The translations under genes and the position numbers were made by a program. 64,000 bases of DNA from Bacteroidota bacterium (lineage in GTDB: Bacteria > Bacteroidota > Bacteroidia > Chitinophagales > Saprospiraceae), in the NCBI GenBank assembly GCA_017857395.1, contig JAFMDF010000004.1, positions 1 through 64,000 on the forward strand. Reading direction: 5' to 3'. The notes under the pieces are model-generated. The model searched no databases, was not told the DNA's origin, and worked only from the letters and a program-made list of their open reading frames with translations. Below are positions 1 through 64,000 of this stretch, piece after piece. Each line of letters opens with the position of its first letter. The stretch's first letter is position 1.

Positions 1-3000
1 AATGTTCCACCATCCAGATTGTGGATTTTATTAGTTCTTTATGTCTTTATCTAATAGACTGCGAAGACCCTGATTGTCAAACAACTACAATTACCAATTT
101 ATCTTTTTCTAATTGCACCTTAGTTGGTAATGAATATCAGTCTACTCTCTCTATTGAAGTAGACTGGTCAAATCCACCTGCTGGCGAAAATATTATTGTG
201 TCCGCAAATAATACGACTCAAACAATTGATATAGTAGGTGGAGCAACTTCTCCATCAACAGTTCAATTCACTATAACAGCCGATAATAGCCAAAATAACC
301 CAATAGCTATTGATTATTCTGGGGGCAGTGGATGTTCCTTTAATACTACTTATAATGCACCTGCGCCTTGCCCTGTTCCAACTGACCGAGATAAATTTTG
401 TACGAATAGTAGCGGACATGTTGGAGGAATGGTATTTGAAGATTTGAGCGGAGATGGACTGCAAGATAGCGGAGAGTCTGGGGTAGCAGGTATTTTAGTA
501 ACTGCAACTGATAGCATAGGGATAACGGTTGGACAAACGACCACTAATAATTTGGGTGTTTTTGAGTTCGATAATTTGACAGATGGCGCAAAATACCGAA
601 TAGAATTCACAGCTATTCCAACAGGAATGTACTCCACAAATGGTAGTACTTATAAAGGAACAAGTGTGCAATTTGTAGCTTCACCTAGCTGTACAACTAC
701 TTTAGGATTAATCGACCCAACCGAAAATGATTGTGCCGCACCTAATAATGCTATTATACAAAATGGGTATGCTTTAGTGAGTTCTTTACCTGCTGGTGAC
801 GCCGTAACTTTATCCATTAAAGACATTACTCAGTTGGGAACACTTTGGCAAACCGCAGGAAATCGCAATACCAATCAAGCAGCAAATGTCAATACCATTC
901 AAACATGGACAACCGCTGATTTTGAAGGCGCTTCTATTTTTTCAACAGCCATCAATCCAAAAGATGGAATTATTTATGCCATTGCCTCTCCCCTACATGC
1001 ATCTGCGGCGAACATAGAAACGGTACTTTTTGAAGCAGCTATTGCCCCTAAAGTATTTAGAATTGATGCAGTAACTGGCGTAGTTACTAGAATTGCTGAA
1101 TTACCGGGAACTTTAGGACTGGGATATATTGAATTTGATGCCATTCACGACCAATTATTTATAACCAATATGGACGATGGCCAGATTTATCGATTGAATA
1201 CGGATGGAACTTTATTGAGTAGTTTTGACCCCTTAATGGCAGATGATGGCATTAGTGGTCAATTACCTGTGTTAGGGGATAGAATCTTGGGGGTCGCCTT
1301 TAATCAAATCAATAAAAGAGTTTATTATAGTATTTGGTCTAATCATTATGACAAAACGAATGTTAATACGAATGTTGATGCGACCTTCAATACCATTCGG
1401 TCTGTTGCTTTAGATGCGAATGGCGCTTTTATTCCTGCTTCTGACCAATTAGAAATCACTATGCCTTATGGCACTAGCGGATTTAATTTAACAACACCTG
1501 TTGGAGACATCGCTTTTAACCGTTCGGGAGATAGGGTTCTATTAGCTGAATTCCCATTAGGAGAAAATACTTCCACCAATCAAATAGTAACTGCTGCTTA
1601 TATTGGCGTCTTGAGAGAATATCAACTATCCGCTGGGGTATGGAATCTCGAACCTACTTATGGTGGCAATGATGAAGGAAAATATGATATTGGAAGCCAA
1701 ACTTTTTATAAAGGTAGAAATAGCAGAGGTGGCGTTGATTGGGGGTATGAGAATGTAACTGGAACGAGTATTAATGGAGATGAATCCTATATTCTGACTA
1801 CAGGAGATGCCTTACATATTACAGCTATTGAAGGAGATAATATTTTTGGTTTACAATTTATGCCATCAACTGGTGGAAATATTGCGAATAGTATTTTGGT
1901 TGATTTAGATAATAATCTTGCTGCCGAAAATTTATACGTTTATGGAGATGTTGATATTTATAAAGATTATTGTGCGACTTTATCTTTAGAAATAGGGAAT
2001 TATGTATGGTTAGATGAAGATGAAGATGGTGTACAAGACCCTAATGAGGAAGGTATACCAGGGGTGAATGTAACGCTTTATAACGCAATTGGTGATTCCT
2101 TAACAACTGTTGTAACAGACGCAGATGGAGGCTATTATTTTAATGATGTGACTCATGGATTACTACCTAGCACCACTTATTACCTAGTAATTGGAAAAGG
2201 GGGACAGTATGACACATTGTTAGGCGTTTTAAATCAAGTAAATAATTTAACGACTGCCAATATAGGTACAGGCAATTATTCGGATTTGAATGATTCTGAT
2301 GGGATGATTGCAACCGTTGGAAATGGACAGCCAGTTTCTATAGAAAACTACCCATTTATTGAAATACAAACGGGTACGCTAGGTCAAAATGACCATAGTT
2401 TTGATTTTGGCTTTAGGCAAATATGTAGTGCTGCTATTGTGGTTAATGATTCGATTGTCTTATGTCCAAGCACCGATTATGAAGGAAGTGTTGCAGTCAA
2501 TGATGAAAATTATGCAGATAAGAATTTTAGTGTAATCGTTCAACCAACTAGTGGAACAGTGACCATGAATTCTGATGGGACTTTTTCTTATACTAATACT
2601 GCTAGTAATTGTAGTACCGATGAATTTACCTATCAAGTTTGTGACCAGACAAATATTTGTTGTGTAAATGCTATTGTTCATTTAGACTTTAATGATACAA
2701 CCATCCCAACTTTAACAAATATTCCAGCAAATGATACCGTTAGTTGTGATGAATTGATTCCACTACCTTCTCAGATTTTCGCAGTAGATAACTGCCCTAG
2801 AATTGCCTTAGATGTGCAAGAAGAAAGTACCCAAGGAGAAGATGGTTGTTCTTTATATGATTATTCGATTACTCGAACTTGGACTGCTATTGACCAATGT
2901 GGTAATTCGACCGCTGCTTCTCAAGTCATAGAAGTAGAAGATAAAGTAGCACCAGATATTTATAGAATTTATACTTTACCTAATGGCAAAAAAATGATAG

Positions 3001-4775
3001 CTGGTGTAATGGAATTAGTTGGCGAGCATTGGAAAACGATTAATTTACCAATTGATTTTATTACTCAGCCAATCATATTACATCAAGTGGTAACGAGTGA
3101 TGCCGCTATTCCTGTGGTTTCCCAAATACAAAATGTATCTGTTTCTCAATTCGAGTTGAGGATAAAAGCAGAAGAGGCGTATACTACTAAATTATCTAGA
3201 AAAAGTATTGCTTGGATAGCAATGGAAGCTGGAACACAGACAACTGATTATCAATTAGACGTAAATTCCTTATTAGTTTCAGAAGTAGCCCAAGCGGTTA
3301 ATTTCCAAAATGCGTTTGCTTCAACCCCTGCTTTGTTTTTTAGTAGTCAAACAACGGAAGAAATAGACCCTTTTACGCTTCGGCAGAATGGATTGACTAC
3401 AACAGGTGCGACCTTAAATTTACAAGAAGAGGCTTCTGATGATGTAGAATTGATACACGCGGATGAAAGAGTAGGCTATTTAGCAATAGAAAGATTAGGT
3501 AGCATTAAAGAAGAAAGAGGTATCTTAATAGGTGAAGTAGGTACAGCGGTGGTTAACTCTAATTGGAAAACAATTACCCTTAATCACACTTATAGTAACC
3601 CCGTTATTATAGCCAATAGTTTATCTAATTTAGACGGTGGAGCAGGAACAGTTAGTATAAGAAATGTAAGTAGCAATCAGTTTGAAATTAACATTAGTGA
3701 ATGGGCTTATTTGGATGGTAATCATACTAATGAATTGGTCTCTTATATAGTCATCGAAGGAAGTATTCCCCTAGAATCTCCTGGTTATTGCAATAATGGA
3801 ACGGATAGTTTAGATATAAGTATTGATTTTAAAGCAGTAGATAATTGTGATGTAAGTGTGGTGATTAATTATGTAGAAAAAGATACATTTATTGGAGCTA
3901 CCAAAGTGATAACCAGAACTTGGTCTGTTGAAGATGAATGTGGAAATGCAACAATTTATAGCCAAGAAATTTCTTGTGAAGGCGTGTCTTTGCAACTAAA
4001 GTCAATTTTACAAGGGGCTATGTTGAACAATGATGGCGATGGCTTAATGAGAGATGATTTACGTAGAAAAAACCTATTACCAATGCAAGAACCTTATGCT
4101 GAAATTAATCAGTTTCAGCACGTTGCAAGCGGAGGCGGTGAAACCATAAATGATACTTTGTTACTAGCAGAAAATGGTGCTAATAGTATTGTAGACTGGG
4201 TATTTGTGGAGTTAAGAGATGCCAATGATGTGGATAATGTAATAGCCACTAAATCTGCTTTAATTCAACGAGATGGAGATGTGGTAACGGTTCGAGGAGA
4301 TTCGTTGCTTCATTTTACAAACATTAGAGTCGGGAGTTATTATGTGGCGATTCGCCATAGAAACCATTTGGGAATTATTAGTTTAAATACATATACCTTC
4401 TCCCCAAGTGAAGTACCTATAGTAGATTTTACTTTTAATTTTACACCAGTAGTAGGGGCGCATTCAAGTGTAGAAATGGATAATTTAGAATCTTTATGGT
4501 CAGGGGATTTGAACAGCGACGGAAAAGTCATTTATCAAGGGCCTAATAATGATATCTTCTATATGTTTTTGCATGTATTAAAAGATGACGGCAATCAAGA
4601 TTTTTTACCAAACTATATTAGTCGAAGTTATACCAATGATGATTTTAATTTAGATGGTTCGGTCATTTATCAAGGGCCTAATAATGACCGTGCTAGATTA
4701 TTATTTAATACGATTTTAAGCCATCCAGATAATCCAAATAAGTTTTCTAATTTTATTATCTATTCTGGGAATTAA
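1..4775 (+). CDS. Giant multidomain surface protein (5' truncated) with SdrD-B-like repeats and a dockerin-like tail
   Basis: The reading frame is open to the left window edge (codons from base 3), so the true start lies outside; the GTG at 21 is not a convincing start. At least 1,584 residues are visible, numbered here from that GTG. SdrD-B/Cna-B-like modules lie near residues 133-230 (GMVFEDLSGDGLQDSGE) and 657-800 (GNYVWLDEDEDGVQDPNEEG), separated by a propeller-like stretch. A cadherin/Ig-like domain and HYR-like segments (VDNCP, CGNSTAAS) follow near 830-980. Two similar modules with WKTI motifs near 990-1075 and 1160-1247 resemble H-type lectin domains. The last 90 residues carry two near-identical loops, DLNSDGKVIYQGPNND and DFNLDGSVIYQGPNND, which look like variant calcium-binding dockerin/EF-hand loops. 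No T9SS sorting domain is seen. The role is probably extracellular adhesion or matrix; the partner is unknown. Confidence 0.85.
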   Translation, partial: CSTIQIVDFISSLCLYLIDCEDPDCQTTTITNLSFSNCTLVGNEYQSTLSIEVDWSNPPAGENIIVSANNTTQTIDIVGGATSPSTVQFTITADNSQNNPIAIDYSGGSGCSFNTTYNAPAPCPVPTDRDKFCTNSSGHVGGMVFEDLSGDGLQDSGESGVAGILVTATDSIGITVGQTTTNNLGVFEFDNLTDGAKYRIEFTAIPTGMYSTNGSTYKGTSVQFVASPSCTTTLGLIDPTENDCAAPNNAIIQNGYALVSSLPAGDAVTLSIKDITQLGTLWQTAGNRNTNQAANVNTIQTWTTADFEGASIFSTAINPKDGIIYAIASPLHASAANIETVLFEAAIAPKVFRIDAVTGVVTRIAELPGTLGLGYIEFDAIHDQLFITNMDDGQIYRLNTDGTLLSSFDPLMADDGISGQLPVLGDRILGVAFNQINKRVYYSIWSNHYDKTNVNTNVDATFNTIRSVALDANGAFIPASDQLEITMPYGTSGFNLTTPVGDIAFNRSGDRVLLAEFPLGENTSTNQIVTAAYIGVLREYQLSAGVWNLEPTYGGNDEGKYDIGSQTFYKGRNSRGGVDWGYENVTGTSINGDESYILTTGDALHITAIEGDNIFGLQFMPSTGGNIANSILVDLDNNLAAENLYVYGDVDIYKDYCATLSLEIGNYVWLDEDEDGVQDPNEEGIPGVNVTLYNAIGDSLTTVVTDADGGYYFNDVTHGLLPSTTYYLVIGKGGQYDTLLGVLNQVNNLTTANIGTGNYSDLNDSDGMIATVGNGQPVSIENYPFIEIQTGTLGQNDHSFDFGFRQICSAAIVVNDSIVLCPSTDYEGSVAVNDENYADKNFSVIVQPTSGTVTMNSDGTFSYTNTASNCSTDEFTYQVCDQTNICCVNAIVHLDFNDTTIPTLTNIPANDTVSCDELIPLPSQIFAVDNCPRIALDVQEESTQGEDGCSLYDYSITRTWTAIDQCGNSTAASQVIEVEDKVAPDIYRIYTLPNGKKMIAGVMELVGEHWKTINLPIDFITQPIILHQVVTSDAAIPVVSQIQNVSVSQFELRIKAEEAYTTKLSRKSIAWIAMEAGTQTTDYQLDVNSLLVSEVAQAVNFQNAFASTPALFFSSQTTEEIDPFTLRQNGLTTTGATLNLQEEASDDVELIHADERVGYLAIERLGSIKEERGILIGEVGTAVVNSNWKTITLNHTYSNPVIIANSLSNLDGGAGTVSIRNVSSNQFEINISEWAYLDGNHTNELVSYIVIEGSIPLESPGYCNNGTDSLDISIDFKAVDNCDVSVVINYVEKDTFIGATKVITRTWSVEDECGNATIYSQEISCEGVSLQLKSILQGAMLNNDGDGLMRDDLRRKNLLPMQEPYAEINQFQHVASGGGETINDTLLLAENGANSIVDWVFVELRDANDVDNVIATKSALIQRDGDVVTVRGDSLLHFTNIRVGSYYVAIRHRNHLGIISLNTYTFSPSEVPIVDFTFNFTPVVGAHSSVEMDNLESLWSGDLNSDGKVIYQGPNNDIFYMFLHVLKDDGNQDFLPNYISRSYTNDDFNLDGSVIYQGPNNDRARLLFNTILSHPDNPNKFSNFIIYSGN

Positions 4776-4778
4776 TTC

Positions 4779-4849
4779 GAGTTGCGAGTTCAAAAAATAA
4801 TAGAATCTAAATAAAATCGTCTGCAGCCAGCAACTCGTAACTTGCAACC
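4779..4849. repeat. Word-repeat hairpin abutting the stop codon
   Basis: The left arm GAGTTGCGAGTT begins 4 bases after the upstream stop. The right arm read in reverse complement is GTTGCAAGTTACGAGTTGC. The arms are imperfect inverted copies of the same short word and belong to the dispersed family also seen near 6493, 10960, 40834 and 50670. It could form a 3'-UTR hairpin. Confidence 0.55.
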
Positions 4850-5010
4850 ATTTAGAAAATGCAGATTGCTTCCCCGAATACTTAAGTACTCAAATCCCTC
4901 TATTAAATAATTCTTTATAAAAAACAATAGAGATTAGCAAATTTCTATAAATTTTACTACATTCGACAATTGATATAAACAAGAAAACCATCAACCAATA
5001 AACAAAAACT

Positions 5011-6279
5011 ATGAGAGAAGACTTCCTACACTACCTGTGGCGCACTAAGCGTTTTCACTTAGATAATTTAGTATCTACCGAAGGTGAACCTTTGCAAATT
5101 ACTCATTTTGGCAAACATAATCACCATGCAGGGCCTGATTTTTTGGAAGCCAAAGTCCAAGTTGGCGAAACCTTATGGGCAGGAAATGTAGAAATCCATG
5201 TAAATGCTTCTGAATGGATAGCCCATAAGCATCAAGAAGACAGGGCTTATGATAATGTCATTTTACATGTGGTGTTAGAAGAAGACCAACCTATTTATCG
5301 AAGTACGGGGGAACGTATTCCTTGCCTAGAGTTGCGCCGTAGAATCCCACCTAAAATTATTAAGACCTATCAGAAAATAGTACATAACGAACATTGGATA
5401 CCTTGCCAACATCATTTTTATTCCGTTCCAACTATTACTAAAAATTTATGGCTTGACCGATTATTGGTAGAAAGGCTAGAACAAAAAACAGTACCTATCG
5501 CAGAACGATTAGTTAATACTAATAACGCTTGGGAATCGGTTTTTTATGAATTATTGGCTAGAAATTTTGGGGTAAAAATCAATGCCGAACCTTTTGAATT
5601 ATTAGCTCAATCTACGCCCTTAAATTTATTTGCCAAACATAAAAATAACCTCGTCCAAATAGAAGCTTTGCTTTTTGGACAAGCAGGTTTATTAGTAGAT
5701 GATTTTGTAGATAATTATCCGAAAGCCTTACAAAAGGAATATCAATTTTTACAAAAGAAATATAATTTACAGCCTATCAAAAAAGAGAGTTGGCGATTTA
5801 TGCGCCTGAGACCCGCCAATTTTCCGTCTATTCGCATTGCCCAATTTGCGACGCTAATTTATCAATCAACGCATCTATTTTCAAAAATACTAGAAGCAGA
5901 AAGCATCAAGGCGATTGAAAAATTATTCAAAGTTTCCCTTTCTGAATACTGGCTCAATCATTATATTTTTGATAAAACCTCTGCGGAAAGAAAGAAGACC
6001 TTAGGTAAAAGCACCATTCATTTATTAATCATTAATACTATTGTTCCTTTTCTATTTTTGTATGGCACACATAAATCTATAGATGCCTATAGAGATAAGG
6101 CGTTACGCTTTTTAGAAGCCTTAGCACCAGAAAAAAATAGTATCATCGAACAATGGAAAATTTTAGGACTTGAACCCGATTCTGCTTACCAGACGCAAGC
6201 TTTATTACAGTTGAAAAATGAATATTGTCTTAAGAAACGATGTCTAGCATGTGCCATCGGTAATAGTATTTTAAAATAA
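5011..6279 (+). CDS. DUF2851 family protein
   Basis: This 422-residue protein matches the DUF2851 family of Bacteroidota. The N-terminal block contains FGKHNHHAGPDFLEAKV followed by GNVEIHVNASEWIAHKHQ, an acidic/histidine-rich arrangement that could bind metal or be nuclease-like. The C-terminus holds a cysteine-rich stretch (CLKKRCLACAIG). No signal peptide or membrane segment is visible, so it is probably cytoplasmic. The ATG follows an A-rich leader (AACAAAAACT), typical for this phylum. Family function is unknown to me; a nuclease-like role would be inference only. A small ORF follows within a few bases. Confidence 0.85.
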   Translation: MREDFLHYLWRTKRFHLDNLVSTEGEPLQITHFGKHNHHAGPDFLEAKVQVGETLWAGNVEIHVNASEWIAHKHQEDRAYDNVILHVVLEEDQPIYRSTGERIPCLELRRRIPPKIIKTYQKIVHNEHWIPCQHHFYSVPTITKNLWLDRLLVERLEQKTVPIAERLVNTNNAWESVFYELLARNFGVKINAEPFELLAQSTPLNLFAKHKNNLVQIEALLFGQAGLLVDDFVDNYPKALQKEYQFLQKKYNLQPIKKESWRFMRLRPANFPSIRIAQFATLIYQSTHLFSKILEAESIKAIEKLFKVSLSEYWLNHYIFDKTSAERKKTLGKSTIHLLIINTIVPFLFLYGTHKSIDAYRDKALRFLEALAPEKNSIIEQWKILGLEPDSAYQTQALLQLKNEYCLKKRCLACAIGNSILK

Positions 6280-6287
6280 ATTTGTTT

Positions 6288-6467
6288 ATGAGAAATTCAG
6301 ATCCTGACTTTTTATGGGGACATTTATTGACGAATGGACTGTGTTTAGTTATCGGATTGCATTATTTATTCAGCCCACCAAAAAAAAATGGAGAATTGCC
6401 ATGGGCTAATAGTCCTCAATTGAATGAAGATACTTGGAAAGAATGGCATCAGTACATCGTTCAATAA
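6288..6467 (+). CDS. Small hypothetical protein downstream of DUF2851
   Basis: A short ORF (59 residues from the ATG at 6288; a TTG at 6282 is possible) starts 9 bases after the DUF2851 stop, suggesting one operon. It has a central hydrophobic stretch (LLTNGLCLVIGLHYLF) followed by a Pro/Lys turn and an acidic, Trp-rich tail (DTWKEWHQYI). The family is not recognised. Composition looks protein-like rather than random, but conservation cannot be judged from one sequence. Confidence 0.45.
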   Translation: MRNSDPDFLWGHLLTNGLCLVIGLHYLFSPPKKNGELPWANSPQLNEDTWKEWHQYIVQ

Positions 6468-6492
6468 ATAAGTGGGTGTTTTAAAACATCCC

Positions 6493-6553
6493 GTTGCTAG
6501 TTACTGGTTGCTAGTTCTGCCTAAAAAGAAACCAGCAACTAGCAACCAGCAAC
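6493..6553. repeat. Word-repeat hairpin
   Basis: The 24-base arms at 6493-6516 and 6530-6553 are inverted copies: GTTGCTAGTTACTGG... against GTTGCTGGTTGCTAG.... They differ only by A/G exchanges, so pairing is largely kept through G:U pairs. Each arm is itself three near-copies of a GTTGCTRGTT-like word. It lies 25 bases after the preceding stop. Confidence 0.6.
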
Positions 6554-6608
6554 AATTTAAAATTTCAAGAAATTTATTGAACGGTGTAATCAGTATTTTG
6601 GTAAAATA

Positions 6609-6826
6609 ATGTCTATAACTAGTCTAATACTACTAGCACTAGGTGTTGGCTTAAATCTAATCATCTCCGTTGAGGAATTGTCAAGGACGAAAAGTTAAAG
6701 GGACTGAATATTATTTTATACATAGTTCTAATGATGATTATTGCATTCACCTCCACTATTATGACGGAAACGCACATGACAAAAACTTTCGATAAAAAGG
6801 GGAATCGAAAAGAGGAAATAGCCTAA
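6609..6826 (+). pseudogene. Possible frameshifted two-TM small membrane protein
   Basis: An ORF from the ATG at 6609 encodes a hydrophobic segment (SLILLALGVGLNLIISVEE) and then stops at a TAA. The overlapping frame continues as EKLKGLNIILYIVLMMIIAF with a charged tail ending at 6826. Together the two halves read like one small two-helix membrane protein broken by a single-base shift near 6692. It may instead be two unrelated tiny ORFs. The family is not recognised. Confidence 0.3.
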
Positions 6827-6918
6827 ATTTATGCTTTACCCATTGTAATAAACGAAATACTTCTGAGCTATTATTACAAAATAATTAACCATTCAATACA
6901 ATTCCTACCATTATTCCT

Positions 6919-6926
6919 TACTTTTG
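6919..6926 (+). promoter_or_regulatory. Candidate -7 promoter box for leuB
   Basis: TACTTTTG fits the Bacteroidota -7 consensus TAnnTTTG about 110 bases upstream of the leuB ATG. No clear TTTG box is present at the expected -33 spacing, so the call is weak. Confidence 0.3.
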
Positions 6927-6998
6927 CGCCTTAATTTTTTTATCCTCGATTAATGACTTGTTTGAAAGACCAAAACTAGATTAACTAACCGACCTAAC

Positions 6999-7030
6999 CA
7001 ATCACTAGTCACTAATCACTAATCACCAAC
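6999..7030. repeat. Degenerate word array directly before leuB
   Basis: AATCACTAGTCACTAATCAC continues as further near-copies of an AATCACT word and ends 4 bases before the leuB ATG. It resembles the other intergenic word arrays in this window but has no visible inverted partner. Confidence 0.4.
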
Positions 7031-7034
7031 AACA

Positions 7035-8114
7035 ATGGATTTTAACATAGCGGTATTGGCTGGCGACGGAATCGGACCAGAAGTAATAGACCAAGCATTA
7101 AAAGTATTAAATGCAGTAAGCCAAAGATTTGGACATACTTTTAATTATACACCTGCACTTGTAGGTGCAACGGCAATCGACCAAACGGGTGACCCTTACC
7201 CACCAGAAACGCATGAGGTATGTATGAAATCTGATGCAGTTATGTTTGGTGCTATTGGTGACCCAAAATATGATAATGACCCAAAGGCAACCGTTCGTCC
7301 AGAACAAGGGTTATTGAGAATGAGAAAGCAATTGGGTTTGTTTTCTAACATTCGCCCAATTAGCCCTTTTAAATCTTTAATTCACCGTTCTCCTTTGAGA
7401 CAAGATTTAGTAGATGGTGCTGATTTTGTCGTGATTAGAGAATTGACGGGTGGTATTTATTTTGGTCAAAAAGGACGGTCTGAAGATAGAACAGGCGCTT
7501 TTGATACTTTATATTATACCAAGCCAGAAATTGAAAGAATTGTCGCTTTAGGTTTTGAATATGCTCGCAAAAGACGAAAAAAATTAACCGTAGTAGATAA
7601 AGCCAACGTTTTAGCTTCTTCTCGTTTGTGGAGAGAAACGGTACAGGAAATGGCGCCTAATTATCCAGATATTGAGCTAGAATTTTTATTTGTGGATAAT
7701 GCAGCAATGCGAATTATCCAATGGCCAAAAGATTTTGATGTAATGGTAACGGGGAATATGTTTGGTGATATTTTATCAGACGAAGCAAGTGTGATTACAG
7801 GTTCACTAGGTTTATTACCTTCTGCTTCTGTTGGGACACATACCGGTGTTTTTGAGCCTGTTCATGGTTCTTACCCACAAGCAGCTGGAAAAAATATTGC
7901 GAACCCATTAGGGACTGTTTTATCAGCAGCATTATTATTAGAGTTAGGCCTAGATTTAGTAGACGAAGCAAAAGCAGTAAGAGCAGCAGTTGATGCTTCT
8001 TTACAAGCAGGCGTTGTGACGGAAGACATTGCAGAAGGTGGAAAAGCTTATAGTACTTCTGCTGTTGGAGACTGGTTGGCAAAGGAAATTTTAACTGTAG
8101 GAGCAATAGCTTAA
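7035..8114 (+). CDS. leuB: 3-isopropylmalate dehydrogenase
   Basis: This NAD-dependent enzyme oxidatively decarboxylates 3-isopropylmalate in leucine biosynthesis. Its 359 residues match the family length. Visible signatures are the N-terminal [10 protein letters not shown], the substrate-binding [10 protein letters not shown] near residue 136, [14 protein letters not shown] in the middle, the metal-binding stretch [13 protein letters not shown] near 240, and the nucleotide-binding [18 protein letters not shown] near 276. LeuB is favoured over isocitrate dehydrogenase by length and by the RELTGG motif. The neighbouring leu genes are not in this window. A strong hairpin terminator follows at 8353. 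Confidence 0.95.
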
Positions 8115-8340
8115 TTATTTCACCACCCATCCCTCCATAGGGAAGGGGACTAATTTTTCGAAAACCTATAGATTTTTCGACTTTTTAGGCCAATAATATT
8201 CTAGTTGCCGACTACCCCTCCATTTGAAGATGAAGGAGTATACTCCTGAACCGCAAAGCGGATAAGGAGAGCCTTTTGGGGGTGGGTTGCGGAAGAGTTA
8301 CAATTACATAATTAATCTTGTCATACTTGAATGACAAAGT
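8115..8340. other. Non-coding stretch with palindromes
   Basis: No gene is supported here. The stretch contains a C/G-rich low-complexity pair (ACCCATCCCTCC near 8125 and GGGGGTGGG near 8278), a perfect 14-base palindrome AGGAGTATACTCCT at 8234-8247 and a small CCGCAAAGCGG hairpin. It may be a decayed repeat element. Confidence 0.4.
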
Positions 8341-8352
8341 TGATTCAATATA

Positions 8353-8400
8353 AAAGCGGCAGCAATAAACTCAAAGTTTATTACTGCCGCTTTATTTTTG
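8353..8400 (+). terminator. Rho-independent terminator after leuB
   Basis: A 19-base stem (AAAGCGGCAGCAATAAACT paired with its near-perfect inverse, one G:U) and a 3-base loop are followed by TTTATTTTTG. It can also act on the opposite strand against the converging sigma-factor gene. Confidence 0.85.
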
Positions 8401-8430
8401 GTCTTACAACTGCCACATTGTTGTGACCGT

Positions 8431-8502
8431 AATTTCAACTTCAACATTAACTTCCTACCAAAAATAGTTTGAAGTTGTATTTGAGGTTGAGATTGAAGTT
8501 GA
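8431..8502. repeat. Word-repeat hairpin abutting the sigma-factor stop
   Basis: The left arm TTTCAACTTCAACATTAACT and right arm GAAGTTGTATTTGAGGTTGA... are imperfect inverted copies of a GAAGTTGA-like word. The right arm ends exactly at the base before the stop codon of the minus-strand sigma-factor gene. Confidence 0.5.
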
Positions 8503-9021
8503 TTAGGCTCTTTCCAATTCTACATGAGCCACTTTATACATGCGTTGTAGTTTTTTTCTAGCAAAGAAAATTCTACTCTTTACGGTACCTAGTGGTACTT
8601 CTAATCTAGCTGCAATTTCATCGTACTTATAGCCTTGATGAGCCATCCAGAATGGTACTCTAAATTCGTCTGGTAATTTATTAACCATCTTAAGTAGCTC
8701 GCCATAAGCAATATTCATCTCGCCAGAATTGCTCTCTATGCCGCTGCCAGAATTAAGGTAATAGTTATTACTAGTTTGGTCTAAAATGACGCCTCTTCTA
8801 GTCTTCTTTCTATAATTATTAATAAACACATTTCTCATGATGGTTACTGCCCATGCTTTGAAATTAGTGCCCATTTGAAATTTATCAGCGTTTGAAATAA
8901 TCCGCATAGCCGTATCCTGGTACAAATCCTCTGCATCTGCCATATCTCCAGTTAATTTTAAAGAAAAGGCTCTCAATGTATTATTGACGCTGGTTAAATG
9001 ATTTTGAATGGTGGTTATCAT
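8503..9021 (-). CDS. ECF-type RNA polymerase sigma factor
   Basis: This 172-residue group 4 sigma factor directs RNA polymerase to alternative promoters. Region 2 is visible as GDMADAEDLYQDTAMRI near residues 24-40 and FKAWAVTIMRNVFINNYRK near 55-75. Region 4 with its helix-turn-helix is YKYDEIAARLEVPLGTVKSR near 131-150. No anti-sigma gene is adjacent and no C-terminal extension is present. The nearest gene upstream is the divergent XRE regulator, with a 428-base spacer that probably holds both promoters. The target regulon cannot be deduced. Confidence 0.92.
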   Translation of the reverse strand: MITTIQNHLTSVNNTLRAFSLKLTGDMADAEDLYQDTAMRIISNADKFQMGTNFKAWAVTIMRNVFINNYRKKTRRGVILDQTSNNYYLNSGSGIESNSGEMNIAYGELLKMVNKLPDEFRVPFWMAHQGYKYDEIAARLEVPLGTVKSRIFFARKKLQRMYKVAHVELERA

Positions 9022-9449
9022 AATAAGTCGGATTTAATTAAAATTTCTAAAATCGGGTGTTTTGTAAATTATATTGACAAAATTAATACCATTTAATCTA
9101 TTTTGCAAATATTTTTTACTTTTTATTCTTTTGTTGCTGTAAAAACGTACAAATATTAAACTTTAGTGTAAAAATGAACTACATTAACATAAGAAATGTT
9201 CTTACGGAGACGTTTAGAAGGCTAAATGTCGAATTTTTTGTCAGATTATTAGTTTTTTATCGACTATTCTCAACAAAAACTTGACTAATCTTGTTAATTT
9301 TTTTAACATTATACTTATATATGAAAACATTATTTGTTAAATTCGTTTCCATATAGGTATAAAAGAAGAGTTATTAAGGGGTGGTGTAAACAAAATTGAC
9401 CTTAATCACTTTATATTGTAAATAACAGTTTCATAAACTCACGATAAAA
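9022..9449. other. Divergent intergenic region
   Basis: This very AT-rich spacer lies between the divergent sigma factor and XRE gene and presumably holds both promoters. No open frame of note is present. AAAATTGACC occurs twice, with variation, around 9393 and 9463, the second inside the start of the XRE gene. No confident operator is seen. Confidence 0.4.
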
Positions 9450-9956
9450 ATGGATGTGTCAAAATTGACCGTAAATAGTAAGTTGGCTTCAAATATTCGC
9501 CACCTTCGCAAACAGTTGTCAATTAGTCAAGAAGATTTGGCTAACCGATTAGGTTTGAATAGGGGGAATATTGCGTCCTATGAAAAAGGAACAGCAGAAC
9601 CGAAAATTTGTAACCTGCTGAACTTATCTAATTTTTATAAGGTTTCTGTGATTCATTTAACAACTTCTGATTTGCGTTGTCCAGTTGCTTTAGGGGCTGC
9701 TCGGAACAATTATCAATACGAGTTAAAAGAAGAAGATAAGGCAGTTTTAGAAAAATTTTATGAGCATGCCGCAGAACTAAAGAAGGTGATGGAAAGTGTG
9801 CAAGTTTGCCATAATTTTAAACTGAAATCTATGGAAAACGTCCCTCCCGGTTTGCAATGTGTTGTTTCTAATTTTAACCAAATGCGAGATGCAGGGGAAA
9901 TGTTGATGAAAGCACATAATGAGTTATTAGAATTTGTGAAAACCAGAATGAAATAA
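9450..9956 (+). CDS. XRE-family transcriptional regulator
   Basis: This 168-residue protein has an N-terminal Cro/CI-type helix-turn-helix at about residues 11-65, including LRKQLSISQEDLANRLGLNR and IASYEKGTAEPK. The C-terminal 100 residues are alpha-helical with a cysteine (VCHNF) and no recognised effector domain. It lies alone, divergent from an ECF sigma factor, and is closed by a strong palindromic terminator. A link to mobile elements or stress is possible but not shown. The ATG is preceded by an A-rich leader. Confidence 0.88.
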   Translation: MDVSKLTVNSKLASNIRHLRKQLSISQEDLANRLGLNRGNIASYEKGTAEPKICNLLNLSNFYKVSVIHLTTSDLRCPVALGAARNNYQYELKEEDKAVLEKFYEHAAELKKVMESVQVCHNFKLKSMENVPPGLQCVVSNFNQMRDAGEMLMKAHNELLEFVKTRMK

Positions 9957-9969
9957 AAAAAATGTTAGT

Positions 9970-10016
9970 ATAATAAGAAAGGGGTTGTCTAGACTAGACA
10001 ACCCCTTTCTTATTAT
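9970..10016. terminator. Bidirectional palindromic terminator
   Basis: A perfect 23-base inverted repeat with a one-base centre reads AAGGGGTTGTCTAG around the middle and is flanked by A-rich and T-rich tracts. It lies between converging genes and should terminate transcription in both directions. Confidence 0.85.
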
Positions 10017-10064
10017 AAAACTCTTATAATAGCTTTATAGATGGCTATACACTACGCTAAAAAA

Positions 10065-10811
10065 TTACTGCAAAGTAATTGACCCATTTACTTTATTAAA
10101 ATAAACAGGCGTCCCATCTGCTTGCATGACTTCTGTCACAATTGGTTTGCCAGATAATCGAATTTTAGATTTCGCTGCACTTTCGCCAACTACTCTAAAA
10201 ACAACTTGATAAAGATTGGTGCCATTCGGTAAATTGACACCTTGGACGGATTGATCATACCAAGCTAATAATAAATTCCCATCTTTTGTTTCCTTCGTTC
10301 CAAAATTTTCATTGCTCAAATCTTTTAATTTGAAATTTTGGATTTTTTCAAATTGTAAAACCGATGCATCCCAATTCATGCTATATTGCATCGACACAAT
10401 TTTATTAAAATCAGTTATACTGACATCCACAAAAATCAAGTCTCCTTTCCTGCCGACTTCATTAGAAACACCAATGGCAAATCCTGGTTGAGCGCCAACG
10501 CTACCACAAGCAACTTTTAAAGAATAGTCACCAGATTTATTAATCTTAGCATTGCTTTTTGAAAAACGTTTGGCTTCTCCTTGTAAATTTGGACTACTAT
10601 ACACTTTAACATCACAACCGATTGGTACTCTTAAACCTCCTAAAGTTCCCAACCCTCTTTTTTGTAATTGGCTATAGACATATTTACCAGGCTTTAGTTC
10701 AACGCCTTGTCCATTATAACCTGCTGGTCCAAAAGCTTTGATTTGTGCTTGTATATTCGTAGAAAAGAAAAATAGAATAGCTAATGAAAGTGTAATTTTT
10801 AAAAAATTCAT
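10065..10811 (-). CDS. Secreted protein with beta/gamma-crystallin-like and cohesin domains
   Basis: I start at the internal ATG (10811) because it gives a clean signal peptide (FLKITLSLAILFFFSTNIQA); the longer ORF adds 27 unlikely residues. Residues about 30-105 resemble a beta/gamma-crystallin-like module (ELKPGKYVYSQL, GLRVPIGCDVKVYSSPNLQG). Residues about 115-245 match a cohesin fold: GDLIFVDVSITDF, MQYSMNWDASVLQFEKIQNF, LYQVVFRVVG. Cohesins bind dockerins, so this may be an extracellular scaffold or anchor. The dockerin-like tail of the protein at 1-4775 is a possible partner. No sorting domain is seen. The domain calls rest on motif reading only. Confidence 0.8.
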   Translation of the reverse strand: MNFLKITLSLAILFFFSTNIQAQIKAFGPAGYNGQGVELKPGKYVYSQLQKRGLGTLGGLRVPIGCDVKVYSSPNLQGEAKRFSKSNAKINKSGDYSLKVACGSVGAQPGFAIGVSNEVGRKGDLIFVDVSITDFNKIVSMQYSMNWDASVLQFEKIQNFKLKDLSNENFGTKETKDGNLLLAWYDQSVQGVNLPNGTNLYQVVFRVVGESAAKSKIRLSGKPIVTEVMQADGTPVYFNKVNGSITLQ

Positions 10812-10959
10812 TGGATTATTTTTTGTGTTCTTAAAAATGCTATTGGGGGCAAGTGATAAAAACGCACTTTTAGATTTGAATAAATATACCAATAAGATAA
10901 CGCTAATTTTGGCTAAAAAGATACACTTGGAATTGTTAAGCTTATTTTAAAGTGAGACG

Positions 10960-11016
10960 GTTGCCAGTTACCAGTTGCGGGTTTTGGACAACTGGCAACT
11001 GGAAACTAGCAACTGG
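10960..11016. repeat. Word-repeat hairpin abutting the TPR gene stop
   Basis: The left arm GTTGCCAGTTACCAGTTGC and the inverted right arm (AACTGGCAACTGGAAACTAG...) end exactly where the stop codon of the minus-strand TPR gene begins (11017). It is the same architecture as at 6493 and 50670 with different word letters. Confidence 0.6.
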
Positions 11017-12816
11017 TTATATATTATCCCCTCGCAACTTCCGAAACCGCTTCCGTGCTTCCACAGCGAAGGTACTATTAGAAAAATCTATAAATATTTT
11101 TTCGTAAAGCTCTTTGGCCTTATCAACATTATTGAGTTGATTCTCTTGCAAATCGGCTAATTCAAATAAGGCATTGTCTGCTCTGATTTCTTCTGCGTGG
11201 TCTTCAATAATCGCTTCATACATCGCAACCGTTTTATCCCAGTTTTTCTGCTTTTTATAAATTTGTGCCTTCATATATAGCACATCATCCTGCAAAGAAT
11301 GCTCAGGAAATTGAGACAACAAAGTATCTAATTTAGTAAATGCCTCCTCAAACCGATTTTGAAAAACTAGTAAATCAGCTTCAGAATATAATTTTAAAGA
11401 AGTCTCCGTAGAATCTAACCCTAAATTATCTGTAATAAAAACCGCTAAATCCAATGCATCATTGGCAATTAATTTAGACGTTGACCTTTTTAAAACTTTA
11501 AATTGAGTTTGCGCCCATTGGAAATCACCTGCATAATAAGACAAACGAGCATTTCTAAAACGAGCTTCATGTCCTAAAATATCATCTTTAAAAGCTTTGT
11601 CTACTTGAGAGTATAATAAGGTAGATTCCCATATTTCGCCTTGCATTAAATAAAAATCAGCTAATTTGATTTTTCCTTCTGCTTGTGTAGCTGGATTGAT
11701 GCCAGGGAATTTAATTAATTGGTCTAAAATAGCAACCGCCTTGTCCAAGTCATTTAAATAAAAAGCTTCTAAATCAGCTAATTCAACAATGATATTTGCC
11801 GTCGTTTTATTTCGTCCAAACTCATCTAAGAAAGTATTATACTCTGTTTCCAATGCTTTTAAATCTTCAATAGAATAATCATAGCCACCAACGATTCGCT
11901 TTCTTTTGCAAGCCAATGATTCTTGCTGAGCAGGAATATAATAACTAGAAGTAATGCCTTTTTCCGTAACGATATAATCAAAGGCTTTAATGGCAGTATC
12001 ATAATCTTTACCATTGGCTGCGATAGTTGCTAATTGGTAAACCCTTGACCCATTTTCTTTATTTTGTCTATCTAAAGCTCTTACTTGACGGAAAGCATTT
12101 TTATAATCTTTCCGTTGGATAAAGACCCAACTTAGTAACTCTGGATAAATTGGAATATCTCGTTTTTCTTGAATACGTTCGTATAATTGCGCCTGTAAAT
12201 CTTGGAAATCTTCTTCTAATAAATAGCGCTGAAATAAGGTTTTAACCGAAGCCATTCTGGAAGGATTAGCTTCCACACTATTTAGATAATATTCAATCAT
12301 CTTCTTATTATTCCCTTGTCTTCGATATAAATCAGCTAAATTATAAGCAAAAACTTGTTGGTCTTTCAATAACTTCGAACCATTTTCATAAGCTTCAATA
12401 GCTAATTTATATTTAGTCAAGCGAATAAAAGCATTCGCTAATTTGGTGATAATAAAACGGTCTGCTGATAATTGCTTGATGGCATTCCGATATTGCTTAG
12501 TTGCTTCTGCTTCTTGATTTTGTCGTTCGTACAAATTTCCATATGTCACATATAATTGGACTTGCTCAGGGCGCTTTTTCAACTGCTTTTTAATCGCTTG
12601 TTCACAGTCATCATATTCTTCTAAACTAATTAAACACTCTACATAGCGTTCAAAATAGTAGTCATTATAATTCTGTTCTTCGTACAATCTTTGATACAAA
12701 GAAGCGGCTTTGGCGTATTCCCCATTTTGGTAATACTGTTGTGCCAATCGAGATTGTTGTGCGCCTAAAAAAGTTGTAGCAAAAAGGAATAAGATAAGCA
12801 GCAGTTTGTATCGCAT
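11017..12816 (-). CDS. Tetratricopeptide-repeat periplasmic protein
   Basis: The start is set at the internal ATG giving a signal peptide (RYKLLLILFLFATTFLGAQ), about 599 residues. TPR-like helices run through the protein (YYQNGEYAKAASLYQRLYEE, LYVTYGNLYERQNQEAEATK, MYEAIIEDHAEEIRADNAL). It is likely a periplasmic scaffold for protein-protein contacts, possibly in envelope biogenesis. It lies in the same direction as tonB and a lipoprotein aminopeptidase, but gaps of about 200-250 bases argue for separate transcripts. No enzymatic domain is seen. Confidence 0.88.
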   Translation of the reverse strand: MRYKLLLILFLFATTFLGAQQSRLAQQYYQNGEYAKAASLYQRLYEEQNYNDYYFERYVECLISLEEYDDCEQAIKKQLKKRPEQVQLYVTYGNLYERQNQEAEATKQYRNAIKQLSADRFIITKLANAFIRLTKYKLAIEAYENGSKLLKDQQVFAYNLADLYRRQGNNKKMIEYYLNSVEANPSRMASVKTLFQRYLLEEDFQDLQAQLYERIQEKRDIPIYPELLSWVFIQRKDYKNAFRQVRALDRQNKENGSRVYQLATIAANGKDYDTAIKAFDYIVTEKGITSSYYIPAQQESLACKRKRIVGGYDYSIEDLKALETEYNTFLDEFGRNKTTANIIVELADLEAFYLNDLDKAVAILDQLIKFPGINPATQAEGKIKLADFYLMQGEIWESTLLYSQVDKAFKDDILGHEARFRNARLSYYAGDFQWAQTQFKVLKRSTSKLIANDALDLAVFITDNLGLDSTETSLKLYSEADLLVFQNRFEEAFTKLDTLLSQFPEHSLQDDVLYMKAQIYKKQKNWDKTVAMYEAIIEDHAEEIRADNALFELADLQENQLNNVDKAKELYEKIFIDFSNSTFAVEARKRFRKLRGDNI

Positions 12817-12992
12817 GATTTTATTTTTCTTAGTATAAAGGAATTTCAATTCCTTGAGTTTTTTTTGACGAGGACTTGAAGTTCCTCTATACTCAAAGCA
12901 AACCTTACACCACTTTAATATAAAGCTATATTGTTTTGGTATAAATGTATATAAAAAACGTTCTAAAAACTATAAAGTTGCCCAGCTATAAA

Positions 12993-13030
12993 ATACAACA
13001 GCAGTCCCTTTGTTGAAAAGACTGCTGTAT
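12993..13030 (-). terminator. Hairpin terminator after tonB
   Basis: ATACAGCAGTC pairs with GACTGCTGTTGTAT on the minus strand, followed by TTTTA. It lies 34 bases beyond the tonB stop. Confidence 0.6.
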
Positions 13031-13063
13031 AGGCAGATTTAGCAAATCAGGCGTTCTGCCGAA

Positions 13064-13960
13064 TTACTGTAGTCGAAATTTGACAGGCAAATTAAATCGA
13101 ACTCGAACTGGTCGAGCATTTTGTTTGCCCGGTGTCCACTTCTCTTCCATTTTATTCATTAATTGGACGACTCTCAAAGCTTCTTTCCCTAATCCGCCTC
13201 CAGGGTCTTTTACAATTTCTAAATCGGTTAAACTACCATCTTTTTCTACGATGAATCGAATTACCGCAGTACCCGAAATACCATTTTCTCTAGCTAAGGC
13301 AGGATATTTTAATTTAGTTGATAAAAAGGTAAATAAAGCTTTTGTTGAACAAGCATCTTTTGTCTTTTTATCTCCTGCGACACAACCTGGAAAACGAGGC
13401 ATTTGCTCTGCAAAAATTACTGGCGACGTATTTTCTGGTTCATCAGGCGGTGGCAAAGTAGGTTTGATAGGTGTTTTTATAACAGGTGTAGGTTTAGAGC
13501 GTGCTATAATTTCCTCTTTTTCCTCGATTTCATTGTCAATAAATTCTGGTTCTTCTTCTATTTCATCAAGGTCTACTTCTTCAATGGTTGGAGGAGGAGG
13601 TGGTGGTGGCGGTGGTTTTGGAGGCTCCATAGTTCTAGGCACATCATTTTCTATAACATCGCCATTATCTATGAGACCTAATTCAAAATTTACGGTTTCA
13701 TAAGTCGTATAATTAAACGCTAAGACCACAAATGCTAAAGACGACATCATCCCAACTCTTAAAAAAGTGCTACTCCATTTGAATACATTGACTTCTGTAT
13801 ATTTATTTCGGGAGGTGATGGTGTTATTCGATTTTTCAAATTGTTCTTGCTGACTCCGTTTGGCTAATTGGAAGCGTACTAAGAAAATTAAGCCGATAAT
13901 TCCTGCGGTTAGGGCAAATAAAGCCCAGCCGATAGCTGTGCTATCTAGTAGTAAATTCAT
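13064..13960 (-). CDS. Energy transducer TonB
   Basis: This 298-residue protein couples the proton-motive force to outer-membrane receptors. It has two predicted membrane segments near residues 8-28 and 67-85. A proline stretch (EPPKPPPPPPPPP) near 112 and an acidic region span the periplasm. The C-terminal TonB domain contains YPALARENGISGTAVIRFIV and LEIVKDPGGGLG. An N-terminal membrane helix ahead of the usual one is common in Bacteroidota TonB variants. No exbB/exbD genes are adjacent. It could serve the receptor at 60215, but that is inference. Confidence 0.9.
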   Translation of the reverse strand: MNLLLDSTAIGWALFALTAGIIGLIFLVRFQLAKRSQQEQFEKSNNTITSRNKYTEVNVFKWSSTFLRVGMMSSLAFVVLAFNYTTYETVNFELGLIDNGDVIENDVPRTMEPPKPPPPPPPPPTIEEVDLDEIEEEPEFIDNEIEEKEEIIARSKPTPVIKTPIKPTLPPPDEPENTSPVIFAEQMPRFPGCVAGDKKTKDACSTKALFTFLSTKLKYPALARENGISGTAVIRFIVEKDGSLTDLEIVKDPGGGLGKEALRVVQLMNKMEEKWTPGKQNARPVRVRFNLPVKFRLQ

Positions 13961-14203
13961 AAGTATTATTTTAAATAAATGAATAGTATTATTGACTAAA
14001 GCAAAGACATTACTTTAGGTATTTTTTGATGGTAAAAGCCGATTTTTAAAAATAAATTGCTGAAAAATTAATGGTAGTTGGTATGACTAGAAAGATGCAA
14101 GAATGATTTATTTTGGTGGGTGCTTTTATGAAAAATGGGTTAGCGGCAATACCACTAACCCATTTAAGATCTATTTATTTTCGCTTAAAAGCGTTCTTGT
14201 TTA

Positions 14204-16837
14204 TAATCCAGAATAAGCTGACTTCAACTGTGGATTGGTCTCTGCTGCCTTAACTTCCAGAATGTATCCTTTAATAATATCGACATTCTCTTGAAATATA
14301 GCTTTAACTGTTTCATCCGCACTTTCAGAAAGCATTTGCTTATAAAATTGATTCAATTCTACCAAAGTCTGAGTCGCTGAAAAACGTCTCCATAAAGATT
14401 GAGACATATTGGTAGACACGTCTTTTAATTTACCTAGCGACCCTTTAATATCTCCGCCATTTGATAATAATAGCCCCGCATAATTATGGAAGAAATTCCC
14501 TGCTTCTGGTCCATCTATTTTATCCCAATTTTTTTCAAAGAATGATAATTTATCAAATTTACCTTGAATGGCGTAAATCCCTCCAATAGCAGATAAAATT
14601 GGCCCATTGTCAATGTCTTCCATTTGTTCCGCTCTTTTTAAGGCTTCCACAGGGTTTGATTGATTCAATGCCATCAATGCTGAACCTATCACAGGATAAG
14701 CTTTTTCATTGTCCAACACCTTTCCTGAAATAGCTCCTAATCCTTCATATTGCGCATTGGTTAGGAAGTCAAGTGCATTAGCTCTTACTTTAGAGTTAAT
14801 ATCACCAACTGCTAATTTTGCTGCTGCTTCTAGAACAGCTGGGTCTGGTTCAACGGATCCTAAGCCCATATTTCTAATAAACCAATGCTTGTCTTTTAAA
14901 GCTGCTTTTTTAACCTTTTTAGCCTCTGGTGACTTTTCGTCTTTTAAAAACTGAATGGCTTCAAATCTATCGGTTAAATTATTGACATTATGGAATTGGA
15001 AAACATATTCGGCTGATGTTTTACTATCTTTTCTTTCTGCGAGTAAAATTTTATCTGCATCCACATTAATCAAAGCGGGCTTAGTTGCTGATTTGAAAGT
15101 AAACGTTTGCTTGCGCAAATTCATCATTACTTCTTCTCGTTTGACCGTATTCGCATCCGTATAAATATCAATGGCGATTGGTAGTTGGAAAATAGCTGGA
15201 CTTTCTTTTGGGTCTTGCGTCTGTTCGATGGTCACACTTGCGGTTTGTGTGGTTAAGTCATAATCATAATCAATCGTCAATGCTGGATGACCTGCGGCAA
15301 AATACCATTGGTCAAAAAACCAGTTTAAATCTTGTCCAGTTACTTCCTCAAAAGCCAATCTTAAATCATGTGCTTCTACAGCAGTGTAAGCATTATCATT
15401 TAAGTATTTTTTCAAAGAAGTAAAAAACGCATCATCTCCTACGTACTTACGCAACATGTGTAATACCATGCCGCCTTTATTATAACTATGCCCATCAAAC
15501 ATGGCTTCTTTATCAGGATTGTCAAACCAAATCAATGGGTGAATGCCACCACCTTGGAGTGATCCTAAATAGCCATTCATTTCATTAATTCTATGATAAT
15601 CTGCTTCGTCTTTTCCATATTTATGTTCAAACCAAAGGTATTCACTATAATTGGCAAAGCCTTCATTCATCGTTAAATTTGCCCAACTTTCACACGTCAC
15701 ATAATCGCCAAACCAATGGTGGAATAATTCATGCGCTACGATATAATCATTATGGTTATCAATTAATTCTCTAGTTGTTTTTTGCACTTGTTCGCCAAAA
15801 ATAACTGCTGAAGTATTTTCCATTGCACCAGAAACATAATCTCTTACTACTATCTGCGAATATTTTGGCCACATATACATTAGGCCCAATTTTTCGGAGA
15901 AAAAAGTTAACATTTCTGGGGTATGTGCAAAAATATTTTTAGCATCTTTTTCGTATGCTTGTTCTACATAATAATCAACTGGAATGCCTTGCCAACTATC
16001 TTCTACTTTGGCAAAATCACCAACTGCCACCATAAATAAATAAGGCGCATGTGGTTGGTTCATTTTCCAGTAATCGGTTCTCGTACCGTCTGCATTTTTA
16101 TTAGAAGAGATTAATAGACCATTAGAAAGGGTCTTGAATTTATCTTGAACCGTGATATACATTTCCTGAGTCGTTCGCTCATTAGGCTTGTCAATAGTTG
16201 GAAACCAACGAGAATTATTCTCTGTCTCTCCTTGTGTCCAAATCTGTTGCGGTTTGTTTTTGTCTTTGCCATCGGCATTAATAAAAAACAAACCTTTATC
16301 AGAAGTGATGGCTGCGCTTCCTCCAATTTCTCCTTCTGATGGTTTAGCCACATAATCAATGACAATTTTATAATTTTCTGTTTTTTTGTATTCCCGATTT
16401 AATTGAATTTGAATCTTTTTGCCATCGTATTCATATTTCAATTCTTTGCCAGTTGCCAAAGCAATTTTTTGAATATCAAAATTCTTTGCATCCAGCTCCA
16501 ATTCATCCGTTGGATAAAACCAAGGTTTTAACGTCAATTCTGCTTTTCCAGTAACTCGTTCTTTTGACCAATCAAATTTTATGTCCAATTTAGTATGTAC
16601 TAAATCATTCCGAAGTCGGTAACTGGGTTTGTGAACCGCTAATTGATAATCTTCAGGTGCTTTTAATTCTGCAGGTTTGTCCGCAGAAACGGTCATGGTA
16701 TCTAAGTCCCTAACTTCGGTGACCGTTGTTTCTATAAGGGGTTCGTTGATGGTTTCATTGATGGTTGCCAACTGACTGGTCTTGCAACCGAAGGAAAGCA
16801 GCGTTACTGCTAATAATATAAAAGATATGCGCCTCAT
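14204..16837 (-). CDS. M1 family metallo-aminopeptidase lipoprotein
   Basis: This 878-residue zinc peptidase cleaves N-terminal amino acids from peptides. The N-terminus has a lipoprotein signal (ISFILLAVTLLSFGC), so it is probably anchored in the envelope. The exopeptidase motif VSGAMENTSAV lies near residue 334. The zinc site HELFHHWFGDY with the downstream glutamate NEGFANY lies near 364-390. A helical C-terminal region of about 270 residues resembles the HEAT-like domain of family members. All key residues appear intact. It is monocistronic, divergent from the RND-type gene. The annotated end excludes the stop codon at 14201. Confidence 0.93.
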
Positions 16838-17040
16838 GAATAATCTATTTTAATGATTTTATACAGTTTTTTTGATAATTGTGCCTAAAAATAGGCGATT
16901 TCAATTAAATAACGTCGTTTTGTTAGAAAAAGATGTTTTGAAAATCTTAAAGGTTTGGACAACCCTACCTCTTTTGTTTTGTTGTGCTTTATCACGACAG
17001 CTATTTCTTCTACATTTAATTTGATAAAGCTAAATCTCTT

Positions 17041-19275
17041 ATGCGCAGAATTAGAGTTGTTATTATCTTTATATTTACGATACTAACTATCGCCAGCATT
17101 TTTTTTGCCACTCAATTAAAATTCACTTTTGATTTTAGCCAGTTCTTTCCAGAAGGCGATCCAGATTTAGCTTTTTTCCAAGAATTTACGGAAGAATTCG
17201 AAAATGACGCCAACTTTTTTTTAGTCGCTCTTCCTAGGAAAGAAGGTGTCTTTGAGCAGCAATTTTTAGAAGATGTCCACGATTTTACTTTAAAAGCAAG
17301 AGCAATTGATAATATCCTCGAAAGCCAATCGCTGACTAAATTTTCCTATCCTTTAAAAACACCTTTTGGCATTACTACGATTCCTGCTATTCATATTGAC
17401 CAACCTGGAAAATACGCTAAAGACCGAGATAGATTATTAACCGATGAACGCTTTGTTTATAACCTGATTGATTCGGCAGGAACTACTTTAGTTGTGGCCT
17501 TAAAAACAGGAGATAAGATGGACTTAGCCGCAGCGAATAAATTAATAACAGATTTAGATTCGCTAGTGCAAACGTATAATTTTGAAGACCATCATTATTT
17601 AGGACAAACTTATTTTCAATCGGAATTGGTCAAAATGCAGCAGGAAGAAGTAATAACTTCTGCCTTGATTTCAGGATTTTTGGTTTCCCTTATCATTTTT
17701 ATACTCTACCGAAGACCCTATGGAATTGCCATTGCCTTAGTTTCTATTGCATTAGGAATGGTTTTATTTCTAGGTTTTTTAGGTGCTACAGGAAGAGAGT
17801 TAAGCGTGATGTCTGCGCTATATCCTGTTTTGATGATAATTGTAGGGACTTCTGATGTGATTCATATTATGTCTAAATACATTGATGAATTGCGAAAGGG
17901 CTTACCTCGAAAAGAAGCTATTACTGTTACCATCAAAGAAATTGGTTTAGCTACTTTATTGACTTCCACAACGACAGCGATTGGTTTTGCTTCTTTGTTA
18001 ACCAGTCGAATTGGGCCAATTAAAGATTTTGGTATTAATGCAGCCTTTGGAGTAATGATTGCCTATATCACGGTTGTCTTTTTTACGACCGCTCTATTGT
18101 CTATGTTCAAAACGGATGACTTGATTAAGTTGGGTAAGAATAATCAATTTTGGGAAAACCTGATGGAAAAAACCTACCAGTTTACCCTTAACCATCCGAT
18201 TAGAATTACGATAGGAAGTATCTTAGTTGCAGCGATTAGTTTTTATGGTATTTCTATTATTACGACAAATTATCAATTAGCTAATACTTTACCTATTGGT
18301 AAAAAAATAACCAAAGATTTTCAGTTTTTTGAAAAACAATTTGCAGGTTATCGACCAGTAGAATTTGGGGTATTTGCAGCAGGAGATTACGAGGCAACTG
18401 ATTTTGAAGTCTTACAAGAAATGGATAAAGTCGAGCAATATTTAAAAACAATTCCTGCCATTAAATCTGTCAATTCTGTCACTTCCGTTTATAAAAGTAT
18501 CAATCAAGCTTTTAACCAAAATAAGCAGACTGCTTACGTATTTCCCAAAAGAGAAAAAGATTTTAAAAAACAAAAACGATTTATTGACAGGTTACCCAAT
18601 GGTTCTGCCAATGTGTTAGTGAGTAAAGATGGGAAGAAAGCACGAATTACCACCAAAATATTAGACTTAGGCGCAGATTCCGTTCAGGCAGTTGGTAATA
18701 GAATTGATGCTTGGATTATTGCGAATACGAACCCCGATATTGCGACCTTTAAGAAAACAGGCTCAGGAATTATTTTGGATAAAAATGCGGTCTATGCTAG
18801 AGAAAGTTTACTACAAGGATTAGGCATTGCCGTTATTATTATCAGTCTTTTAATGGCTTTATTGTTTAAGGATTGGCGGATGGTTTTAATCTCCTTAGTG
18901 CCTAATGTTTTTCCACTCATTTTTGCAGGCGGGTTATTGGGTTTTCTAGGCATTGAATTAGAAGCAGGGGTAGCGATTTTATTTGCCATTGTTTTTGGCA
19001 TTGCGGTAGATGACACGATTCATTTTTTAAGTAAATTTAAATTGTCAAAAGATAAAGGCATGTCCAATGAAGCAGCGATTCATATTACCTTTTTAGAAAC
19101 AGGTAAAGCTATTTGCTTGACTTCGATTATTTTATTTTTTGGTTTTCTCATTATGTTATTTTCGGTGAACCCGCCAAGTGTGACGGTTGGACTGATGATT
19201 AGTGTGACGCTTTTTACGGCGCTTTTTAGTGATTTGCTGATTATTCCTGTTTTGATTCGGTGGTTGATGAAATAA
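17041..19275 (+). CDS. RND/MMPL family transporter
   Basis: This 744-residue integral membrane protein of the RND superfamily resembles MMPL/hopanoid-type exporters. It has two homologous halves. Each starts with a membrane helix followed by an extracytoplasmic domain and a bundle of five or so helices: near residues 5-25 and 207-350 in the first half, 390-410 and 590-740 in the second. The motifs MIIVGTSDVIHIMSKYIDEL and IVFGIAVDDTIHFLSKFKL carry the conserved GxxxDD/SD-type proton-relay acids. The substrate is unknown, perhaps a lipid. The rlmN start lies 25 bases downstream with its own promoter box. Confidence 0.9.
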   Translation: MRRIRVVIIFIFTILTIASIFFATQLKFTFDFSQFFPEGDPDLAFFQEFTEEFENDANFFLVALPRKEGVFEQQFLEDVHDFTLKARAIDNILESQSLTKFSYPLKTPFGITTIPAIHIDQPGKYAKDRDRLLTDERFVYNLIDSAGTTLVVALKTGDKMDLAAANKLITDLDSLVQTYNFEDHHYLGQTYFQSELVKMQQEEVITSALISGFLVSLIIFILYRRPYGIAIALVSIALGMVLFLGFLGATGRELSVMSALYPVLMIIVGTSDVIHIMSKYIDELRKGLPRKEAITVTIKEIGLATLLTSTTTAIGFASLLTSRIGPIKDFGINAAFGVMIAYITVVFFTTALLSMFKTDDLIKLGKNNQFWENLMEKTYQFTLNHPIRITIGSILVAAISFYGISIITTNYQLANTLPIGKKITKDFQFFEKQFAGYRPVEFGVFAAGDYEATDFEVLQEMDKVEQYLKTIPAIKSVNSVTSVYKSINQAFNQNKQTAYVFPKREKDFKKQKRFIDRLPNGSANVLVSKDGKKARITTKILDLGADSVQAVGNRIDAWIIANTNPDIATFKKTGSGIILDKNAVYARESLLQGLGIAVIIISLLMALLFKDWRMVLISLVPNVFPLIFAGGLLGFLGIELEAGVAILFAIVFGIAVDDTIHFLSKFKLSKDKGMSNEAAIHITFLETGKAICLTSIILFFGFLIMLFSVNPPSVTVGLMISVTLFTALFSDLLIIPVLIRWLMK

Positions 19276-19288
19276 TTGCAAATTCCCG

Positions 19289-19296
19289 TATCTTTG
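19289..19296 (+). promoter_or_regulatory. Promoter -7 box for rlmN
   Basis: TATCTTTG is an exact match to the Bacteroidota consensus TAnnTTTG and ends 4 bases before the rlmN ATG. Transcription would begin at or next to the start codon, so the mRNA may be nearly leaderless. A TTG upstream sits a few bases off the usual spacing. Confidence 0.5.
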
Positions 19297-19300
19297 CAGT

Positions 19301-20353
19301 ATGACTTCGACAAAGGTAAAATTAGATATTAGACTACTTTCTAAAGCGGAATTATCAGAATGGTTCTTAGCAATGGGCGAAAAAAAGTTTCGTGCCAAAC
19401 AAGTCTATGAATGGCTATGGGAAAAAAGTGCCCATTCTTTCCAAGAAATGACCAATTTATCTAAAGCCTTACGAGAAACTTTGGAAGCTAATTTTGTCAT
19501 TAATCCTATCCGAGAAGATAAAGTCCAACGTAGCAATGATGGGACGATTAAATTTCGTTACCAACTCCATGATGGACATTTTATTGAATCTGTTCTAATT
19601 CCTGTGGCATCTGACAAAAGATTTACGGTTTGTGTCTCTTCCCAAGTAGGGTGTAGTTTGAGTTGTAAATTTTGTGCGACGGGAAAAATGAAGCGAGTCC
19701 GAAATTTGGATGCAGGTGAAATTTATGACCAAGTTGTTTTAGTCAATAAACAAGCTTTAGAAACTTTTGGTCTTCCACTTACCAATATCGTTTATATGGG
19801 GATGGGGGAACCACTTTTGGCTTATAAAAATGTCCTCAAAAGTATAGAACATATTACTTCGCCCGAAGGCTTAAATATGTCGCCAAAGCGAATTACCGTC
19901 AGTACCGCTGGTATTGCCAAAATGATAAAAAAACTCGCTGATGATGAAGTTCGTTTTAATCTTGCGCTCTCCCTTCATGCCGCTGATGACTTAAAGCGAA
20001 ACGAAATAATGCCCATCAACGAACAGAATAATCTAACGATTTTGATGGATTCCTTGAAATATTTCCACCAAAAGACTAAAAATCGCATTAGTTTTGAATA
20101 TATTGCCTTTCAGAATTTTAATGATAGTTTAGAAGATGCTGCCAATTTAGTAAATCTCTGTAAGGATTTTCCCGTAAGACTTAATATCATTGAGTATAAT
20201 CCAATTGACGGGGCGATTTTTCAAAAGGCGGATGCACATCGAATTGATGAGTTTGCCAAATACTTAATTGATAGAGATATTATGGTGACTGTTCGACGAA
20301 GTAGAGGGAAAGATATTGATGCAGCTTGTGGACAATTGGCTAATAAAGACTAA
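19301..20353 (+). CDS. rlmN: 23S rRNA (adenine-C2)-methyltransferase
   Basis: This 350-residue radical SAM enzyme methylates C2 of A2503 in 23S rRNA and related tRNA adenines. The 4Fe-4S site CSLSCKFCATGK lies near residues 118-129. VYMGMGEPLLAYKNV near 166 and the C-terminal DAACGQL near 344 supply the conserved regions, including the methyl-carrying cysteine. The N-terminal accessory domain has KFRAKQVYEWLWEK. Length is typical. It is probably transcribed from the TATCTTTG box directly upstream. Confidence 0.96.
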   Translation: MTSTKVKLDIRLLSKAELSEWFLAMGEKKFRAKQVYEWLWEKSAHSFQEMTNLSKALRETLEANFVINPIREDKVQRSNDGTIKFRYQLHDGHFIESVLIPVASDKRFTVCVSSQVGCSLSCKFCATGKMKRVRNLDAGEIYDQVVLVNKQALETFGLPLTNIVYMGMGEPLLAYKNVLKSIEHITSPEGLNMSPKRITVSTAGIAKMIKKLADDEVRFNLALSLHAADDLKRNEIMPINEQNNLTILMDSLKYFHQKTKNRISFEYIAFQNFNDSLEDAANLVNLCKDFPVRLNIIEYNPIDGAIFQKADAHRIDEFAKYLIDRDIMVTVRRSRGKDIDAACGQLANKD

Positions 20354-20667
20354 TTTTCAGTAGGCAGTAAGACAGTAGGCAGTTGGCGCTAGAATAAACG
20401 CCTAATGTAGAATCATTTTTTGCTTACTTTTCATAATGGATTGATTGTTGTTTTATTAGCGTTAGTCTTCCTTACTATTATCTATTTTAATAAAGACATC
20501 CTCAACAGCAAATTTGAATGCTGTTGCAAGAACTAAAATAACTAACATACAGGCTATCTACGTTAATGTGGATTAGGAAACCGATACTTACCAATATGCT
20601 CAGTTAGTAATTAGGCGGTTGCCCTATCTTGTTAATCCTGCATAATCCTGTCATCCTGTAGAATCCT
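20354..20667. other. Intergenic region with two word arrays
   Basis: No gene is supported. CAGTAGGCAGTAAGACAGTA and following near-copies begin 4 bases after the rlmN stop. A second array of AATCCTG-like words (TAATCCTGCATAATCCTGTC and on) at about 20632-20667 runs right up to the ATG of the next gene. Confidence 0.45.
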
Positions 20668-23595
20668 ATGAAATTTAGACTACTTATACTACTGCCTTTT
20701 TTGTTCCTCTTGCTAGGAACAAGCGATGCACCAAAATTTAGTAATAATACTGGCGTAGATGAACTAGCCAAAATTTGGGTTGATTCTGTTTTTAATTCCT
20801 TAACTCCTGCCGAACGGATTGGACAGTTATTTATGATACGGGCACATTCAGACCTTGGTGCTGACCATATTCAAAGTGTCAAAAATCAAATCAAAAAATA
20901 TAAAGTAGGTGGTCTTTGTTTTTTTCAAGGCACACCAGAAAAACACACCGAATTAATCAATCAATATCAAGAATTATCGAAAGTACCTTTAATGGTAAGC
21001 ATTGATGGGGAATGGGGCTTAGGCATGCGGATGAAAAGTAGTACGATGAGTTATCCTCGCCAATTGATGTTAGGGGCTATTCAAGACAATCGGTTGATTT
21101 ACGAAATGGGTAAACAGATTGCGCAAGAATGTAGACGAATTGGGATTCATGTTAATTTTGCACCTGTAGCAGATGTCAACAATAATGCAGCTAATCCTGT
21201 GATTGGAACTCGTTCTTTTGGAGAAGACCGTTATAATGTCGCTACTAAAAGTTATATGTATATGAAGGGATTGCAGGATGGAAAAGTAATGGCTTGTGCC
21301 AAACATTTTCCTGGGCATGGCGATACAGATGTAGATTCCCACTACGATTTGCCTGTTATTTCCCATAGTTTAGACCGCTTAGATAGTATTGAATTATATC
21401 CATTTAAAGTATTAATTGACCGTGGTATCCAAAGTTTTATGGTCGCACATTTGAGTGTTCCTGCTTTGGATGATGCTAAAAACCGACCGACTTCTTTATC
21501 TAAAAAAGTCGTAACCGATTTACTAAAAGACCAATTGGGTTTTAAAGGTTTAGTGTATACAGATGGAATGGAAATGAAAGGCGTGACGAAACATTTTAAA
21601 CCGGGTGTACCAGAAGCAGAGGCTTTAGTCGCCGGTGCGGATGTTTTATTAGTACCTGATAATATTGATGCGTCTGTTCGAGAAATTAATCGCTATATCG
21701 AAGAAGGAATCTTAGATATAAACGAGCTCAACAAAAAAATTAAAAGAATTTTATTAGCTAAGTATCAATATGATTTAAACAATTATCAAGCTGCGAATAC
21801 AGCAAATATTCGAGCGGATTTAAATTCAACGGAAGCGAAGATTTTAAAAAGAAAGTTAATTGAAAATGCCTTAACATTGGTGAGCAATAAGAATAATTTA
21901 ATTCCGCTTCAAAATTTAGATAAAACGAAAATTGCTACCCTTAGTATTGGAGTAGCTACTAGTACGCCTTTCCAAAATAGTTTGAATAAGTATGGTCGCA
22001 TGAGACATTATCAAACGGGCAAAGAAATCAATGAAAAACAGTTTCCTGCTCTAATAAAAAACTTAAAAAATAATGATATAGTGATTGTTGGCTTACATCA
22101 AATGAATAATAGTGCAAGTAAGGGATATGGTATTTCTAGAAGTACCCGTATGTTTTTGAAAGCGCTGAGTGCAGAAACAAAAGTAATTATTACCGTTTTT
22201 GGTAACCCTTACGCTTTAAAATATTTTGATGAGGCCGATTATGTTTTAGCTACCTATGAGGCCGATGAAATGACGCAGGATTTGGCGGCACAAGCTTTAT
22301 TTGGCGTGAATGCGATAAAAGGTAGATTGCCAATTACGGCTTCTCCAAAAAATAAATTTAATCACGGTATTATTACGACGCCTATTGCTAGATTAGGGTA
22401 TGATTTTCCAGAAAATGTAGGTTTTGATGCAGAAAAATTAGCAAAAATAGATGCTTTGATGCAGCATACTATTGATACTGCAGCAACTCCTGGAGGGGTT
22501 ATCTTGGTAGCAAAAGATGGCAAAGTAATTTACGAAAAGGCGTATGGTCATCATACGTATAAAAACCGTCGCCCTTTTAAAACAACCGATATATTTGATG
22601 TGGCATCGGTTACTAAAATCTGTGCAGCAACTATTTCGATTATGAAATTGGTGGATGAAGGCAAATTGGATATTAATAAACCCATCGGAGATTATTTACC
22701 ACAATTAAAAAATACCAATAAGGCGAATATACTTGTCAAGGATATGATGGCACACATTTCTGGTTTGAAATCGTGGATTCCTTTCTATAGAGCGACGATT
22801 GATAAACGGAAAAAGCCGATGCCTGAATTTTATCAATTTAGTCCGAATAATGGCTATGAAACACCAGTAGCGACGAATTTGTATATGAAGACGGAATACG
22901 AGAAAGAAATTTGGAAACAGATATATGAATCGGAAGTGAAGCCAAGAGGCAAATATGTCTATAGTGATTTAGGGTTTTATTTGGCAGCAGCAATTGTCCA
23001 AGAGTTATCTGGTAAGCCGATTGATGAATATGTGCAAGAAACCTTTTATCAACCTTTGGGATTAACTACTGCAACTTATAATCCATTGGATAAATTTTCT
23101 AGAAATAGAATTGTCCCAAGCGAAGAAGATAGATATTGGCGACAACAAAAGATACATGGTTATGTGCATGATATGGGTGCAGCGATGTTGGGAGGCGTGA
23201 GTGGTCACGCAGGTTTATTTGCCAATGCGAATGATATTGCGATTATCATGCAAATGCTTTTAAATGAAGGTTATTATGGTGGTAAACAATATTTTTCTCC
23301 AGAAACGGTTAAATTATTCACCCAACGACATGAGTATTCTACCCGTCGAGGCATCGGTTTTGATATGTTTGAATTAAATCCTAACCGAAACCCTAATTTT
23401 TCCAAAAAAGCATCTCGAAATACCTTTGGTCATCTAGGTTTTACCGGTACTTGTACTTGGGCAGACCCAGATAATAATTTAATCTATGTATTTTTGTCGA
23501 ATCGAACTTATCCGACTATGAAAAATAGGAAGTTGTATTCTGGGGATTTTCGACCACGGATACAGGATTTGATTTATGAAGCTTTGATGGACTAG
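20668..23595 (+). CDS. Glycoside hydrolase family 3 fused to a serine hydrolase (beta-lactamase-like)
   Basis: This 975-residue secreted fusion starts with a signal peptide (FRLLILLPFLFLLLGTSDA). Residues about 45-370 form a NagZ-type GH3 beta-N-acetylglucosaminidase with the KHFPGHGDTDVDSHYDLP signature near 211, followed by a GH3 C-terminal-like domain to about 590. Residues about 590-975 form a class C beta-lactamase/penicillin-binding domain with the SVTK nucleophile motif near 645, YSD near 765 and GHLGFTGT near 920. The likely role is cell-wall sugar or peptide turnover in the periplasm. Such fusions are known in Bacteroidota. Confidence 0.92.
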   Translation: MKFRLLILLPFLFLLLGTSDAPKFSNNTGVDELAKIWVDSVFNSLTPAERIGQLFMIRAHSDLGADHIQSVKNQIKKYKVGGLCFFQGTPEKHTELINQYQELSKVPLMVSIDGEWGLGMRMKSSTMSYPRQLMLGAIQDNRLIYEMGKQIAQECRRIGIHVNFAPVADVNNNAANPVIGTRSFGEDRYNVATKSYMYMKGLQDGKVMACAKHFPGHGDTDVDSHYDLPVISHSLDRLDSIELYPFKVLIDRGIQSFMVAHLSVPALDDAKNRPTSLSKKVVTDLLKDQLGFKGLVYTDGMEMKGVTKHFKPGVPEAEALVAGADVLLVPDNIDASVREINRYIEEGILDINELNKKIKRILLAKYQYDLNNYQAANTANIRADLNSTEAKILKRKLIENALTLVSNKNNLIPLQNLDKTKIATLSIGVATSTPFQNSLNKYGRMRHYQTGKEINEKQFPALIKNLKNNDIVIVGLHQMNNSASKGYGISRSTRMFLKALSAETKVIITVFGNPYALKYFDEADYVLATYEADEMTQDLAAQALFGVNAIKGRLPITASPKNKFNHGIITTPIARLGYDFPENVGFDAEKLAKIDALMQHTIDTAATPGGVILVAKDGKVIYEKAYGHHTYKNRRPFKTTDIFDVASVTKICAATISIMKLVDEGKLDINKPIGDYLPQLKNTNKANILVKDMMAHISGLKSWIPFYRATIDKRKKPMPEFYQFSPNNGYETPVATNLYMKTEYEKEIWKQIYESEVKPRGKYVYSDLGFYLAAAIVQELSGKPIDEYVQETFYQPLGLTTATYNPLDKFSRNRIVPSEEDRYWRQQKIHGYVHDMGAAMLGGVSGHAGLFANANDIAIIMQMLLNEGYYGGKQYFSPETVKLFTQRHEYSTRRGIGFDMFELNPNRNPNFSKKASRNTFGHLGFTGTCTWADPDNNLIYVFLSNRTYPTMKNRKLYSGDFRPRIQDLIYEALMD

Positions 23596-23997
23596 GAGTT
23601 TTTAGTTTTTTCACTACGGAGAGACGGAGTTCCTAGAGGGCACGAAGTTACTTTTTTACGAGCGGAGTTTGGTTTTTACCACATAGTTACATATACATAG
23701 TTCATAGAGTGCACATAGTTTTTGATGAGTATTATTGAATTGAATAAATAATAGGATAACTGAAATTCGTGGGGCTAATAAATTCGTGGGGAATGAACTA
23801 TAGTTTGTAACTATCGGTTTGGTAATCTAGATGAATATTTATCAAAATCCTAGAATATTAATTAAGCAATTAAATAAGATTGAAGAAAAATGGGGTTTAC
23901 GCCCTACCGATGACCTAGGTATTATCCGACTCATCAAGACTATAAGCAGAAAATAATAAAATAGATGCCGTAGGTATCAAAGATAGATGGCAAAATT
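23596..23997. other. Intergenic region with word arrays
   Basis: This stretch holds repeated ACATAGTT-like words at about 23680-23722 and a direct repeat AAATTCGTGGGG at about 23765-23792. A doubtful 41-codon ORF is listed separately. No RNA gene is recognised. Confidence 0.4.
23831..23956 (+). CDS. Doubtful small ORF upstream of smpB
   Basis: A 41-codon frame encodes a basic, helical peptide (NPRILIKQLNKIEEKWGLRP). It lies 41 bases before smpB. It is not recognised and may be chance or a remnant. Confidence 0.2.
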   Translation: MNIYQNPRILIKQLNKIEEKWGLRPTDDLGIIRLIKTISRK

Positions 23998-24468
23998 ATG
24001 GCAGATAAGAATAAAGGACTAAGAGAGGTCGTCAATAGAAAAGCAGCTTATGAATTTAGCTTTATTTCCAATTATGAAGCAGGGATTATGTTGCTAGGAA
24101 CGGAGATTAAATCTATTCGTACAGGCGGAAGTGTCAATTTAAGTGACGCCTATTGTCGATTTAAAGGGGATGAATTATACTTAATGAGTATGTTTATTTC
24201 TCCTTATAGACATGGCACTTATAACAACCATGAAGACCGTCGAGAACGGAAGTTATTACTAAAAAGGCAGGAATTAAGAAAACTGCAAAAGCGAGTTAAA
24301 GAAAAAGGATTAACGATTATTCCTTATCGACTTTATTTTGGAGAACGTGGTTTAGTAAAAGTCGAAATTGCCTTAGGACAAGGTAAAAAGACGCATGATA
24401 AACGACAATCTATCAAGGAAAAAGATAATAAACGAGCGATGTCTAGATTGAATAAGATGCAATTGTAA
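23998..24468 (+). CDS. smpB: SsrA-binding protein
   Basis: SmpB binds tmRNA and brings it to stalled ribosomes for trans-translation. The 156-residue length and the motifs NRKAAYEFSFISNYEAGI, LLGTEIKSIRTGGSVNLSDA and LTIIPYRLYFGERGLVKVEI are diagnostic. The C-terminal tail is lysine-rich as usual (KKTHDKRQSIKEKDNKRAMS). The ssrA gene is not in this window. A hairpin repeat follows at 24477. Confidence 0.97.
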   Translation: MADKNKGLREVVNRKAAYEFSFISNYEAGIMLLGTEIKSIRTGGSVNLSDAYCRFKGDELYLMSMFISPYRHGTYNNHEDRRERKLLLKRQELRKLQKRVKEKGLTIIPYRLYFGERGLVKVEIALGQGKKTHDKRQSIKEKDNKRAMSRLNKMQL

Positions 24469-24476
24469 GCCCCAAT

Positions 24477-24531
24477 GATTTGCTAAACCCGCCAGACTGC
24501 GTGCGGGCAGGTCTGTTAGATTTAGCAAATC
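24477..24531. repeat. GATTTGCTAAA hairpin enclosing a CCCGCC...GGCAGGT repeat
   Basis: GATTTGCTAAA and TTTAGCAAATC form an 11-base stem. The loop holds CCCGCCAGACTGCGTGCGGG, which recurs inverted and with changes at 39067-39096. GATTTAGCAAATC-like text also occurs near 13036. It is probably a dispersed REP-like element serving as the smpB 3' hairpin. Confidence 0.5.
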
Positions 24532-24582
24532 AAATAGAAACGAAAGTAAATGAAATATTAATCACTCAACTATTAATGCCAT

Positions 24583-25176
24583 TTGCTAAAAAAATCCAAT
24601 TATACTGATGAAGAATTGCTTTCCCTGCTGCTTACAGATGGGGAACTGGCTATTGATTTAATTTTTCGGAAGCATTATTCTTTTTTGTGCAAAAGTGTCT
24701 ATCGAATTATTTCAGATACGCAGATTACTGAAGATTTAGCCCAAGAAGTTTTTTACGAAGTATGGAAAAAAAGAGAACAGTTAAAAATTACTATTTCCCT
24801 TAAAGCCTACCTAAAAAGAGCCGCCTTAAATAAAGCCTTAAATTATATTCGAGACCAGAAAATTGACTTCCGAAATGCACCAGCTAAAGAAGAATTAGTC
24901 AGCAAAACGGACAGTATTATTCAGGAACTAGCCGCAGATAATTTACAACAAGAAATTAACGCAGCTATTGATAATTTACCAGAAAGATGTCGATTGGTGT
25001 TTGTCTTAAGTCGTTTTGAAGAAATGTCTTATCGACAAATTGCAGCACAATTGGATATTTCTATGAAAACGGTGGAGAATCAAATTTCTAAGGCATTGAA
25101 GTCGTTACGAATTGCTTTGGCAGAACATTTGCCTGTGAGTTTGTTAGTTCTGATTATGGCTTTTTTTCAAGGCTAA
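24583..25176 (+). CDS. ECF RNA polymerase sigma-70 factor, Bacteroidota expansion type
   Basis: This 197-residue sigma factor has region 2 (DTQITEDLAQEVFYEVWKKR) and region 4 (FEEMSYRQIAAQLDISMKTV). The hydrophobic C-terminal extension (LPVSLLVLIMAFFQG) is typical of the Bacteroidota family that usually pairs with FecR anti-sigma factors. Here no anti-sigma or SusC/D pair follows; the next gene is on the other strand. The only in-frame start near the conserved region is a TTG at 24583; an ATG at 24575 is in another frame and soon stops, so the start is uncertain. Confidence 0.88.
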   Translation: MLKKSNYTDEELLSLLLTDGELAIDLIFRKHYSFLCKSVYRIISDTQITEDLAQEVFYEVWKKREQLKITISLKAYLKRAALNKALNYIRDQKIDFRNAPAKEELVSKTDSIIQELAADNLQQEINAAIDNLPERCRLVFVLSRFEEMSYRQIAAQLDISMKTVENQISKALKSLRIALAEHLPVSLLVLIMAFFQG

Positions 25177-25179
25177 AAT

Positions 25180-25857
25180 TTAACCTAAGCAATAAGAGAG
25201 AAATCGAGGATAATCTTCATAATCTTGTAAAACAGCTTGAACCCCTAATTGCTGAAAAAAATCAACATCTCCTTTTCGGCGAATACCAATTAAAGGCAAA
25301 CCCATATTTTGGGTAGTCGTAAAGTCCCAAATCGCATCCCCTACATAAACAATTCTATTAAATTCCCCGTGTAGATTTTTAGCTTTATCAATCGTTTCAT
25401 TCGTAATATCTTCTCTAGTTACCTTGCCATCTGCGCCTGTGATGATTAGTTGGTCGGTTATAATATTGACAAAATTTAGCTTTACAATTGCGGGTGCTTT
25501 CCACCCCCCTGTAGCTACTCCAACGACAAAACGGTCATCAACTAGGAGTTTATCTACTGTTTGTTTGGCATAAGGAACTTGCTTAAATTCAGCGGGTGTC
25601 TTTTTTCTATTTTCAATAATATTCGCTACAAATTTTTGTCGAAAACTTTCCTCTTCCGCTTCATCAGGAATTCTATCAAAATGTTCCTGAATAACTGTTT
25701 TAAAAATAGTGGTATCTGAAACATGCGGATATTTTTTCCAATCAATTGTTGGGAAAGGTCGATTATATACCCTTTGATAAGTGTCCGCAAAAGATTGGCT
25801 ATCCTTTTTTTCGGAAAAAACTAAAGTGCCATCTACATCGAATATTACTAGAATCAT
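25180..25857 (-). CDS. HAD family hydrolase
   Basis: This 225-residue phosphatase-type protein has the HAD nucleophile motif FDVDGTL at residues 5-11, the motif II region VGVATGG near 111 and the motif IV acids GDAIWDF near 170. A helical cap lies between residues 15 and 95. It is probably a phosphoglycolate-phosphatase-like enzyme; the substrate cannot be told. It converges with the ECF sigma gene with only 3 bases between their stops, so it needs its own promoter upstream of 25857. Confidence 0.88.
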   Translation of the reverse strand: MILVIFDVDGTLVFSEKKDSQSFADTYQRVYNRPFPTIDWKKYPHVSDTTIFKTVIQEHFDRIPDEAEEESFRQKFVANIIENRKKTPAEFKQVPYAKQTVDKLLVDDRFVVGVATGGWKAPAIVKLNFVNIITDQLIITGADGKVTREDITNETIDKAKNLHGEFNRIVYVGDAIWDFTTTQNMGLPLIGIRRKGDVDFFQQLGVQAVLQDYEDYPRFLSYCLG

Positions 25858-25999
25858 GGTTAGTTATGCTAAAGAAATTAATTTTAAAAGATTCTTAACA
25901 CTTTTTTGCCTTATTTTTATGTCTTAATAAGTGTAGTATCCAAAAAGTATTGTTTGGTACAACAGCAAATTACATCAAATAGTTATCAAAATTAAAAAC

Positions 26000-26485
26000 A
26001 TGAGATTTTTATTAATATTAGCAATTGGTCTTTTTCTTCAAACTGCTTCTTTTGCACAAGTGGATGCACAAGAAATGCAAAAAGAAATGGAGAAAATGAG
26101 AATAGAGATGCAAGAACAACTAAAGAATTTCAACTTTGAAGATTTTAAAATGGATACTTTATTATTAAAGAACTTCACTTTGCCAGAAGGTTTTAATTCG
26201 GATAATTTAATCATGCCGAATGATATAGACATGAATGAAATGCTAAAGATGATGGAACGCCAAATGAGTCAAATGGATATGGAAGGTATGATGAAAATGA
26301 TGGAGGAAAATATGTCTAAAATGGATTTATCTGAAATAGAAAAAATGATGGAACCGTTGATGAAAGGCGATTTTTTTATGTTCCCGATGCCAGATAGTTT
26401 GAGAATGGAAGAAGAGGGACTAGAAAAAGGAACAACTCCTAAAAATAGAAAGAACGCTAAAAAACGGAAAACTTATAAAATGTAG
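26000..26485 (+). CDS. Methionine-rich secreted protein
   Basis: This 161-residue protein has a signal peptide (FLLILAIGLFLQTASFAQ) and an unusual composition: I count 27 methionines, many paired in MM or MxxM patterns (LKMMERQMSQMDMEGMMKMM), with alternating Glu and Lys and a basic tail. Predicted structure is helical, perhaps coiled coil. No family is recognised. Met-rich periplasmic segments can bind copper(I) or silver, but no copper genes adjoin, so this is only a guess. A hairpin terminator follows. Confidence 0.75.
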   Translation: MRFLLILAIGLFLQTASFAQVDAQEMQKEMEKMRIEMQEQLKNFNFEDFKMDTLLLKNFTLPEGFNSDNLIMPNDIDMNEMLKMMERQMSQMDMEGMMKMMEENMSKMDLSEIEKMMEPLMKGDFFMFPMPDSLRMEEEGLEKGTTPKNRKNAKKRKTYKM

Positions 26486-26502
26486 CCGTGAAATTATTAG
26501 TT

Positions 26503-26549
26503 AATGAGGTGATAAGTTTTAGGAGGTTAGCCCAATTTATCACCTCATT
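26503..26549. terminator. Hairpin between converging genes
   Basis: AATGAGGTGATAA and TTATCACCTCATT form a perfect 13-base stem with a 21-base loop between the Met-rich gene and the minus-strand amidase gene. No long T-run follows on the plus strand, so termination is likely but not certain. Confidence 0.6.
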
Positions 26550-26572
26550 CCTAATACTTGAATTTTATGCTA

Positions 26573-27976
26573 CTATCTACCGCCTACACTTATCTCTCCC
26601 CTTGCCACTTGTAGCGATATTCGCTGCCCATCTTTGTACGCAACGATAAATGCGCCATTAAATCCTTTAGTTAATATTTCATTTCTATTTTTTAATGCGA
26701 TACTATAATCGGTATGACTTCCCGTCAAATATTTATATAAATTCTTTTCTTTCCGAACTTCTACAAATTGAATTTTGCTCCATTTTTGATTAGAAGTTTC
26801 TAATTCAGCAGGAGAAGCAGCTAATTGAATCTTAAAAATAATTTCAGGTTTTTCTGCTTTTGGTAATTCCACAGCCTTAGGAACAACCATTGTTTTTGGC
26901 CGATTGGCTACGATAGGTTTTTCTGCAACAACTAGGCTTGTCGGAACAGCTCTTGGTTTTGCTATTTGCTGTTGAGGATTAACTTGAGGTTGAAGAGTCC
27001 TTTGTTGAGGAACAGTTCTGGTATGTTGTCTAGTATGCCTGATTGGCGTACTGTTCGTAACAGGGGTCACTAATGCAACAGATTGTGGTCTTAATTCAGT
27101 AAGCGGTATGGAAGTATGTTCTTCTACTTCTACTTTATAATCTATAAATGCTTCAAAAATAGCATTCGCCATTTTATTTTGTCCTGCATTAGTTGCTAAA
27201 AAAGCCTCTTCTTTTGCATTGGTCAGATAGCCTGTTTCTATTAAAACACTTGGCATGGTCGTTTCTTTTAAGACGACAAAACCTGCTTGCTTAACACCTC
27301 TACTTTTTCGTTGTGCTTTTACTTTAATTTTAGCTTCTACTTTTTCTGCGAATTGAATACTTTTATCTAAGAATGCATTTTGGAACATGGATAAAAAGAT
27401 ATGCCCTTCATCAGAATTTGGGTCAAAGCCCTGATAGTTTTTTTGATAATCGTCTTCTAATAAAATAGATTCATTTTCACGGCGAGCGACATCTAAATTA
27501 TGCTCGGCAGTATGGAGGCCCATTACATAGGTTTCCGAACCATGTACTAGGTGTGCTTTATGTCCGAAGGCGTTACAATGAATAGAGATGAATAAATCAG
27601 CGTCATTTTTATTGGCGATGGCAGCTCTTTTATAAAGAGGGATAAATACATCTGTCTTTCGAGTATAAATAACGTTGATGGAAGGAAATTGCCTTTTAAT
27701 GGCTTGACCAAGCTTCAGTACAACGTTTAAAGCAACGTGCTTTTCCTTGGATGTTTTTCCACTGCAACCAGCATCTTTTCCACCGTGTCCTGCATCCAAT
27801 ACAATGGTTTTAATTCGATAGCCATTAGCACCGATTTCGTTATCTTTGCTTTCTTTTACAGAAAGCGTAGTTTTACTAGCCAAATAAAATGTTTGCTCTG
27901 AATGATTCAGAGGAGTAAATGCATAAAAAGATAGTAAAATACTTAGTAATAAATTAATTCGTAAAGCCTTTTTCAT
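26573..27976 (-). CDS. N-acetylmuramoyl-L-alanine amidase with SPOR-like domain
   Basis: This zinc amidase cleaves the bond between MurNAc and L-Ala in peptidoglycan during cell separation. The start is placed at the internal ATG (27976), which gives a signal sequence (ALRINLLLSILLSFYAF). The Amidase_3 domain spans about residues 55-280 with LDAGHGGKDAG, SIHCNAFG and LIETGYLTN supplying metal and catalytic residues. A Pro/Gln/Thr-rich linker follows. The last 80 residues look like a SPOR domain (IIFKIQLAASPAE), which binds denuded septal glycan. It is divergent from lptD, an arrangement known in Bacteroidota. Confidence 0.92.
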   Translation of the reverse strand: MKKALRINLLLSILLSFYAFTPLNHSEQTFYLASKTTLSVKESKDNEIGANGYRIKTIVLDAGHGGKDAGCSGKTSKEKHVALNVVLKLGQAIKRQFPSINVIYTRKTDVFIPLYKRAAIANKNDADLFISIHCNAFGHKAHLVHGSETYVMGLHTAEHNLDVARRENESILLEDDYQKNYQGFDPNSDEGHIFLSMFQNAFLDKSIQFAEKVEAKIKVKAQRKSRGVKQAGFVVLKETTMPSVLIETGYLTNAKEEAFLATNAGQNKMANAIFEAFIDYKVEVEEHTSIPLTELRPQSVALVTPVTNSTPIRHTRQHTRTVPQQRTLQPQVNPQQQIAKPRAVPTSLVVAEKPIVANRPKTMVVPKAVELPKAEKPEIIFKIQLAASPAELETSNQKWSKIQFVEVRKEKNLYKYLTGSHTDYSIALKNRNEILTKGFNGAFIVAYKDGQRISLQVARGEISVGGR

Positions 27977-28417
27977 AGTGTCTGTAAATTGCAATCAAAG
28001 TCAAGAAATAAAGTCTAAACAGCATAATAGCACCATTATGAATGGCAGCTAACTTTTGTTAGTTGTTTTTTGTAATGTAAATTTTTGGTTGTAAGCTAAG
28101 TTTCTTTGTAAAGCACTTTTCCGAGTGAACGGACAAAGCGGAGGAGATGAAAGGGGAGAACATTTAGTTTACACTTTTTAGCATTGAACCCAAATTAATA
28201 GTAGTATTATCTAAAATGGCGTTAATAATAGGTTATTCCTTTTCTAGAATTTGCCATTCTTAAATTGGACTAATAATTTGCATACAATAATTTTCTGTTT
28301 TGTTTATCGCAGACCTTCAAGTGTTTTAAAAACCTTGGAATGTCTAAATAAGGAATTTATCCTTTTATATTACTTCGGTAAAAGTAAAATTTTTACACAA
28401 GATAATCATTTATTCGG
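27977..28417. other. Divergent spacer between amidase and lptD
   Basis: This spacer contains no gene and must hold both promoters. It carries one copy of the CAGACCTYCAAGTG repeat at 28310-28345. Confidence 0.45.
28310..28345. repeat. CAGACCTYCAAGTG imperfect palindrome, copy 1
   Basis: CAGACCTTCAAGTG...AACCTTGGAATGTCT is an imperfect palindrome. It matches the sequence at 53159-53194 at most positions, so it is a dispersed repeat. Similar CCAAGG-type palindromes are widespread in Bacteroidota genomes. Confidence 0.5.
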
Positions 28418-31171
28418 TTGAAAGAAACGCTTGCTTGTTTATTTTTTTTAGGTTTTGTTTGTTTTCAAACAATGTATGGGCAAATAGATACCTTGCCTAA
28501 AGGGAAACCTGTTGATTCTAGTGGTGTTTTAATGCCGCCTAAGGACACCTTTCCTCCTACACAAAGACCTAGGACATTTCCTACAACGACTACTACCGAA
28601 CCATCAGTCAATATATCTGAAAATGCCTTGGATGAAAAGGTAGAATTTGGCTCAAAAGATACCATGGTTTTTGACAATGCGGAAAACAAGATGCACCTTT
28701 ATGGAGATGCGTTTGTTAAATATCAAGGGATTGAATTGAAAGCAGGATATATAGTGGTGGATTTAGATAGCAATATTGCGGTAGCGCAAATGCATGTTGA
28801 TAGTATTGGTAAAATTGCAGGAAAACCAGAATTTACGGATGGGGCGCAAAATTTTAAAGCGACTAAAATGCGCTATAATTTTAAATCGCAAAAAGGACTT
28901 GTTTTTGGCGTTTCTACGACTCAAAGTAATTTGTTTTTGACAGGTACGAAAACTAAATTTATTTCTAAGGAAATCCGAATTAAAGATTCTATTGCGACAG
29001 AGAATATTTTGTACAATAGAAGAGCGATTTTTTCAACTTGCGATTTGCCGCACCCTCATTATGGAATAAGAAGTGGTAAACAAAAAGTAATTGCAAACAA
29101 AGTAGTAGTAGCAGGGCCGTCCAATTTAGAAATTGGTGGCATTCCTTTGCCATTAGTTTTACCTTTTGCAGTGTTTCCATTAAAACAATTTAAAAGTACA
29201 GGACTAATTTTTCCACAAGGCTATGAATATTCACCACAATGGGGTTTTGGTTTAGATGGAGTTGGGTGGTATTTTCCGATTAGTGATTTCATTGACTTGC
29301 GAGCTACAGGTCAGATATATTGGCATGGGACTTGGGGCATTACGGCTGATTCTAGATATCGAAGACGCTATAAATATAATGGTAATTTTAGGCTATCTTA
29401 TTCTAGTAGAAAAAGTATTGGCGAACCTGACCGAACTAAGTCTTATGCAATTCGGTGGAGCCATAATCAAGACAGCAAAGCGCATCCTACTCGACAATTA
29501 AGCGGTAATGTCAATATCCAAGGAAATGGATTTCAACGCATCAATAATAATGATGCTAGAAGTGTTTTACAAAATCAGCTTTCTTCCAATGTATCCTATA
29601 GTCAGCGTTTTCCCGGTAAACCGTTTCGATTATCTGCGAATATGAGTCACTCTCAAAATACGCAGACGAACAAAGTAAATATTAGCTTGCCAACGCTAAA
29701 CTTTCAAATGGATAGAGTCTATCCTTTTAAGGAGAAAGGAAGTAGCGGGAGCAAAGAAAAATGGTATGAAAAAGTTTCTGTTCGGTATAATGCCCAAGCT
29801 CAAAATAAATTTGTTGCTACAGATACGACGTTGTTTTCCCAACAGACACTAAATGATGCACGCTTTGGGTTTAAACATGACGTAAGTACAGATTTGAATT
29901 TTAATTTATTGAAATATATCAACGTTTCTCCAAACGCTCGTTTAGAAGAAGTTTGGAATTTTAATACCATTCGCAAAAATTTTGACCCTACGATAGAAAC
30001 AGAACTGGATACGTCGGAAAATGTTTTAGATACTATTGGTTATGGTTCTGTGCTAACCGACACGATTTTTGGTGCAGCGCCCTTTAGAGGATTCACGACA
30101 GGTGTTTCCTTTAACACGATTATATATGGTACAGTACAGTTCAAAAGAGGGCGATTAAAAGGAATTCGACACACCGTTAAGCCAAGTATTTCTTTAAATT
30201 ATATTCCAGCTTATATTAATAGAGATGGTTTTTTTCGTAGTGGAGTGGATACCGTAGATACAGATATTCGAGAAGATTTTAATGATCGATCAACTTATAA
30301 TATTTTTCAAGGAGGTGTTTACGGTACGCCGAGGTCAGGTAAACGGCAGATGTTAATGAATTATTCCTTAAATAATATTTTTGAAGCGAAGTATTATTCA
30401 AAGAAAGATTCGATAGATAAGAAGCTAAAAATATTTGACAATATTAGGATTGGTGGGAATTATAATTTTGCGGCAGATTCACTTAAGTTTAGTACAGTAG
30501 GCGCAAGTGGGACGACTAGACTTTTTAAAGGAATGACTACTATTAGCATTTCAGCAAGTTGGGATCCTTATGCCGTCAATGCTAATAATCGACGGGTGAA
30601 TAAGTTTTATTGGCGAGAGAATGGTAAACCACTAAGATTTTTACGATCAGATTTTCGATTTAATACTCGAATGTCTGTAAGTACTTTAAAGAAGTTATTT
30701 AAAAAAGATAGCCCTGCTACTAACCGTAGCAGCAGTAGTCGTGATGCACAAAGCGGTAACCGTAGAGGCTCGAATGGGCAAAATGAACCACCTCAACCAC
30801 AGGATGGTTTCTTAAAATTTTTAGAAGGATTTAATTTAAATCATTCGCTAGTTTTTAATGCTGCTAAGGATAATAATCAACAAACAAATTGGGAAATTAG
30901 AACGCATTCTATCAATGTAACGATTCAACAGATTAAGTTAACAGAAAATTGGGGTGTTGGTGTAGGCAATATTGGTTATGATTTTAAAAATAAACGAACG
31001 ACTTATCCCGACTTGCGCATTACCAGAGATTTGCATTGCTGGGAAGCCTTTTTTTCTTGGCAACCACAACGGGGTACTTATTATTTTACCATTAAAGTTA
31101 AGAATGCGCCACTCGATGCTTTAAAGATTCCTTACAGTAAAAATAATGTGGATGCTTTTGGTGGCTTTTAG
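28418..31171 (+). CDS. lptD: Putative LPS-assembly outer-membrane protein LptD
   Basis: LptD inserts lipopolysaccharide into the outer leaflet of the outer membrane. The 917-residue protein has a signal peptide (CLFFLGFVCFQTMYGQ), a Pro/Thr-rich stretch, an OstA-like N-terminal domain near residues 70-180 (MHLYGDAFVKYQGIELKAGY, VFGVSTTQSNLFL) and a long beta-barrel with alternating aromatic strands, ending in ...NNVDAFGGF. The start is a TTG, because an in-frame stop lies close upstream and no ATG is near. It is divergent from the amidase gene. Confidence 0.85.
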   Translation: MKETLACLFFLGFVCFQTMYGQIDTLPKGKPVDSSGVLMPPKDTFPPTQRPRTFPTTTTTEPSVNISENALDEKVEFGSKDTMVFDNAENKMHLYGDAFVKYQGIELKAGYIVVDLDSNIAVAQMHVDSIGKIAGKPEFTDGAQNFKATKMRYNFKSQKGLVFGVSTTQSNLFLTGTKTKFISKEIRIKDSIATENILYNRRAIFSTCDLPHPHYGIRSGKQKVIANKVVVAGPSNLEIGGIPLPLVLPFAVFPLKQFKSTGLIFPQGYEYSPQWGFGLDGVGWYFPISDFIDLRATGQIYWHGTWGITADSRYRRRYKYNGNFRLSYSSRKSIGEPDRTKSYAIRWSHNQDSKAHPTRQLSGNVNIQGNGFQRINNNDARSVLQNQLSSNVSYSQRFPGKPFRLSANMSHSQNTQTNKVNISLPTLNFQMDRVYPFKEKGSSGSKEKWYEKVSVRYNAQAQNKFVATDTTLFSQQTLNDARFGFKHDVSTDLNFNLLKYINVSPNARLEEVWNFNTIRKNFDPTIETELDTSENVLDTIGYGSVLTDTIFGAAPFRGFTTGVSFNTIIYGTVQFKRGRLKGIRHTVKPSISLNYIPAYINRDGFFRSGVDTVDTDIREDFNDRSTYNIFQGGVYGTPRSGKRQMLMNYSLNNIFEAKYYSKKDSIDKKLKIFDNIRIGGNYNFAADSLKFSTVGASGTTRLFKGMTTISISASWDPYAVNANNRRVNKFYWRENGKPLRFLRSDFRFNTRMSVSTLKKLFKKDSPATNRSSSSRDAQSGNRRGSNGQNEPPQPQDGFLKFLEGFNLNHSLVFNAAKDNNQQTNWEIRTHSINVTIQQIKLTENWGVGVGNIGYDFKNKRTTYPDLRITRDLHCWEAFFSWQPQRGTYYFTIKVKNAPLDALKIPYSKNNVDAFGGF

Positions 31172-31726
31172 CCCTTTTTTAAGATTTTAATTAATTTGTG
31201 ACTTTCAATTTCTGTAGGAAAATAGGGTTATAGTTGTTATTAAAAATAATTTATACAAAAAATAAAAATATTTAATACGCCTGCTTTCCTTAATCATTTC
31301 TTAAGTCTTTCTGATTCTGTAAAAAAATATACCTGTCTTATTTTTTGTATCTCAATTATTTTTAGTTATTTAAATATTTATAAAACACTAATAGATTACT
31401 TTCGTAAGAAGATAGCAACCAATTTTAAAAAGTATTTTAGTTGTTTTCTCGAGAGAAAAGAAATACTTTTTAGAACAAAAGCTTGATAAAGAACGTTTTA
31501 TATATTTTTGGCAAGGTTTTTGATAAAAAAATTGCTTCAAAGCTGGATAAAGTGCTATAAAAAGGCTTATATTGCAAGAAGTTAAGGTGATTAAAAGAAG
31601 CATTGAATTGACCCTTCCCCAAATTATCACCAATTTCTACAAATGTTATCCAGCTAATAGTATTTAATTTTCCCCTTTTTGAGATAAATAATAAACGGCA
31701 CAAACCTAAAGATACAGCAACAAACC
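31172..31726. other. Long AT-rich intergenic region upstream of rpoN
   Basis: No gene is supported in these 555 bases. A hairpin lies at 31427-31471 (AAAAAGTATTT paired with AAATACTTTTT), enclosing the palindrome TTTTCTCGAGAGAAAA. Its position, about 255 bases upstream of rpoN, would suit a leader structure, an sRNA end or the lptD terminator. Confidence 0.45.
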
Positions 31727-33277
31727 ATGGCAAATCCGTTATTAAAACAGAGTTTAAGTCACAAACTCCTTCAAAAGCTATCCCCACAACAGATTCAATT
31801 AATGAAACTGTTGCAGATTCCTACGGCTACTTTAGACCAAAGAATCAAAGAAGAGTTAGAAGCGAATCCAGCTTTAGAGGAGTCAGAGGATCAAGAAGAA
31901 ATAATTGATGTAGGTGAAGACGTCGATGATAATTATGGTAACGGAGAGGAAAAAAACGTTGATACCGAACCTGAACCAGAGTCAGTAAAAGACGATGAAT
32001 TTGAATTAGATGATTATTTAACGGAATATATCGAAGATGATCCTTCTTCTTATAAATTGAGAAGTGATAATTATAATATCGAAGAAGAAGACAAATCTAT
32101 TCCTATTGCCGTAGAGAATTCTTTTCACGAATCTTTAGAGCGACAATTGGGCTTATTGAACTTAGACAGTGAAAGAGCATACAAAGTAGCAGCACAAATC
32201 ATCGGAAGTATTGATGACGATGGCTACTTAAGAAGAGAGCCTATTGCTATTATTGATGATTTAATGTTTTCGCAAAACATTACGACCTCTGAAAAAGAAA
32301 TTAATGACCTATTAAGTAAGATTCAGCGGTTTGAGCCCGCAGGAATAGGTGCTAGAGATTTACAAGAATGCCTTAAGATTCAATTAGATAATAAATTAGA
32401 GGACAGAGACTTATCGGTTATTGAACGAAAAGCAATTACCAATGGCTTAAAAATTATTACTGCTTATTTTGACCAATTTTCTAAAAAGCATTACATCAAA
32501 TTAAAGCGACAGTTAGGTGTTAATGATGAAGATTTAAAATATGCAATTGATGAAATTTTAAAACTAAATCCAAAGCCTGCTAGTGGGCATAACGGTGGAG
32601 GGAATAGAAAGAATTCACATTATATCGTTCCTGATTTTATTATTGTCAATAGAGATGGTGAATTAGATTTAACCTTAAATTCTAGAAATGCGCCAGACTT
32701 AAGAATCAACGATCAATATAAAGATATGTTGACTTCTTATAAAGTCAACCAAAAAGGAAAAAGAGCGAATCGGCAAGAGAAAGAAGCAGTGATGTTTATC
32801 AAGCAGAAAATAGATTCTGCTAAGTGGTTTATTGATGCTATTCGCCAACGCCAGCAAACGATGTATCGTACGATGTACGCAATTCTACAATATCAATATG
32901 ATTTCTTTTTATCTGGTGATCAAAAGACTTTGCGTCCGATGATATTGAAAGATATTGCGGAGATTACAGGCTTAGATATTTCGACAGTTTCTAGAGTTGC
33001 TAATAGTAAATTTGTGCAAACAGAATTTGGGACTAAACGATTAAAAGATTTCTTCTCTGAATCTTTGATGACTAAGAATGGCGAAGAAGTTTCTACGTTG
33101 GAAGTGAAGAAAATATTGACCGACATAATTAGTGACGAGAATAAGCGAAAGCCACTTTCTGATGAAAAATTAAAAAATATGCTACGGGAAAAAGGCTATA
33201 ACATCGCCAGAAGAACTGTGGCTAAATATCGAGAACAACTGAATGTACCTGTTGCTCGATTACGAAAGGAATTATAA
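31727..33277 (+). CDS. rpoN: RNA polymerase sigma-54 factor
   Basis: Sigma-54 recognises -24/-12 promoters and needs enhancer-binding ATPases. The 516-residue protein has region I (LLQKLSPQQIQLMKLLQIPT), a very acidic region II near residues 50-115, the core-binding domain, the HTH (ITGLDISTVSRVANSKFVQT) near 412 and the RpoN box ARRTVAKYRE near 492. All diagnostic parts are intact. No modulation genes follow, only a terminator at 33297. Confidence 0.97.
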   Translation: MANPLLKQSLSHKLLQKLSPQQIQLMKLLQIPTATLDQRIKEELEANPALEESEDQEEIIDVGEDVDDNYGNGEEKNVDTEPEPESVKDDEFELDDYLTEYIEDDPSSYKLRSDNYNIEEEDKSIPIAVENSFHESLERQLGLLNLDSERAYKVAAQIIGSIDDDGYLRREPIAIIDDLMFSQNITTSEKEINDLLSKIQRFEPAGIGARDLQECLKIQLDNKLEDRDLSVIERKAITNGLKIITAYFDQFSKKHYIKLKRQLGVNDEDLKYAIDEILKLNPKPASGHNGGGNRKNSHYIVPDFIIVNRDGELDLTLNSRNAPDLRINDQYKDMLTSYKVNQKGKRANRQEKEAVMFIKQKIDSAKWFIDAIRQRQQTMYRTMYAILQYQYDFFLSGDQKTLRPMILKDIAEITGLDISTVSRVANSKFVQTEFGTKRLKDFFSESLMTKNGEEVSTLEVKKILTDIISDENKRKPLSDEKLKNMLREKGYNIARRTVAKYREQLNVPVARLRKEL

Positions 33278-33296
33278 AATATCTTTGAAGAAAAAT

Positions 33297-33331
33297 AAAA
33301 AAGGTGATGCTCATTTGAGTATCACCTTTTT
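33297..33331 (+). terminator. Rho-independent terminator after rpoN
   Basis: AAAAAGGTGATGCTCA pairs with TGAGTATCACCTTTTTT, with a short loop and a T-run. It starts about 20 bases after the rpoN stop. Confidence 0.88.
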
Positions 33332-33373
33332 TGCGTATAAAGCGTATTTTATAATATTATTCGGAACTTTAAA

Positions 33374-33733
33374 TCAATCATGCTTCATAATTTGCACTTT
33401 ATGCTGACTTCGATGATTTCCTTCCTTTAGTTCTAAAATATAATGACCATTATTCAACCTTTGAACCCCTAAAGTATTCGTAGTACTCCCTTTGGGCAAT
33501 TGCGTTTTGGCGACTTGTTTTCCGCTAATATCAAATAAGAAATTTGGCGTATTTGGCAAAACGTCACTATCTTGATATCCATTGGAAGCATCCACTCCTA
33601 AATTATCCGCAATGATTAATAGAATATTTGGTTTAGCAGGGTCTGTTTGTGCGACTACTCTAGTTTGGACAGTAGAGAAAAACAGTATTATTGCTATAAA
33701 GCTTAAAGTAAATTGGTAATTTATTTTTTGCAT
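33374..33733 (-). pseudogene. Internally deleted sulfatase-type protein with T9SS sorting-domain remnant
   Basis: The frame encodes a signal peptide (FTLSFIAIILFFSTVQTRVVA), then the N-terminal motif of sulfatase/alkaline-phosphatase-like enzymes (KPNILLIIADNLGVDASNGY). Within 15 residues it becomes the second half of a T9SS type A sorting domain (FLFDISGKQVAKTQL...LNNGHYILELKEG). A normal enzyme would have several hundred residues between these parts. The simplest reading is an in-frame internal deletion that fused both ends. It keeps an open frame of about 119 codons, so a short secreted product is still possible. The start is set at the ATG before the signal peptide. Confidence 0.65.
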
Positions 33734-33754
33734 TTTAACTTTGATAATCAATCA

Positions 33755-33865
33755 TTAAAGATTCGGTGGCAAAATATTATTTCCTATTAACGCTATATCA
33801 AAAGAAGGATTACTACATTCTTTTGTACTGGTTTCCCAAACTAAAGTTTGTTGATTTTTTGACAT
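33755..33865 (-). CDS. Doubtful small ORF upstream of the sulfatase remnant
   Basis: A 36-codon frame (SKNQQTLVWETSTKECSNPS...) ends 21 bases before the remnant's ATG. It has no signal peptide and is not recognised. It may be debris from the same deletion or rearrangement. Confidence 0.2.
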   Translation of the reverse strand: MSKNQQTLVWETSTKECSNPSFDIALIGNNILPPNL

Positions 33866-33933
33866 AATGCAAAAGTGTCTTCTTATATAAATTATGACTC
33901 TATAGTGAAGACTGTGAATCGATTATAAAGCGT

Positions 33934-33999
33934 ACGACTCCCGAGAGTCGTGTTACTTTACCCTTACGATGAGTAAGTAACACGACTCTTGGGAGTCGT
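33934..33999. repeat. Nested double hairpin (ACGACTC...GAGTCGT)
   Basis: Two arms, each itself a hairpin (ACGACTCCCGAGAGTCGT and ACGACTCTTGGGAGTCGT), are also inverted copies of each other over about 25 bases including GTTACTT/AAGTAAC. The element can form either one long stem or a double cruciform. It is probably a small palindromic mobile or REP-like unit. The surrounding region 33866-34202 contains no gene. Confidence 0.6.
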
Positions 34000-34202
34000 T
34001 TCCCATTTTTAGATACCCACACTTTTTACCAAAGTGCCAAAATTATAAATTGAAAATTGCCAAAAAGGGAGCTATTCTATTTTTATAAGAAAACCCTTGA
34101 AAATCCCATTACGTATAATTTCCTACCAATTAAATCCCTATTTTTGGATTTTCTAAGAAAACTACAAGGTATGCCTACTAAATACCTTCTAATTCATAAA
34201 AA

Positions 34203-37010
34203 ATGGCTGAAAAGAAATTATTTTTACTAGATGGTCACGCCCTTGTATATCGGGCACACTACGCTTTTATTGCTCGCCCATTAATCAACTCCAAAGGCGT
34301 CAATACTTCTGCCATGATGGGCATGACTCGTTTTATATGGGACGTAATTCGTAATCAAAACCCTACGCATATTGCCGTCGCTTTTGATTTAAGTGGACCG
34401 ACTTTCCGAAATGAAATGTACCCAGAATATAAAGCGAATCGAGAGGCACAACCAGAAGATATTACCATTGCCTTGCCTTATATTCGAGAGATTATAGAAG
34501 GATTTAAAATTCCTGTGGTCACTAAAGAAGGCTACGAAGCAGATGATGTCATTGGTACTTTAGCTAAACAAGCAGAGAAAGAAGGATTTGAGGTATTTAT
34601 GGTGACCCCCGATAAGGATTATGCCCAATTAGTTTCTGATAAAGTGTTCATGTACAAGCCTGCTAGAATGGGCAATGGGGTAGAAATTTTAGGAGAAAAG
34701 GAAGTCTTAGAAAAATGGCAAATCAAGCGAGTGGATCAAGTAATTGATGTTTTAGGCTTACAAGGAGATGCAGTAGATAATATTCCTGGTATTCCAGGAA
34801 TTGGAGCTAAAACAGCCGTGAAACTATTGGCTAAATTTGATTCGATAGAAGGACTTTTAGCCAATACCGACCAATTAAAAGGAAAACAAAAAGAAAAAGT
34901 CATTCAATTTGCGGAACAAGGTCGATTGTCTAGGCAGTTAGCGACTATTGATTTAAATGTGCCGATTCAATTTGATGCTAAGCGATACGAAATAGAAGCT
35001 TTTGATAGAGAACGATTAGAAAAGGTTTTTAAAGAATTAGAATTTAGGTCATTAGCGAAATCTATTTTAGGCGTTACGGCAAGTACCCAAGCTGGTCAAC
35101 AAGGCAACTTATTTGGAAATCCAATAGCGGCGGGTATAGCCAATGCCGAAGCGAAACGCTACGTGAACGAACCAGCAGCACATTCCGTAGCAGAAAAGAA
35201 TATCGAAAATACGGAGCATGATTATCAATTAGCCGATACGCCTGAATTGCGCAAAGCTTTAATTGAGCAATTGAAAAAAGAAACCTCTTTTTGTTTTGAT
35301 ACAGAAACAACTAGTATTGATGCGAATAGTGCAGAGTTAGTCGGTATTGCTTTTTCTTTTAAAGCAACGGAGGCGTTTTACGTGCCCATTCCTGCGAATG
35401 AAGAAACAGCAATGGCGATTGTAGCGGAATTTAAAGAAGTGCTAGAAGACGAAAAAATTGAAAAAGTAGGACAGAATTTAAAGTACGATTGTATTGTTTT
35501 AAAATGGTACGGCATAGAAGTTGGCGGTGCTTTTTTTGATACCATGTTAGCACACTATCTGATTGAACCAGAAATGCGACATGGAATGGATTACCTCGCA
35601 GAATCTTATTTGAAATATCAGCCTGTTTCCATTACGACTTTGATTGGTAAAAAAGGAAAGAATCAAATGAGTATGCGTCAAGTACCTGTGGAAAAAGTGG
35701 TGCAGTATGCTGGCGAAGATGCGGATATTACGTTGCAATTAGGAGAATACTTTCGACCAAAATTGAAAGAAGAAGGTTTAGAAAAACTCTATACCGAGAT
35801 GGAAGAACCATTAATGAAAGTCTTGGTCGAGTTAGAATATAATGGAATTAATTTGGATGTAGGATATTTAGAAGCCTATTCTAAAGAATTGGATATCATC
35901 ATTAAAGCAGCTCAAGCAGAAATCTATAAAGATGCAGGCGCACCATTTAATATTTCCTCCCCCAAACAAGTAGGAGAGGTCCTTTTTGACAAAATGGGCT
36001 TACCGTATCGCTGGAAAAAAACAAAATCTGGACAGTATTCTACGAGTGAGGAGAAATTGGCAGAGATGGCAGATGATTTTGAAATCGTCAATAAAATTTT
36101 AAAATATCGAAGTTACTCTAAGTTAAAATCTACTTATGTAGATGCTTTGCCCAACATGGTCAACCCAAAAACAGGTAGAATTCATAGCTCTTTTAATCAA
36201 GCCTTAACCGCTACAGGTCGATTGAGTTCTAATAATCCGAACTTACAAAATATTCCGATTAGAACACCCGAAGGTAGAAAGGTCAGAGAGGCGTTTATTC
36301 CAAGAAGTGAGGAGTATATTTTATTAGCAGCGGATTATTCTCAAATAGAATTGCGTTTGATTGCAGAATTAAGTGGAGACGAAGCGATGTTGGAAGCCTT
36401 CCAAAAAGGACAAGATATTCACCAAGCAACGGCGGCAAGAGTTTATGATAAGACCTTAGAAGAAGTAACTCCAGATGAAAGAAGAAATGCCAAGACCGTT
36501 AACTTTAGTATTATCTACGGAGCAGGAGCCACTAATTTATCGCAGCAATTAGGCATTCCTAGAAAAGAAGCAAGTCAGTTAATCAAGAAATATTTTGCTC
36601 GTTATCAAGGACTCAAAACCTATATGGATAAGGTAGTCGAACAAGCAAAGCAGGATGGTTTTGTAACAACCCTAATGGGCAGAAGAAGGCATTTAAGAGA
36701 TATCAATTCCAAAAATGGTATGATTCGGAGTCACGCAGAACGAAATGCGGTAAATACCCCGATTCAAGGAACAGCAGCGGATATGATAAAGATGGCGATG
36801 ATTAAAGTGCAAAAAGCTTTAACAGATGGGAATTTCAAAACCAAAATGATTCTACAAGTACATGATGAATTGGTTTTTGATATGCATAAATCGGAAGCAG
36901 AAACGGTGATGCCGCTTATTGAAAAGAATATGAAGGAAGCGATGCCTGGTTTGAAAGTGCCTATTTTGGTGGGCATGGATACTGGGGCGAATTGGTTGGA
37001 GGCGCATTAG
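34203..37010 (+). CDS. polA: DNA polymerase I
   Basis: This 935-residue repair and Okazaki-processing polymerase has three domains. The 5'-nuclease lies at about residues 1-290 (LFLLDGHALVYRAHYAF, VTPDKDYAQLV, GLQGDAVDNIPGIPGIGAKT). The 3'-5' exonuclease lies at about 350-530 and keeps its catalytic acids (FCFDTETTS), so proofreading is likely active. The polymerase domain has motif A (AADYSQIELRLIAEL) near 710, motif B (RRNAKTVNFSIIYG) near 758 and motif C (VHDELVF) near 885. A short hypothetical gene follows 20 bases downstream. Confidence 0.97.
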   Translation: MAEKKLFLLDGHALVYRAHYAFIARPLINSKGVNTSAMMGMTRFIWDVIRNQNPTHIAVAFDLSGPTFRNEMYPEYKANREAQPEDITIALPYIREIIEGFKIPVVTKEGYEADDVIGTLAKQAEKEGFEVFMVTPDKDYAQLVSDKVFMYKPARMGNGVEILGEKEVLEKWQIKRVDQVIDVLGLQGDAVDNIPGIPGIGAKTAVKLLAKFDSIEGLLANTDQLKGKQKEKVIQFAEQGRLSRQLATIDLNVPIQFDAKRYEIEAFDRERLEKVFKELEFRSLAKSILGVTASTQAGQQGNLFGNPIAAGIANAEAKRYVNEPAAHSVAEKNIENTEHDYQLADTPELRKALIEQLKKETSFCFDTETTSIDANSAELVGIAFSFKATEAFYVPIPANEETAMAIVAEFKEVLEDEKIEKVGQNLKYDCIVLKWYGIEVGGAFFDTMLAHYLIEPEMRHGMDYLAESYLKYQPVSITTLIGKKGKNQMSMRQVPVEKVVQYAGEDADITLQLGEYFRPKLKEEGLEKLYTEMEEPLMKVLVELEYNGINLDVGYLEAYSKELDIIIKAAQAEIYKDAGAPFNISSPKQVGEVLFDKMGLPYRWKKTKSGQYSTSEEKLAEMADDFEIVNKILKYRSYSKLKSTYVDALPNMVNPKTGRIHSSFNQALTATGRLSSNNPNLQNIPIRTPEGRKVREAFIPRSEEYILLAADYSQIELRLIAELSGDEAMLEAFQKGQDIHQATAARVYDKTLEEVTPDERRNAKTVNFSIIYGAGATNLSQQLGIPRKEASQLIKKYFARYQGLKTYMDKVVEQAKQDGFVTTLMGRRRHLRDINSKNGMIRSHAERNAVNTPIQGTAADMIKMAMIKVQKALTDGNFKTKMILQVHDELVFDMHKSEAETVMPLIEKNMKEAMPGLKVPILVGMDTGANWLEAH

Positions 37011-37030
37011 TAACCAAATAAAACAATCAA

Positions 37031-37639
37031 ATGAAAAATAAAAAAGAGGAGCAGTTTCTAAAAGAGATTTCTGAAATCACAAAAAAGAAACACATTATTT
37101 TACCAAAATCTATTACTCTTCAATTAAAAGATTTAGAAGGAAATAATTTAGAAATAGAAAATGTGCTTTTTCATTTAAATATTTACATTGGAAACTCAGG
37201 CGGGTATTATACTTACAATTCTATACCTACGGATAATCAAGGAACTTTATTTCTTACTCAGGAACAAATCATTAATAATACGGAACTTAAGCATCATTAT
37301 AATCCGTCATTAATTTTAGATAATAGACCAGTTAGGTTTGAAATTTTCATACTAGGTAATGCTGTTCTATCGACTTTGATTTCAAGTCTAAGAAATTATC
37401 TTTCTAATAGCTTAGCTTACACAATAACAGATTTGAAAAGAAAAGGGTTTAGTGAAATTCAAATAGAGGAGGCAATATCTAAAATAAGAAAGGCTAAAGA
37501 GAGAGATTATACTTTCTATGAATTTCTTAAACAAAATAATAATAGCTTATTGAACTATACGGAAGAGAATGCAAAAATTATAGGGCAATGGGAATCAGAA
37601 GATGATTTCAAATATGAATTAAAAATTCATCTAAATTAA
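37031..37639 (+). CDS. Hypothetical protein downstream of polA
   Basis: This 202-residue protein is AT-rich in codon use and not recognised. The N-terminal half looks beta-rich with a possible Cna-B/transthyretin-like pattern (LQLKDLEGNNLEIENVLFHL, GGYYTYNSIPTDNQGTLFLT). The C-terminal half is helical and charged (RKGFSEIQIEEAISKIRKAK). No signal peptide is present. It starts 20 bases after polA and ends in a terminator, so it may be co-transcribed with polA, but its composition suggests a later arrival. Confidence 0.65.
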   Translation: MKNKKEEQFLKEISEITKKKHIILPKSITLQLKDLEGNNLEIENVLFHLNIYIGNSGGYYTYNSIPTDNQGTLFLTQEQIINNTELKHHYNPSLILDNRPVRFEIFILGNAVLSTLISSLRNYLSNSLAYTITDLKRKGFSEIQIEEAISKIRKAKERDYTFYEFLKQNNNSLLNYTEENAKIIGQWESEDDFKYELKIHLN

Positions 37640-37646
37640 TACTAAT

Positions 37647-37686
37647 AAAAAAACGCTAGACTTCATCAAAAGCCTAGCGTTTTTTA
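37647..37686. terminator. Rho-independent terminator
   Basis: AAAAAACGCTAG and CTAGCGTTTTTT pair around a 14-base loop, with A-rich and T-rich flanks that allow termination in both directions between converging genes. Confidence 0.88.
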
Positions 37687-37723
37687 TTCCACTATGATTA
37701 CTCAGGTCAGAGACCTAAGCTAC

Positions 37724-39043
37724 TTAATCCTTATAAAACAACCACTTCCCCATCTCCGTAAAAGTAACTTTCTTCCCGTATAAGAAAATACCAACTCGAT
37801 AAATTCGACCAGAAATCCAGACAAAAAAGACAGTCGTACCGATTAATAAAATCAAAGACAAAGCCACTTGCCACATCGGTGGGTCGAATGCCAATCGCGC
37901 AGGCATAATGAAAGGCGCACTAATCGGGAAGATAGACCCCCAAGTAGCTAAAGTACCATTCGGTGCTTGCATCGCTGGAATCATCGTATAAAAGGATAAG
38001 ATAATCGGCAACGTTAAAGGCAGGGTCAATTTTTGCGCTTCACTTAAATCATCGCCAATCGCAGAACCTGCTGCGGCATACAAAGAACTATACATAAAAA
38101 AGCCAAGCAATAAATAGATAATAAAAGCAGGAATAATCAACCACCAATTAATGGCACTAATCTCTGTAAAGATTTGTAAGGCCATATCCTGTGCTTGTTC
38201 GTCACTAATGCCAGAACCTGCGGTAGCCATTTCTACTTGTGTTTGGGCAGTATCAATGCCCATAAATAACTGCGCCCCAAGAAAAATTAAGGGGAAAAGA
38301 ATCGCCCAAATCGCCATTTGAGTGAGCGTCACCCCACCAATGCCTATCAATTTTCCTAACATTAATTCAAAAGGCTTAACCGAAGAAACCATCACTTCCA
38401 CAATTCTATTGGTTTTTTCTTCCATAACCCCCATCATCACTTGAGAACCATTGATGGAAATAATCATCACCATAATAAAACCGAGCATCATACCGACTGC
38501 GGTTAGAATATTCCCCGTAATAGAACTTTGATTTTGTGCCCCTTCTTTAATCGGTTCGGGGTCAATGGACACATTACTTTGTAACGTTTCCAGTTGATTC
38601 TTATCTAAGCCTAAAGTTGCTATTTTATAATCTCTAATTTTACGTCCTATTTTTCGTTCTAGCGATATTTGCGTTGTCAAACTCAACTGGTCTTCTGTAT
38701 AATAATTGACCGTAAAATCTTTTACTTCTATGCTACTAGGTTTCGGAATCACTAAGACACCATTATATTCTTTATTGGCTACTTTCTCTTTTAAACTAGC
38801 TAAGCCTTCATTCGGAAAGGAGAAATATAAATCATTTTCATCCTTCATCGTTTTATTCATAATGCCAGCCTCGTCGATAATGGCAATTTTGTTTTTTTCA
38901 TTTTCTTCATAACTAAAAATGAAACTCACAACGACGATAAACAGAAGGAAAAAGAAAGGAATTAATAAAGTCGTTAAAATAAAGGATTTTTTTTGAACCC
39001 TTGTGAGGTATTCTCTTTGGACGATTAACCACAATTTATTCAT
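37724..39043 (-). CDS. ABC-2 type permease (NatB-like)
   Basis: This is the membrane component of an ABC exporter, about 439 residues from the internal ATG chosen here (LWLIVQREYLTRVQKKSFIL). It has a first membrane helix near residues 20-42, a large extracytoplasmic domain to about 175, and then five membrane helices. EEKTNRIVEVMVSSVKPFEL is the cytoplasmic coupling motif typical of NatB/ABC-2 proteins. The ATPase gene lies upstream on the same strand, and together they probably export sodium, a drug or a peptide; the substrate is unknown. Confidence 0.9.
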   Translation of the reverse strand: MNKLWLIVQREYLTRVQKKSFILTTLLIPFFFLLFIVVVSFIFSYEENEKNKIAIIDEAGIMNKTMKDENDLYFSFPNEGLASLKEKVANKEYNGVLVIPKPSSIEVKDFTVNYYTEDQLSLTTQISLERKIGRKIRDYKIATLGLDKNQLETLQSNVSIDPEPIKEGAQNQSSITGNILTAVGMMLGFIMVMIISINGSQVMMGVMEEKTNRIVEVMVSSVKPFELMLGKLIGIGGVTLTQMAIWAILFPLIFLGAQLFMGIDTAQTQVEMATAGSGISDEQAQDMALQIFTEISAINWWLIIPAFIIYLLLGFFMYSSLYAAAGSAIGDDLSEAQKLTLPLTLPIILSFYTMIPAMQAPNGTLATWGSIFPISAPFIMPARLAFDPPMWQVALSLILLIGTTVFFVWISGRIYRVGIFLYGKKVTFTEMGKWLFYKD

Positions 39044-39066
39044 TAGAGGTGCTTTTTTAATTTTCA

Positions 39067-39096
39067 ACCTGCCCGACTAGTCGTCAGGCTGGCGGG
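39067..39096. repeat. CCTGCCCG...CTGGCGGG repeat
   Basis: ACCTGCCCGACTAGTCGTCA followed by GGCTGGCGGG is an inverted, variant copy of the sequence at 24488-24512. It includes the palindrome GACTAGTC. It is probably a dispersed REP-like element. Confidence 0.45.
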
Positions 39097-39167
39097 TTTA
39101 AAATTTTCAAGTAACAATTTTCAAAAGGTGCTTGTTTGCTCAATTTTTAAATTGAAACTTGATTAGG

Positions 39168-39219
39168 AAACTGCAAACTGCAAACTGTTTTACTGCAAAC
39201 TGCAATACTGCCTACTGTC
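39168..39219. repeat. Word array abutting the ABC ATPase stop
   Basis: Several near-copies of CTGCAAACTG are followed by ATACTGCCTACTGTCCTACT, reaching the stop codon of the minus-strand ATPase gene. The reverse complement (GTAGGACAGTAGGCAGT) closely matches the array just after rlmN at 20355. Confidence 0.5.
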
Positions 39220-40140
39220 CTACTCTTCGCTTTCACCAACTTGCTTGATAAATATCTCGTTCAGCGTTGGCAAAATTTCATTAAAAGATTGGATATGAAC
39301 GCCCTTGCTAATAAGGTAATTCAATAATTTATTGGAAGCACTTTCTTCCGTTACTTGAACGGTAATAGATTTTTTGCCTTGTCCGATGATTTTATAAGAA
39401 TCATCCGCAGCATCCGTCATTTGTAAATTGTCAGGTAAGCTGCCTGTATATTTAATTTTGTACAAATTATCTTTGAATTGATTTTTAACATCCGCAACCT
39501 TTCCTTCTAGTATTTTTTGTCCTTGATTGATTAAGACAATATGTTCACAAACTTCTTCTACTTGCTCCATACGGTGGGTAGAAAAAATAATGCTTGTCCC
39601 ATTTTGGTTCATTTCATCAATTTCCGACTTAATCAAATTGGTATTAATTGGGTCTAAACCAGAAAAAGGCTCATCTAAAATTAATAATTTAGGTCGGTGG
39701 ATAACGGTTGCAATAAACTGAATCTTTTGCTGCATTCCCTTAGAAAGTTCTTCTACCTTTTTATCCCACCAATCGGTAATACTAAATTTATCAAACCAAT
39801 AGTGAATTTGTTCTTTCGCTGCTTTTTTAGATAAACCTTTTAATTGGGCAAGATACATTAGGTGGTCTCCAACCTTCATCTTTTTGTAGAGGCCACGTTC
39901 TTCTGGCATATAGCCAATCTGACTTGGATGATTGCTGTTTAATTTTTCACCATCTAGATAAACTGCACCAGAATCGGCGCCCGTAATGGTGGTAATAATT
40001 CGAATGAGCGAGGTTTTTCCTGCTCCATTTGGTCCTAATAAACCAAAAACGCTGCCTTTGGGAACGTCAAAGCTGACATTATTCACCGCAGTATGGTTTT
40101 CATAGGTTTTAATCACATTTTCTAATCGTAGTATTGGCAT
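39220..40140 (-). CDS. ABC transporter ATP-binding protein (NatA-like)
   Basis: This 306-residue ATPase energises the adjacent ABC-2 permease. Walker A GPNGAGKTS lies near residue 36, the Q-loop region is GYMPEERGLYKK near 72, the signature LSKGMQQK lies near 127, and Walker B LLILDEPFSGLDP with a following H-loop (FSTHRMEQVEE) lies near 147-190. The C-terminal DUF4162-like segment is typical of NatA/drug exporters. The pair forms a likely two-gene operon with a 176-base spacer. Confidence 0.94.
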   Translation of the reverse strand: MPILRLENVIKTYENHTAVNNVSFDVPKGSVFGLLGPNGAGKTSLIRIITTITGADSGAVYLDGEKLNSNHPSQIGYMPEERGLYKKMKVGDHLMYLAQLKGLSKKAAKEQIHYWFDKFSITDWWDKKVEELSKGMQQKIQFIATVIHRPKLLILDEPFSGLDPINTNLIKSEIDEMNQNGTSIIFSTHRMEQVEEVCEHIVLINQGQKILEGKVADVKNQFKDNLYKIKYTGSLPDNLQMTDAADDSYKIIGQGKKSITVQVTEESASNKLLNYLISKGVHIQSFNEILPTLNEIFIKQVGESEE

Positions 40141-40526
40141 TCGTAGGTGTTTAACGGGTTACGAAACTTATAATATAGTCTCGAATTAATTAGTTCTGTT
40201 CGCAATAATCCTAAAAATAGTATAAAGCTTACATTTAATTCTATAGATACTTCTTTTTTTTATACCAAGAACTTTTGAAGTATTATTTTTGCATTCTTTT
40301 TAAGCTTAAAAGTACAGTTAGGAATGGAATAAAAATAACTATTACTTTTGGGCTAGTCTTTTTCCTTTATGCAGCGTTACAAAAATACTCATTATACTAA
40401 TGCATAACTCCGTTTTTTGTGCCTTGCCTAAAGAAAAAATACACACCCCAAATTGTAAGACTTATTTATATTTCATTCCTTAATTATTAACCTTGAAAAT
40501 TTAAGATTCATCAAAATTAAAATAAT
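40141..40526. other. Divergent spacer upstream of rhodanese
   Basis: This AT-rich spacer holds the promoters of the ABC ATPase and rhodanese genes. A TAnnTTTG match (TATTTTTG) lies at 40284-40291 but without a good -33 partner. No gene or RNA is recognised. Confidence 0.4.
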
Positions 40527-40829
40527 ATGGATATTACGGTAACAGAGTTAAAAGAAAAATTAGACAAAAAAGAGGACTTTGTGTTCATTGATGTTCGAGA
40601 AGATTACGAATACGATGAATTTAACCTAGGCGCTAAATTAATTCCCCTTGGTGATGTGATGGATGAAGTGGATAATTTAGAGGAGCATAAAGACTCAGAA
40701 ATTGTGGTGCATTGTCGGTCTGGTGCAAGAAGTGGGAAAGCGCAACAGATTTTAGAAATGCATGGTTTTTCTAACGTGCGAAATTTGGAAGGTGGGGTAT
40801 TAGCTTGGATTAAAAAATATGGGAAGTAA
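40527..40829 (+). CDS. Rhodanese-like domain protein
   Basis: This 100-residue single-domain rhodanese likely transfers sulfane sulfur. FIDVREDYEYDEFNLGAKLI forms the CH2A-type segment. The active-site loop HCRSGARSGKA carries the catalytic cysteine near residue 68. No signal peptide is present, so it is cytoplasmic. The gene is monocistronic and its stop is followed 4 bases later by a hairpin repeat. Confidence 0.93.
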   Translation: MDITVTELKEKLDKKEDFVFIDVREDYEYDEFNLGAKLIPLGDVMDEVDNLEEHKDSEIVVHCRSGARSGKAQQILEMHGFSNVRNLEGGVLAWIKKYGK

Positions 40830-40833
40830 AATC

Positions 40834-40881
40834 GAGTTGCGAGTTACGGGTTGCGAGTAAGGTCACACAATCCGTAACTCG
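40834..40881. repeat. Word-repeat hairpin abutting the rhodanese stop
   Basis: GAGTTGCGAGTTACGGGTTG begins 4 bases after the stop; TCCGTAACTCG 20 bases on pairs with CGAGTTACGGG. The left arm is identical to the arm at 50670. It lies between converging genes and could serve as a terminator. Confidence 0.6.
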
Positions 40882-40891
40882 GAATAGAATA

Positions 40892-41770
40892 TCACAGAAA
40901 AGAAGCTACTTCCGCTAATAAACTATCCGGCACTTCCTCTGCAATAAAATGCCCAGAATCAACCGCCTTTCCACGCACATTAATCGCTTTCTCTCTCCAA
41001 ATACTAAGCACATCTTGTTTTTGATAAGCTGGATTTTTTGCCCCCCAAAGGATAAGTAAAGGACATTGAATGCGTTCGGAAAAATCTGCTCGGTCGTGTA
41101 CCAAATCAATCGTCGCCCCTGCTCGATAATCTTCACAAGAAGCATGCAAAATAGCTTTATCATGCACCGTTCGACTATAAGCAGCGATAGATTCAGGCGT
41201 ACAAGCACCCGATGCCGCCAATGGCCCAAAGATAGCTTTCTCCATAAAATTCGAACTATTGCCAATTAACATTTCTGGTAATGGATAAGGCTGAATCAAA
41301 AAGAACCAATGCCAATAATTGGTCGCAAATGCTTGGTCCGTATGGTCATACAACCATAAAGTAGGTAGAATATCTAATAACACCAATTTTTCTATTTGTT
41401 GTGGATAATCCAATGCCATTCGATGTGCCACTCTTGCCCCTCGGTCATGCCCAATGACTTTGAACCTATCAAAGCCTAATGCTGCCATTACTTCTACTTG
41501 GTCTTTTGCCATCGCTCTTTTAGAGTAGGGATAATGTGCCGCATCTGTCCTAGGTTTTCCACTATCGCCATATCCTCTTAAATCAGTTGCGACCACCGTA
41601 TAGTTCTTCGCCAAAGCAGGTGCTACTTTATGCCACATGATATGACTTTGTGGATAACCATGAATTAATAGCAACGGAGGTCCTTGTCCACCAATGACTA
41701 GATTGATTTCTGTTTCGGACGTTTTGATTTTTTTATTTTGGAAATTTGGGAAGAAGGTAGTTGTGGGCAT
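40892..41770 (-). CDS. Alpha/beta hydrolase, fluoroacetate/haloacetate dehalogenase-like
   Basis: This 292-residue enzyme has the alpha/beta-hydrolase oxyanion motif HGYPQSHIMWH near residue 36. An aspartate nucleophile sits in GHDRGARVAHRMALDYP near 107, rather than the serine of esterases. The two arginines of DRGAR, the YWHWFF stretch near 149, the tyrosine in DYRAGATIDL and the catalytic histidine in DSGHFIAEE match the halide- and carboxylate-binding pattern known from fluoroacetate dehalogenases. Cytoplasmic, no signal peptide. An epoxide hydrolase role cannot be excluded. It stands alone. Confidence 0.85.
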   Translation of the reverse strand: MPTTTFFPNFQNKKIKTSETEINLVIGGQGPPLLLIHGYPQSHIMWHKVAPALAKNYTVVATDLRGYGDSGKPRTDAAHYPYSKRAMAKDQVEVMAALGFDRFKVIGHDRGARVAHRMALDYPQQIEKLVLLDILPTLWLYDHTDQAFATNYWHWFFLIQPYPLPEMLIGNSSNFMEKAIFGPLAASGACTPESIAAYSRTVHDKAILHASCEDYRAGATIDLVHDRADFSERIQCPLLILWGAKNPAYQKQDVLSIWREKAINVRGKAVDSGHFIAEEVPDSLLAEVASFL

Positions 41771-41810
41771 ATTTGATTGTTATTTTTTTATAGATTGTTG
41801 GACAACCTAA

Positions 41811-42989
41811 TCATTTTGTTACGGTTATTTTTAGCTTATCCTCTGTCCTATTCGAGAATTTATCAACTGCGATAAAAGTTATTTCAAAATCTCCTGCTAC
41901 AGTTGGTAATCCTGATAACTTCATTTTTTGGCTATCAAATTCCAACCAATCCAATTCATTTTCATTCATGCTTAAAGTCAATTGTTTATCATCTATGTCT
42001 TTAAAATAATCTAAAGGAATTGATAAATCGAATTGCTCACCAACCTGTACTATGGTATCAGAAATCGGCTTGTAAACAAAAGGCTTGAATACTTTTGACG
42101 TATTAACCCAATAAATATCAGCTTCCGTTAAGCCTTTTTCTCCAATTTGTAGACGCGTAAAAAATAAAAAATTGTTGTCAATACTTACAAATGGCCTCCT
42201 ATCCCAATCTTTTGAATTTATGGTGGAGTCAAGCATTTGTGGTACTGTCCAGCTATTATTGTAGTTGCGATAGCTTATATATAAATCCATGAAGGTTTCA
42301 TTATCCGTATAGCTACAAAATATTAGGTAGGTTTCCTCAGGAGAAATGAATACACTTTCATTATCATCTGAAGAATTTAATTCAACTATTTCTTTTACAC
42401 TTTGATACTCCTCATCCACTAATTTTGAATAAAATAAATCGGCAGCGTAACAGTTTTCTTTTCCTTCGCAATTTCTATTGGAGGAGAAATAAATGGTTCC
42501 ATCATTTGTCATACTCGCATTAGCTTCTCTGCTTATCGAACTTAATGGCATTGGTATTTTTATAGGAAAATCCCAATTATCATTCACCTTTTCAATACTC
42601 CAGATATCCGTAATATATAAGTTGTTGGTGTCAGGGATACTTTGGGCGTAAAGTAAAGATTTTCCATTAGGGGTAAAATACGGAAGAAATACATTGTCCT
42701 TTGCTAAAGGTTTAAACAGCTCTGGAGAAGTCCATTTATCATTATTTTTTTTTGAATAATGTATATCTCCACTAACGCCATCCTCCTTTAATACGCCAAA
42801 TGCTAATTCCCGCGTATCGGGTGTAAACGAAATCCCATGCTCAAATCGACCTTTCTTTGAAATTAAACCTTCTCCGAATATCATAGGAGTTGTTTCTGGT
42901 TCAGTTTGTCCAAAGTAATCAAGGGTAACAGTATTCGTCTTGCAACCAATCATTCCGATAATAATAAATGGAAGAATTTTTTTTATCAT
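41811..42989 (-). CDS. PD40/TolB-type beta-propeller lipoprotein
   Basis: This 392-residue protein has a lipoprotein signal (PFIIIGMIGC). WD40-like PD40 blades follow (GISFTPDTRELAFGV, LPYFTPNGKSLLYAQ, ASMTNDGTIYFSSNRNCEG, FVSIDNNFLFFTRLQ). The last 90 residues form a cadherin/Ig-like putative domain (QFDLSIPLDYFKDIDDKQLT). It probably sits on the envelope as a binding protein; no enzyme motif is visible. The codon use is AT-rich. It lies downstream of the accessory nuclease-like gene, with an attC-like hairpin between them. Confidence 0.85.
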   Translation of the reverse strand: MIKKILPFIIIGMIGCKTNTVTLDYFGQTEPETTPMIFGEGLISKKGRFEHGISFTPDTRELAFGVLKEDGVSGDIHYSKKNNDKWTSPELFKPLAKDNVFLPYFTPNGKSLLYAQSIPDTNNLYITDIWSIEKVNDNWDFPIKIPMPLSSISREANASMTNDGTIYFSSNRNCEGKENCYAADLFYSKLVDEEYQSVKEIVELNSSDDNESVFISPEETYLIFCSYTDNETFMDLYISYRNYNNSWTVPQMLDSTINSKDWDRRPFVSIDNNFLFFTRLQIGEKGLTEADIYWVNTSKVFKPFVYKPISDTIVQVGEQFDLSIPLDYFKDIDDKQLTLSMNENELDWLEFDSQKMKLSGLPTVAGDFEITFIAVDKFSNRTEDKLKITVTK

Positions 42990-43024
42990 AGTTTTATCGC
43001 TTGCAATGTCTCGTCTTTTATAGT

Positions 43025-43058
43025 GCCCAACGTCGTCGCGTCGTCCCCGTTGTATGCA
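43025..43058. other. Possible attC-like or hairpin site between accessory genes
   Basis: On the minus strand this reads ACAACGGGGACGACGCGACG continuing to ACGTTGGGC. CAACG/CGTTG form outer arms around a self-complementary CGTCGCG core. GTTGGGC fits the integron R' core GTTRRRY, but the other core (ATACAAC) is a poor RYYYAAC match and the site is short. TACAACGG recurs inverted on the other side of the next gene (44285). Confidence 0.25.
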
Positions 43059-43067
43059 GTTTTTTTT

Positions 43068-44213
43068 CTAATTCATATCAACATACAAATGATAAACATT
43101 TACTAATTTACTATTTAATCTATATACAGTTTCACATATATTTATCCTTGCAGGTGAAATTCCATCCATTTCAGATGTCCTAAGTAATTTATAATTTGGA
43201 ATTTCCACAATTGGTAAATATTGAACATATTTTTTCCATGATTTATTGAATTCTTTTAGCTCAGAAAATACTATTACGAATATAGTATCCAGTCCATTAG
43301 CATTGTATCCAGAGAGTTTTGCTAAATGTTTTTTTATTGAAGTTTTGTCAAATGAATTTTTTAAATTAAATGCCTCACATAAACTTATAACTTCTCCAAA
43401 ATCATTCATTATTTTAATATCGATTTCACCAATAGTTTTTCCTGTTTCAGATACTCCGTAACCAGATTCATCTTTTGCAATATATTTTTTTATTAATGAC
43501 GCTAATTGTATAGTTCTGCTTTTCTCATCACTTTTAATGGTTTTCCTTAGCCCTTGTAATTCTTTTGTTGACCTAACAATTTCATTTATTAATATAAAAT
43601 TATTCGATAAGGATTTTATACTTTGGTCCAATGATTTGTTAAAAAGTCGGATTAGTTTTTCTCTTTTGAAAAGAAAGTGTTTTTTAGTAACAAAATCAAT
43701 TAGTTTATCTCCATAAGATAATTTCATTTGAATACCATCAATAATCGTTGCTACTTTCAACTCTCTATCTTTAACAGACATGTTAGTTAATTTATATACT
43801 TCAACTTCAAAATTAATTGCAAGTATCCTAAAAACAAGTATACAAAAGTCTTGTAACAAACTACTACAAAATAATTTTAGGTCTTCAAAATCACAATTAC
43901 CTATGATGTATTTAATGTTCCAATAGCCTTTATCGTAAATCGAGATTTTAGAAGAGAGTTCATACTCTATAATTTCATCATAAAATTCGTATCCTAATCT
44001 ATTATTAGCAAGAAAATTAATATCGTTAATCAAGTTTTCGTGAACACTAAACCATGTATTCTCTAAAATGTATTTATTCTTATCAAAAATTGGAACTAAA
44101 GGTAATAATTCAATTCTCTTTGAATCAATTATAAGTGTTTCAACTTTGTAGATAATTTTACTGAGTACTTCCAAATAGTTTAAAGTTCGTTCTAAAGACA
44201 ATCTAACTTTCAT
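43068..44213 (-). CDS. Accessory protein with probable PD-(D/E)XK nuclease domain
   Basis: This 381-residue protein is encoded in markedly AT-rich DNA and has no signal peptide. The N-terminal 240 residues are helical and unrecognised. Residues about 250-345 read as a restriction-endonuclease-like fold: SETGKTIGEIDIKIMNDFGE gives the GEID motif and CEAFNLKN gives the ExxxLK-type motif. LDTIFVIVFSELKEFNKSW continues the beta-alpha core. This arrangement is typical of effector nucleases in bacterial defence and mobile modules. No partner gene is adjacent. The nuclease call is inference from motif spacing. Confidence 0.6.
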   Translation of the reverse strand: MKVRLSLERTLNYLEVLSKIIYKVETLIIDSKRIELLPLVPIFDKNKYILENTWFSVHENLINDINFLANNRLGYEFYDEIIEYELSSKISIYDKGYWNIKYIIGNCDFEDLKLFCSSLLQDFCILVFRILAINFEVEVYKLTNMSVKDRELKVATIIDGIQMKLSYGDKLIDFVTKKHFLFKREKLIRLFNKSLDQSIKSLSNNFILINEIVRSTKELQGLRKTIKSDEKSRTIQLASLIKKYIAKDESGYGVSETGKTIGEIDIKIMNDFGEVISLCEAFNLKNSFDKTSIKKHLAKLSGYNANGLDTIFVIVFSELKEFNKSWKKYVQYLPIVEIPNYKLLRTSEMDGISPARINICETVYRLNSKLVNVYHLYVDMN

Positions 44214-44325
44214 TTATTTAGAATACATTTTGTGAGTATAAATATTTGATTTAAATCAGGATGAATCATTTTTTTAAATTTCGTACAACGGCCGTATTTT
44301 ATGTATAGACAATATGAAATGACTA

Positions 44326-45336
44326 TCAAATAATATTCACCTCAGCAGTCAACGAAATCCCAAATTTCTGCTTAACAGAAGCAATAATATCAAAAGCCAA
44401 CCGCTTAACCTCCGCACCAGTAGCATCTCCATAATTCACTAAAACCAAAGCCTGTTTAGCATGCGCCCCCGTATTACCTATTTTTTTACCTTTCCAACCA
44501 TCCTGCTCAATCAACCAACCAGCAGGTACTTTTACTTTTCCATTGGGCAAATCGTAAGAGACAATATGGGGAAACTGTTGTTGTAATTGCTCAAAATGAG
44601 TCCGAGTAATTTCTGGATTTTTGAAGAAACTTCCAGAGTTACCCAATTCCGCAGGGTCAGGTAATTTGCTAGAACGAATGGCTATTACCGCATCACTTAT
44701 ATTTTTTATGGTAGGTTGGTCAATACCATTATCTGCTAAGTGCGTTTTAATCGCTCCATAATCCATGTTCAATTGATGGTGCTTTTTAGTCAACTGTAAA
44801 AATACTTTCGTAATAAAATATTGTCCTTTTAACCGCTTTTTAAAAACACTATCTCGATACCCAAATTGGCAAGCTTTTTTACTAAAAGTTTTCTTTCGCC
44901 GAGTGGCTATATTAATCGCTTCTAGTTTTATAAAAACATCTTTTAATTCTACGCCATACGCCCCAATATTTTGAATGGGAGAAGCGCCAACAGTTCCTGG
45001 AATTAAGGATAAATTTTCAATACCGCCATAATTATGAGCAATTGCCCAAAGCACTAATTCATGCCAATTTTCGCCACCGCCAATACTCAAAGTAACGGTT
45101 GTTTCGGTTTCTTCAATAAGGTCAATTCCCTTAATTTCATTTTTAATGACTAAACCAGCAATATCTTGGGTGAGCAACATATTACTACCACCGCCTAATA
45201 TAAAAACAGGTTGGTAAGATAATTTTAGACCTTGTTTTAAATCAGTAACAGATTGGACTTTGAGTAGATTCGCTGCTTTTGTATCCAATCCAAAAGTGTT
45301 ATAAGATTTGAGGGAGTAGTTTTTTAGTATAACCAT
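44326..45336 (-). CDS. murB: UDP-N-acetylenolpyruvoylglucosamine reductase
   Basis: MurB reduces UDP-GlcNAc-enolpyruvate to UDP-MurNAc in peptidoglycan synthesis using FAD and NADPH. The start is set at the ATG before ILKNYSLKSYNTFGLD, the normal N-terminus; the longer ORF adds 21 unlikely residues. FAD motifs FILGGGSNMLL and LSLIPGTVGASPIQNIGAYG are intact, the catalytic serine lies in ELGNSGSFFKNPE, and the C-terminal acidic motif follows GNTGAHAKQALVLVNYG. It is a type I MurB. It lies 84 bases downstream of the nucleoside permease gene. Confidence 0.95.
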   Translation of the reverse strand: MVILKNYSLKSYNTFGLDTKAANLLKVQSVTDLKQGLKLSYQPVFILGGGSNMLLTQDIAGLVIKNEIKGIDLIEETETTVTLSIGGGENWHELVLWAIAHNYGGIENLSLIPGTVGASPIQNIGAYGVELKDVFIKLEAINIATRRKKTFSKKACQFGYRDSVFKKRLKGQYFITKVFLQLTKKHHQLNMDYGAIKTHLADNGIDQPTIKNISDAVIAIRSSKLPDPAELGNSGSFFKNPEITRTHFEQLQQQFPHIVSYDLPNGKVKVPAGWLIEQDGWKGKKIGNTGAHAKQALVLVNYGDATGAEVKRLAFDIIASVKQKFGISLTAEVNII

Positions 45337-45420
45337 GTAAGCGTTTGACAAGTAGGTTTCTTCATAAAGTGCTTCCCGAACTTTAAGTTCTGGAAGCACT
45401 AGAACAATATTAGTTGATAT

Positions 45421-46626
45421 TTAAGCAATCTTTTCATCTTCTCTAAAAAAGATAAGGAAGATAATGAGTACCGCTACTGCTAAGCCTGCGGGTATCATCC
45501 AAATCTGTGTCCAATCATGCCCCACTTCTGCACCATTTTCCATAATGGTATAATTGTTTACAATTTGTCCAGCAATGATTGCGCCCAAATACATGCCAAT
45601 TCCATAAGTTGCTAAAGTAATCAAGCCTTGCGCACTTGCCCGAACTTCCTCTGGTGCTTCATTATCAACATAAATTTGACCAGTAACAAAAAAGAAGTCA
45701 TAACAGATTCCATGTAACAAAATACCACTATAAAACATCCAAACCATCGTTTGATTATCACCATAAGCAAACAATACATAGCGTAAAATCCAAGCTAAAA
45801 TCCCCACTAAAATCATTTTCTTAACTCCTAAACGGCTAAAGAAGAAAGGCATTAAGAGCATGAAAATAATCTCAGACGCTTGTCCCAAAGTCATCTTGGC
45901 AGCCGCAAATTCCATTCCTGCTTCATTGAGGAAATTATTAGCGAAAGCAAAGTAAAAATTTAAAGGAATGGAGACTAAAAAAGAACTAATCACCAAGACG
46001 GCAAAATTTCGATTCTTCATCAATTTTAAGGCATCTAGACCTAATAGTTTCCCAACATTAATTGGTTGCCCTTTACTTTCCGAAGGCGTATTTGGCAAGG
46101 TAAAACAATACAAACCTGTAACTAAAGAAGCCATAGCAGCTACGATAAATTGAGTGCTAGAAGCTTCTAATTTAGCAAAACTGATAATTAATCCTGCAAT
46201 AATCCACCCAATCGTGCCTAGTACTCGAATGCCAGGGAATTCTTTTTCTGGGCTCGACATTTGATAAAAAGAAACTGCATTGGTTAAAGCCAAGGTTGGC
46301 ATATAAAAAATAGAATAGATTAATAACACCCAATAAAAAGTATCGGGATCACTAACCGAAGAAAGGTAGTAGAGAATTCCAGCTCCAATAACATGTGAAA
46401 CGGCCAATACTCTTTGCGCTTCAAAAAAACGATCTGCAATAATTCCTACAAATAGTGGAGAAATAATAGCCGCAATACTAATCGTACTGAAAATACCTCC
46501 AATAACAGCTCCATTATAGCCCAAAGTGTGAGATAAGTAATTACCTACCGTCGCATACCAACATCCCCATACAAAAAATTGCAAGAACATCATAATTGAC
46601 AACTGTACTCTAATACTGGTTTTCAT
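45421..46626 (-). CDS. Nucleoside:H+ symporter-like MFS permease
   Basis: This 401-residue protein has about twelve membrane helices and the FVWGCWYATVGNYLSHTLGY start typical of the NupG/XapB nucleoside-permease group. FYQMSSPEKEFPGIRVLGTI resembles the central conserved loop of that family, and HGICYDFFFVTGQIYVDNEA is its characteristic later motif. It likely imports nucleosides or related glycosides. It is on the same strand as murB but with its own ATG and an 84-base gap. Confidence 0.9.
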   Translation of the reverse strand: MKTSIRVQLSIMMFLQFFVWGCWYATVGNYLSHTLGYNGAVIGGIFSTISIAAIISPLFVGIIADRFFEAQRVLAVSHVIGAGILYYLSSVSDPDTFYWVLLIYSIFYMPTLALTNAVSFYQMSSPEKEFPGIRVLGTIGWIIAGLIISFAKLEASSTQFIVAAMASLVTGLYCFTLPNTPSESKGQPINVGKLLGLDALKLMKNRNFAVLVISSFLVSIPLNFYFAFANNFLNEAGMEFAAAKMTLGQASEIIFMLLMPFFFSRLGVKKMILVGILAWILRYVLFAYGDNQTMVWMFYSGILLHGICYDFFFVTGQIYVDNEAPEEVRASAQGLITLATYGIGMYLGAIIAGQIVNNYTIMENGAEVGHDWTQIWMIPAGLAVAVLIIFLIFFREDEKIA

Positions 46627-46779
46627 CTATACTTTTTTTAATGATTGAAAAGGAAAACGAAAGATAGGAAAAAATCCCATTGGGCAATTAATCCTAAGTG
46701 ATTTTCTGTTTTTATAAAGCGGACTTCTCTAAATGTCTGCTTTTTTTCCTTAAACTTGTACTTGTAAATCAAAATCTCT

Positions 46780-48579
46780 ATGCAAAAGCATTTTTCCTTA
46801 GGCGCTTTTTTTATTTCTTGCTTAGTCATTATAACCATGGCACTTTGGTATCCTAAATGGGAAAAACCAGGAACAGAAGCGACTTTGAGTTGGGATGTGA
46901 TGGGCTATTATTTATACTTACCTGCCTATTTTATTTACGATGATTTAGCACAAGTTGGGTTTAAAGACGAGGTTATTAAAAAATATGGGCCTACGGCTGG
47001 GTTCTACCAAGCTTTTAAACACGAGGAAAGCGGGAATTATGTAATGAAGTATTCGATTGGCTTAGCGGTATTATATTCGCCATTTTTCCTTTTAGGACAT
47101 GCCTATGCTTTGATTAGTGATTATCCTCCTGATGGATTTTCTTTGCCTTACCAAATCGCTATTAGTTGGGGCAGTTTATTCATAGCCTTCTTAGGTTTAT
47201 GGATTTGCCGAAGTATCTTGCGGCGGTATTTTTCAGAAATAGTTACGGGAATTAGCTTGCTTTTAGTTGCTACTGCTACGAATTATTTGAATTATACAGC
47301 GATTGATGGTGCTATGGTGCATAACTGGATTTTTACCTTATTTGCCCTATTAATTTGGTTGAGTATTAAATGGCATGAAAACCCCAGTTTTTCTAAAAGT
47401 ATTGGTATTGGACTTTGTATTGGCTTAGCTGCTTTGAGTCGCCCAACGGATGTACTCGCTTTTCTTATTCCTATTTTATGGGGTATTGAAAACAAAGCTA
47501 GTCTCATAAACCGTTTGTCTTTTTTACAAGCACATTGGCAGAAATTAGCGGTGGCAATATTGACCGTAGCTTTGGTCGGTAGTATCCAGCTTTTTTATTG
47601 GAAAAGTATTACAGGCGATTGGATAGTTTATAGTTATGAAGACCAAGGATTTAGTTGGTTCAAGCCACATGTCAAAAATGTATTGATTAGTTACCGAAAA
47701 GGTTGGTTGAGGTATACACCGATTATGCTATTGGCACTCATTGGATTTGTACCACTTTACAAGAAGTATCGGTCTTTATTTTGGATGTCTTTCCTATTCT
47801 TTTCACTCAATTTTTATATTGTTTCTGCTTGGGATGTGTGGGCCTATGGCGGTGCATTTGGGCAAAGAGCCTTGATTCAATCTTATACGGTTTTATTATT
47901 TCCATTAGCTGCTTTTTGGGAAGCTGCTTTTCAAACGAATTGGAAAAAATGGCTAGCTTTAGCTTTTGCTACTTTTTGTATCTGGCTAAATATTTTTCAG
48001 ACCTATCAAGCACATGGACATGGTTTTGAAGTAGAAGCAATGACGAAAGCCTATTATTGGCGTATTTTTGCCAACGCCAATCCAACCGATTTAGACCGCA
48101 AATTATTAGATACAAGAGAAGATTTTCAAGGGGAAAGAAAAAATATACAACAAGTTTATTTGAATGATTTTGAAAATTCGATTGATACCATCAACTATTC
48201 TAACCGACAAGCAAGATCAGGTAAATCTGCTTTATTGCTACAAAAGTCAAAAGAATTCAGCCCTCCTTTTATCGTAGAATTGACGGAGAAAGCCCCTAAA
48301 TGGATAAGAGTAAGTGCTGACTTTTATAGCCCATTAAAAGAGTGGAGTGTCTGGAATATGCACCAATTAATTGTTCGATTTGAAAAAGGCGATAAAGTCA
48401 TCAAAAATCGAATTATTCGAATTCACCGACAATTGGGCGAACGGCAATGGCAAGCCAATTGGTCAGATATGCGTATTCCCAAAAAGGATTTTGACCATGT
48501 AAAAATTTATTTTTGGAATGCAGGGAGCGGAAAAGAGGTTTTTGTAGATAACTTGAAGCTTGAAGTTTATGAAGAGTAA
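46780..48579 (+). CDS. Polytopic membrane protein, glycosyltransferase-C-like
   Basis: This 599-residue protein has about ten membrane helices over residues 8-420 and a C-terminal soluble beta-rich domain of about 150 residues (VYLNDFENSIDTINYSNRQA, WIRVSADFYSPLKEW) resembling a carbohydrate-binding fold. The first periplasmic loop carries an acidic motif (LSWDVMGYYLYLPAYF) as in GT-C glycosyltransferases that use polyprenyl-linked sugars. A role in surface glycan or lipid glycosylation is likely but not proven. It is divergent from the permease gene. Confidence 0.72.
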   Translation: MQKHFSLGAFFISCLVIITMALWYPKWEKPGTEATLSWDVMGYYLYLPAYFIYDDLAQVGFKDEVIKKYGPTAGFYQAFKHEESGNYVMKYSIGLAVLYSPFFLLGHAYALISDYPPDGFSLPYQIAISWGSLFIAFLGLWICRSILRRYFSEIVTGISLLLVATATNYLNYTAIDGAMVHNWIFTLFALLIWLSIKWHENPSFSKSIGIGLCIGLAALSRPTDVLAFLIPILWGIENKASLINRLSFLQAHWQKLAVAILTVALVGSIQLFYWKSITGDWIVYSYEDQGFSWFKPHVKNVLISYRKGWLRYTPIMLLALIGFVPLYKKYRSLFWMSFLFFSLNFYIVSAWDVWAYGGAFGQRALIQSYTVLLFPLAAFWEAAFQTNWKKWLALAFATFCIWLNIFQTYQAHGHGFEVEAMTKAYYWRIFANANPTDLDRKLLDTREDFQGERKNIQQVYLNDFENSIDTINYSNRQARSGKSALLLQKSKEFSPPFIVELTEKAPKWIRVSADFYSPLKEWSVWNMHQLIVRFEKGDKVIKNRIIRIHRQLGERQWQANWSDMRIPKKDFDHVKIYFWNAGSGKEVFVDNLKLEVYEE

Positions 48580-48626
48580 ATGCTGCTATGATGCATTTAT
48601 GGAGAGAAAGATATTAATAGAGAAGC

Positions 48627-49331
48627 CTAAATGACAAAGTCTACGCCACGCTTTACCATTTCTTGATATTTTTCAGGATTAAAGCGGTATAAAAAAGCAC
48701 CTTTACGAGAACTAGTTTTATCTTTTTCTTCTAATTTTTCTAATATTTTCATGGACAATATCTTCTTGCGAAAATTTCGGCGGTCTAATGGTCGCTGATA
48801 AATAACTTCGTAAAGCATCCGCAATTGAGGAATAGTAAATTTTTCAGGTAATAGTTCAAAACCAATAGGACGATATCTAGTTTTTCGACGTAATTTCTCT
48901 AGTGCATCTTGTACCATCTGATGGTGGTCTAAGATTAAATCAGGCAATTGGTCAAACTCAAACCATTGAGCTTTATACGTTTGGTCAATTTGCTTGTATT
49001 CCTCCGCAAGGCGCATTAAAGCATAATGCGCGATAGAAATAACCCTTGCACCTGGGTCTCTTTCGACTTCACCGTAACTACCCAACTCTTCCATAAAAAC
49101 ATTGGTCAATCCAGTATGGGTTTTAAGGACTCTCTCTGCTGCTTTTAAGACACTTTCTTCTTGTTTTACAAAACTGCCAATCAATGACCATTCATCCTGA
49201 AAAGGAGCTACTTTTCGTTGAAATAATAGGAGTTTCAGCGAATCGCGATCAAAACCAAAAATAATACAGTCCACAGCTAGTAGTAAGGGGGTAGCATCTG
49301 CATAATAAATCGGTGAAGTATTTTCTTTCAC
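48627..49331 (-). CDS. Degenerate-Nudix transcriptional regulator (NrtR/AraR-like)
   Basis: This 234-residue protein combines an N-terminal Nudix fold with a C-terminal winged helix (FTIPQLRMLYEVIYQRPLDR, FRKKILSMKILE). The Nudix box region reads GSFVKQEESVLKAAERVL and lacks the REUxEE catalytic glutamates, so it probably senses a ligand rather than hydrolysing one. Bacteroidota relatives regulate sugar genes such as the arabinose regulon. Being divergent from galK, it is a candidate galactose-pathway regulator. The first codon is GTG. Confidence 0.88.
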   Translation of the reverse strand: MKENTSPIYYADATPLLLAVDCIIFGFDRDSLKLLLFQRKVAPFQDEWSLIGSFVKQEESVLKAAERVLKTHTGLTNVFMEELGSYGEVERDPGARVISIAHYALMRLAEEYKQIDQTYKAQWFEFDQLPDLILDHHQMVQDALEKLRRKTRYRPIGFELLPEKFTIPQLRMLYEVIYQRPLDRRNFRKKILSMKILEKLEEKDKTSSRKGAFLYRFNPEKYQEMVKRGVDFVI

Positions 49332-49485
49332 GAAAGACCTTTTAAGAAAAATGAATTTTGATTTTCCAAAGATAAGCGTTATTTTTACACTTCATAAAAT
49401 AAGCTTAAAAAATACTCTTTATAACCAATGTAATTTTAGGTTTATAACAATTTGATTTTTAGTTTTATACAATATTTTATATCGT

Positions 49486-49521
49486 GCAGCAATTTCTAAT
49501 CAAAGAAATTGCTGCTTTTTT
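49486..49521 (+). terminator. Intrinsic terminator 34 bases upstream of galK
   Basis: GCAGCAATTTCT and AGAAATTGCTGC form a perfect 12-base stem with a 6-base loop followed by six Ts. No plus-strand gene ends here; it lies inside the regulator-galK spacer. It may attenuate galK or isolate it from upstream transcription. Confidence 0.8.
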
Positions 49522-49554
49522 GTAAAGTACGATTTTAAGCTTTTAATAATTAAT

Positions 49555-50664
49555 ATGGCTTTATCAATAAAAACACAGTCGCCAGGGAGAATTAATATTA
49601 TCGGAGAACATACCGATTATAATGACGGATATGTATTGCCTGCTGCTATTGATAAAGCAACCGTTGTTCACTTGAAAAAAAATGGAAACCCTTCTGAATG
49701 TAGTATGATTGCTCTAAATATTGGAGAAGTCGCTTATTTTGATTTGAATAATATTAAACCAGTCGAAAGTGGGTGGCAGAACTATATGATGGGCGTGGTG
49801 CATGAATTGCAAAAAATAGGGGCAAAATTTACAGGATTTGATTGCGAGTTTGGCGGTAATGTACCGATTGGTAGCGGGATGAGTTCGTCTGCTTCTTTGG
49901 AATGTAGTTTAGCTTTTGCTTTAAATGAATTATTTGAATTGGGGTTTGATAAATGGCAGTTGATTAGGGCGGCGCAAATGGCCGAGCATAATTTTGTTGG
50001 TATCAAATGTGGCATTATGGATCAGTTTGCTAGCATGATGGGCAAAAAGAACCAAGTGATATTGCTCGATTGTCGTTCTTTGGAATATGAATATTTTCCA
50101 CTTGATTTAGGAGATTATCAACTACTCTTACTAAATACAAACGTCTCTCACTCCTTAGGGGATTCTGAATATAATAATCGACGAACAGAATGTGAAAAAG
50201 GGGTAGCTATTATTAAAGAAAAACACCCCAATATCAAGAATTTACGAGATGTTACCTTGCCAATGTTAAGTGAATTTAATGGAGTAATGCCAGCCGTTAC
50301 CTTTAAACGTTGTTACCATGTAGTTTCCGAAAACCAACGAGTTTTGGAAGCGACCGAGGCGATGAAAGCAGGCAACCACCAATTATTAGGAGAATTAGTC
50401 TACCAATCGCATTTCAGCTTACAAAACGATTACGAAGTTAGTTGCCCAGAATTAGATTTTTTAGTGCAGTTGACTTTAGACAAAGATTATATTATAGGTA
50501 GTAGAATGATGGGCGGCGGCTTTGGTGGCTGCACGATTTCTATTATCAAAAAAGAAATGGTCGGCATATTTAAGACCTATGCTTCCAAAGCTTATAAAGA
50601 ACGATTTAATAAAGATTTAACGCCTTATACCGTTTCTATCGAAGATGGTGCTAAGGTGCTTTAA
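49555..50664 (+). CDS. galK: Galactokinase
   Basis: GalK phosphorylates alpha-D-galactose with ATP in the Leloir pathway. The 369-residue length and motifs are typical: the galactokinase signature GRINIIGEHTDYNDGYVLPA near residue 11, the ATP-binding GNVPIGSGMSSSASLE near 102, and MMGGGFGGCTISII near 318. The catalytic aspartate sits in CGIMDQFAS. A Nudix-type regulator is divergent, and a terminator hairpin precedes the gene. galT and galE are not in this window. Confidence 0.96.
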   Translation: MALSIKTQSPGRINIIGEHTDYNDGYVLPAAIDKATVVHLKKNGNPSECSMIALNIGEVAYFDLNNIKPVESGWQNYMMGVVHELQKIGAKFTGFDCEFGGNVPIGSGMSSSASLECSLAFALNELFELGFDKWQLIRAAQMAEHNFVGIKCGIMDQFASMMGKKNQVILLDCRSLEYEYFPLDLGDYQLLLLNTNVSHSLGDSEYNNRRTECEKGVAIIKEKHPNIKNLRDVTLPMLSEFNGVMPAVTFKRCYHVVSENQRVLEATEAMKAGNHQLLGELVYQSHFSLQNDYEVSCPELDFLVQLTLDKDYIIGSRMMGGGFGGCTISIIKKEMVGIFKTYASKAYKERFNKDLTPYTVSIEDGAKVL

Positions 50665-50669
50665 TGAAC

Positions 50670-50800
50670 GAGTTGCGAGTTACGGGTTGCGAGTTTGTAT
50701 AGAAGTACTGTTTAATATCTAGTTAAAAACTAATCTTCGAGATTTACCTAAACATTAAGCATTTGTACTATTCCAACTCGCAACCCGTAACTCGCAACTC
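50670..50800. repeat. Element with perfect 26-base terminal inverted repeats
   Basis: The arm at 50670-50695 (GAGTTGCGAGTTACGGGTTG...) is repeated exactly in inverse at 50775-50800. It starts 5 bases after the galK stop. The 79-base middle has no gene. It is the best copy of the word-repeat hairpin family and could be MITE-like. Confidence 0.7.
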
Positions 50801-50856
50801 CAACAATGAAATGTTTGCTAATCCACAGCGAGATATTACGGCAGAAATGGCAGCGG

Positions 50857-51960
50857 CTAAATTGAGCCAGCAGGTTTATTTATCCACTCCTTCAATTCAT
50901 ATTCATAAGTCGTCAAACCATCTTGATGAATATTTAAGAGCATATCTCCAAAAGCATTAACCTCTAAAATATAGGGAATTCCCTTGGCAGAAATAGCCAC
51001 ATCCACCCCTGCATAAAATAAACCTCCGATAGCATTAACTGCTTTAATTGCAAGTGTTTTAGCTGCTTGGATTAGTGCTGCGCCCCATGCTTGTTTGACT
51101 ATTTCAACCTGTCCTTTTTCGTTACCCAAATGTAAGTTCGTAATAAAATGTTTACTCATTCTAGGGACGATAAAGGCAGCTTTTCCATTAATAACCAAAA
51201 TTCTAAAATCAACACTTTTTTCCTGAAAAGTCTTCTTTCGAATCCATTCTTCAACCATTAAATCACTCGGTAGCATTTTATTGATAATTGTTTTAATTTG
51301 AGTCAGCGAATGGTACTTTTGTAATCGTAAATTATTATACAATTTTCCTCTTTTTAATTGAATCGTCGTATACAACATTTGTTTACCATTCGCTTGTCTA
51401 AATGCCATTACTCCTGAGGCGGAAGAACCGTGATAAGGTTTGATAAAAACTTGGTGAATTTTTTCTTTTTGTAGCTTTTCAATTAATGCATCATAACTCG
51501 CCACTCTTGCTAGGATAATTTTAGGCGTTTGTATTCCTTGTTCGTTCAATAGCTGTTGACATTTCAATTTATGGAAAGCTAATTGAATGGAGGCTGGTGA
51601 ATTTATGGGTTGTAATAATGGGTTTTCACCAATAAAATCAGCTATTCGTTGCAAGATTTTACACCAGCCTCGATACCAGTAAGGATTAGGATAAATTAAT
51701 CCTTTTTCAAAAACTAATTCTTCTGAATGCGGGCAATCGCCTATCTTTAAAATGCTTTTCCACAGGTCAAAATTTTCTCCAGTAGAAGTAATTCTTAAGG
51801 CAGTTGGTACCGTAATCTTCGGCAAAGTATCTGTTATGATTTGCTGATAAGTCAGTAAATTAGCTGATATTTCTTTTTGCTGTAAAGCCTTATTCCAAAA
51901 CTGTACTCTTCTAGAATCAGTTGCACCAATGGTTAAGAATTGTTTCTTTTGGATTTTCAT
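50857..51960 (-). CDS. STM4014 family ATP-grasp protein
   Basis: This 367-residue protein begins with a Rossmann-like segment (FLTIGATDSRRVQFWNKAL) and continues into an ATP-grasp fold. IHQVFIKPYHGSSASGVMAF supplies the ATP-binding lysine and glycine loop, LMVEEWIRKK and VDFRILVINGKAAFIVPRMS the central strands, and GVDVAISAKGIPYILEVNAF the metal-binding ExN site. It would join a carboxylate to an amine or thiol using ATP. Its ATG directly follows the stop of the STM4015-like gene, so translation is probably coupled. It is the last gene of the cluster. Family assignment is from memory of the Salmonella STM4014 family; the substrate is unknown. Confidence 0.85.
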   Translation of the reverse strand: MKIQKKQFLTIGATDSRRVQFWNKALQQKEISANLLTYQQIITDTLPKITVPTALRITSTGENFDLWKSILKIGDCPHSEELVFEKGLIYPNPYWYRGWCKILQRIADFIGENPLLQPINSPASIQLAFHKLKCQQLLNEQGIQTPKIILARVASYDALIEKLQKEKIHQVFIKPYHGSSASGVMAFRQANGKQMLYTTIQLKRGKLYNNLRLQKYHSLTQIKTIINKMLPSDLMVEEWIRKKTFQEKSVDFRILVINGKAAFIVPRMSKHFITNLHLGNEKGQVEIVKQAWGAALIQAAKTLAIKAVNAIGGLFYAGVDVAISAKGIPYILEVNAFGDMLLNIHQDGLTTYEYELKEWINKPAGSI

Positions 51961-53091
51961 TTATTCGCCAATTTCTACATAATAATAAACTTCATCATCG
52001 TATTCATCCGCTTCTTCTGCATCTCTTAAATTAATATTTTGAGTAGCAAATTTTTCTTTTAATTGTTTTTGCCATTTATCAGAAATAAAATGGTATCGAC
52101 AATTGATATGCTTCAATTCCAATAAAGCATCATTATTATATAAAGCTTCTGCTCCTTTATCGGTTAAAGTCCCCATTGATAAATCTAAGGTCTCGATAGT
52201 TTTTAGAATACTTGCTTCTTGTAATGCTGCTGCCAAATCATTTTGCAGATGATAATTTTTTAAACCTAAGTATTTTAAATTAGGATAGTTTCCATTTATA
52301 ATGGGTGTTAAATCTTCAGGCTTAATAGTACAACCATAATCATCCGTTCCTAACCAAATTTCTAAATGTTCTAAATTTTCCAAATTGGATTCGACAATAT
52401 CTGAGATAACTTCACTATTTAACCCGCCTGTTTCTATGATGAGATTTTTTAAATTAGGTAAGTCAATTTTTCCTAATTTCAGACTTTCTCCACCTCGCAC
52501 ACCAAAGGTTTCTAGTGCGGGAAAATGTTGATAAAAGTTAGTATAATTAGCTTGCACAATCCAAGACATCTCACATTCTTCGGAATCCATATCTCCAATG
52601 AATAAATGTTTGAGTCCAGAGAAAGTATCTTTTAATTCAACTAATTTATCGAGTATTTGCGTAGAAATTGGGTCATGCGCATCTTGCCAAGCACCAATTA
52701 CTAAAGTATCCATTTCTCCAATATTAGGTTGCTTAGCTAACTTGTCTAGCTTGTTGACAACTTTCAATTTTTCATCATAGCCAGATAATACTTTAACTGC
52801 TGTTGCTGGATTCATAGTCGAACCAAAATCTGTGACTGGCTTGCCTACCAAGGTATAACTATCTCTAACAATATGTGATTTGGCAGTTGCTTCTATATAC
52901 CCCTTTCCTTTTTTTACTCGGATTAGTTTTTGCGCATCTTTAAGTGCTTTGGCTTCATCTGCAAAGACCTTGGTTTTGGAGGTTCCATTTGCTCCCACTC
53001 GACCATAAGTTACGGTGTGTTCGTTACCTGTTACGGTAATCCTCCAGAATTTATTACTGTTGTGGTCTTGGTAAATTAATTCAGCTTTCAT
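51961..53091 (-). CDS. WGR domain plus STM4015-family leucine-rich repeat protein
   Basis: This 376-residue protein has an N-terminal WGR domain at about residues 1-75 (FWRITVTGNEHTVTYGRVGA, KLIRVKKGKGYIE). An STM4015-type leucine-rich repeat domain follows at about 80-355 (LKHLFIGDMDSEECEMSWI, FPALETFGVRGGESLKL, LENLEHLEIWLGTDDYG). WGR domains bind nucleic acids or DNA breaks in PARPs but are also found in MolR-like bacterial proteins of unclear role. The LRR suggests a protein-binding or substrate role in the cluster. Its stop codon abuts the ATG of the ATP-grasp gene. An acidic tail ends the protein. Confidence 0.85.
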   Translation of the reverse strand: MKAELIYQDHNSNKFWRITVTGNEHTVTYGRVGANGTSKTKVFADEAKALKDAQKLIRVKKGKGYIEATAKSHIVRDSYTLVGKPVTDFGSTMNPATAVKVLSGYDEKLKVVNKLDKLAKQPNIGEMDTLVIGAWQDAHDPISTQILDKLVELKDTFSGLKHLFIGDMDSEECEMSWIVQANYTNFYQHFPALETFGVRGGESLKLGKIDLPNLKNLIIETGGLNSEVISDIVESNLENLEHLEIWLGTDDYGCTIKPEDLTPIINGNYPNLKYLGLKNYHLQNDLAAALQEASILKTIETLDLSMGTLTDKGAEALYNNDALLELKHINCRYHFISDKWQKQLKEKFATQNINLRDAEEADEYDDEVYYYVEIGE

Positions 53092-53158
53092 GATTATTTT
53101 TTTTGTTTTGAAATATTATTTTGAGGAATTTGATTGTCTATTTTCTATATTTTGCTGA

Positions 53159-53194
53159 CAGACCTCCAAGTGTCTTCAGAACCTTGGAGCGTCT
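53159..53194. repeat. CAGACCTYCAAGTG imperfect palindrome, copy 2
   Basis: CAGACCTCCAAGTG...AACCTTGGAGCGTCT lies in the 117-base gap between the STM4011- and STM4015-like genes. It matches the sequence at 28310-28345. It could act as an internal processing or termination hairpin. Confidence 0.5.
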
Positions 53195-53208
53195 AAGTGG
53201 CAGACTTA

Positions 53209-54066
53209 TTATTTAGTTGCTAAAGAAATTCGCTCTAAAATTCTATCTCCATAGGTATTTTGTAAATCGAGTTCTTTTAAATTCAAGTAACCAATATAGC
53301 AGCGACAATGCGTATTGCTACAGCTAGATGGTTTTAAAATTTCGGATAATTGCTGTTCATAAATATTACCTAGTTTACTTTTAATGAAATGACAACGATA
53401 AATATTTCCTGCTCCGTCAATAGACAAACTTGATTCACCAGCAAAACAAGCCTTTCCTTGAGTTTCATAAACCGTGTTGTTCAAATTGAATAAAGGGTCA
53501 ATTTTATTTAAAAAAGCAATGTCTTCCTTCGTGTAATAATTAGGCACTCGTTTATAAGCATTCACCCAGACATAAACGGATTTCGGTAAACTATCTCGTA
53601 ATTGTTGTGCTTCTGAAAAATGTGCTGTTTTACCAACGATGCCTACACTAAATTTAATATTTAAGGTGATTAGTTGCTGACATTTCTCTACAAATTGTGC
53701 CATCTTTATTTCTGTCGGATGGTACGTCGTCCATAGTGCGACTTTAGATTTGTTCGTCTTTTCTAACCATGCTAATCGACTAGATAAATTCGTTTGGATA
53801 GCGACCTTTTTTACATTAGGTAATTGACTTAATCCAATAATAGCTGCTTGATAATAATTACGAATTAAAGCTTCTCCCCAAGGCGTAAATAAAATGCTAA
53901 TAGTATAAGGCTGTTGACTAACCCAATCGACAAATTTATCAAGGCAAGCTTTATCATAAAGCAATTCTTTTCTCGTATTTTTCTTTTTAGCAAAAGGGCA
54001 GTAGTGGCAATCGTAATTGCAACTTTCTAAAGGACCTCGATATAGTATGTTAAGGACTGGTTTCAT
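53209..54066 (-). CDS. STM4011 family radical SAM protein
   Basis: This 285-residue radical SAM enzyme has its 4Fe-4S ligands at CNYDCHYCPFAKK near residues 17-29 and a GE-type motif in FTPWGEALIRNYY near 60. The C-terminus carries extra cysteines (KACFAGESSLSIDGAGNIYR, then C, and a CSNTHCRC cluster), a SPASM-like auxiliary-cluster pattern found in enzymes that modify peptides or proteins. It follows the STM4012-like gene by 53 bases. The target is unknown; a cluster-encoded protein such as the LRR protein is possible but unproven. Confidence 0.88.
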   Translation of the reverse strand: MKPVLNILYRGPLESCNYDCHYCPFAKKKNTRKELLYDKACLDKFVDWVSQQPYTISILFTPWGEALIRNYYQAAIIGLSQLPNVKKVAIQTNLSSRLAWLEKTNKSKVALWTTYHPTEIKMAQFVEKCQQLITLNIKFSVGIVGKTAHFSEAQQLRDSLPKSVYVWVNAYKRVPNYYTKEDIAFLNKIDPLFNLNNTVYETQGKACFAGESSLSIDGAGNIYRCHFIKSKLGNIYEQQLSEILKPSSCSNTHCRCYIGYLNLKELDLQNTYGDRILERISLATK

Positions 54067-54119
54067 TTAATTATTATTTTAAATTCGTAAATCTTAGTAG
54101 AATCAATCTAGATTCAGAC

Positions 54120-55454
54120 TCAACTACTCAATTCAAAATTTTGCATTAAATCTCTAACATTTTCAGAATAAAACATAGGCCCAATAGCATCTTCCATTTC
54201 CAGGCCTGATTCACTTAATTGTAAATACGCTCCTTTCCATACCAACCATTTTTTATTCAATAATTCTTGTACAACTGGTAAAGAGAGACAATCTTTTCCA
54301 AACTGCTGCTTGAATATTACTGGATATAAAACTCCTCCATCAATCAAAGATTTAATTAGAAAGCGATTCATTTGCTCTGCTTCATTCAGATAAAACCCAT
54401 AATCAACGGTATTAAAAGCTTCTTTTAAACTATATGCATGAATAATCGCTTTGGTCGCCTTTCGAGTAACGGCGTAATTGGTACTATAATGCAATTGATT
54501 CGTATAAGAACGAGCACCTGCCCCAATCCCAATCATCCCATTTGTGGTCGCTGAATAATTATTGGTAATTACTGGTACATCCCCTTTTCTAAAACAACGC
54601 ATAGAAGTTTGGACATAGCCGCTGTTTTTCAAGAAGTCTCTACCAATTCTATACAATTTTAAGCGGTTATCTTCGGCAGATTGTTGCATTTTACTCAACC
54701 CTGTTAAAGGACGAGTATAAAGTGGATAAAGAAAAATTTCCGTTGGTTCGTAAGCAAGGGTGTTTTCCAAAGAATACAACCAAGAAGCTTTTGTTTGGGA
54801 GTGAATGCCGTAAATCAAATCTAAATTGAACTCTGGTACAGCAGATTTTTTTATTAAATCTACTGCTTTCTGTACTTCTATTGGAGATTGCGGGCGACCC
54901 AATAATTTTGTTTCTGAAGCTAGCCAAGATTGAACACCCATACTAATTCGATTGATGCCATAAGCTTCGATTAATCGAATTTTTTCAGCGGTAATTGATT
55001 TTGGTGAGGCTTCAATACTGCCATATTTTAATTGCGTATTTACCCCTAAATCATCTTTGAAAATAGACAACATTCGGGCTAATTCTGGTGGAGATAAGAA
55101 AGTTGGCGTGCCGCCGCCAATAGCGTATTCTTCAAAATTAGTTGGTGCGATGGTTTCCTTGTAAATTCTTGCTTCTCTTTGAAGCGCATCTAAATATTCC
55201 CCTACACCTCCTTTAGGATTGGCAATGGTAAATAGATTACAAAACCCGCAGCGCATCTCACAAAAAGGGATATGTAGATAAGCAAATAAATTACTCGTAT
55301 CTTCTTTTTGCCAAGCCGTTTTTAGTGCAATCGGCTTTTCTAAAGATTGATAAGTATGCTTATGCGGATAACTATAAGTATACTGTTCATAAACATTTAA
55401 TTTGGTTGTTGCTGCTATCATATTATTGATTGGGTTGCTGGTATTTAATTTCAA
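54120..55454 (-). CDS. STM4012 family radical SAM protein (HemW-like)
   Basis: This 444-residue protein resembles oxygen-independent coproporphyrinogen oxidase/HemW. The cluster ligands are in HIPFCEMRCGFCNLF near residues 62-76, GGGTPTFLSPPELA near 113 and NRISMGVQSWLASETKLLGR near 169. HemW members usually bind heme or act on tetrapyrroles, but this family is separate and tied to the STM4011-4015 neighbourhood. The start is a TTG that overlaps the stop of the broken sulfatase gene (TTGA); an ATG 11 codons on is an alternative. Radical chemistry is expected, with unknown substrate. Confidence 0.9.
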   Translation of the reverse strand: MKLNTSNPINNMIAATTKLNVYEQYTYSYPHKHTYQSLEKPIALKTAWQKEDTSNLFAYLHIPFCEMRCGFCNLFTIANPKGGVGEYLDALQREARIYKETIAPTNFEEYAIGGGTPTFLSPPELARMLSIFKDDLGVNTQLKYGSIEASPKSITAEKIRLIEAYGINRISMGVQSWLASETKLLGRPQSPIEVQKAVDLIKKSAVPEFNLDLIYGIHSQTKASWLYSLENTLAYEPTEIFLYPLYTRPLTGLSKMQQSAEDNRLKLYRIGRDFLKNSGYVQTSMRCFRKGDVPVITNNYSATTNGMIGIGAGARSYTNQLHYSTNYAVTRKATKAIIHAYSLKEAFNTVDYGFYLNEAEQMNRFLIKSLIDGGVLYPVIFKQQFGKDCLSLPVVQELLNKKWLVWKGAYLQLSESGLEMEDAIGPMFYSENVRDLMQNFELSS

Positions 55455-56370
55455 ATCTCAAAATGTACGTAAGGAACTTCCATTACCGTCGAATGCCCAT
55501 TTCGATGTCCCCAATGTCCGTCTTCTCCATAAGCAGTTCCATGGTCGCTACAAATAATAGAAAAACAAGGCCCTTTCTTTAATAACGCTTCCATCAAAAT
55601 AGGCAATTGACTGTCAACATATCTTAATGCAGCAGCATGACTTTTTGTATACTCTGAACGGTCAAGTATTTTGATTTTAAATCCAAGATTTATGCTTGCA
55701 AAACGTTAGTTTTAACATTGATAATCAAATAGTTATATTTTTGTTAAGATTTTCTTAACAATTCACAAAACTTGACCGTTTCTAGTATATCATCAAAATT
55801 CGCTGTTTTACTATAAAAATAATTAGGTTGATGAATAGCCGAGACATTGATAAATAAACAAAATTTACGAGTTTCTTTTGCTACCCAGTTTGCTGCCAAT
55901 TTAAATTGATATTCCGTGGATTTCTTTTCTGTAACACCTGTTGCTACTGCCCAATAGCTTTCTTCAAAAAGACTAGGAAACTCTTGGCTTATTTTATTTT
56001 GTTTATTAAAAAATCCTACGCCTCCAATACAATTAGTCGCATAACCTCTATTACGCAAAGCGGTTATCAAATCATTTTCTTCAAAAGTAAAAGTGTCTAT
56101 TGCGGTGGATTCACTTCCATGAAAAGTAGTGGCAAATAATCTAGGCGTTATTTTAGTACCAATTTTGGTGGGTAAAAAACCTGCAAAAAAGGCTTTATGA
56201 GAAGGATAGGTAAAAGAACCTGGTGAATATCTTTTTTCCCAACCTGTACTCGGTAAATATTTTTGAAAATTTGGCAACTTTCCTTGTAAAAATTGCTCCT
56301 GTGCAACATCATATCGCAAGGAATCCAATACCATAAATAAAATATTCGATTGACCAATTATTGCTTTCAT
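55451..56370 (-). pseudogene. STM4013/SEN3800 family sulfatase-like hydrolase, interrupted by a MITE
   Basis: The N-terminal part (from the ATG at 56370) shows an alkaline-phosphatase/sulfatase fold: ILFMVLDSLRYDVAQ supplies the metal aspartate and SFTYPSHKAFFAGFLP the nucleophile region. The frame then stops at 55744 inside an inserted element. The C-terminal part is intact at 55451-55649 with SHAAALRYVDSQLP and CSDHGTAYGEDGHWGHRNGH, the metal-binding DH and HxxxGH. Deleting 140 bases (element plus one TA) gives ...NFDDTKSHAAALRYV in frame and a protein of about 259 residues. The ATG overlaps the TGA of the upstream HAD gene by one base. As read, no full-length protein can be made. Confidence 0.88.
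55650..55787. mobile_element. 138-bp MITE with TA target duplication inside the STM4013-like gene
   Basis: The ends read TACTCTGAACGGTCAAG and, inverted, TACTAGAAACGGTCAAG, then TTTTG on both sides with small offsets, giving about 25-base terminal inverted repeats. Each end is flanked by TA (55648-55649 and 55788-55789). The interior has no coding capacity but an inner hairpin (TTGTTAAGATTTTCTTAACA). TA target choice points to an IS630/Tc1-mariner-type transposase acting in trans. Precise removal restores the host reading frame. Confidence 0.82.
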
Positions 56371-57029
56371 CACTTCCATTTATTTAATACGCTATTCAGC
56401 ATAGTTAAGGAAGTTATTTGAGCCACTTTTTTATGATTGATTGGTTGAGGATTTTTTGTCAAATGAATGGCATACCAACCTGCATTTTTAGCTCCTAAAA
56501 TATCGTTTTCCCAATGGTCGCCAATCATGCAAAAAGTAGTAGCTGTTTTAAACGATTGTTCCACCAATTCAAACGCCCTTAACTCAGGTTTTTTATAACC
56601 TAGTTTTTCTGAAATGAAAATATGACTAGTTGGAAAAAATTGATTTAAACCTGTTTGAGCAATTTTTTTGGATTGATTGTCTACTCCACCATTGGTAAAT
56701 AAGATGCATTCATACTCTTTTTGTAAAGTTGATAAGACCCTATTAGTTGCCTTATTAATCCTCACAAAATTGCCAATATTTTTGCTAATTAATGACCAGA
56801 TTGTTGTTGCTTTGGTAGGAATTGCTAGGAAGGTTTGTAGCCATTTACAAAAGGGAATTCTATCGGAGTGTCCTTGTTCGTCTTGCTGTTCGATAGCTAC
56901 CCTTTGCGAAGTAGATAATTGTAATTTAAAAAGATGCTCAATACAATCCAACATCGCTTGGTCTCGAAATAGAAGGGTATTATCTAAATCAAAAACAAGT
57001 TTAATTTTTTGGGTATTAAGTATATTCAA
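56370..57029 (-). CDS. HAD family hydrolase, first gene of the STM4011-4015 cluster
   Basis: This 219-residue protein has the HAD nucleophile motif VFDLDNTLLFRD at residues 12-23, the motif II region ILFTNGG near 109, the motif III lysine in GYKKPELRAF near 144 and the motif IV acids GDHWENDILG near 170. It is probably a phosphatase of the YjjG/NagD-like subclass. Its TGA overlaps the ATG of the sulfatase-like gene (TGATG), indicating translational coupling and a shared role. The start is TTG. Confidence 0.85.
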   Translation of the reverse strand: MNILNTQKIKLVFDLDNTLLFRDQAMLDCIEHLFKLQLSTSQRVAIEQQDEQGHSDRIPFCKWLQTFLAIPTKATTIWSLISKNIGNFVRINKATNRVLSTLQKEYECILFTNGGVDNQSKKIAQTGLNQFFPTSHIFISEKLGYKKPELRAFELVEQSFKTATTFCMIGDHWENDILGAKNAGWYAIHLTKNPQPINHKKVAQITSLTMLNSVLNKWK

Positions 57030-57150
57030 GAGCTGGTTGATTTACGTCAAGAGTTGAACAATCACTCTTCAAAGGTAAACCAAAGTGAATTAATTTGCAA
57101 TATTTTGCGACTTAAATTTTGTAATTTCATTTTTTTGATTACAAAAAATA

Positions 57151-57756
57151 TTATTTTTCAAAAATGCCAAAGAACTCATTTCCTGACCGAGGCTTAATAG
57201 AATTATAACAAGCCTCAAAAGTTGTTACTTTAAAATAAGGTGTAAGATATGCTAAGTAGTCTTCCTTCGTTCCACCAAAGGGGCGTTTAGAAGTACCAAT
57301 AATAAGTGGAATATCAAACCATAAGCCCACTAATTTTCCTCCATCGACCAATAAATTGGCCATTTTTTGAGCATAAGCAGTTCTATTTTCTGTAGTCGGT
57401 TCAAAGGAGCAAAAGAAGGTCTGTTCAATAATTAAATCATACTGTCCTTTGTGCTCAAAAAAATTACCCAATAAAAGTTGTTTCGCTGGAAAATCAGGCA
57501 CTCGTTCTTGAAGTGCCTTTAATGGAATTTCCGAAATATCTAGAACATGGACATTTTTAAATCCTTGCTGCCATAAATATTCTGCTTCGTAGGCATTGCC
57601 TGCTCCAGGAATTAAGATTTTTAAATTCTTATTGTCCAACTGGTCAATGTATGTTTTTAGTGGTGTGGATGGGTAGCCGATGTCCCAACCTGTTTGGTTT
57701 TCTTGGTATCTATTTGTCCAGAATTCTTTTTCTTGACTGGTATTTTGATTATTCAA
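57151..57756 (-). CDS. TPMT-family thiol/halide methyltransferase
   Basis: This 201-residue SAM-dependent enzyme resembles thiopurine S-methyltransferase relatives. FWTNRYQENQTGWDIGYPST forms the family N-terminus. ILIPGAGNAYEAEYLWQQG is the SAM-binding loop near residue 48, followed by VHVLDISEIPL. DLIIEQTFFCSF near 105 and GKLVGLWFD near 139 complete the core. Bacterial members methylate thiols, halides or metalloid anions. It overlaps the upstream VIT gene by 8 bases, so the two are co-transcribed. It is separated from the HAD gene by 121 bases, and its link to that cluster is uncertain. The start codon is TTG. Confidence 0.9.
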   Translation of the reverse strand: MNNQNTSQEKEFWTNRYQENQTGWDIGYPSTPLKTYIDQLDNKNLKILIPGAGNAYEAEYLWQQGFKNVHVLDISEIPLKALQERVPDFPAKQLLLGNFFEHKGQYDLIIEQTFFCSFEPTTENRTAYAQKMANLLVDGGKLVGLWFDIPLIIGTSKRPFGGTKEDYLAYLTPYFKVTTFEACYNSIKPRSGNEFFGIFEK

Positions 57757-59908
57757 TGAATAGTAATTTTAAGTTTTTCTGACCTTGACTTGTTTGTATA
57801 TTAAAGAAATAAATGCCCTTTTCTGCCAATTGTTCATTTTGATTTGCTCCATTCCAAATAAACTGGAAATCTTTTTCTCCGCTATTAACTTGTGGGTTAA
57901 ATGTTTTAACAACTCTCCCTAATATATCATAAATATGGAATGAGATTTCTTTAGTATTTACTTTTTCACTAAGGCTTACTTTAATGGTTGTTTGTTCCCT
58001 AAAAGGATTTGGACTGGCAGTTATTTGAATTAAAGAATCAAGTAGGACTTCGCTAGTTGCGACCACTTGTTCTATATCCGTTTCATCTTCGCAATTTGTA
58101 CAAACCTCTCCACCTTGTTCTACTTCTAAAGCAAGAAATGCGGTGTATAAAGATAATACTCGATTGGCGATACTAAATTGCACGATTTCACTAATTGTTG
58201 CATTGTCTTGTACGGTTCTTTCCAAATTATTGACATGATTTCCTGCCCAAATAGTCGCCGTTTTTTCAGCTGCTAAATTTGAATTACTTTGGGTGATTTC
58301 AAAATCACCATTATACAATTTATCGGATACTAGCCCACTAGCTTGGACGATAAATGGAAAGATGCCTTGGTATTGACCAACTTGAACAAATGCTCGATTA
58401 AGTGGAATTAAGCCATTATCTCTTCGATTGGAATAACGATTATAACAAAAACCATTTTCCAAAGTCGTATGAATATCCATTTGCCCCTTTTGTGCGCTTA
58501 TTTCTGTTAATAATTGTTCTCCGATTAAAGCAAAATTCCCATCATCTCTTACATTACTATAATTAGCAGCCGTTAATCGACTAATGTTGGTATAGAAATA
58601 TTGATTGCCCGAATACGGTTGATTCCCCAGCCAATATCTCCCATAATTTAAATCTTGATAATCTAATACATTAACAGGAATTAATTGATTGCCCATTTGT
58701 TCGGTAATCTCCTGCAATAATAAATTGTCGCCATCCAAATCTCTAAATTGATTGGCATTTGAAATCAATAATAAAGAAGCATTCGTTGGGTTTATCTTAG
58801 CAAATTCAACTGCTTTAAAAAATAGGCTTGGTTGATTACTATAGAGTTGTAAGGAACCAAGGTCTATATTGTCAAAAGCAGCGTCTATATTTTGGGCGCT
58901 CCCACTTATCCAAGTATCACTTAAGTTAGGCATTGCAGGGTTAGAAGTAATGATATTAAAAGAATCATTGACCGTCAGTTGTTTTTTCAATTGAGAAGCT
59001 ATTTCAGACAACACTTGTTGAATAGGCATCGTGCTATTATTGGGTATGTAATCCAACATAATAGCAACTTTGGTGTATTCATCTTTTGCAATAGAGAAAA
59101 CTTCAGAAGGCAAAAAGGCTAATTGATAAAAATATTCTGTTCCTTTTTGTAATTGACTGAAATATATTCCTTCTTTTAAAGGAGATTTAAAAGCAAAATC
59201 AATACTATTAATGTCCCCAATAGGTACAGAGGCTAGATGAAAAGCCCCTAAATTAGGATGCTGGACTGCTTCAAATATGGTCGCTGGTAATTGCAATAAT
59301 TCAGGGTTCTCCCATTCATTTTCTGTAAAAGCTTGAATTTGAATTTTTTCTAAGGGTACTTTAGAGGTTTTCAAAAATTGAATAGGTAAATTAACAGAAA
59401 TATGGTCTGTCGTAAAATCAGCGGGCATTAAGTAAGTTACTTTAACCCTTCTGGTCGAATCCGATTCCATTGGAAAAATTCTCAACTGATATTGAGTAGC
59501 ACTTTCTTTGTATAAAATAGAAGGGTCTCTATTTCTTCCCACAATATCTTCATAAATAGTAGCCGCTGTCCACTTATCTATAATTTTTGCTTGAATAATA
59601 TCTTCTCCTATCCACAACCAAGAATCATGTACGATAGCATTTTCTGGTAAGGTGAAATTTAAAACAGCTTCTAGGTTAACACCTTCTTGATTGGCAAAGA
59701 AAGATGATTTGGCAGAAACCGTTAAATACATACCGACTTCCATGTAAACACCCCGAGGATGAATAGTGAAACTCGCTTCTTCAATAGTACCTTGGTCGTC
59801 TTGCCACCGAATTTGAGGATTTAAGACGGTAATATTATCTAGTGCTTTGATTGTTGTAAAAGAAAGGCAAAATAGGAGGCATAAAAATGGGGTGAACTTG
59901 TTTTTCAT
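57749..59908 (-). CDS. T9SS-secreted VIT-domain protein
   Basis: This 719-residue protein has a signal peptide (FLCLLFCLSFTTIKA). A VIT (inter-alpha-trypsin) domain lies at about residues 35-175 (FTLPENAIVHDSWLWIGEDI, KWTAATIYEDIVGRNRDPSI). A degenerate von Willebrand A-like region follows near 280-460 (YTKVAIMLDYIPNNS), lacking a clear MIDAS motif. The last 80 residues are a T9SS type A sorting domain (ITASPNPFREQTTIKVSLSE, EKGIYFFNIQTSQGQ). It is probably exported to the cell surface. Its stop overlaps the methyltransferase start by 8 bases. Confidence 0.9.
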   Translation of the reverse strand: MKNKFTPFLCLLFCLSFTTIKALDNITVLNPQIRWQDDQGTIEEASFTIHPRGVYMEVGMYLTVSAKSSFFANQEGVNLEAVLNFTLPENAIVHDSWLWIGEDIIQAKIIDKWTAATIYEDIVGRNRDPSILYKESATQYQLRIFPMESDSTRRVKVTYLMPADFTTDHISVNLPIQFLKTSKVPLEKIQIQAFTENEWENPELLQLPATIFEAVQHPNLGAFHLASVPIGDINSIDFAFKSPLKEGIYFSQLQKGTEYFYQLAFLPSEVFSIAKDEYTKVAIMLDYIPNNSTMPIQQVLSEIASQLKKQLTVNDSFNIITSNPAMPNLSDTWISGSAQNIDAAFDNIDLGSLQLYSNQPSLFFKAVEFAKINPTNASLLLISNANQFRDLDGDNLLLQEITEQMGNQLIPVNVLDYQDLNYGRYWLGNQPYSGNQYFYTNISRLTAANYSNVRDDGNFALIGEQLLTEISAQKGQMDIHTTLENGFCYNRYSNRRDNGLIPLNRAFVQVGQYQGIFPFIVQASGLVSDKLYNGDFEITQSNSNLAAEKTATIWAGNHVNNLERTVQDNATISEIVQFSIANRVLSLYTAFLALEVEQGGEVCTNCEDETDIEQVVATSEVLLDSLIQITASPNPFREQTTIKVSLSEKVNTKEISFHIYDILGRVVKTFNPQVNSGEKDFQFIWNGANQNEQLAEKGIYFFNIQTSQGQKNLKLLFIE

Positions 59909-60214
59909 GATGGGTGCTGTTAACTGGTTATAAAATGCTACTAAAGAATTTGTATATACCTTGTTTTACAAGTTATGCTTTCTTATAATGCTTTGCCTTT
60001 CCAATAGGTCGTGTAATGCTGACTTTGTCAGCTTACTTGCAGAATTAAGTACGAGGTTTAGTATCTAAATCCTACTTCATCAGAAATCTCCCAATCCACC
60101 CACCAAATACGACAACCCACCTTTTTTATACTAGCAAAACCCTCTTTTCTCCAACATTTTTGAGGTAATGTTATTTAAGAATTACCCGATTGTTTAATTA
60201 AAAATTACCCAAAA
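59909..60214. other. Divergent spacer before the TonB-dependent receptor
   Basis: No gene or RNA is seen. It must contain promoters for the VIT gene and the receptor. The receptor ATG is preceded by an A/T-rich stretch with a repeated AATTACCC word. Confidence 0.4.
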
Positions 60215-62617
60215 ATGAGAAATCGTTTGTTGATTGTATGCGTAATGTTGGCCTTATTTGCCACAACGAGTATTGCCCAAACAACCCAAAATGTCAAAGG
60301 AACTATCCTTGATAAACAATCTGAAATGCCCTTAATCGGAGCAACGATTGAATTATTAGACACCGACAATGGAACCGTAACTGACATTGATGGTTATTTC
60401 CGCTTAGAGAATGTGCCAGTAGGCAGACAGTCTTTTCGAGTCAGTTATTTAGGCTATAATTCCATCACTTTACCGAATATGGAAGTGCGAGCTGGAAAGG
60501 AATTACTACTGGAGATTGCTTTAGAAGAATCCGTTGAAAAACTAGCTGAAATAGTCGTAACGGCAGAAGTTGCAAAAGACAAAGCCCAAAATGAATTGGC
60601 AACTTTATCTGCCAGAACTTTTAGCGTAGAGGACGTAACTCGTTATTCTGGTGGGCGAAGTGATGTTGCACGTTTAGCGGCTAACTTTGCTGGCGTTAGT
60701 ACGTCTGATGATAGTCGAAATGATATTGTGATTAGAGGTAATTCTCCAAGTGGCGTTTTGTGGCGATTAGAAGGTGTCCCGATTCCCAATCCAAACCATT
60801 TTTCTACCTTAGGCACAACAGGCGGCCCTGTTTCTGCTTTGAACCCGAATCTTTTAAAAAATTCTGATTTTATCACCTCTGCTTTCCCTGCTGAATATGG
60901 GAATGCTTTAGCGGGTGTGTTCGATTTAGGCTTTAGAAGTGGCAATCGAGATGAACATGAATTTATGTTTCAAACAGGTGCAGTTAGTGGTATTGAAGCG
61001 ATGGCAGAGGGACCGATTAATCAAGCAAAAGGTAGTTCCTATTTAGTGGCAGGTCGGTATGCTTTTACAGGCTTGGCGACTACTTTAGGTTTAGATATTG
61101 GTACGAACGCTGTACCAAATTACCGTGACCTTGCTTTTAAAATTGATTTTGGTAAAACTAAAATTGGTAAGCTAACCTTATTTGGTATTGGAGGTTCAAG
61201 TGATATTGATTTTTTACACGATGAAGTAGACGAAACTGATTTATTTGCCGCAGCGGATGAAGATGCCTATGCGACTTCTCAATTTGGGGTTGTTGGCTTG
61301 AAACATAATTTATTAATTGATGATAAAACTTACGTTAGAACGATTGTATCTTTTTCCACCGCAGGTAATGTTTTTGACCAATTTCGCTTTTTTAATATGG
61401 ATACAGACGAAGAGAAAAGAATCAAATATTTTGAAACCGATAATACCGAAAACCGCATCTCCTTTTCTTCTTTTGTCAATCGGAAATTTAATGCTAAATG
61501 GACGATTCGAGCAGGTGTTTTAGTAGAAAAATTTAATAGTAATTTAAGTGCCAATACCAGAGAAAATCGACCTGATAGAGATGAAGATGGAAATCCAGAT
61601 TGGGCAACCCTTTATGATTTTGATGGCAATGCTACTTTAGCGCAAGTGTATGCCCAAACGCAGTATAAACTTTCTAAGAAATGGACGTTAAATGCTGGGC
61701 TACATCTCCAATATTATGATTTAAACGAAAAAACAGCAGTAGAACCAAGGGCTGCGGTAAACTACCACGTTAATGAAAATCAAACCATTAATTTGGGCTA
61801 TGGTTTACACCACCAAACTCAACCGATTCCGATTCAATTATTAGAAGAAGAAATACGCTCAGGCGTTTTTGAACAGACTAATATAGATTTAGATTTCACC
61901 CAAAGTCATCATTTTGTTTTGGGATATGATGTTAAATTGGGCAATAACTGGCGGACTAAATTAGAAGCCTATTATCAAGATATTAATAAGGTGCCTGTGG
62001 AACGATTTACTAGTAGTTTTTCTATTTTGAATATCGGTGATGATTTTGGTTTTCCAGAAGATGTTTTTAATCTAGAAAATACAGGAACGGGTTCTAATCG
62101 AGGTATTGAATTAACTATTGAACGTTTTTTTAGCAAAGGCTTTTACAGCTTAATTACCACTTCTATTTTTGATTCTAAATACAAAGGTAGCGATGGTATT
62201 GAACGAAATACCGCTTTCAATAATGGATATGTGGTCAATATTTTAGCAGGGAAAGAATTCAAATTTAAACCAGAAAGTCGCTATACTTTTACTTTTGATA
62301 CGAAATTAACGACTGCTGGTGGTCGATATTATACGCCTACAAATTTAGCGCAATCTAAACTAGAACAAAGAGAAGTTAAGCAAGAGGAACTAGCTTTTTC
62401 CGAGCGGTTTGACCCGTATTTTAGGTTTGATGTAAAATTTGGGTTTAAAGTAAACAGTAAAAAACGCAAAGTCTCTCATCAGTTTTTTATGGATATTCAA
62501 AACGTAACGAATCGAGAAAATATCTTTGCTCGACGTTATAACCGACAAACAAATCAAGTGAACAATGCTTATCAATTAGGCTTTTTTCCTGACTTTATGT
62601 ATCGGATTCAGTTTTAG
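60215..62617 (+). CDS. TonB-dependent outer-membrane receptor
   Basis: This 800-residue receptor has a signal peptide (LLIVCVMLALFATTSIAQ). A carboxypeptidase-regulatory-like domain lies at about residues 27-105 (GTILDKQSEMPLIGATIELL, YFRLENVPVGRQSF), a plug domain at about 125-240 (DDSRNDIVIRGNSPSGVLWR), and a 22-strand type beta-barrel ends in an aromatic residue before the terminal F (DFMYRIQF). No SusD partner follows, so a peptide, siderophore or metal ligand is more likely than a polysaccharide. It is followed by a word-repeat array. Confidence 0.92.
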   Translation: MRNRLLIVCVMLALFATTSIAQTTQNVKGTILDKQSEMPLIGATIELLDTDNGTVTDIDGYFRLENVPVGRQSFRVSYLGYNSITLPNMEVRAGKELLLEIALEESVEKLAEIVVTAEVAKDKAQNELATLSARTFSVEDVTRYSGGRSDVARLAANFAGVSTSDDSRNDIVIRGNSPSGVLWRLEGVPIPNPNHFSTLGTTGGPVSALNPNLLKNSDFITSAFPAEYGNALAGVFDLGFRSGNRDEHEFMFQTGAVSGIEAMAEGPINQAKGSSYLVAGRYAFTGLATTLGLDIGTNAVPNYRDLAFKIDFGKTKIGKLTLFGIGGSSDIDFLHDEVDETDLFAAADEDAYATSQFGVVGLKHNLLIDDKTYVRTIVSFSTAGNVFDQFRFFNMDTDEEKRIKYFETDNTENRISFSSFVNRKFNAKWTIRAGVLVEKFNSNLSANTRENRPDRDEDGNPDWATLYDFDGNATLAQVYAQTQYKLSKKWTLNAGLHLQYYDLNEKTAVEPRAAVNYHVNENQTINLGYGLHHQTQPIPIQLLEEEIRSGVFEQTNIDLDFTQSHHFVLGYDVKLGNNWRTKLEAYYQDINKVPVERFTSSFSILNIGDDFGFPEDVFNLENTGTGSNRGIELTIERFFSKGFYSLITTSIFDSKYKGSDGIERNTAFNNGYVVNILAGKEFKFKPESRYTFTFDTKLTTAGGRYYTPTNLAQSKLEQREVKQEELAFSERFDPYFRFDVKFGFKVNSKKRKVSHQFFMDIQNVTNRENIFARRYNRQTNQVNNAYQLGFFPDFMYRIQF

Positions 62618-62775
62618 TGATGAGTTATAAGTGGTGAGTTATGAATAGGGTTCAGAAGCACAATTTAATGTTTGTCAATAAAATAATTTCGAGTAGCGTT
62701 AAAAAATGGCTAATATTCTGTAGTTTGTCACTAAATCAAAAAAATTATAACTCATCATTCATCACTCATAACTAA
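62618..62775. repeat. Word-repeat arrays flanking the receptor-ABA4 spacer
   Basis: GTGATGAGTTATAAGTGGTG with further near-copies begins at the receptor stop. An inverted array (ATAACTCATCATTCATCACT...) lies at 62745-62774, ending 6 bases before the next ATG. The arms pair imperfectly. Confidence 0.5.
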
Positions 62776-62780
62776 AAAAG

Positions 62781-63194
62781 ATGACACCAGCACTTGTATT
62801 CTCTATCTGTAGTCAATTGGTTTTGCCTCAATGGTTATTAATGATAGTCGCGCCAAAATGGAAATGGACGCAAAAGTTAGTCGCTTCTCGGATTATTCCT
62901 TTTATACTAGCGATCGTTTACGCTTACTATATCCTAACTTCTTTTGGAAGTGCAGAAGGTGGTGGATTTGGAACTCTAGAGGAAGTGATGCAATTGTTTA
63001 CGGTAGAAGGCATGGTGTTAGCAGGCTGGATTCATTACTTGGCTTTTGATTTATTAATCGGCAGTTGGGTATTGACGACTGCGCAGAAAAAAGGAATTCA
63101 TCACGCTTTGGTGATTCCTTGCTTGATTGGTTGTTTTATATTAGGCCCAATCGGCTTTTTAGTCTTCTGGGCAATTTGTAAGTTTAAAGAATAG
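62781..63194 (+). CDS. ABA4-like family membrane protein
   Basis: This 137-residue protein has four predicted membrane helices and the ABA4/DUF4281 motifs FSICSQLVLPQWLLMIVAPK, LFTVEGMVLAGWIHYLAFDL and LGPIGFLVFW. In plants ABA4 acts in neoxanthin formation; bacterial relatives are often near carotenoid genes, but none are visible here. The conserved HYLAFDL stretch is intact. It is probably an inner-membrane protein of unknown function. Confidence 0.9.
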   Translation: MTPALVFSICSQLVLPQWLLMIVAPKWKWTQKLVASRIIPFILAIVYAYYILTSFGSAEGGGFGTLEEVMQLFTVEGMVLAGWIHYLAFDLLIGSWVLTTAQKKGIHHALVIPCLIGCFILGPIGFLVFWAICKFKE

Positions 63195-63197
63195 CAG

Positions 63198-63239
63198 TTA
63201 TACACATAGTTATCCACAGATGTTTATAAGTGTGGATTA
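63198..63239. promoter_or_regulatory. Cluster of DnaA-box-like sites
   Basis: TTATACACA (63198-63206) and TTATCCACA (63210-63218, the exact consensus) lie in tandem with 3 bases between them. TGTGGATTA (63231-63239) is a one-mismatch box on the other strand. The cluster sits in the 64-base gap before the next gene. It may regulate that gene, titrate DnaA, or belong to an origin. Confidence 0.4.
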
Positions 63240-63258
63240 GTACTTTAAAATTTAAACA

Positions 63259-64000
63259 ATGACCATTTTTAATAAATCCACCAATGCCTTAAAATGGTGT
63301 ACTTATGCTAACCTAAGTATGTTAGCATTTTGCTTAATAGCCATGTTTGTAGATGATCGTATGCTACTAGGGGAAAGTGTCTGGCTAAAACCGACAAAAT
63401 TTGCGGTTTCTATTGCTGTTTATTGTGTGACGATTGCTTTATTATTTCAAGTTTATCCTTATTCTGACCAACTCAAAAAATGGTTATCTAGGACTATTGG
63501 ATGGGTATTAATACTAGAAATTCCTTTAGTCATGGTACAAGCAGGAAGAGGGGTACGGTCGCATTTTAATACGGAAACTGGTTTGGATAGTATGATTTTC
63601 GGTTGGATGGGTATCTTGATTTTCATTAATACTTTGGTTTTGTTTATTCTAATGGTTACTGCATTTTTTAAAAAACTGAATACTACTATACTCATGCAGC
63701 GAGCGATCCAATTTGGTTGGTTAGGCATGATTGTTTCTATTGCAGCAGGTCAAATAATGATAGCTAATATGGGACATTCTGTGGGTGTACCTGATGGTGG
63801 CGCAGGAATGCCTGTGACCCATTGGAGTACGGAAGGAGGCGATTGGCGAGCAGTACATTTTTTAGGAATGCACGGCATACAAATTTTGCCTTTACTGGCT
63901 TATTTTTTGGAAAAGAATGTTTGGAAAAACAGTCGGTTGATTATTTGGGGAGTGGGGATGATTTATTTGACGTTTATTGGTTGGATTTTCATGCGAACTC
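63259..64000 (+). CDS. Polytopic membrane protein, 3' truncated by the window end
   Basis: The frame opens at the ATG at 63259 and is still open at 64000 (247 codons visible). It has about seven hydrophobic helices (MLAFCLIAMFVDD, WGMVGMI-like stretches, LIIWGVGMIYLTFIGWIF) and the conserved-looking loops ESVWLKPTKFAVSIAVY and DWRAVHFLGMHGIQILPLLA. Histidines in HFLGMHGIQ could bind a metal or cofactor. The family resembles uncharacterised Bacteroidota membrane proteins; no function is assigned. The DnaA-box-like cluster lies immediately upstream. Confidence 0.75.
   Translation, partial: MTIFNKSTNALKWCTYANLSMLAFCLIAMFVDDRMLLGESVWLKPTKFAVSIAVYCVTIALLFQVYPYSDQLKKWLSRTIGWVLILEIPLVMVQAGRGVRSHFNTETGLDSMIFGWMGILIFINTLVLFILMVTAFFKKLNTTILMQRAIQFGWLGMIVSIAAGQIMIANMGHSVGVPDGGAGMPVTHWSTEGGDWRAVHFLGMHGIQILPLLAYFLEKNVWKNSRLIIWGVGMIYLTFIGWIFMRT

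Follow-up and report, generated by a model that had tools for sequence, protein, structure and literature searches.

A WGR domain on an STM4015-family leucine-rich repeat protein, and a near-invariant C-terminal glutamate beside a LysX/RimK-fold ligase gene

Introduction

Gene clusters of the STM4011-STM4015 type, whose gene names are placeholders, are found in Salmonella, Streptomyces, Paenibacillus, Bacteroides, Planctomycetota and other bacteria. One such cluster is present in a 64,000-nucleotide stretch of contig JAFMDF010000004.1 of a Saprospiraceae genome (positions 1 to 64,000), which as a whole is referred to here as the window. Its STM4015 gene encodes a leucine-rich repeat (LRR) protein that begins with a WGR domain, and the initial annotation had suggested that this fusion either links the radical-SAM pathway of the cluster to DNA or RNA, or employs WGR as a protein-binding module. 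What does a WGR domain do on such a protein, and what is the LRR protein itself for? The in silico analyses presented here show that the fusion is real, conserved and already present in a solved structure, and that the WGR domain is optional. Of greater interest is the near-invariant glutamate at the C-terminus of STM4015, encoded beside a ligase with a LysX/RimK-type fold, and this combination provides a specific and cheaply testable chemical hypothesis for an unassigned cluster.

Results

Organization of the cluster and evidence for the fusion

The gene had been described as a WGR domain fused to an STM4015 LRR protein at positions 51961-53091, and both the names and the coordinates are right: the 376-aa ORF contains the two domain matches (Table 1). 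The WGR profile PF05406 scored 66.4 bits (cut-off 22) and the STM4015 profile NF038076 scored 293.9 bits (cut-off 275). The AlphaFold model of the STM4015 protein has an LRR fold, with PDB entry 2RA8 as its best structural match. The radical-SAM cluster setting was likewise borne out. The genes of STM4011, STM4012, STM4013 and a HAD-family hydrolase are located upstream of the fusion gene on the same strand, STM4014 starts at the base right after the STM4015 stop codon, and the STM4011, STM4012, STM4013 and STM4014 neighbours all score over their curated cut-offs. A relative of the HAD hydrolase is present in 22 of 88 loci, and the gene set of the cluster is alike in loci with and without WGR.

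Table 1. Positions of the cluster genes and of features within them (window coordinates).
Feature	Position	Strand	Evidence and remarks
WGR-STM4015 gene	51961..53091	(-)	376 aa, ATG start; ORF and domain matches
WGR domain, residues 6-69, motif Y-G-R	52885..53076	(-)	PF05406, E 2.5e-18
STM4015 LRR core and tail, residues 108-376	51964..52770	(-)	NF038076, E 1e-87; model mean pLDDT 92.1
Tail YYYVEIGE; last Glu codon 51964-51966	51964..51987	(-)	C-terminal Glu in 110/111 STM4015 proteins
STM4014, RimK/LysX-like ATP-grasp ligase	50857..51960	(-)	NF038074, 291.3 bits, cut-off 175; predicted ligase
STM4011, radical SAM/SPASM protein	53209..54066	(-)	NF038073, 387.9 bits, cut-off 200; SPASM match
STM4012, HemN/HemW-like radical SAM protein	54120..55454	(-)	NF006067, 502.4 bits, cut-off 380
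STM4013 hydrolase gene, interrupted	55451..56379	(-)	NF038075, 255.6 bits, cut-off 250; lower gene end judged by eye
MITE-like short multicopy insertion element in STM4013	55648..55789	(.)	Ends TATACT...AGTATA; boundaries from 10 copies
HAD-family hydrolase, recurrent cluster partner	56370..57029	(-)	PF13419, E 1.8e-12

The fusion is not an artefact of assembly or chance, because the same order of WGR followed by STM4015 is found in another genome (G088, locus L004), in two genomes of the window's own family (G397 and G399), in 23 of the 80 best scanned loci, and in 2RA8. The latter is Q64V53_BACFR of Bacteroides fragilis, an uncharacterised protein whose structure was released by structural genomics in 2007. 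It matches residues 1-370 of the window protein (phmmer, E 1.9e-58; profile, E 1.4e-134) and superimposes on the model with a VIA Z of 31.8 (339 aligned residues, rmsd 5.5, 36% identical), in an alignment that reaches the last residue of the model. 2RA8 thus resembles the window protein over its full length, with WGR, STM4015 LRR and tail, and differs from it in sequence (36% identity), for instance in the tail, which is YSFPMITE in the B. fragilis locus L062 and YYYVEIGE here. The architecture is therefore not new, since a full-length homologue has a solved structure; a relative in B. finegoldii is publicly annotated as an STM4015 family protein. In the open-licence literature, we found no paper on the WGR-STM4015 fusion, none naming 2RA8, none that combines a WGR domain, a leucine-rich repeat and radical SAM, and none that combines a leucine-rich repeat, ATP-grasp, radical SAM and a gene cluster. 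Searches of the same literature for STM4011-STM4015 and SEN3800 gave two papers, in each of which a gene table mentions STM4013 or STM4015 a single time.

WGR and LRR are also joined in one protein in Leptospira, for example in LIC_11051 (excerpt of PMC11674859); that protein differs in having 685 aa, and its match to the window protein is limited to the WGR part. Profile NF047464 gives a match at residues 1-72 here, with an E of 6.9e-21 but a score far short of the curated cut-off.

WGR is an optional N-terminal domain of STM4015

A survey of how often STM4015 homologues carry WGR, as the initial annotation had recommended, gave 30 of 111 proteins and 3 of the 17 STM4015-containing genomes in the phylum draws. 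The 111 proteins comprise a set of 90 (80 loci from a genome scan, the window, L004 and eight plasmid-borne proteins) and 21 proteins from the genome draws. A WGR model built from five of the proteins matches 26 of the 90. Of these, 23 are among the scanned loci, which are the best 80 of 573 relatives of a WGR-bearing query, so that 23/80 overstates the share of WGR.

The phylum draws were counted at matches of at least 269 bits, with the window's own genome and four centre genomes left out, and for three of the draws the counts are among the matches listed, at E up to 1e-30 only. STM4015 was found in 1 of 394 Bacteroidota genomes (with WGR in 1), 7 of 293 Planctomycetota (WGR in 1), 0 of 397 Pseudomonadota, 4 of 197 Actinomycetota (WGR in 0) and 5 of 298 Bacillota (WGR in 1). 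These counts exclude weak LRR matches in 3 genomes of one draw (up to 30 bits) and 26 genomes of another (up to 122 bits); among the excluded matches are a C-terminal fragment in G679, which ends in Glu, and the protein of G542, a distant relative (101.6 bits) that does not. In the window's own family, STM4015 is present in 3 of 99 other genomes, of which two have WGR and one has two DUF1508 copies.

On a tree of the 111 core sequences (109 of them different), the distribution of WGR needs at least eight state changes, three of which are forced by starred branches; this is a quick tree, made without a mixture model and with long branches meeting. These changes indicate that WGR is optional at the N-terminus, with more than one gain or loss. 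The domain is carried twice by L030 and L086, both from Planctomycetota.

In four STM4015 proteins of Saprospiraceae/Lewinella, another N-terminal part replaces WGR (L018:4954-6261, L019:2399-3706, L020:9596-10903 and L098:1018-2325). Domain scans of L020 and L098 detected two DUF1508 stretches in each, and L018 and L019 are labelled as DUF1508-type from their like N-termini. In the quick tree, the four group together as a single clade within the group to which the window protein belongs.

We also searched for a stand-alone WGR gene in clusters lacking the fusion. None was present among ORFs of at least 60 aa in the 88 loci, the flanks of which are of very different length: all 25 WGR ORFs are STM4015 ORFs.

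The WGR domain and nucleic acids

The WGR domain of the window protein belongs to the same domain family as those of PARP1, PARP2 and PARP3, and the family profile finds the WGR domain of PARP3 (2eoc, E 1.6e-5). It is also net basic, with a charge of +7. Both observations speak for the idea that WGR targets the LRR protein to DNA or RNA, which would connect the radical-SAM pathway with nucleic acid, for example with nucleotide modification or repair. Nevertheless, we consider this very unlikely. Unlike in the PARPs, no catalytic domain was found here, the charge is not conserved, and the Trp of the motif is replaced by Tyr or Phe in all 32 WGR domains of the family, which read YGK, YGR or FGR. 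For comparison, W138, G139 and R140 are conserved in the WGR domain of PARP2 (excerpt of PMC7608914). The tyrosine alone does not rule out DNA binding, because a WGR-PARP-like protein of the window's own genome has YGR as well; this protein (L002:1309-2682) has a WGR match and looks like a WGR-PARP, its PARP part having been recognised by eye.

The net charge varies from -3 to +7 over the 32 domains, and of six Bacteroides proteins one has -3 and the others lie between -1 and +2; by this crude measure, a basic domain is thus not a trait of the family. Moreover, 14 of the 17 STM4015 genomes of the phylum draws lack WGR, near kin have DUF1508 where WGR would sit, and loci with and without WGR share the same cluster. 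The proposed link of the pathway to DNA or RNA was consequently not upheld, and a nucleic-acid role of the WGR domain, judged from sequence, is possible but unsupported. The other suggestion made at the outset, that WGR is a putative protein-binding module, fits these data better than a link to DNA or RNA.

A role in defence was considered as well and rejected: PADLOC, applied to six proteins with STM4013 excluded, gave only weak and partial matches, the best of which were STM4012 (E 1.9e-6) and WGR (E 6.4e-4).

STM4015 proteins end in glutamate

The last residue of STM4015 is Glu in 10 of 10 proteins of a first alignment, in 89 of the set of 90 and in 110 of 111, whether the protein has WGR, DUF1508 or neither. 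Three second copies of STM4015 outside the 111 (in L056, L087 and L089) also terminate in Glu. Because the sequences are related, these counts are not independent events, even though the 111 proteins have 106 different last-30 stretches, and the spread over phyla is the stronger argument. Proteins ending in Glu come from at least 12 phyla, which are Bacteroidota, Planctomycetota, Verrucomicrobiota, Lentisphaerota, Actinomycetota, Bacillota, Pseudomonadota, Cyanobacteriota, Melainabacteria, Deinococcota, Acidobacteriota and Thermodesulfobacteriota.

The glutamate is preceded by an acidic linker and, usually, an aromatic motif: 91 of the 111 tails fit the pattern [YF][VPI]x[VIL][GTSA]E. All 111 have Gly, Thr, Ser or Ala at position -2, where the additional L089 copy has Asn. 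The terminal Glu is retained even in otherwise dissimilar tails, such as WRPILHAE, YSGPMFTE, YYSILLSE and MNAMYTE, and divergent members without the aromatic motif retain the type of the last two residues. As a control, we took 1114 ORFs from the same loci that lie outside the cluster and have a length of at least 250 aa; 3.7% of them end in Glu. The information content of the C-terminal position is 4.23 bits for STM4015 and 0.91, 0.98, 1.26 and 0.72 bits for STM4014, STM4013, STM4012 and STM4011, respectively, in a comparison that includes three STM4014 or STM4012 sequences cut by a contig end.

We also considered the possibility that the overlap with the STM4014 gene forces the glutamate. 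In the 88 loci, the last codon is GAA in 51, GAG in 36 and GTA in one, and all three stop codons are used. The use of both Glu codons and of all three stops rules out this explanation and indicates selection on the residue, at the protein level.

The sole exception is L070, which ends in AVTV and comes from genome G496, in which neither STM4014 nor STM4011 was found. In genome G495 (L029) both are likewise missing from what was found, yet the Glu is kept. As a test of co-loss, these two orphans, from genomes of unstated completeness, contradict each other.

The conservation could also be structural. The tail of the AlphaFold model has a mean pLDDT of 95 for residues 361-370 and 87 for residues 371-376, and together with the 2RA8 alignment, which extends to the last residue, this suggests that the tail is probably ordered. 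The tail might then be a docking or structural element that packs against the LRR or is recognised by a partner, with its carboxylate in a salt bridge, while STM4014 has another substrate and STM4015 is a mere scaffold. LRRs are typical binding scaffolds, the orphan L029 retains its Glu, and the neighbouring DUF6745 protein described below likewise has a fixed C-terminus, with another letter. On the other hand, no other position of the tail is as fixed as the last one, the residues next to which vary, and the nearest solved relatives of the enzyme encoded next door act on a C-terminal Glu (see the next section). We regard this explanation as a serious candidate, although with somewhat less than an even chance of being right.

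In some Actinomycetota, STM4015 is present in two tandem copies (L011:7875-9798, and L146), both of which end in Glu.

A DUF6745 protein adjoins the cluster in 27 of the 88 loci (L027:8827-9765, L042:8241-9281 and 25 others), and in L089 it is fused to LRRs. Its C-terminal residue is Thr in 26 of 27, mostly within [EQ]T (4.09 bits), without an obvious ligase role. STM4015 is hence not alone in having a fixed C-terminus. Because of this terminal Thr, the idea that DUF6745 is another carrier sharing the STM4015 tail was rejected.

STM4014 resembles ligases that act on a C-terminal glutamate

STM4014 is present in 84 of the 88 loci (it was not found in L014, L029, L067 and L070), and in 79 of these 84 it is located directly downstream of STM4015 on the same strand. 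Among the other five, a contig end truncates L016 and L066, a second STM4015 lies in between in L011, a gap of about 350 bases separates the genes in L085, and in L089 STM4014 is upstream, behind another copy of STM4015.

An AlphaFold model of STM4014, based on 48 sequences, has a mean pLDDT of 95.2. Foldseek placed 3vpb, which is ArgX complexed with LysW, first (E 1.7e-13), followed by RimK. In VIA-align the first nine hits are all ArgX, LysX or RimK (Z 24.6-22.6, rmsd 2.8-3.0, 265-276 aligned residues, with the enzymes of these nine being 16-19% identical to STM4014). They are followed by glutathione synthetase (Z 21.7) and D-Ala ligases (Z about 21), and LysX entry 1uc9 is at rank 40 (Z 19.9). 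Since ATP-grasp folds are similar to one another, ArgX, LysX and RimK are ahead of D-Ala ligase by a modest margin. The top solved relatives of the sequence profile are also LysX and RimK-type ligases (1uc8, E 2.3e-6). All 48 STM4014 sequences share residues K131, K174, D320, N335, R253 and R267, and E333 is Glu in 42 and Asp in 6. From general knowledge of the fold, we take K131 and K174 to be nucleotide-binding lysines and D320, E333 and N335 to bind Mg.

LysX loads the gamma-carboxyl of the terminal Glu of LysW. The RimK-like ArgX does likewise, joining a glutamate to the gamma-carboxyl of that same residue (excerpt of PMC4490483), and RimK adds Glu to the C-terminus of RpsF, which is ribosomal protein S6 (excerpt of PMC7343187). 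STM4014 shares the ATP-grasp fold with RimK (VIA Z 23.3-24.2). It is unlike RimK in being encoded beside its presumed partner and in its score of 61.5 bits against rimK_fam (TIGR00768), under the curated cut-off of 143.4; judged by this profile, it falls outside the curated RimK family.

Graspetides are made from a core peptide with a conserved acidic acceptor and Lys/Ser/Thr donor pairs. The graspetide ligase PsnB appears from rank 11 of the Foldseek hits of the STM4014 model, and its complexes with the precursor are among the structural neighbours (7dro, E 2.2e-12; 7drm, E 2.5e-12). STM4015 might accordingly be a RiPP-like precursor, with the LRR as a large leader and tail side chains that the radical-SAM enzymes and the ATP-grasp enzyme would modify, the modified peptide being cut off; the acidic aromatic tail is indeed C-terminal, and STM4011 has a SPASM domain. 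This seems improbable to us, because no side chain deeper in the tail is as conserved as position -1, no recurrent peptidase is named beside the cluster in the products of seven annotated records, and the transporters that adjoin it in some records (L009, L012 and L013) differ.

A carrier-protein hypothesis for the cluster

Taking the domains, the synteny, the near-universal C-terminal Glu, the conserved ATP-grasp residues and the fold similarity together, we infer a ligation onto STM4015, a group attached there, an order of steps and a role for WGR. In this proposal, to which we assign a probability of roughly 0.5, STM4015 would be the protein substrate or carrier of STM4014, the radical-SAM enzymes would act on the attached group, and WGR would be an accessory docking domain. 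STM4014 would use ATP to activate the carboxylate of the C-terminal Glu of STM4015 and couple an amine-bearing small molecule to it, as LysX and ArgX do on LysW and RimK on S6. The radical-SAM enzymes STM4011 and STM4012 would then alter the attached group, or the tail around it, and STM4013, which has a sulfatase fold, and the HAD phosphatase may hydrolyse a phosphate-type or ester bond, either before or at release. The LRR of STM4015 might serve as a recognition scaffold for the enzymes of the cluster, and WGR as a module for docking or assembly at the N-terminus, optional in that some lineages lack it or replace it by DUF1508.

The pair STM4015/STM4014 is similar to LysW with LysX or ArgX in having a C-terminal Glu and an adjacent RimK-like ATP-grasp enzyme of the same fold. 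The LysW lysine synthesis genes encode a kinase, a reductase, an aminotransferase and a hydrolase; in the STM4011-STM4015 cluster, radical-SAM, sulfatase-fold and HAD genes replace these. Furthermore, LysW is a small protein (excerpt of PMC4490483), whereas STM4015 has an LRR fold and a length of about 280 aa or more (376 aa in the window). Not being a small LysW-type protein, STM4015 may act in the manner of LysW without being a LysW itself.

A broader proposal, which we put forward tentatively and with odds well short of even, is that STM4011-STM4015 encodes an uncharacterised carrier-protein pathway, distributed over at least 12 phyla, in which two radical-SAM enzymes would build a small molecule on the C-terminal Glu of an LRR protein. 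Such a pathway would follow a LysW-like logic on an unrelated scaffold, with WGR and DUF1508 as swappable recruiting domains. If true, carrier-protein chemistry would extend to LRR proteins and to radical-SAM tailoring.

Interruption of STM4013 and other variants of the cluster

In the window, STM4013 is interrupted by a MITE-like insert of about 142 bp with inverted ends (TATACTAGAAACGGTCAAG...CTTGACCGTTCAGAGTATA). Only ORF 55744-56379 is intact, and the match to NF038075 spans profile positions 1-196 of 261. The pathway may therefore be impaired in this strain. Among the 40 of 116 candidates that were scored in the same genome, at least 28 copies are identical to the insert across the 135-136 bases searched and 8 match it in part, which points to a recent spread.

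Two other arrangements involve HAD genes: in B. finegoldii (L009:10453-12018), STM4011 is fused to a HAD hydrolase (Hydrolase_3), and in a Salmonella record a Cof-type HAD gene follows STM4011.
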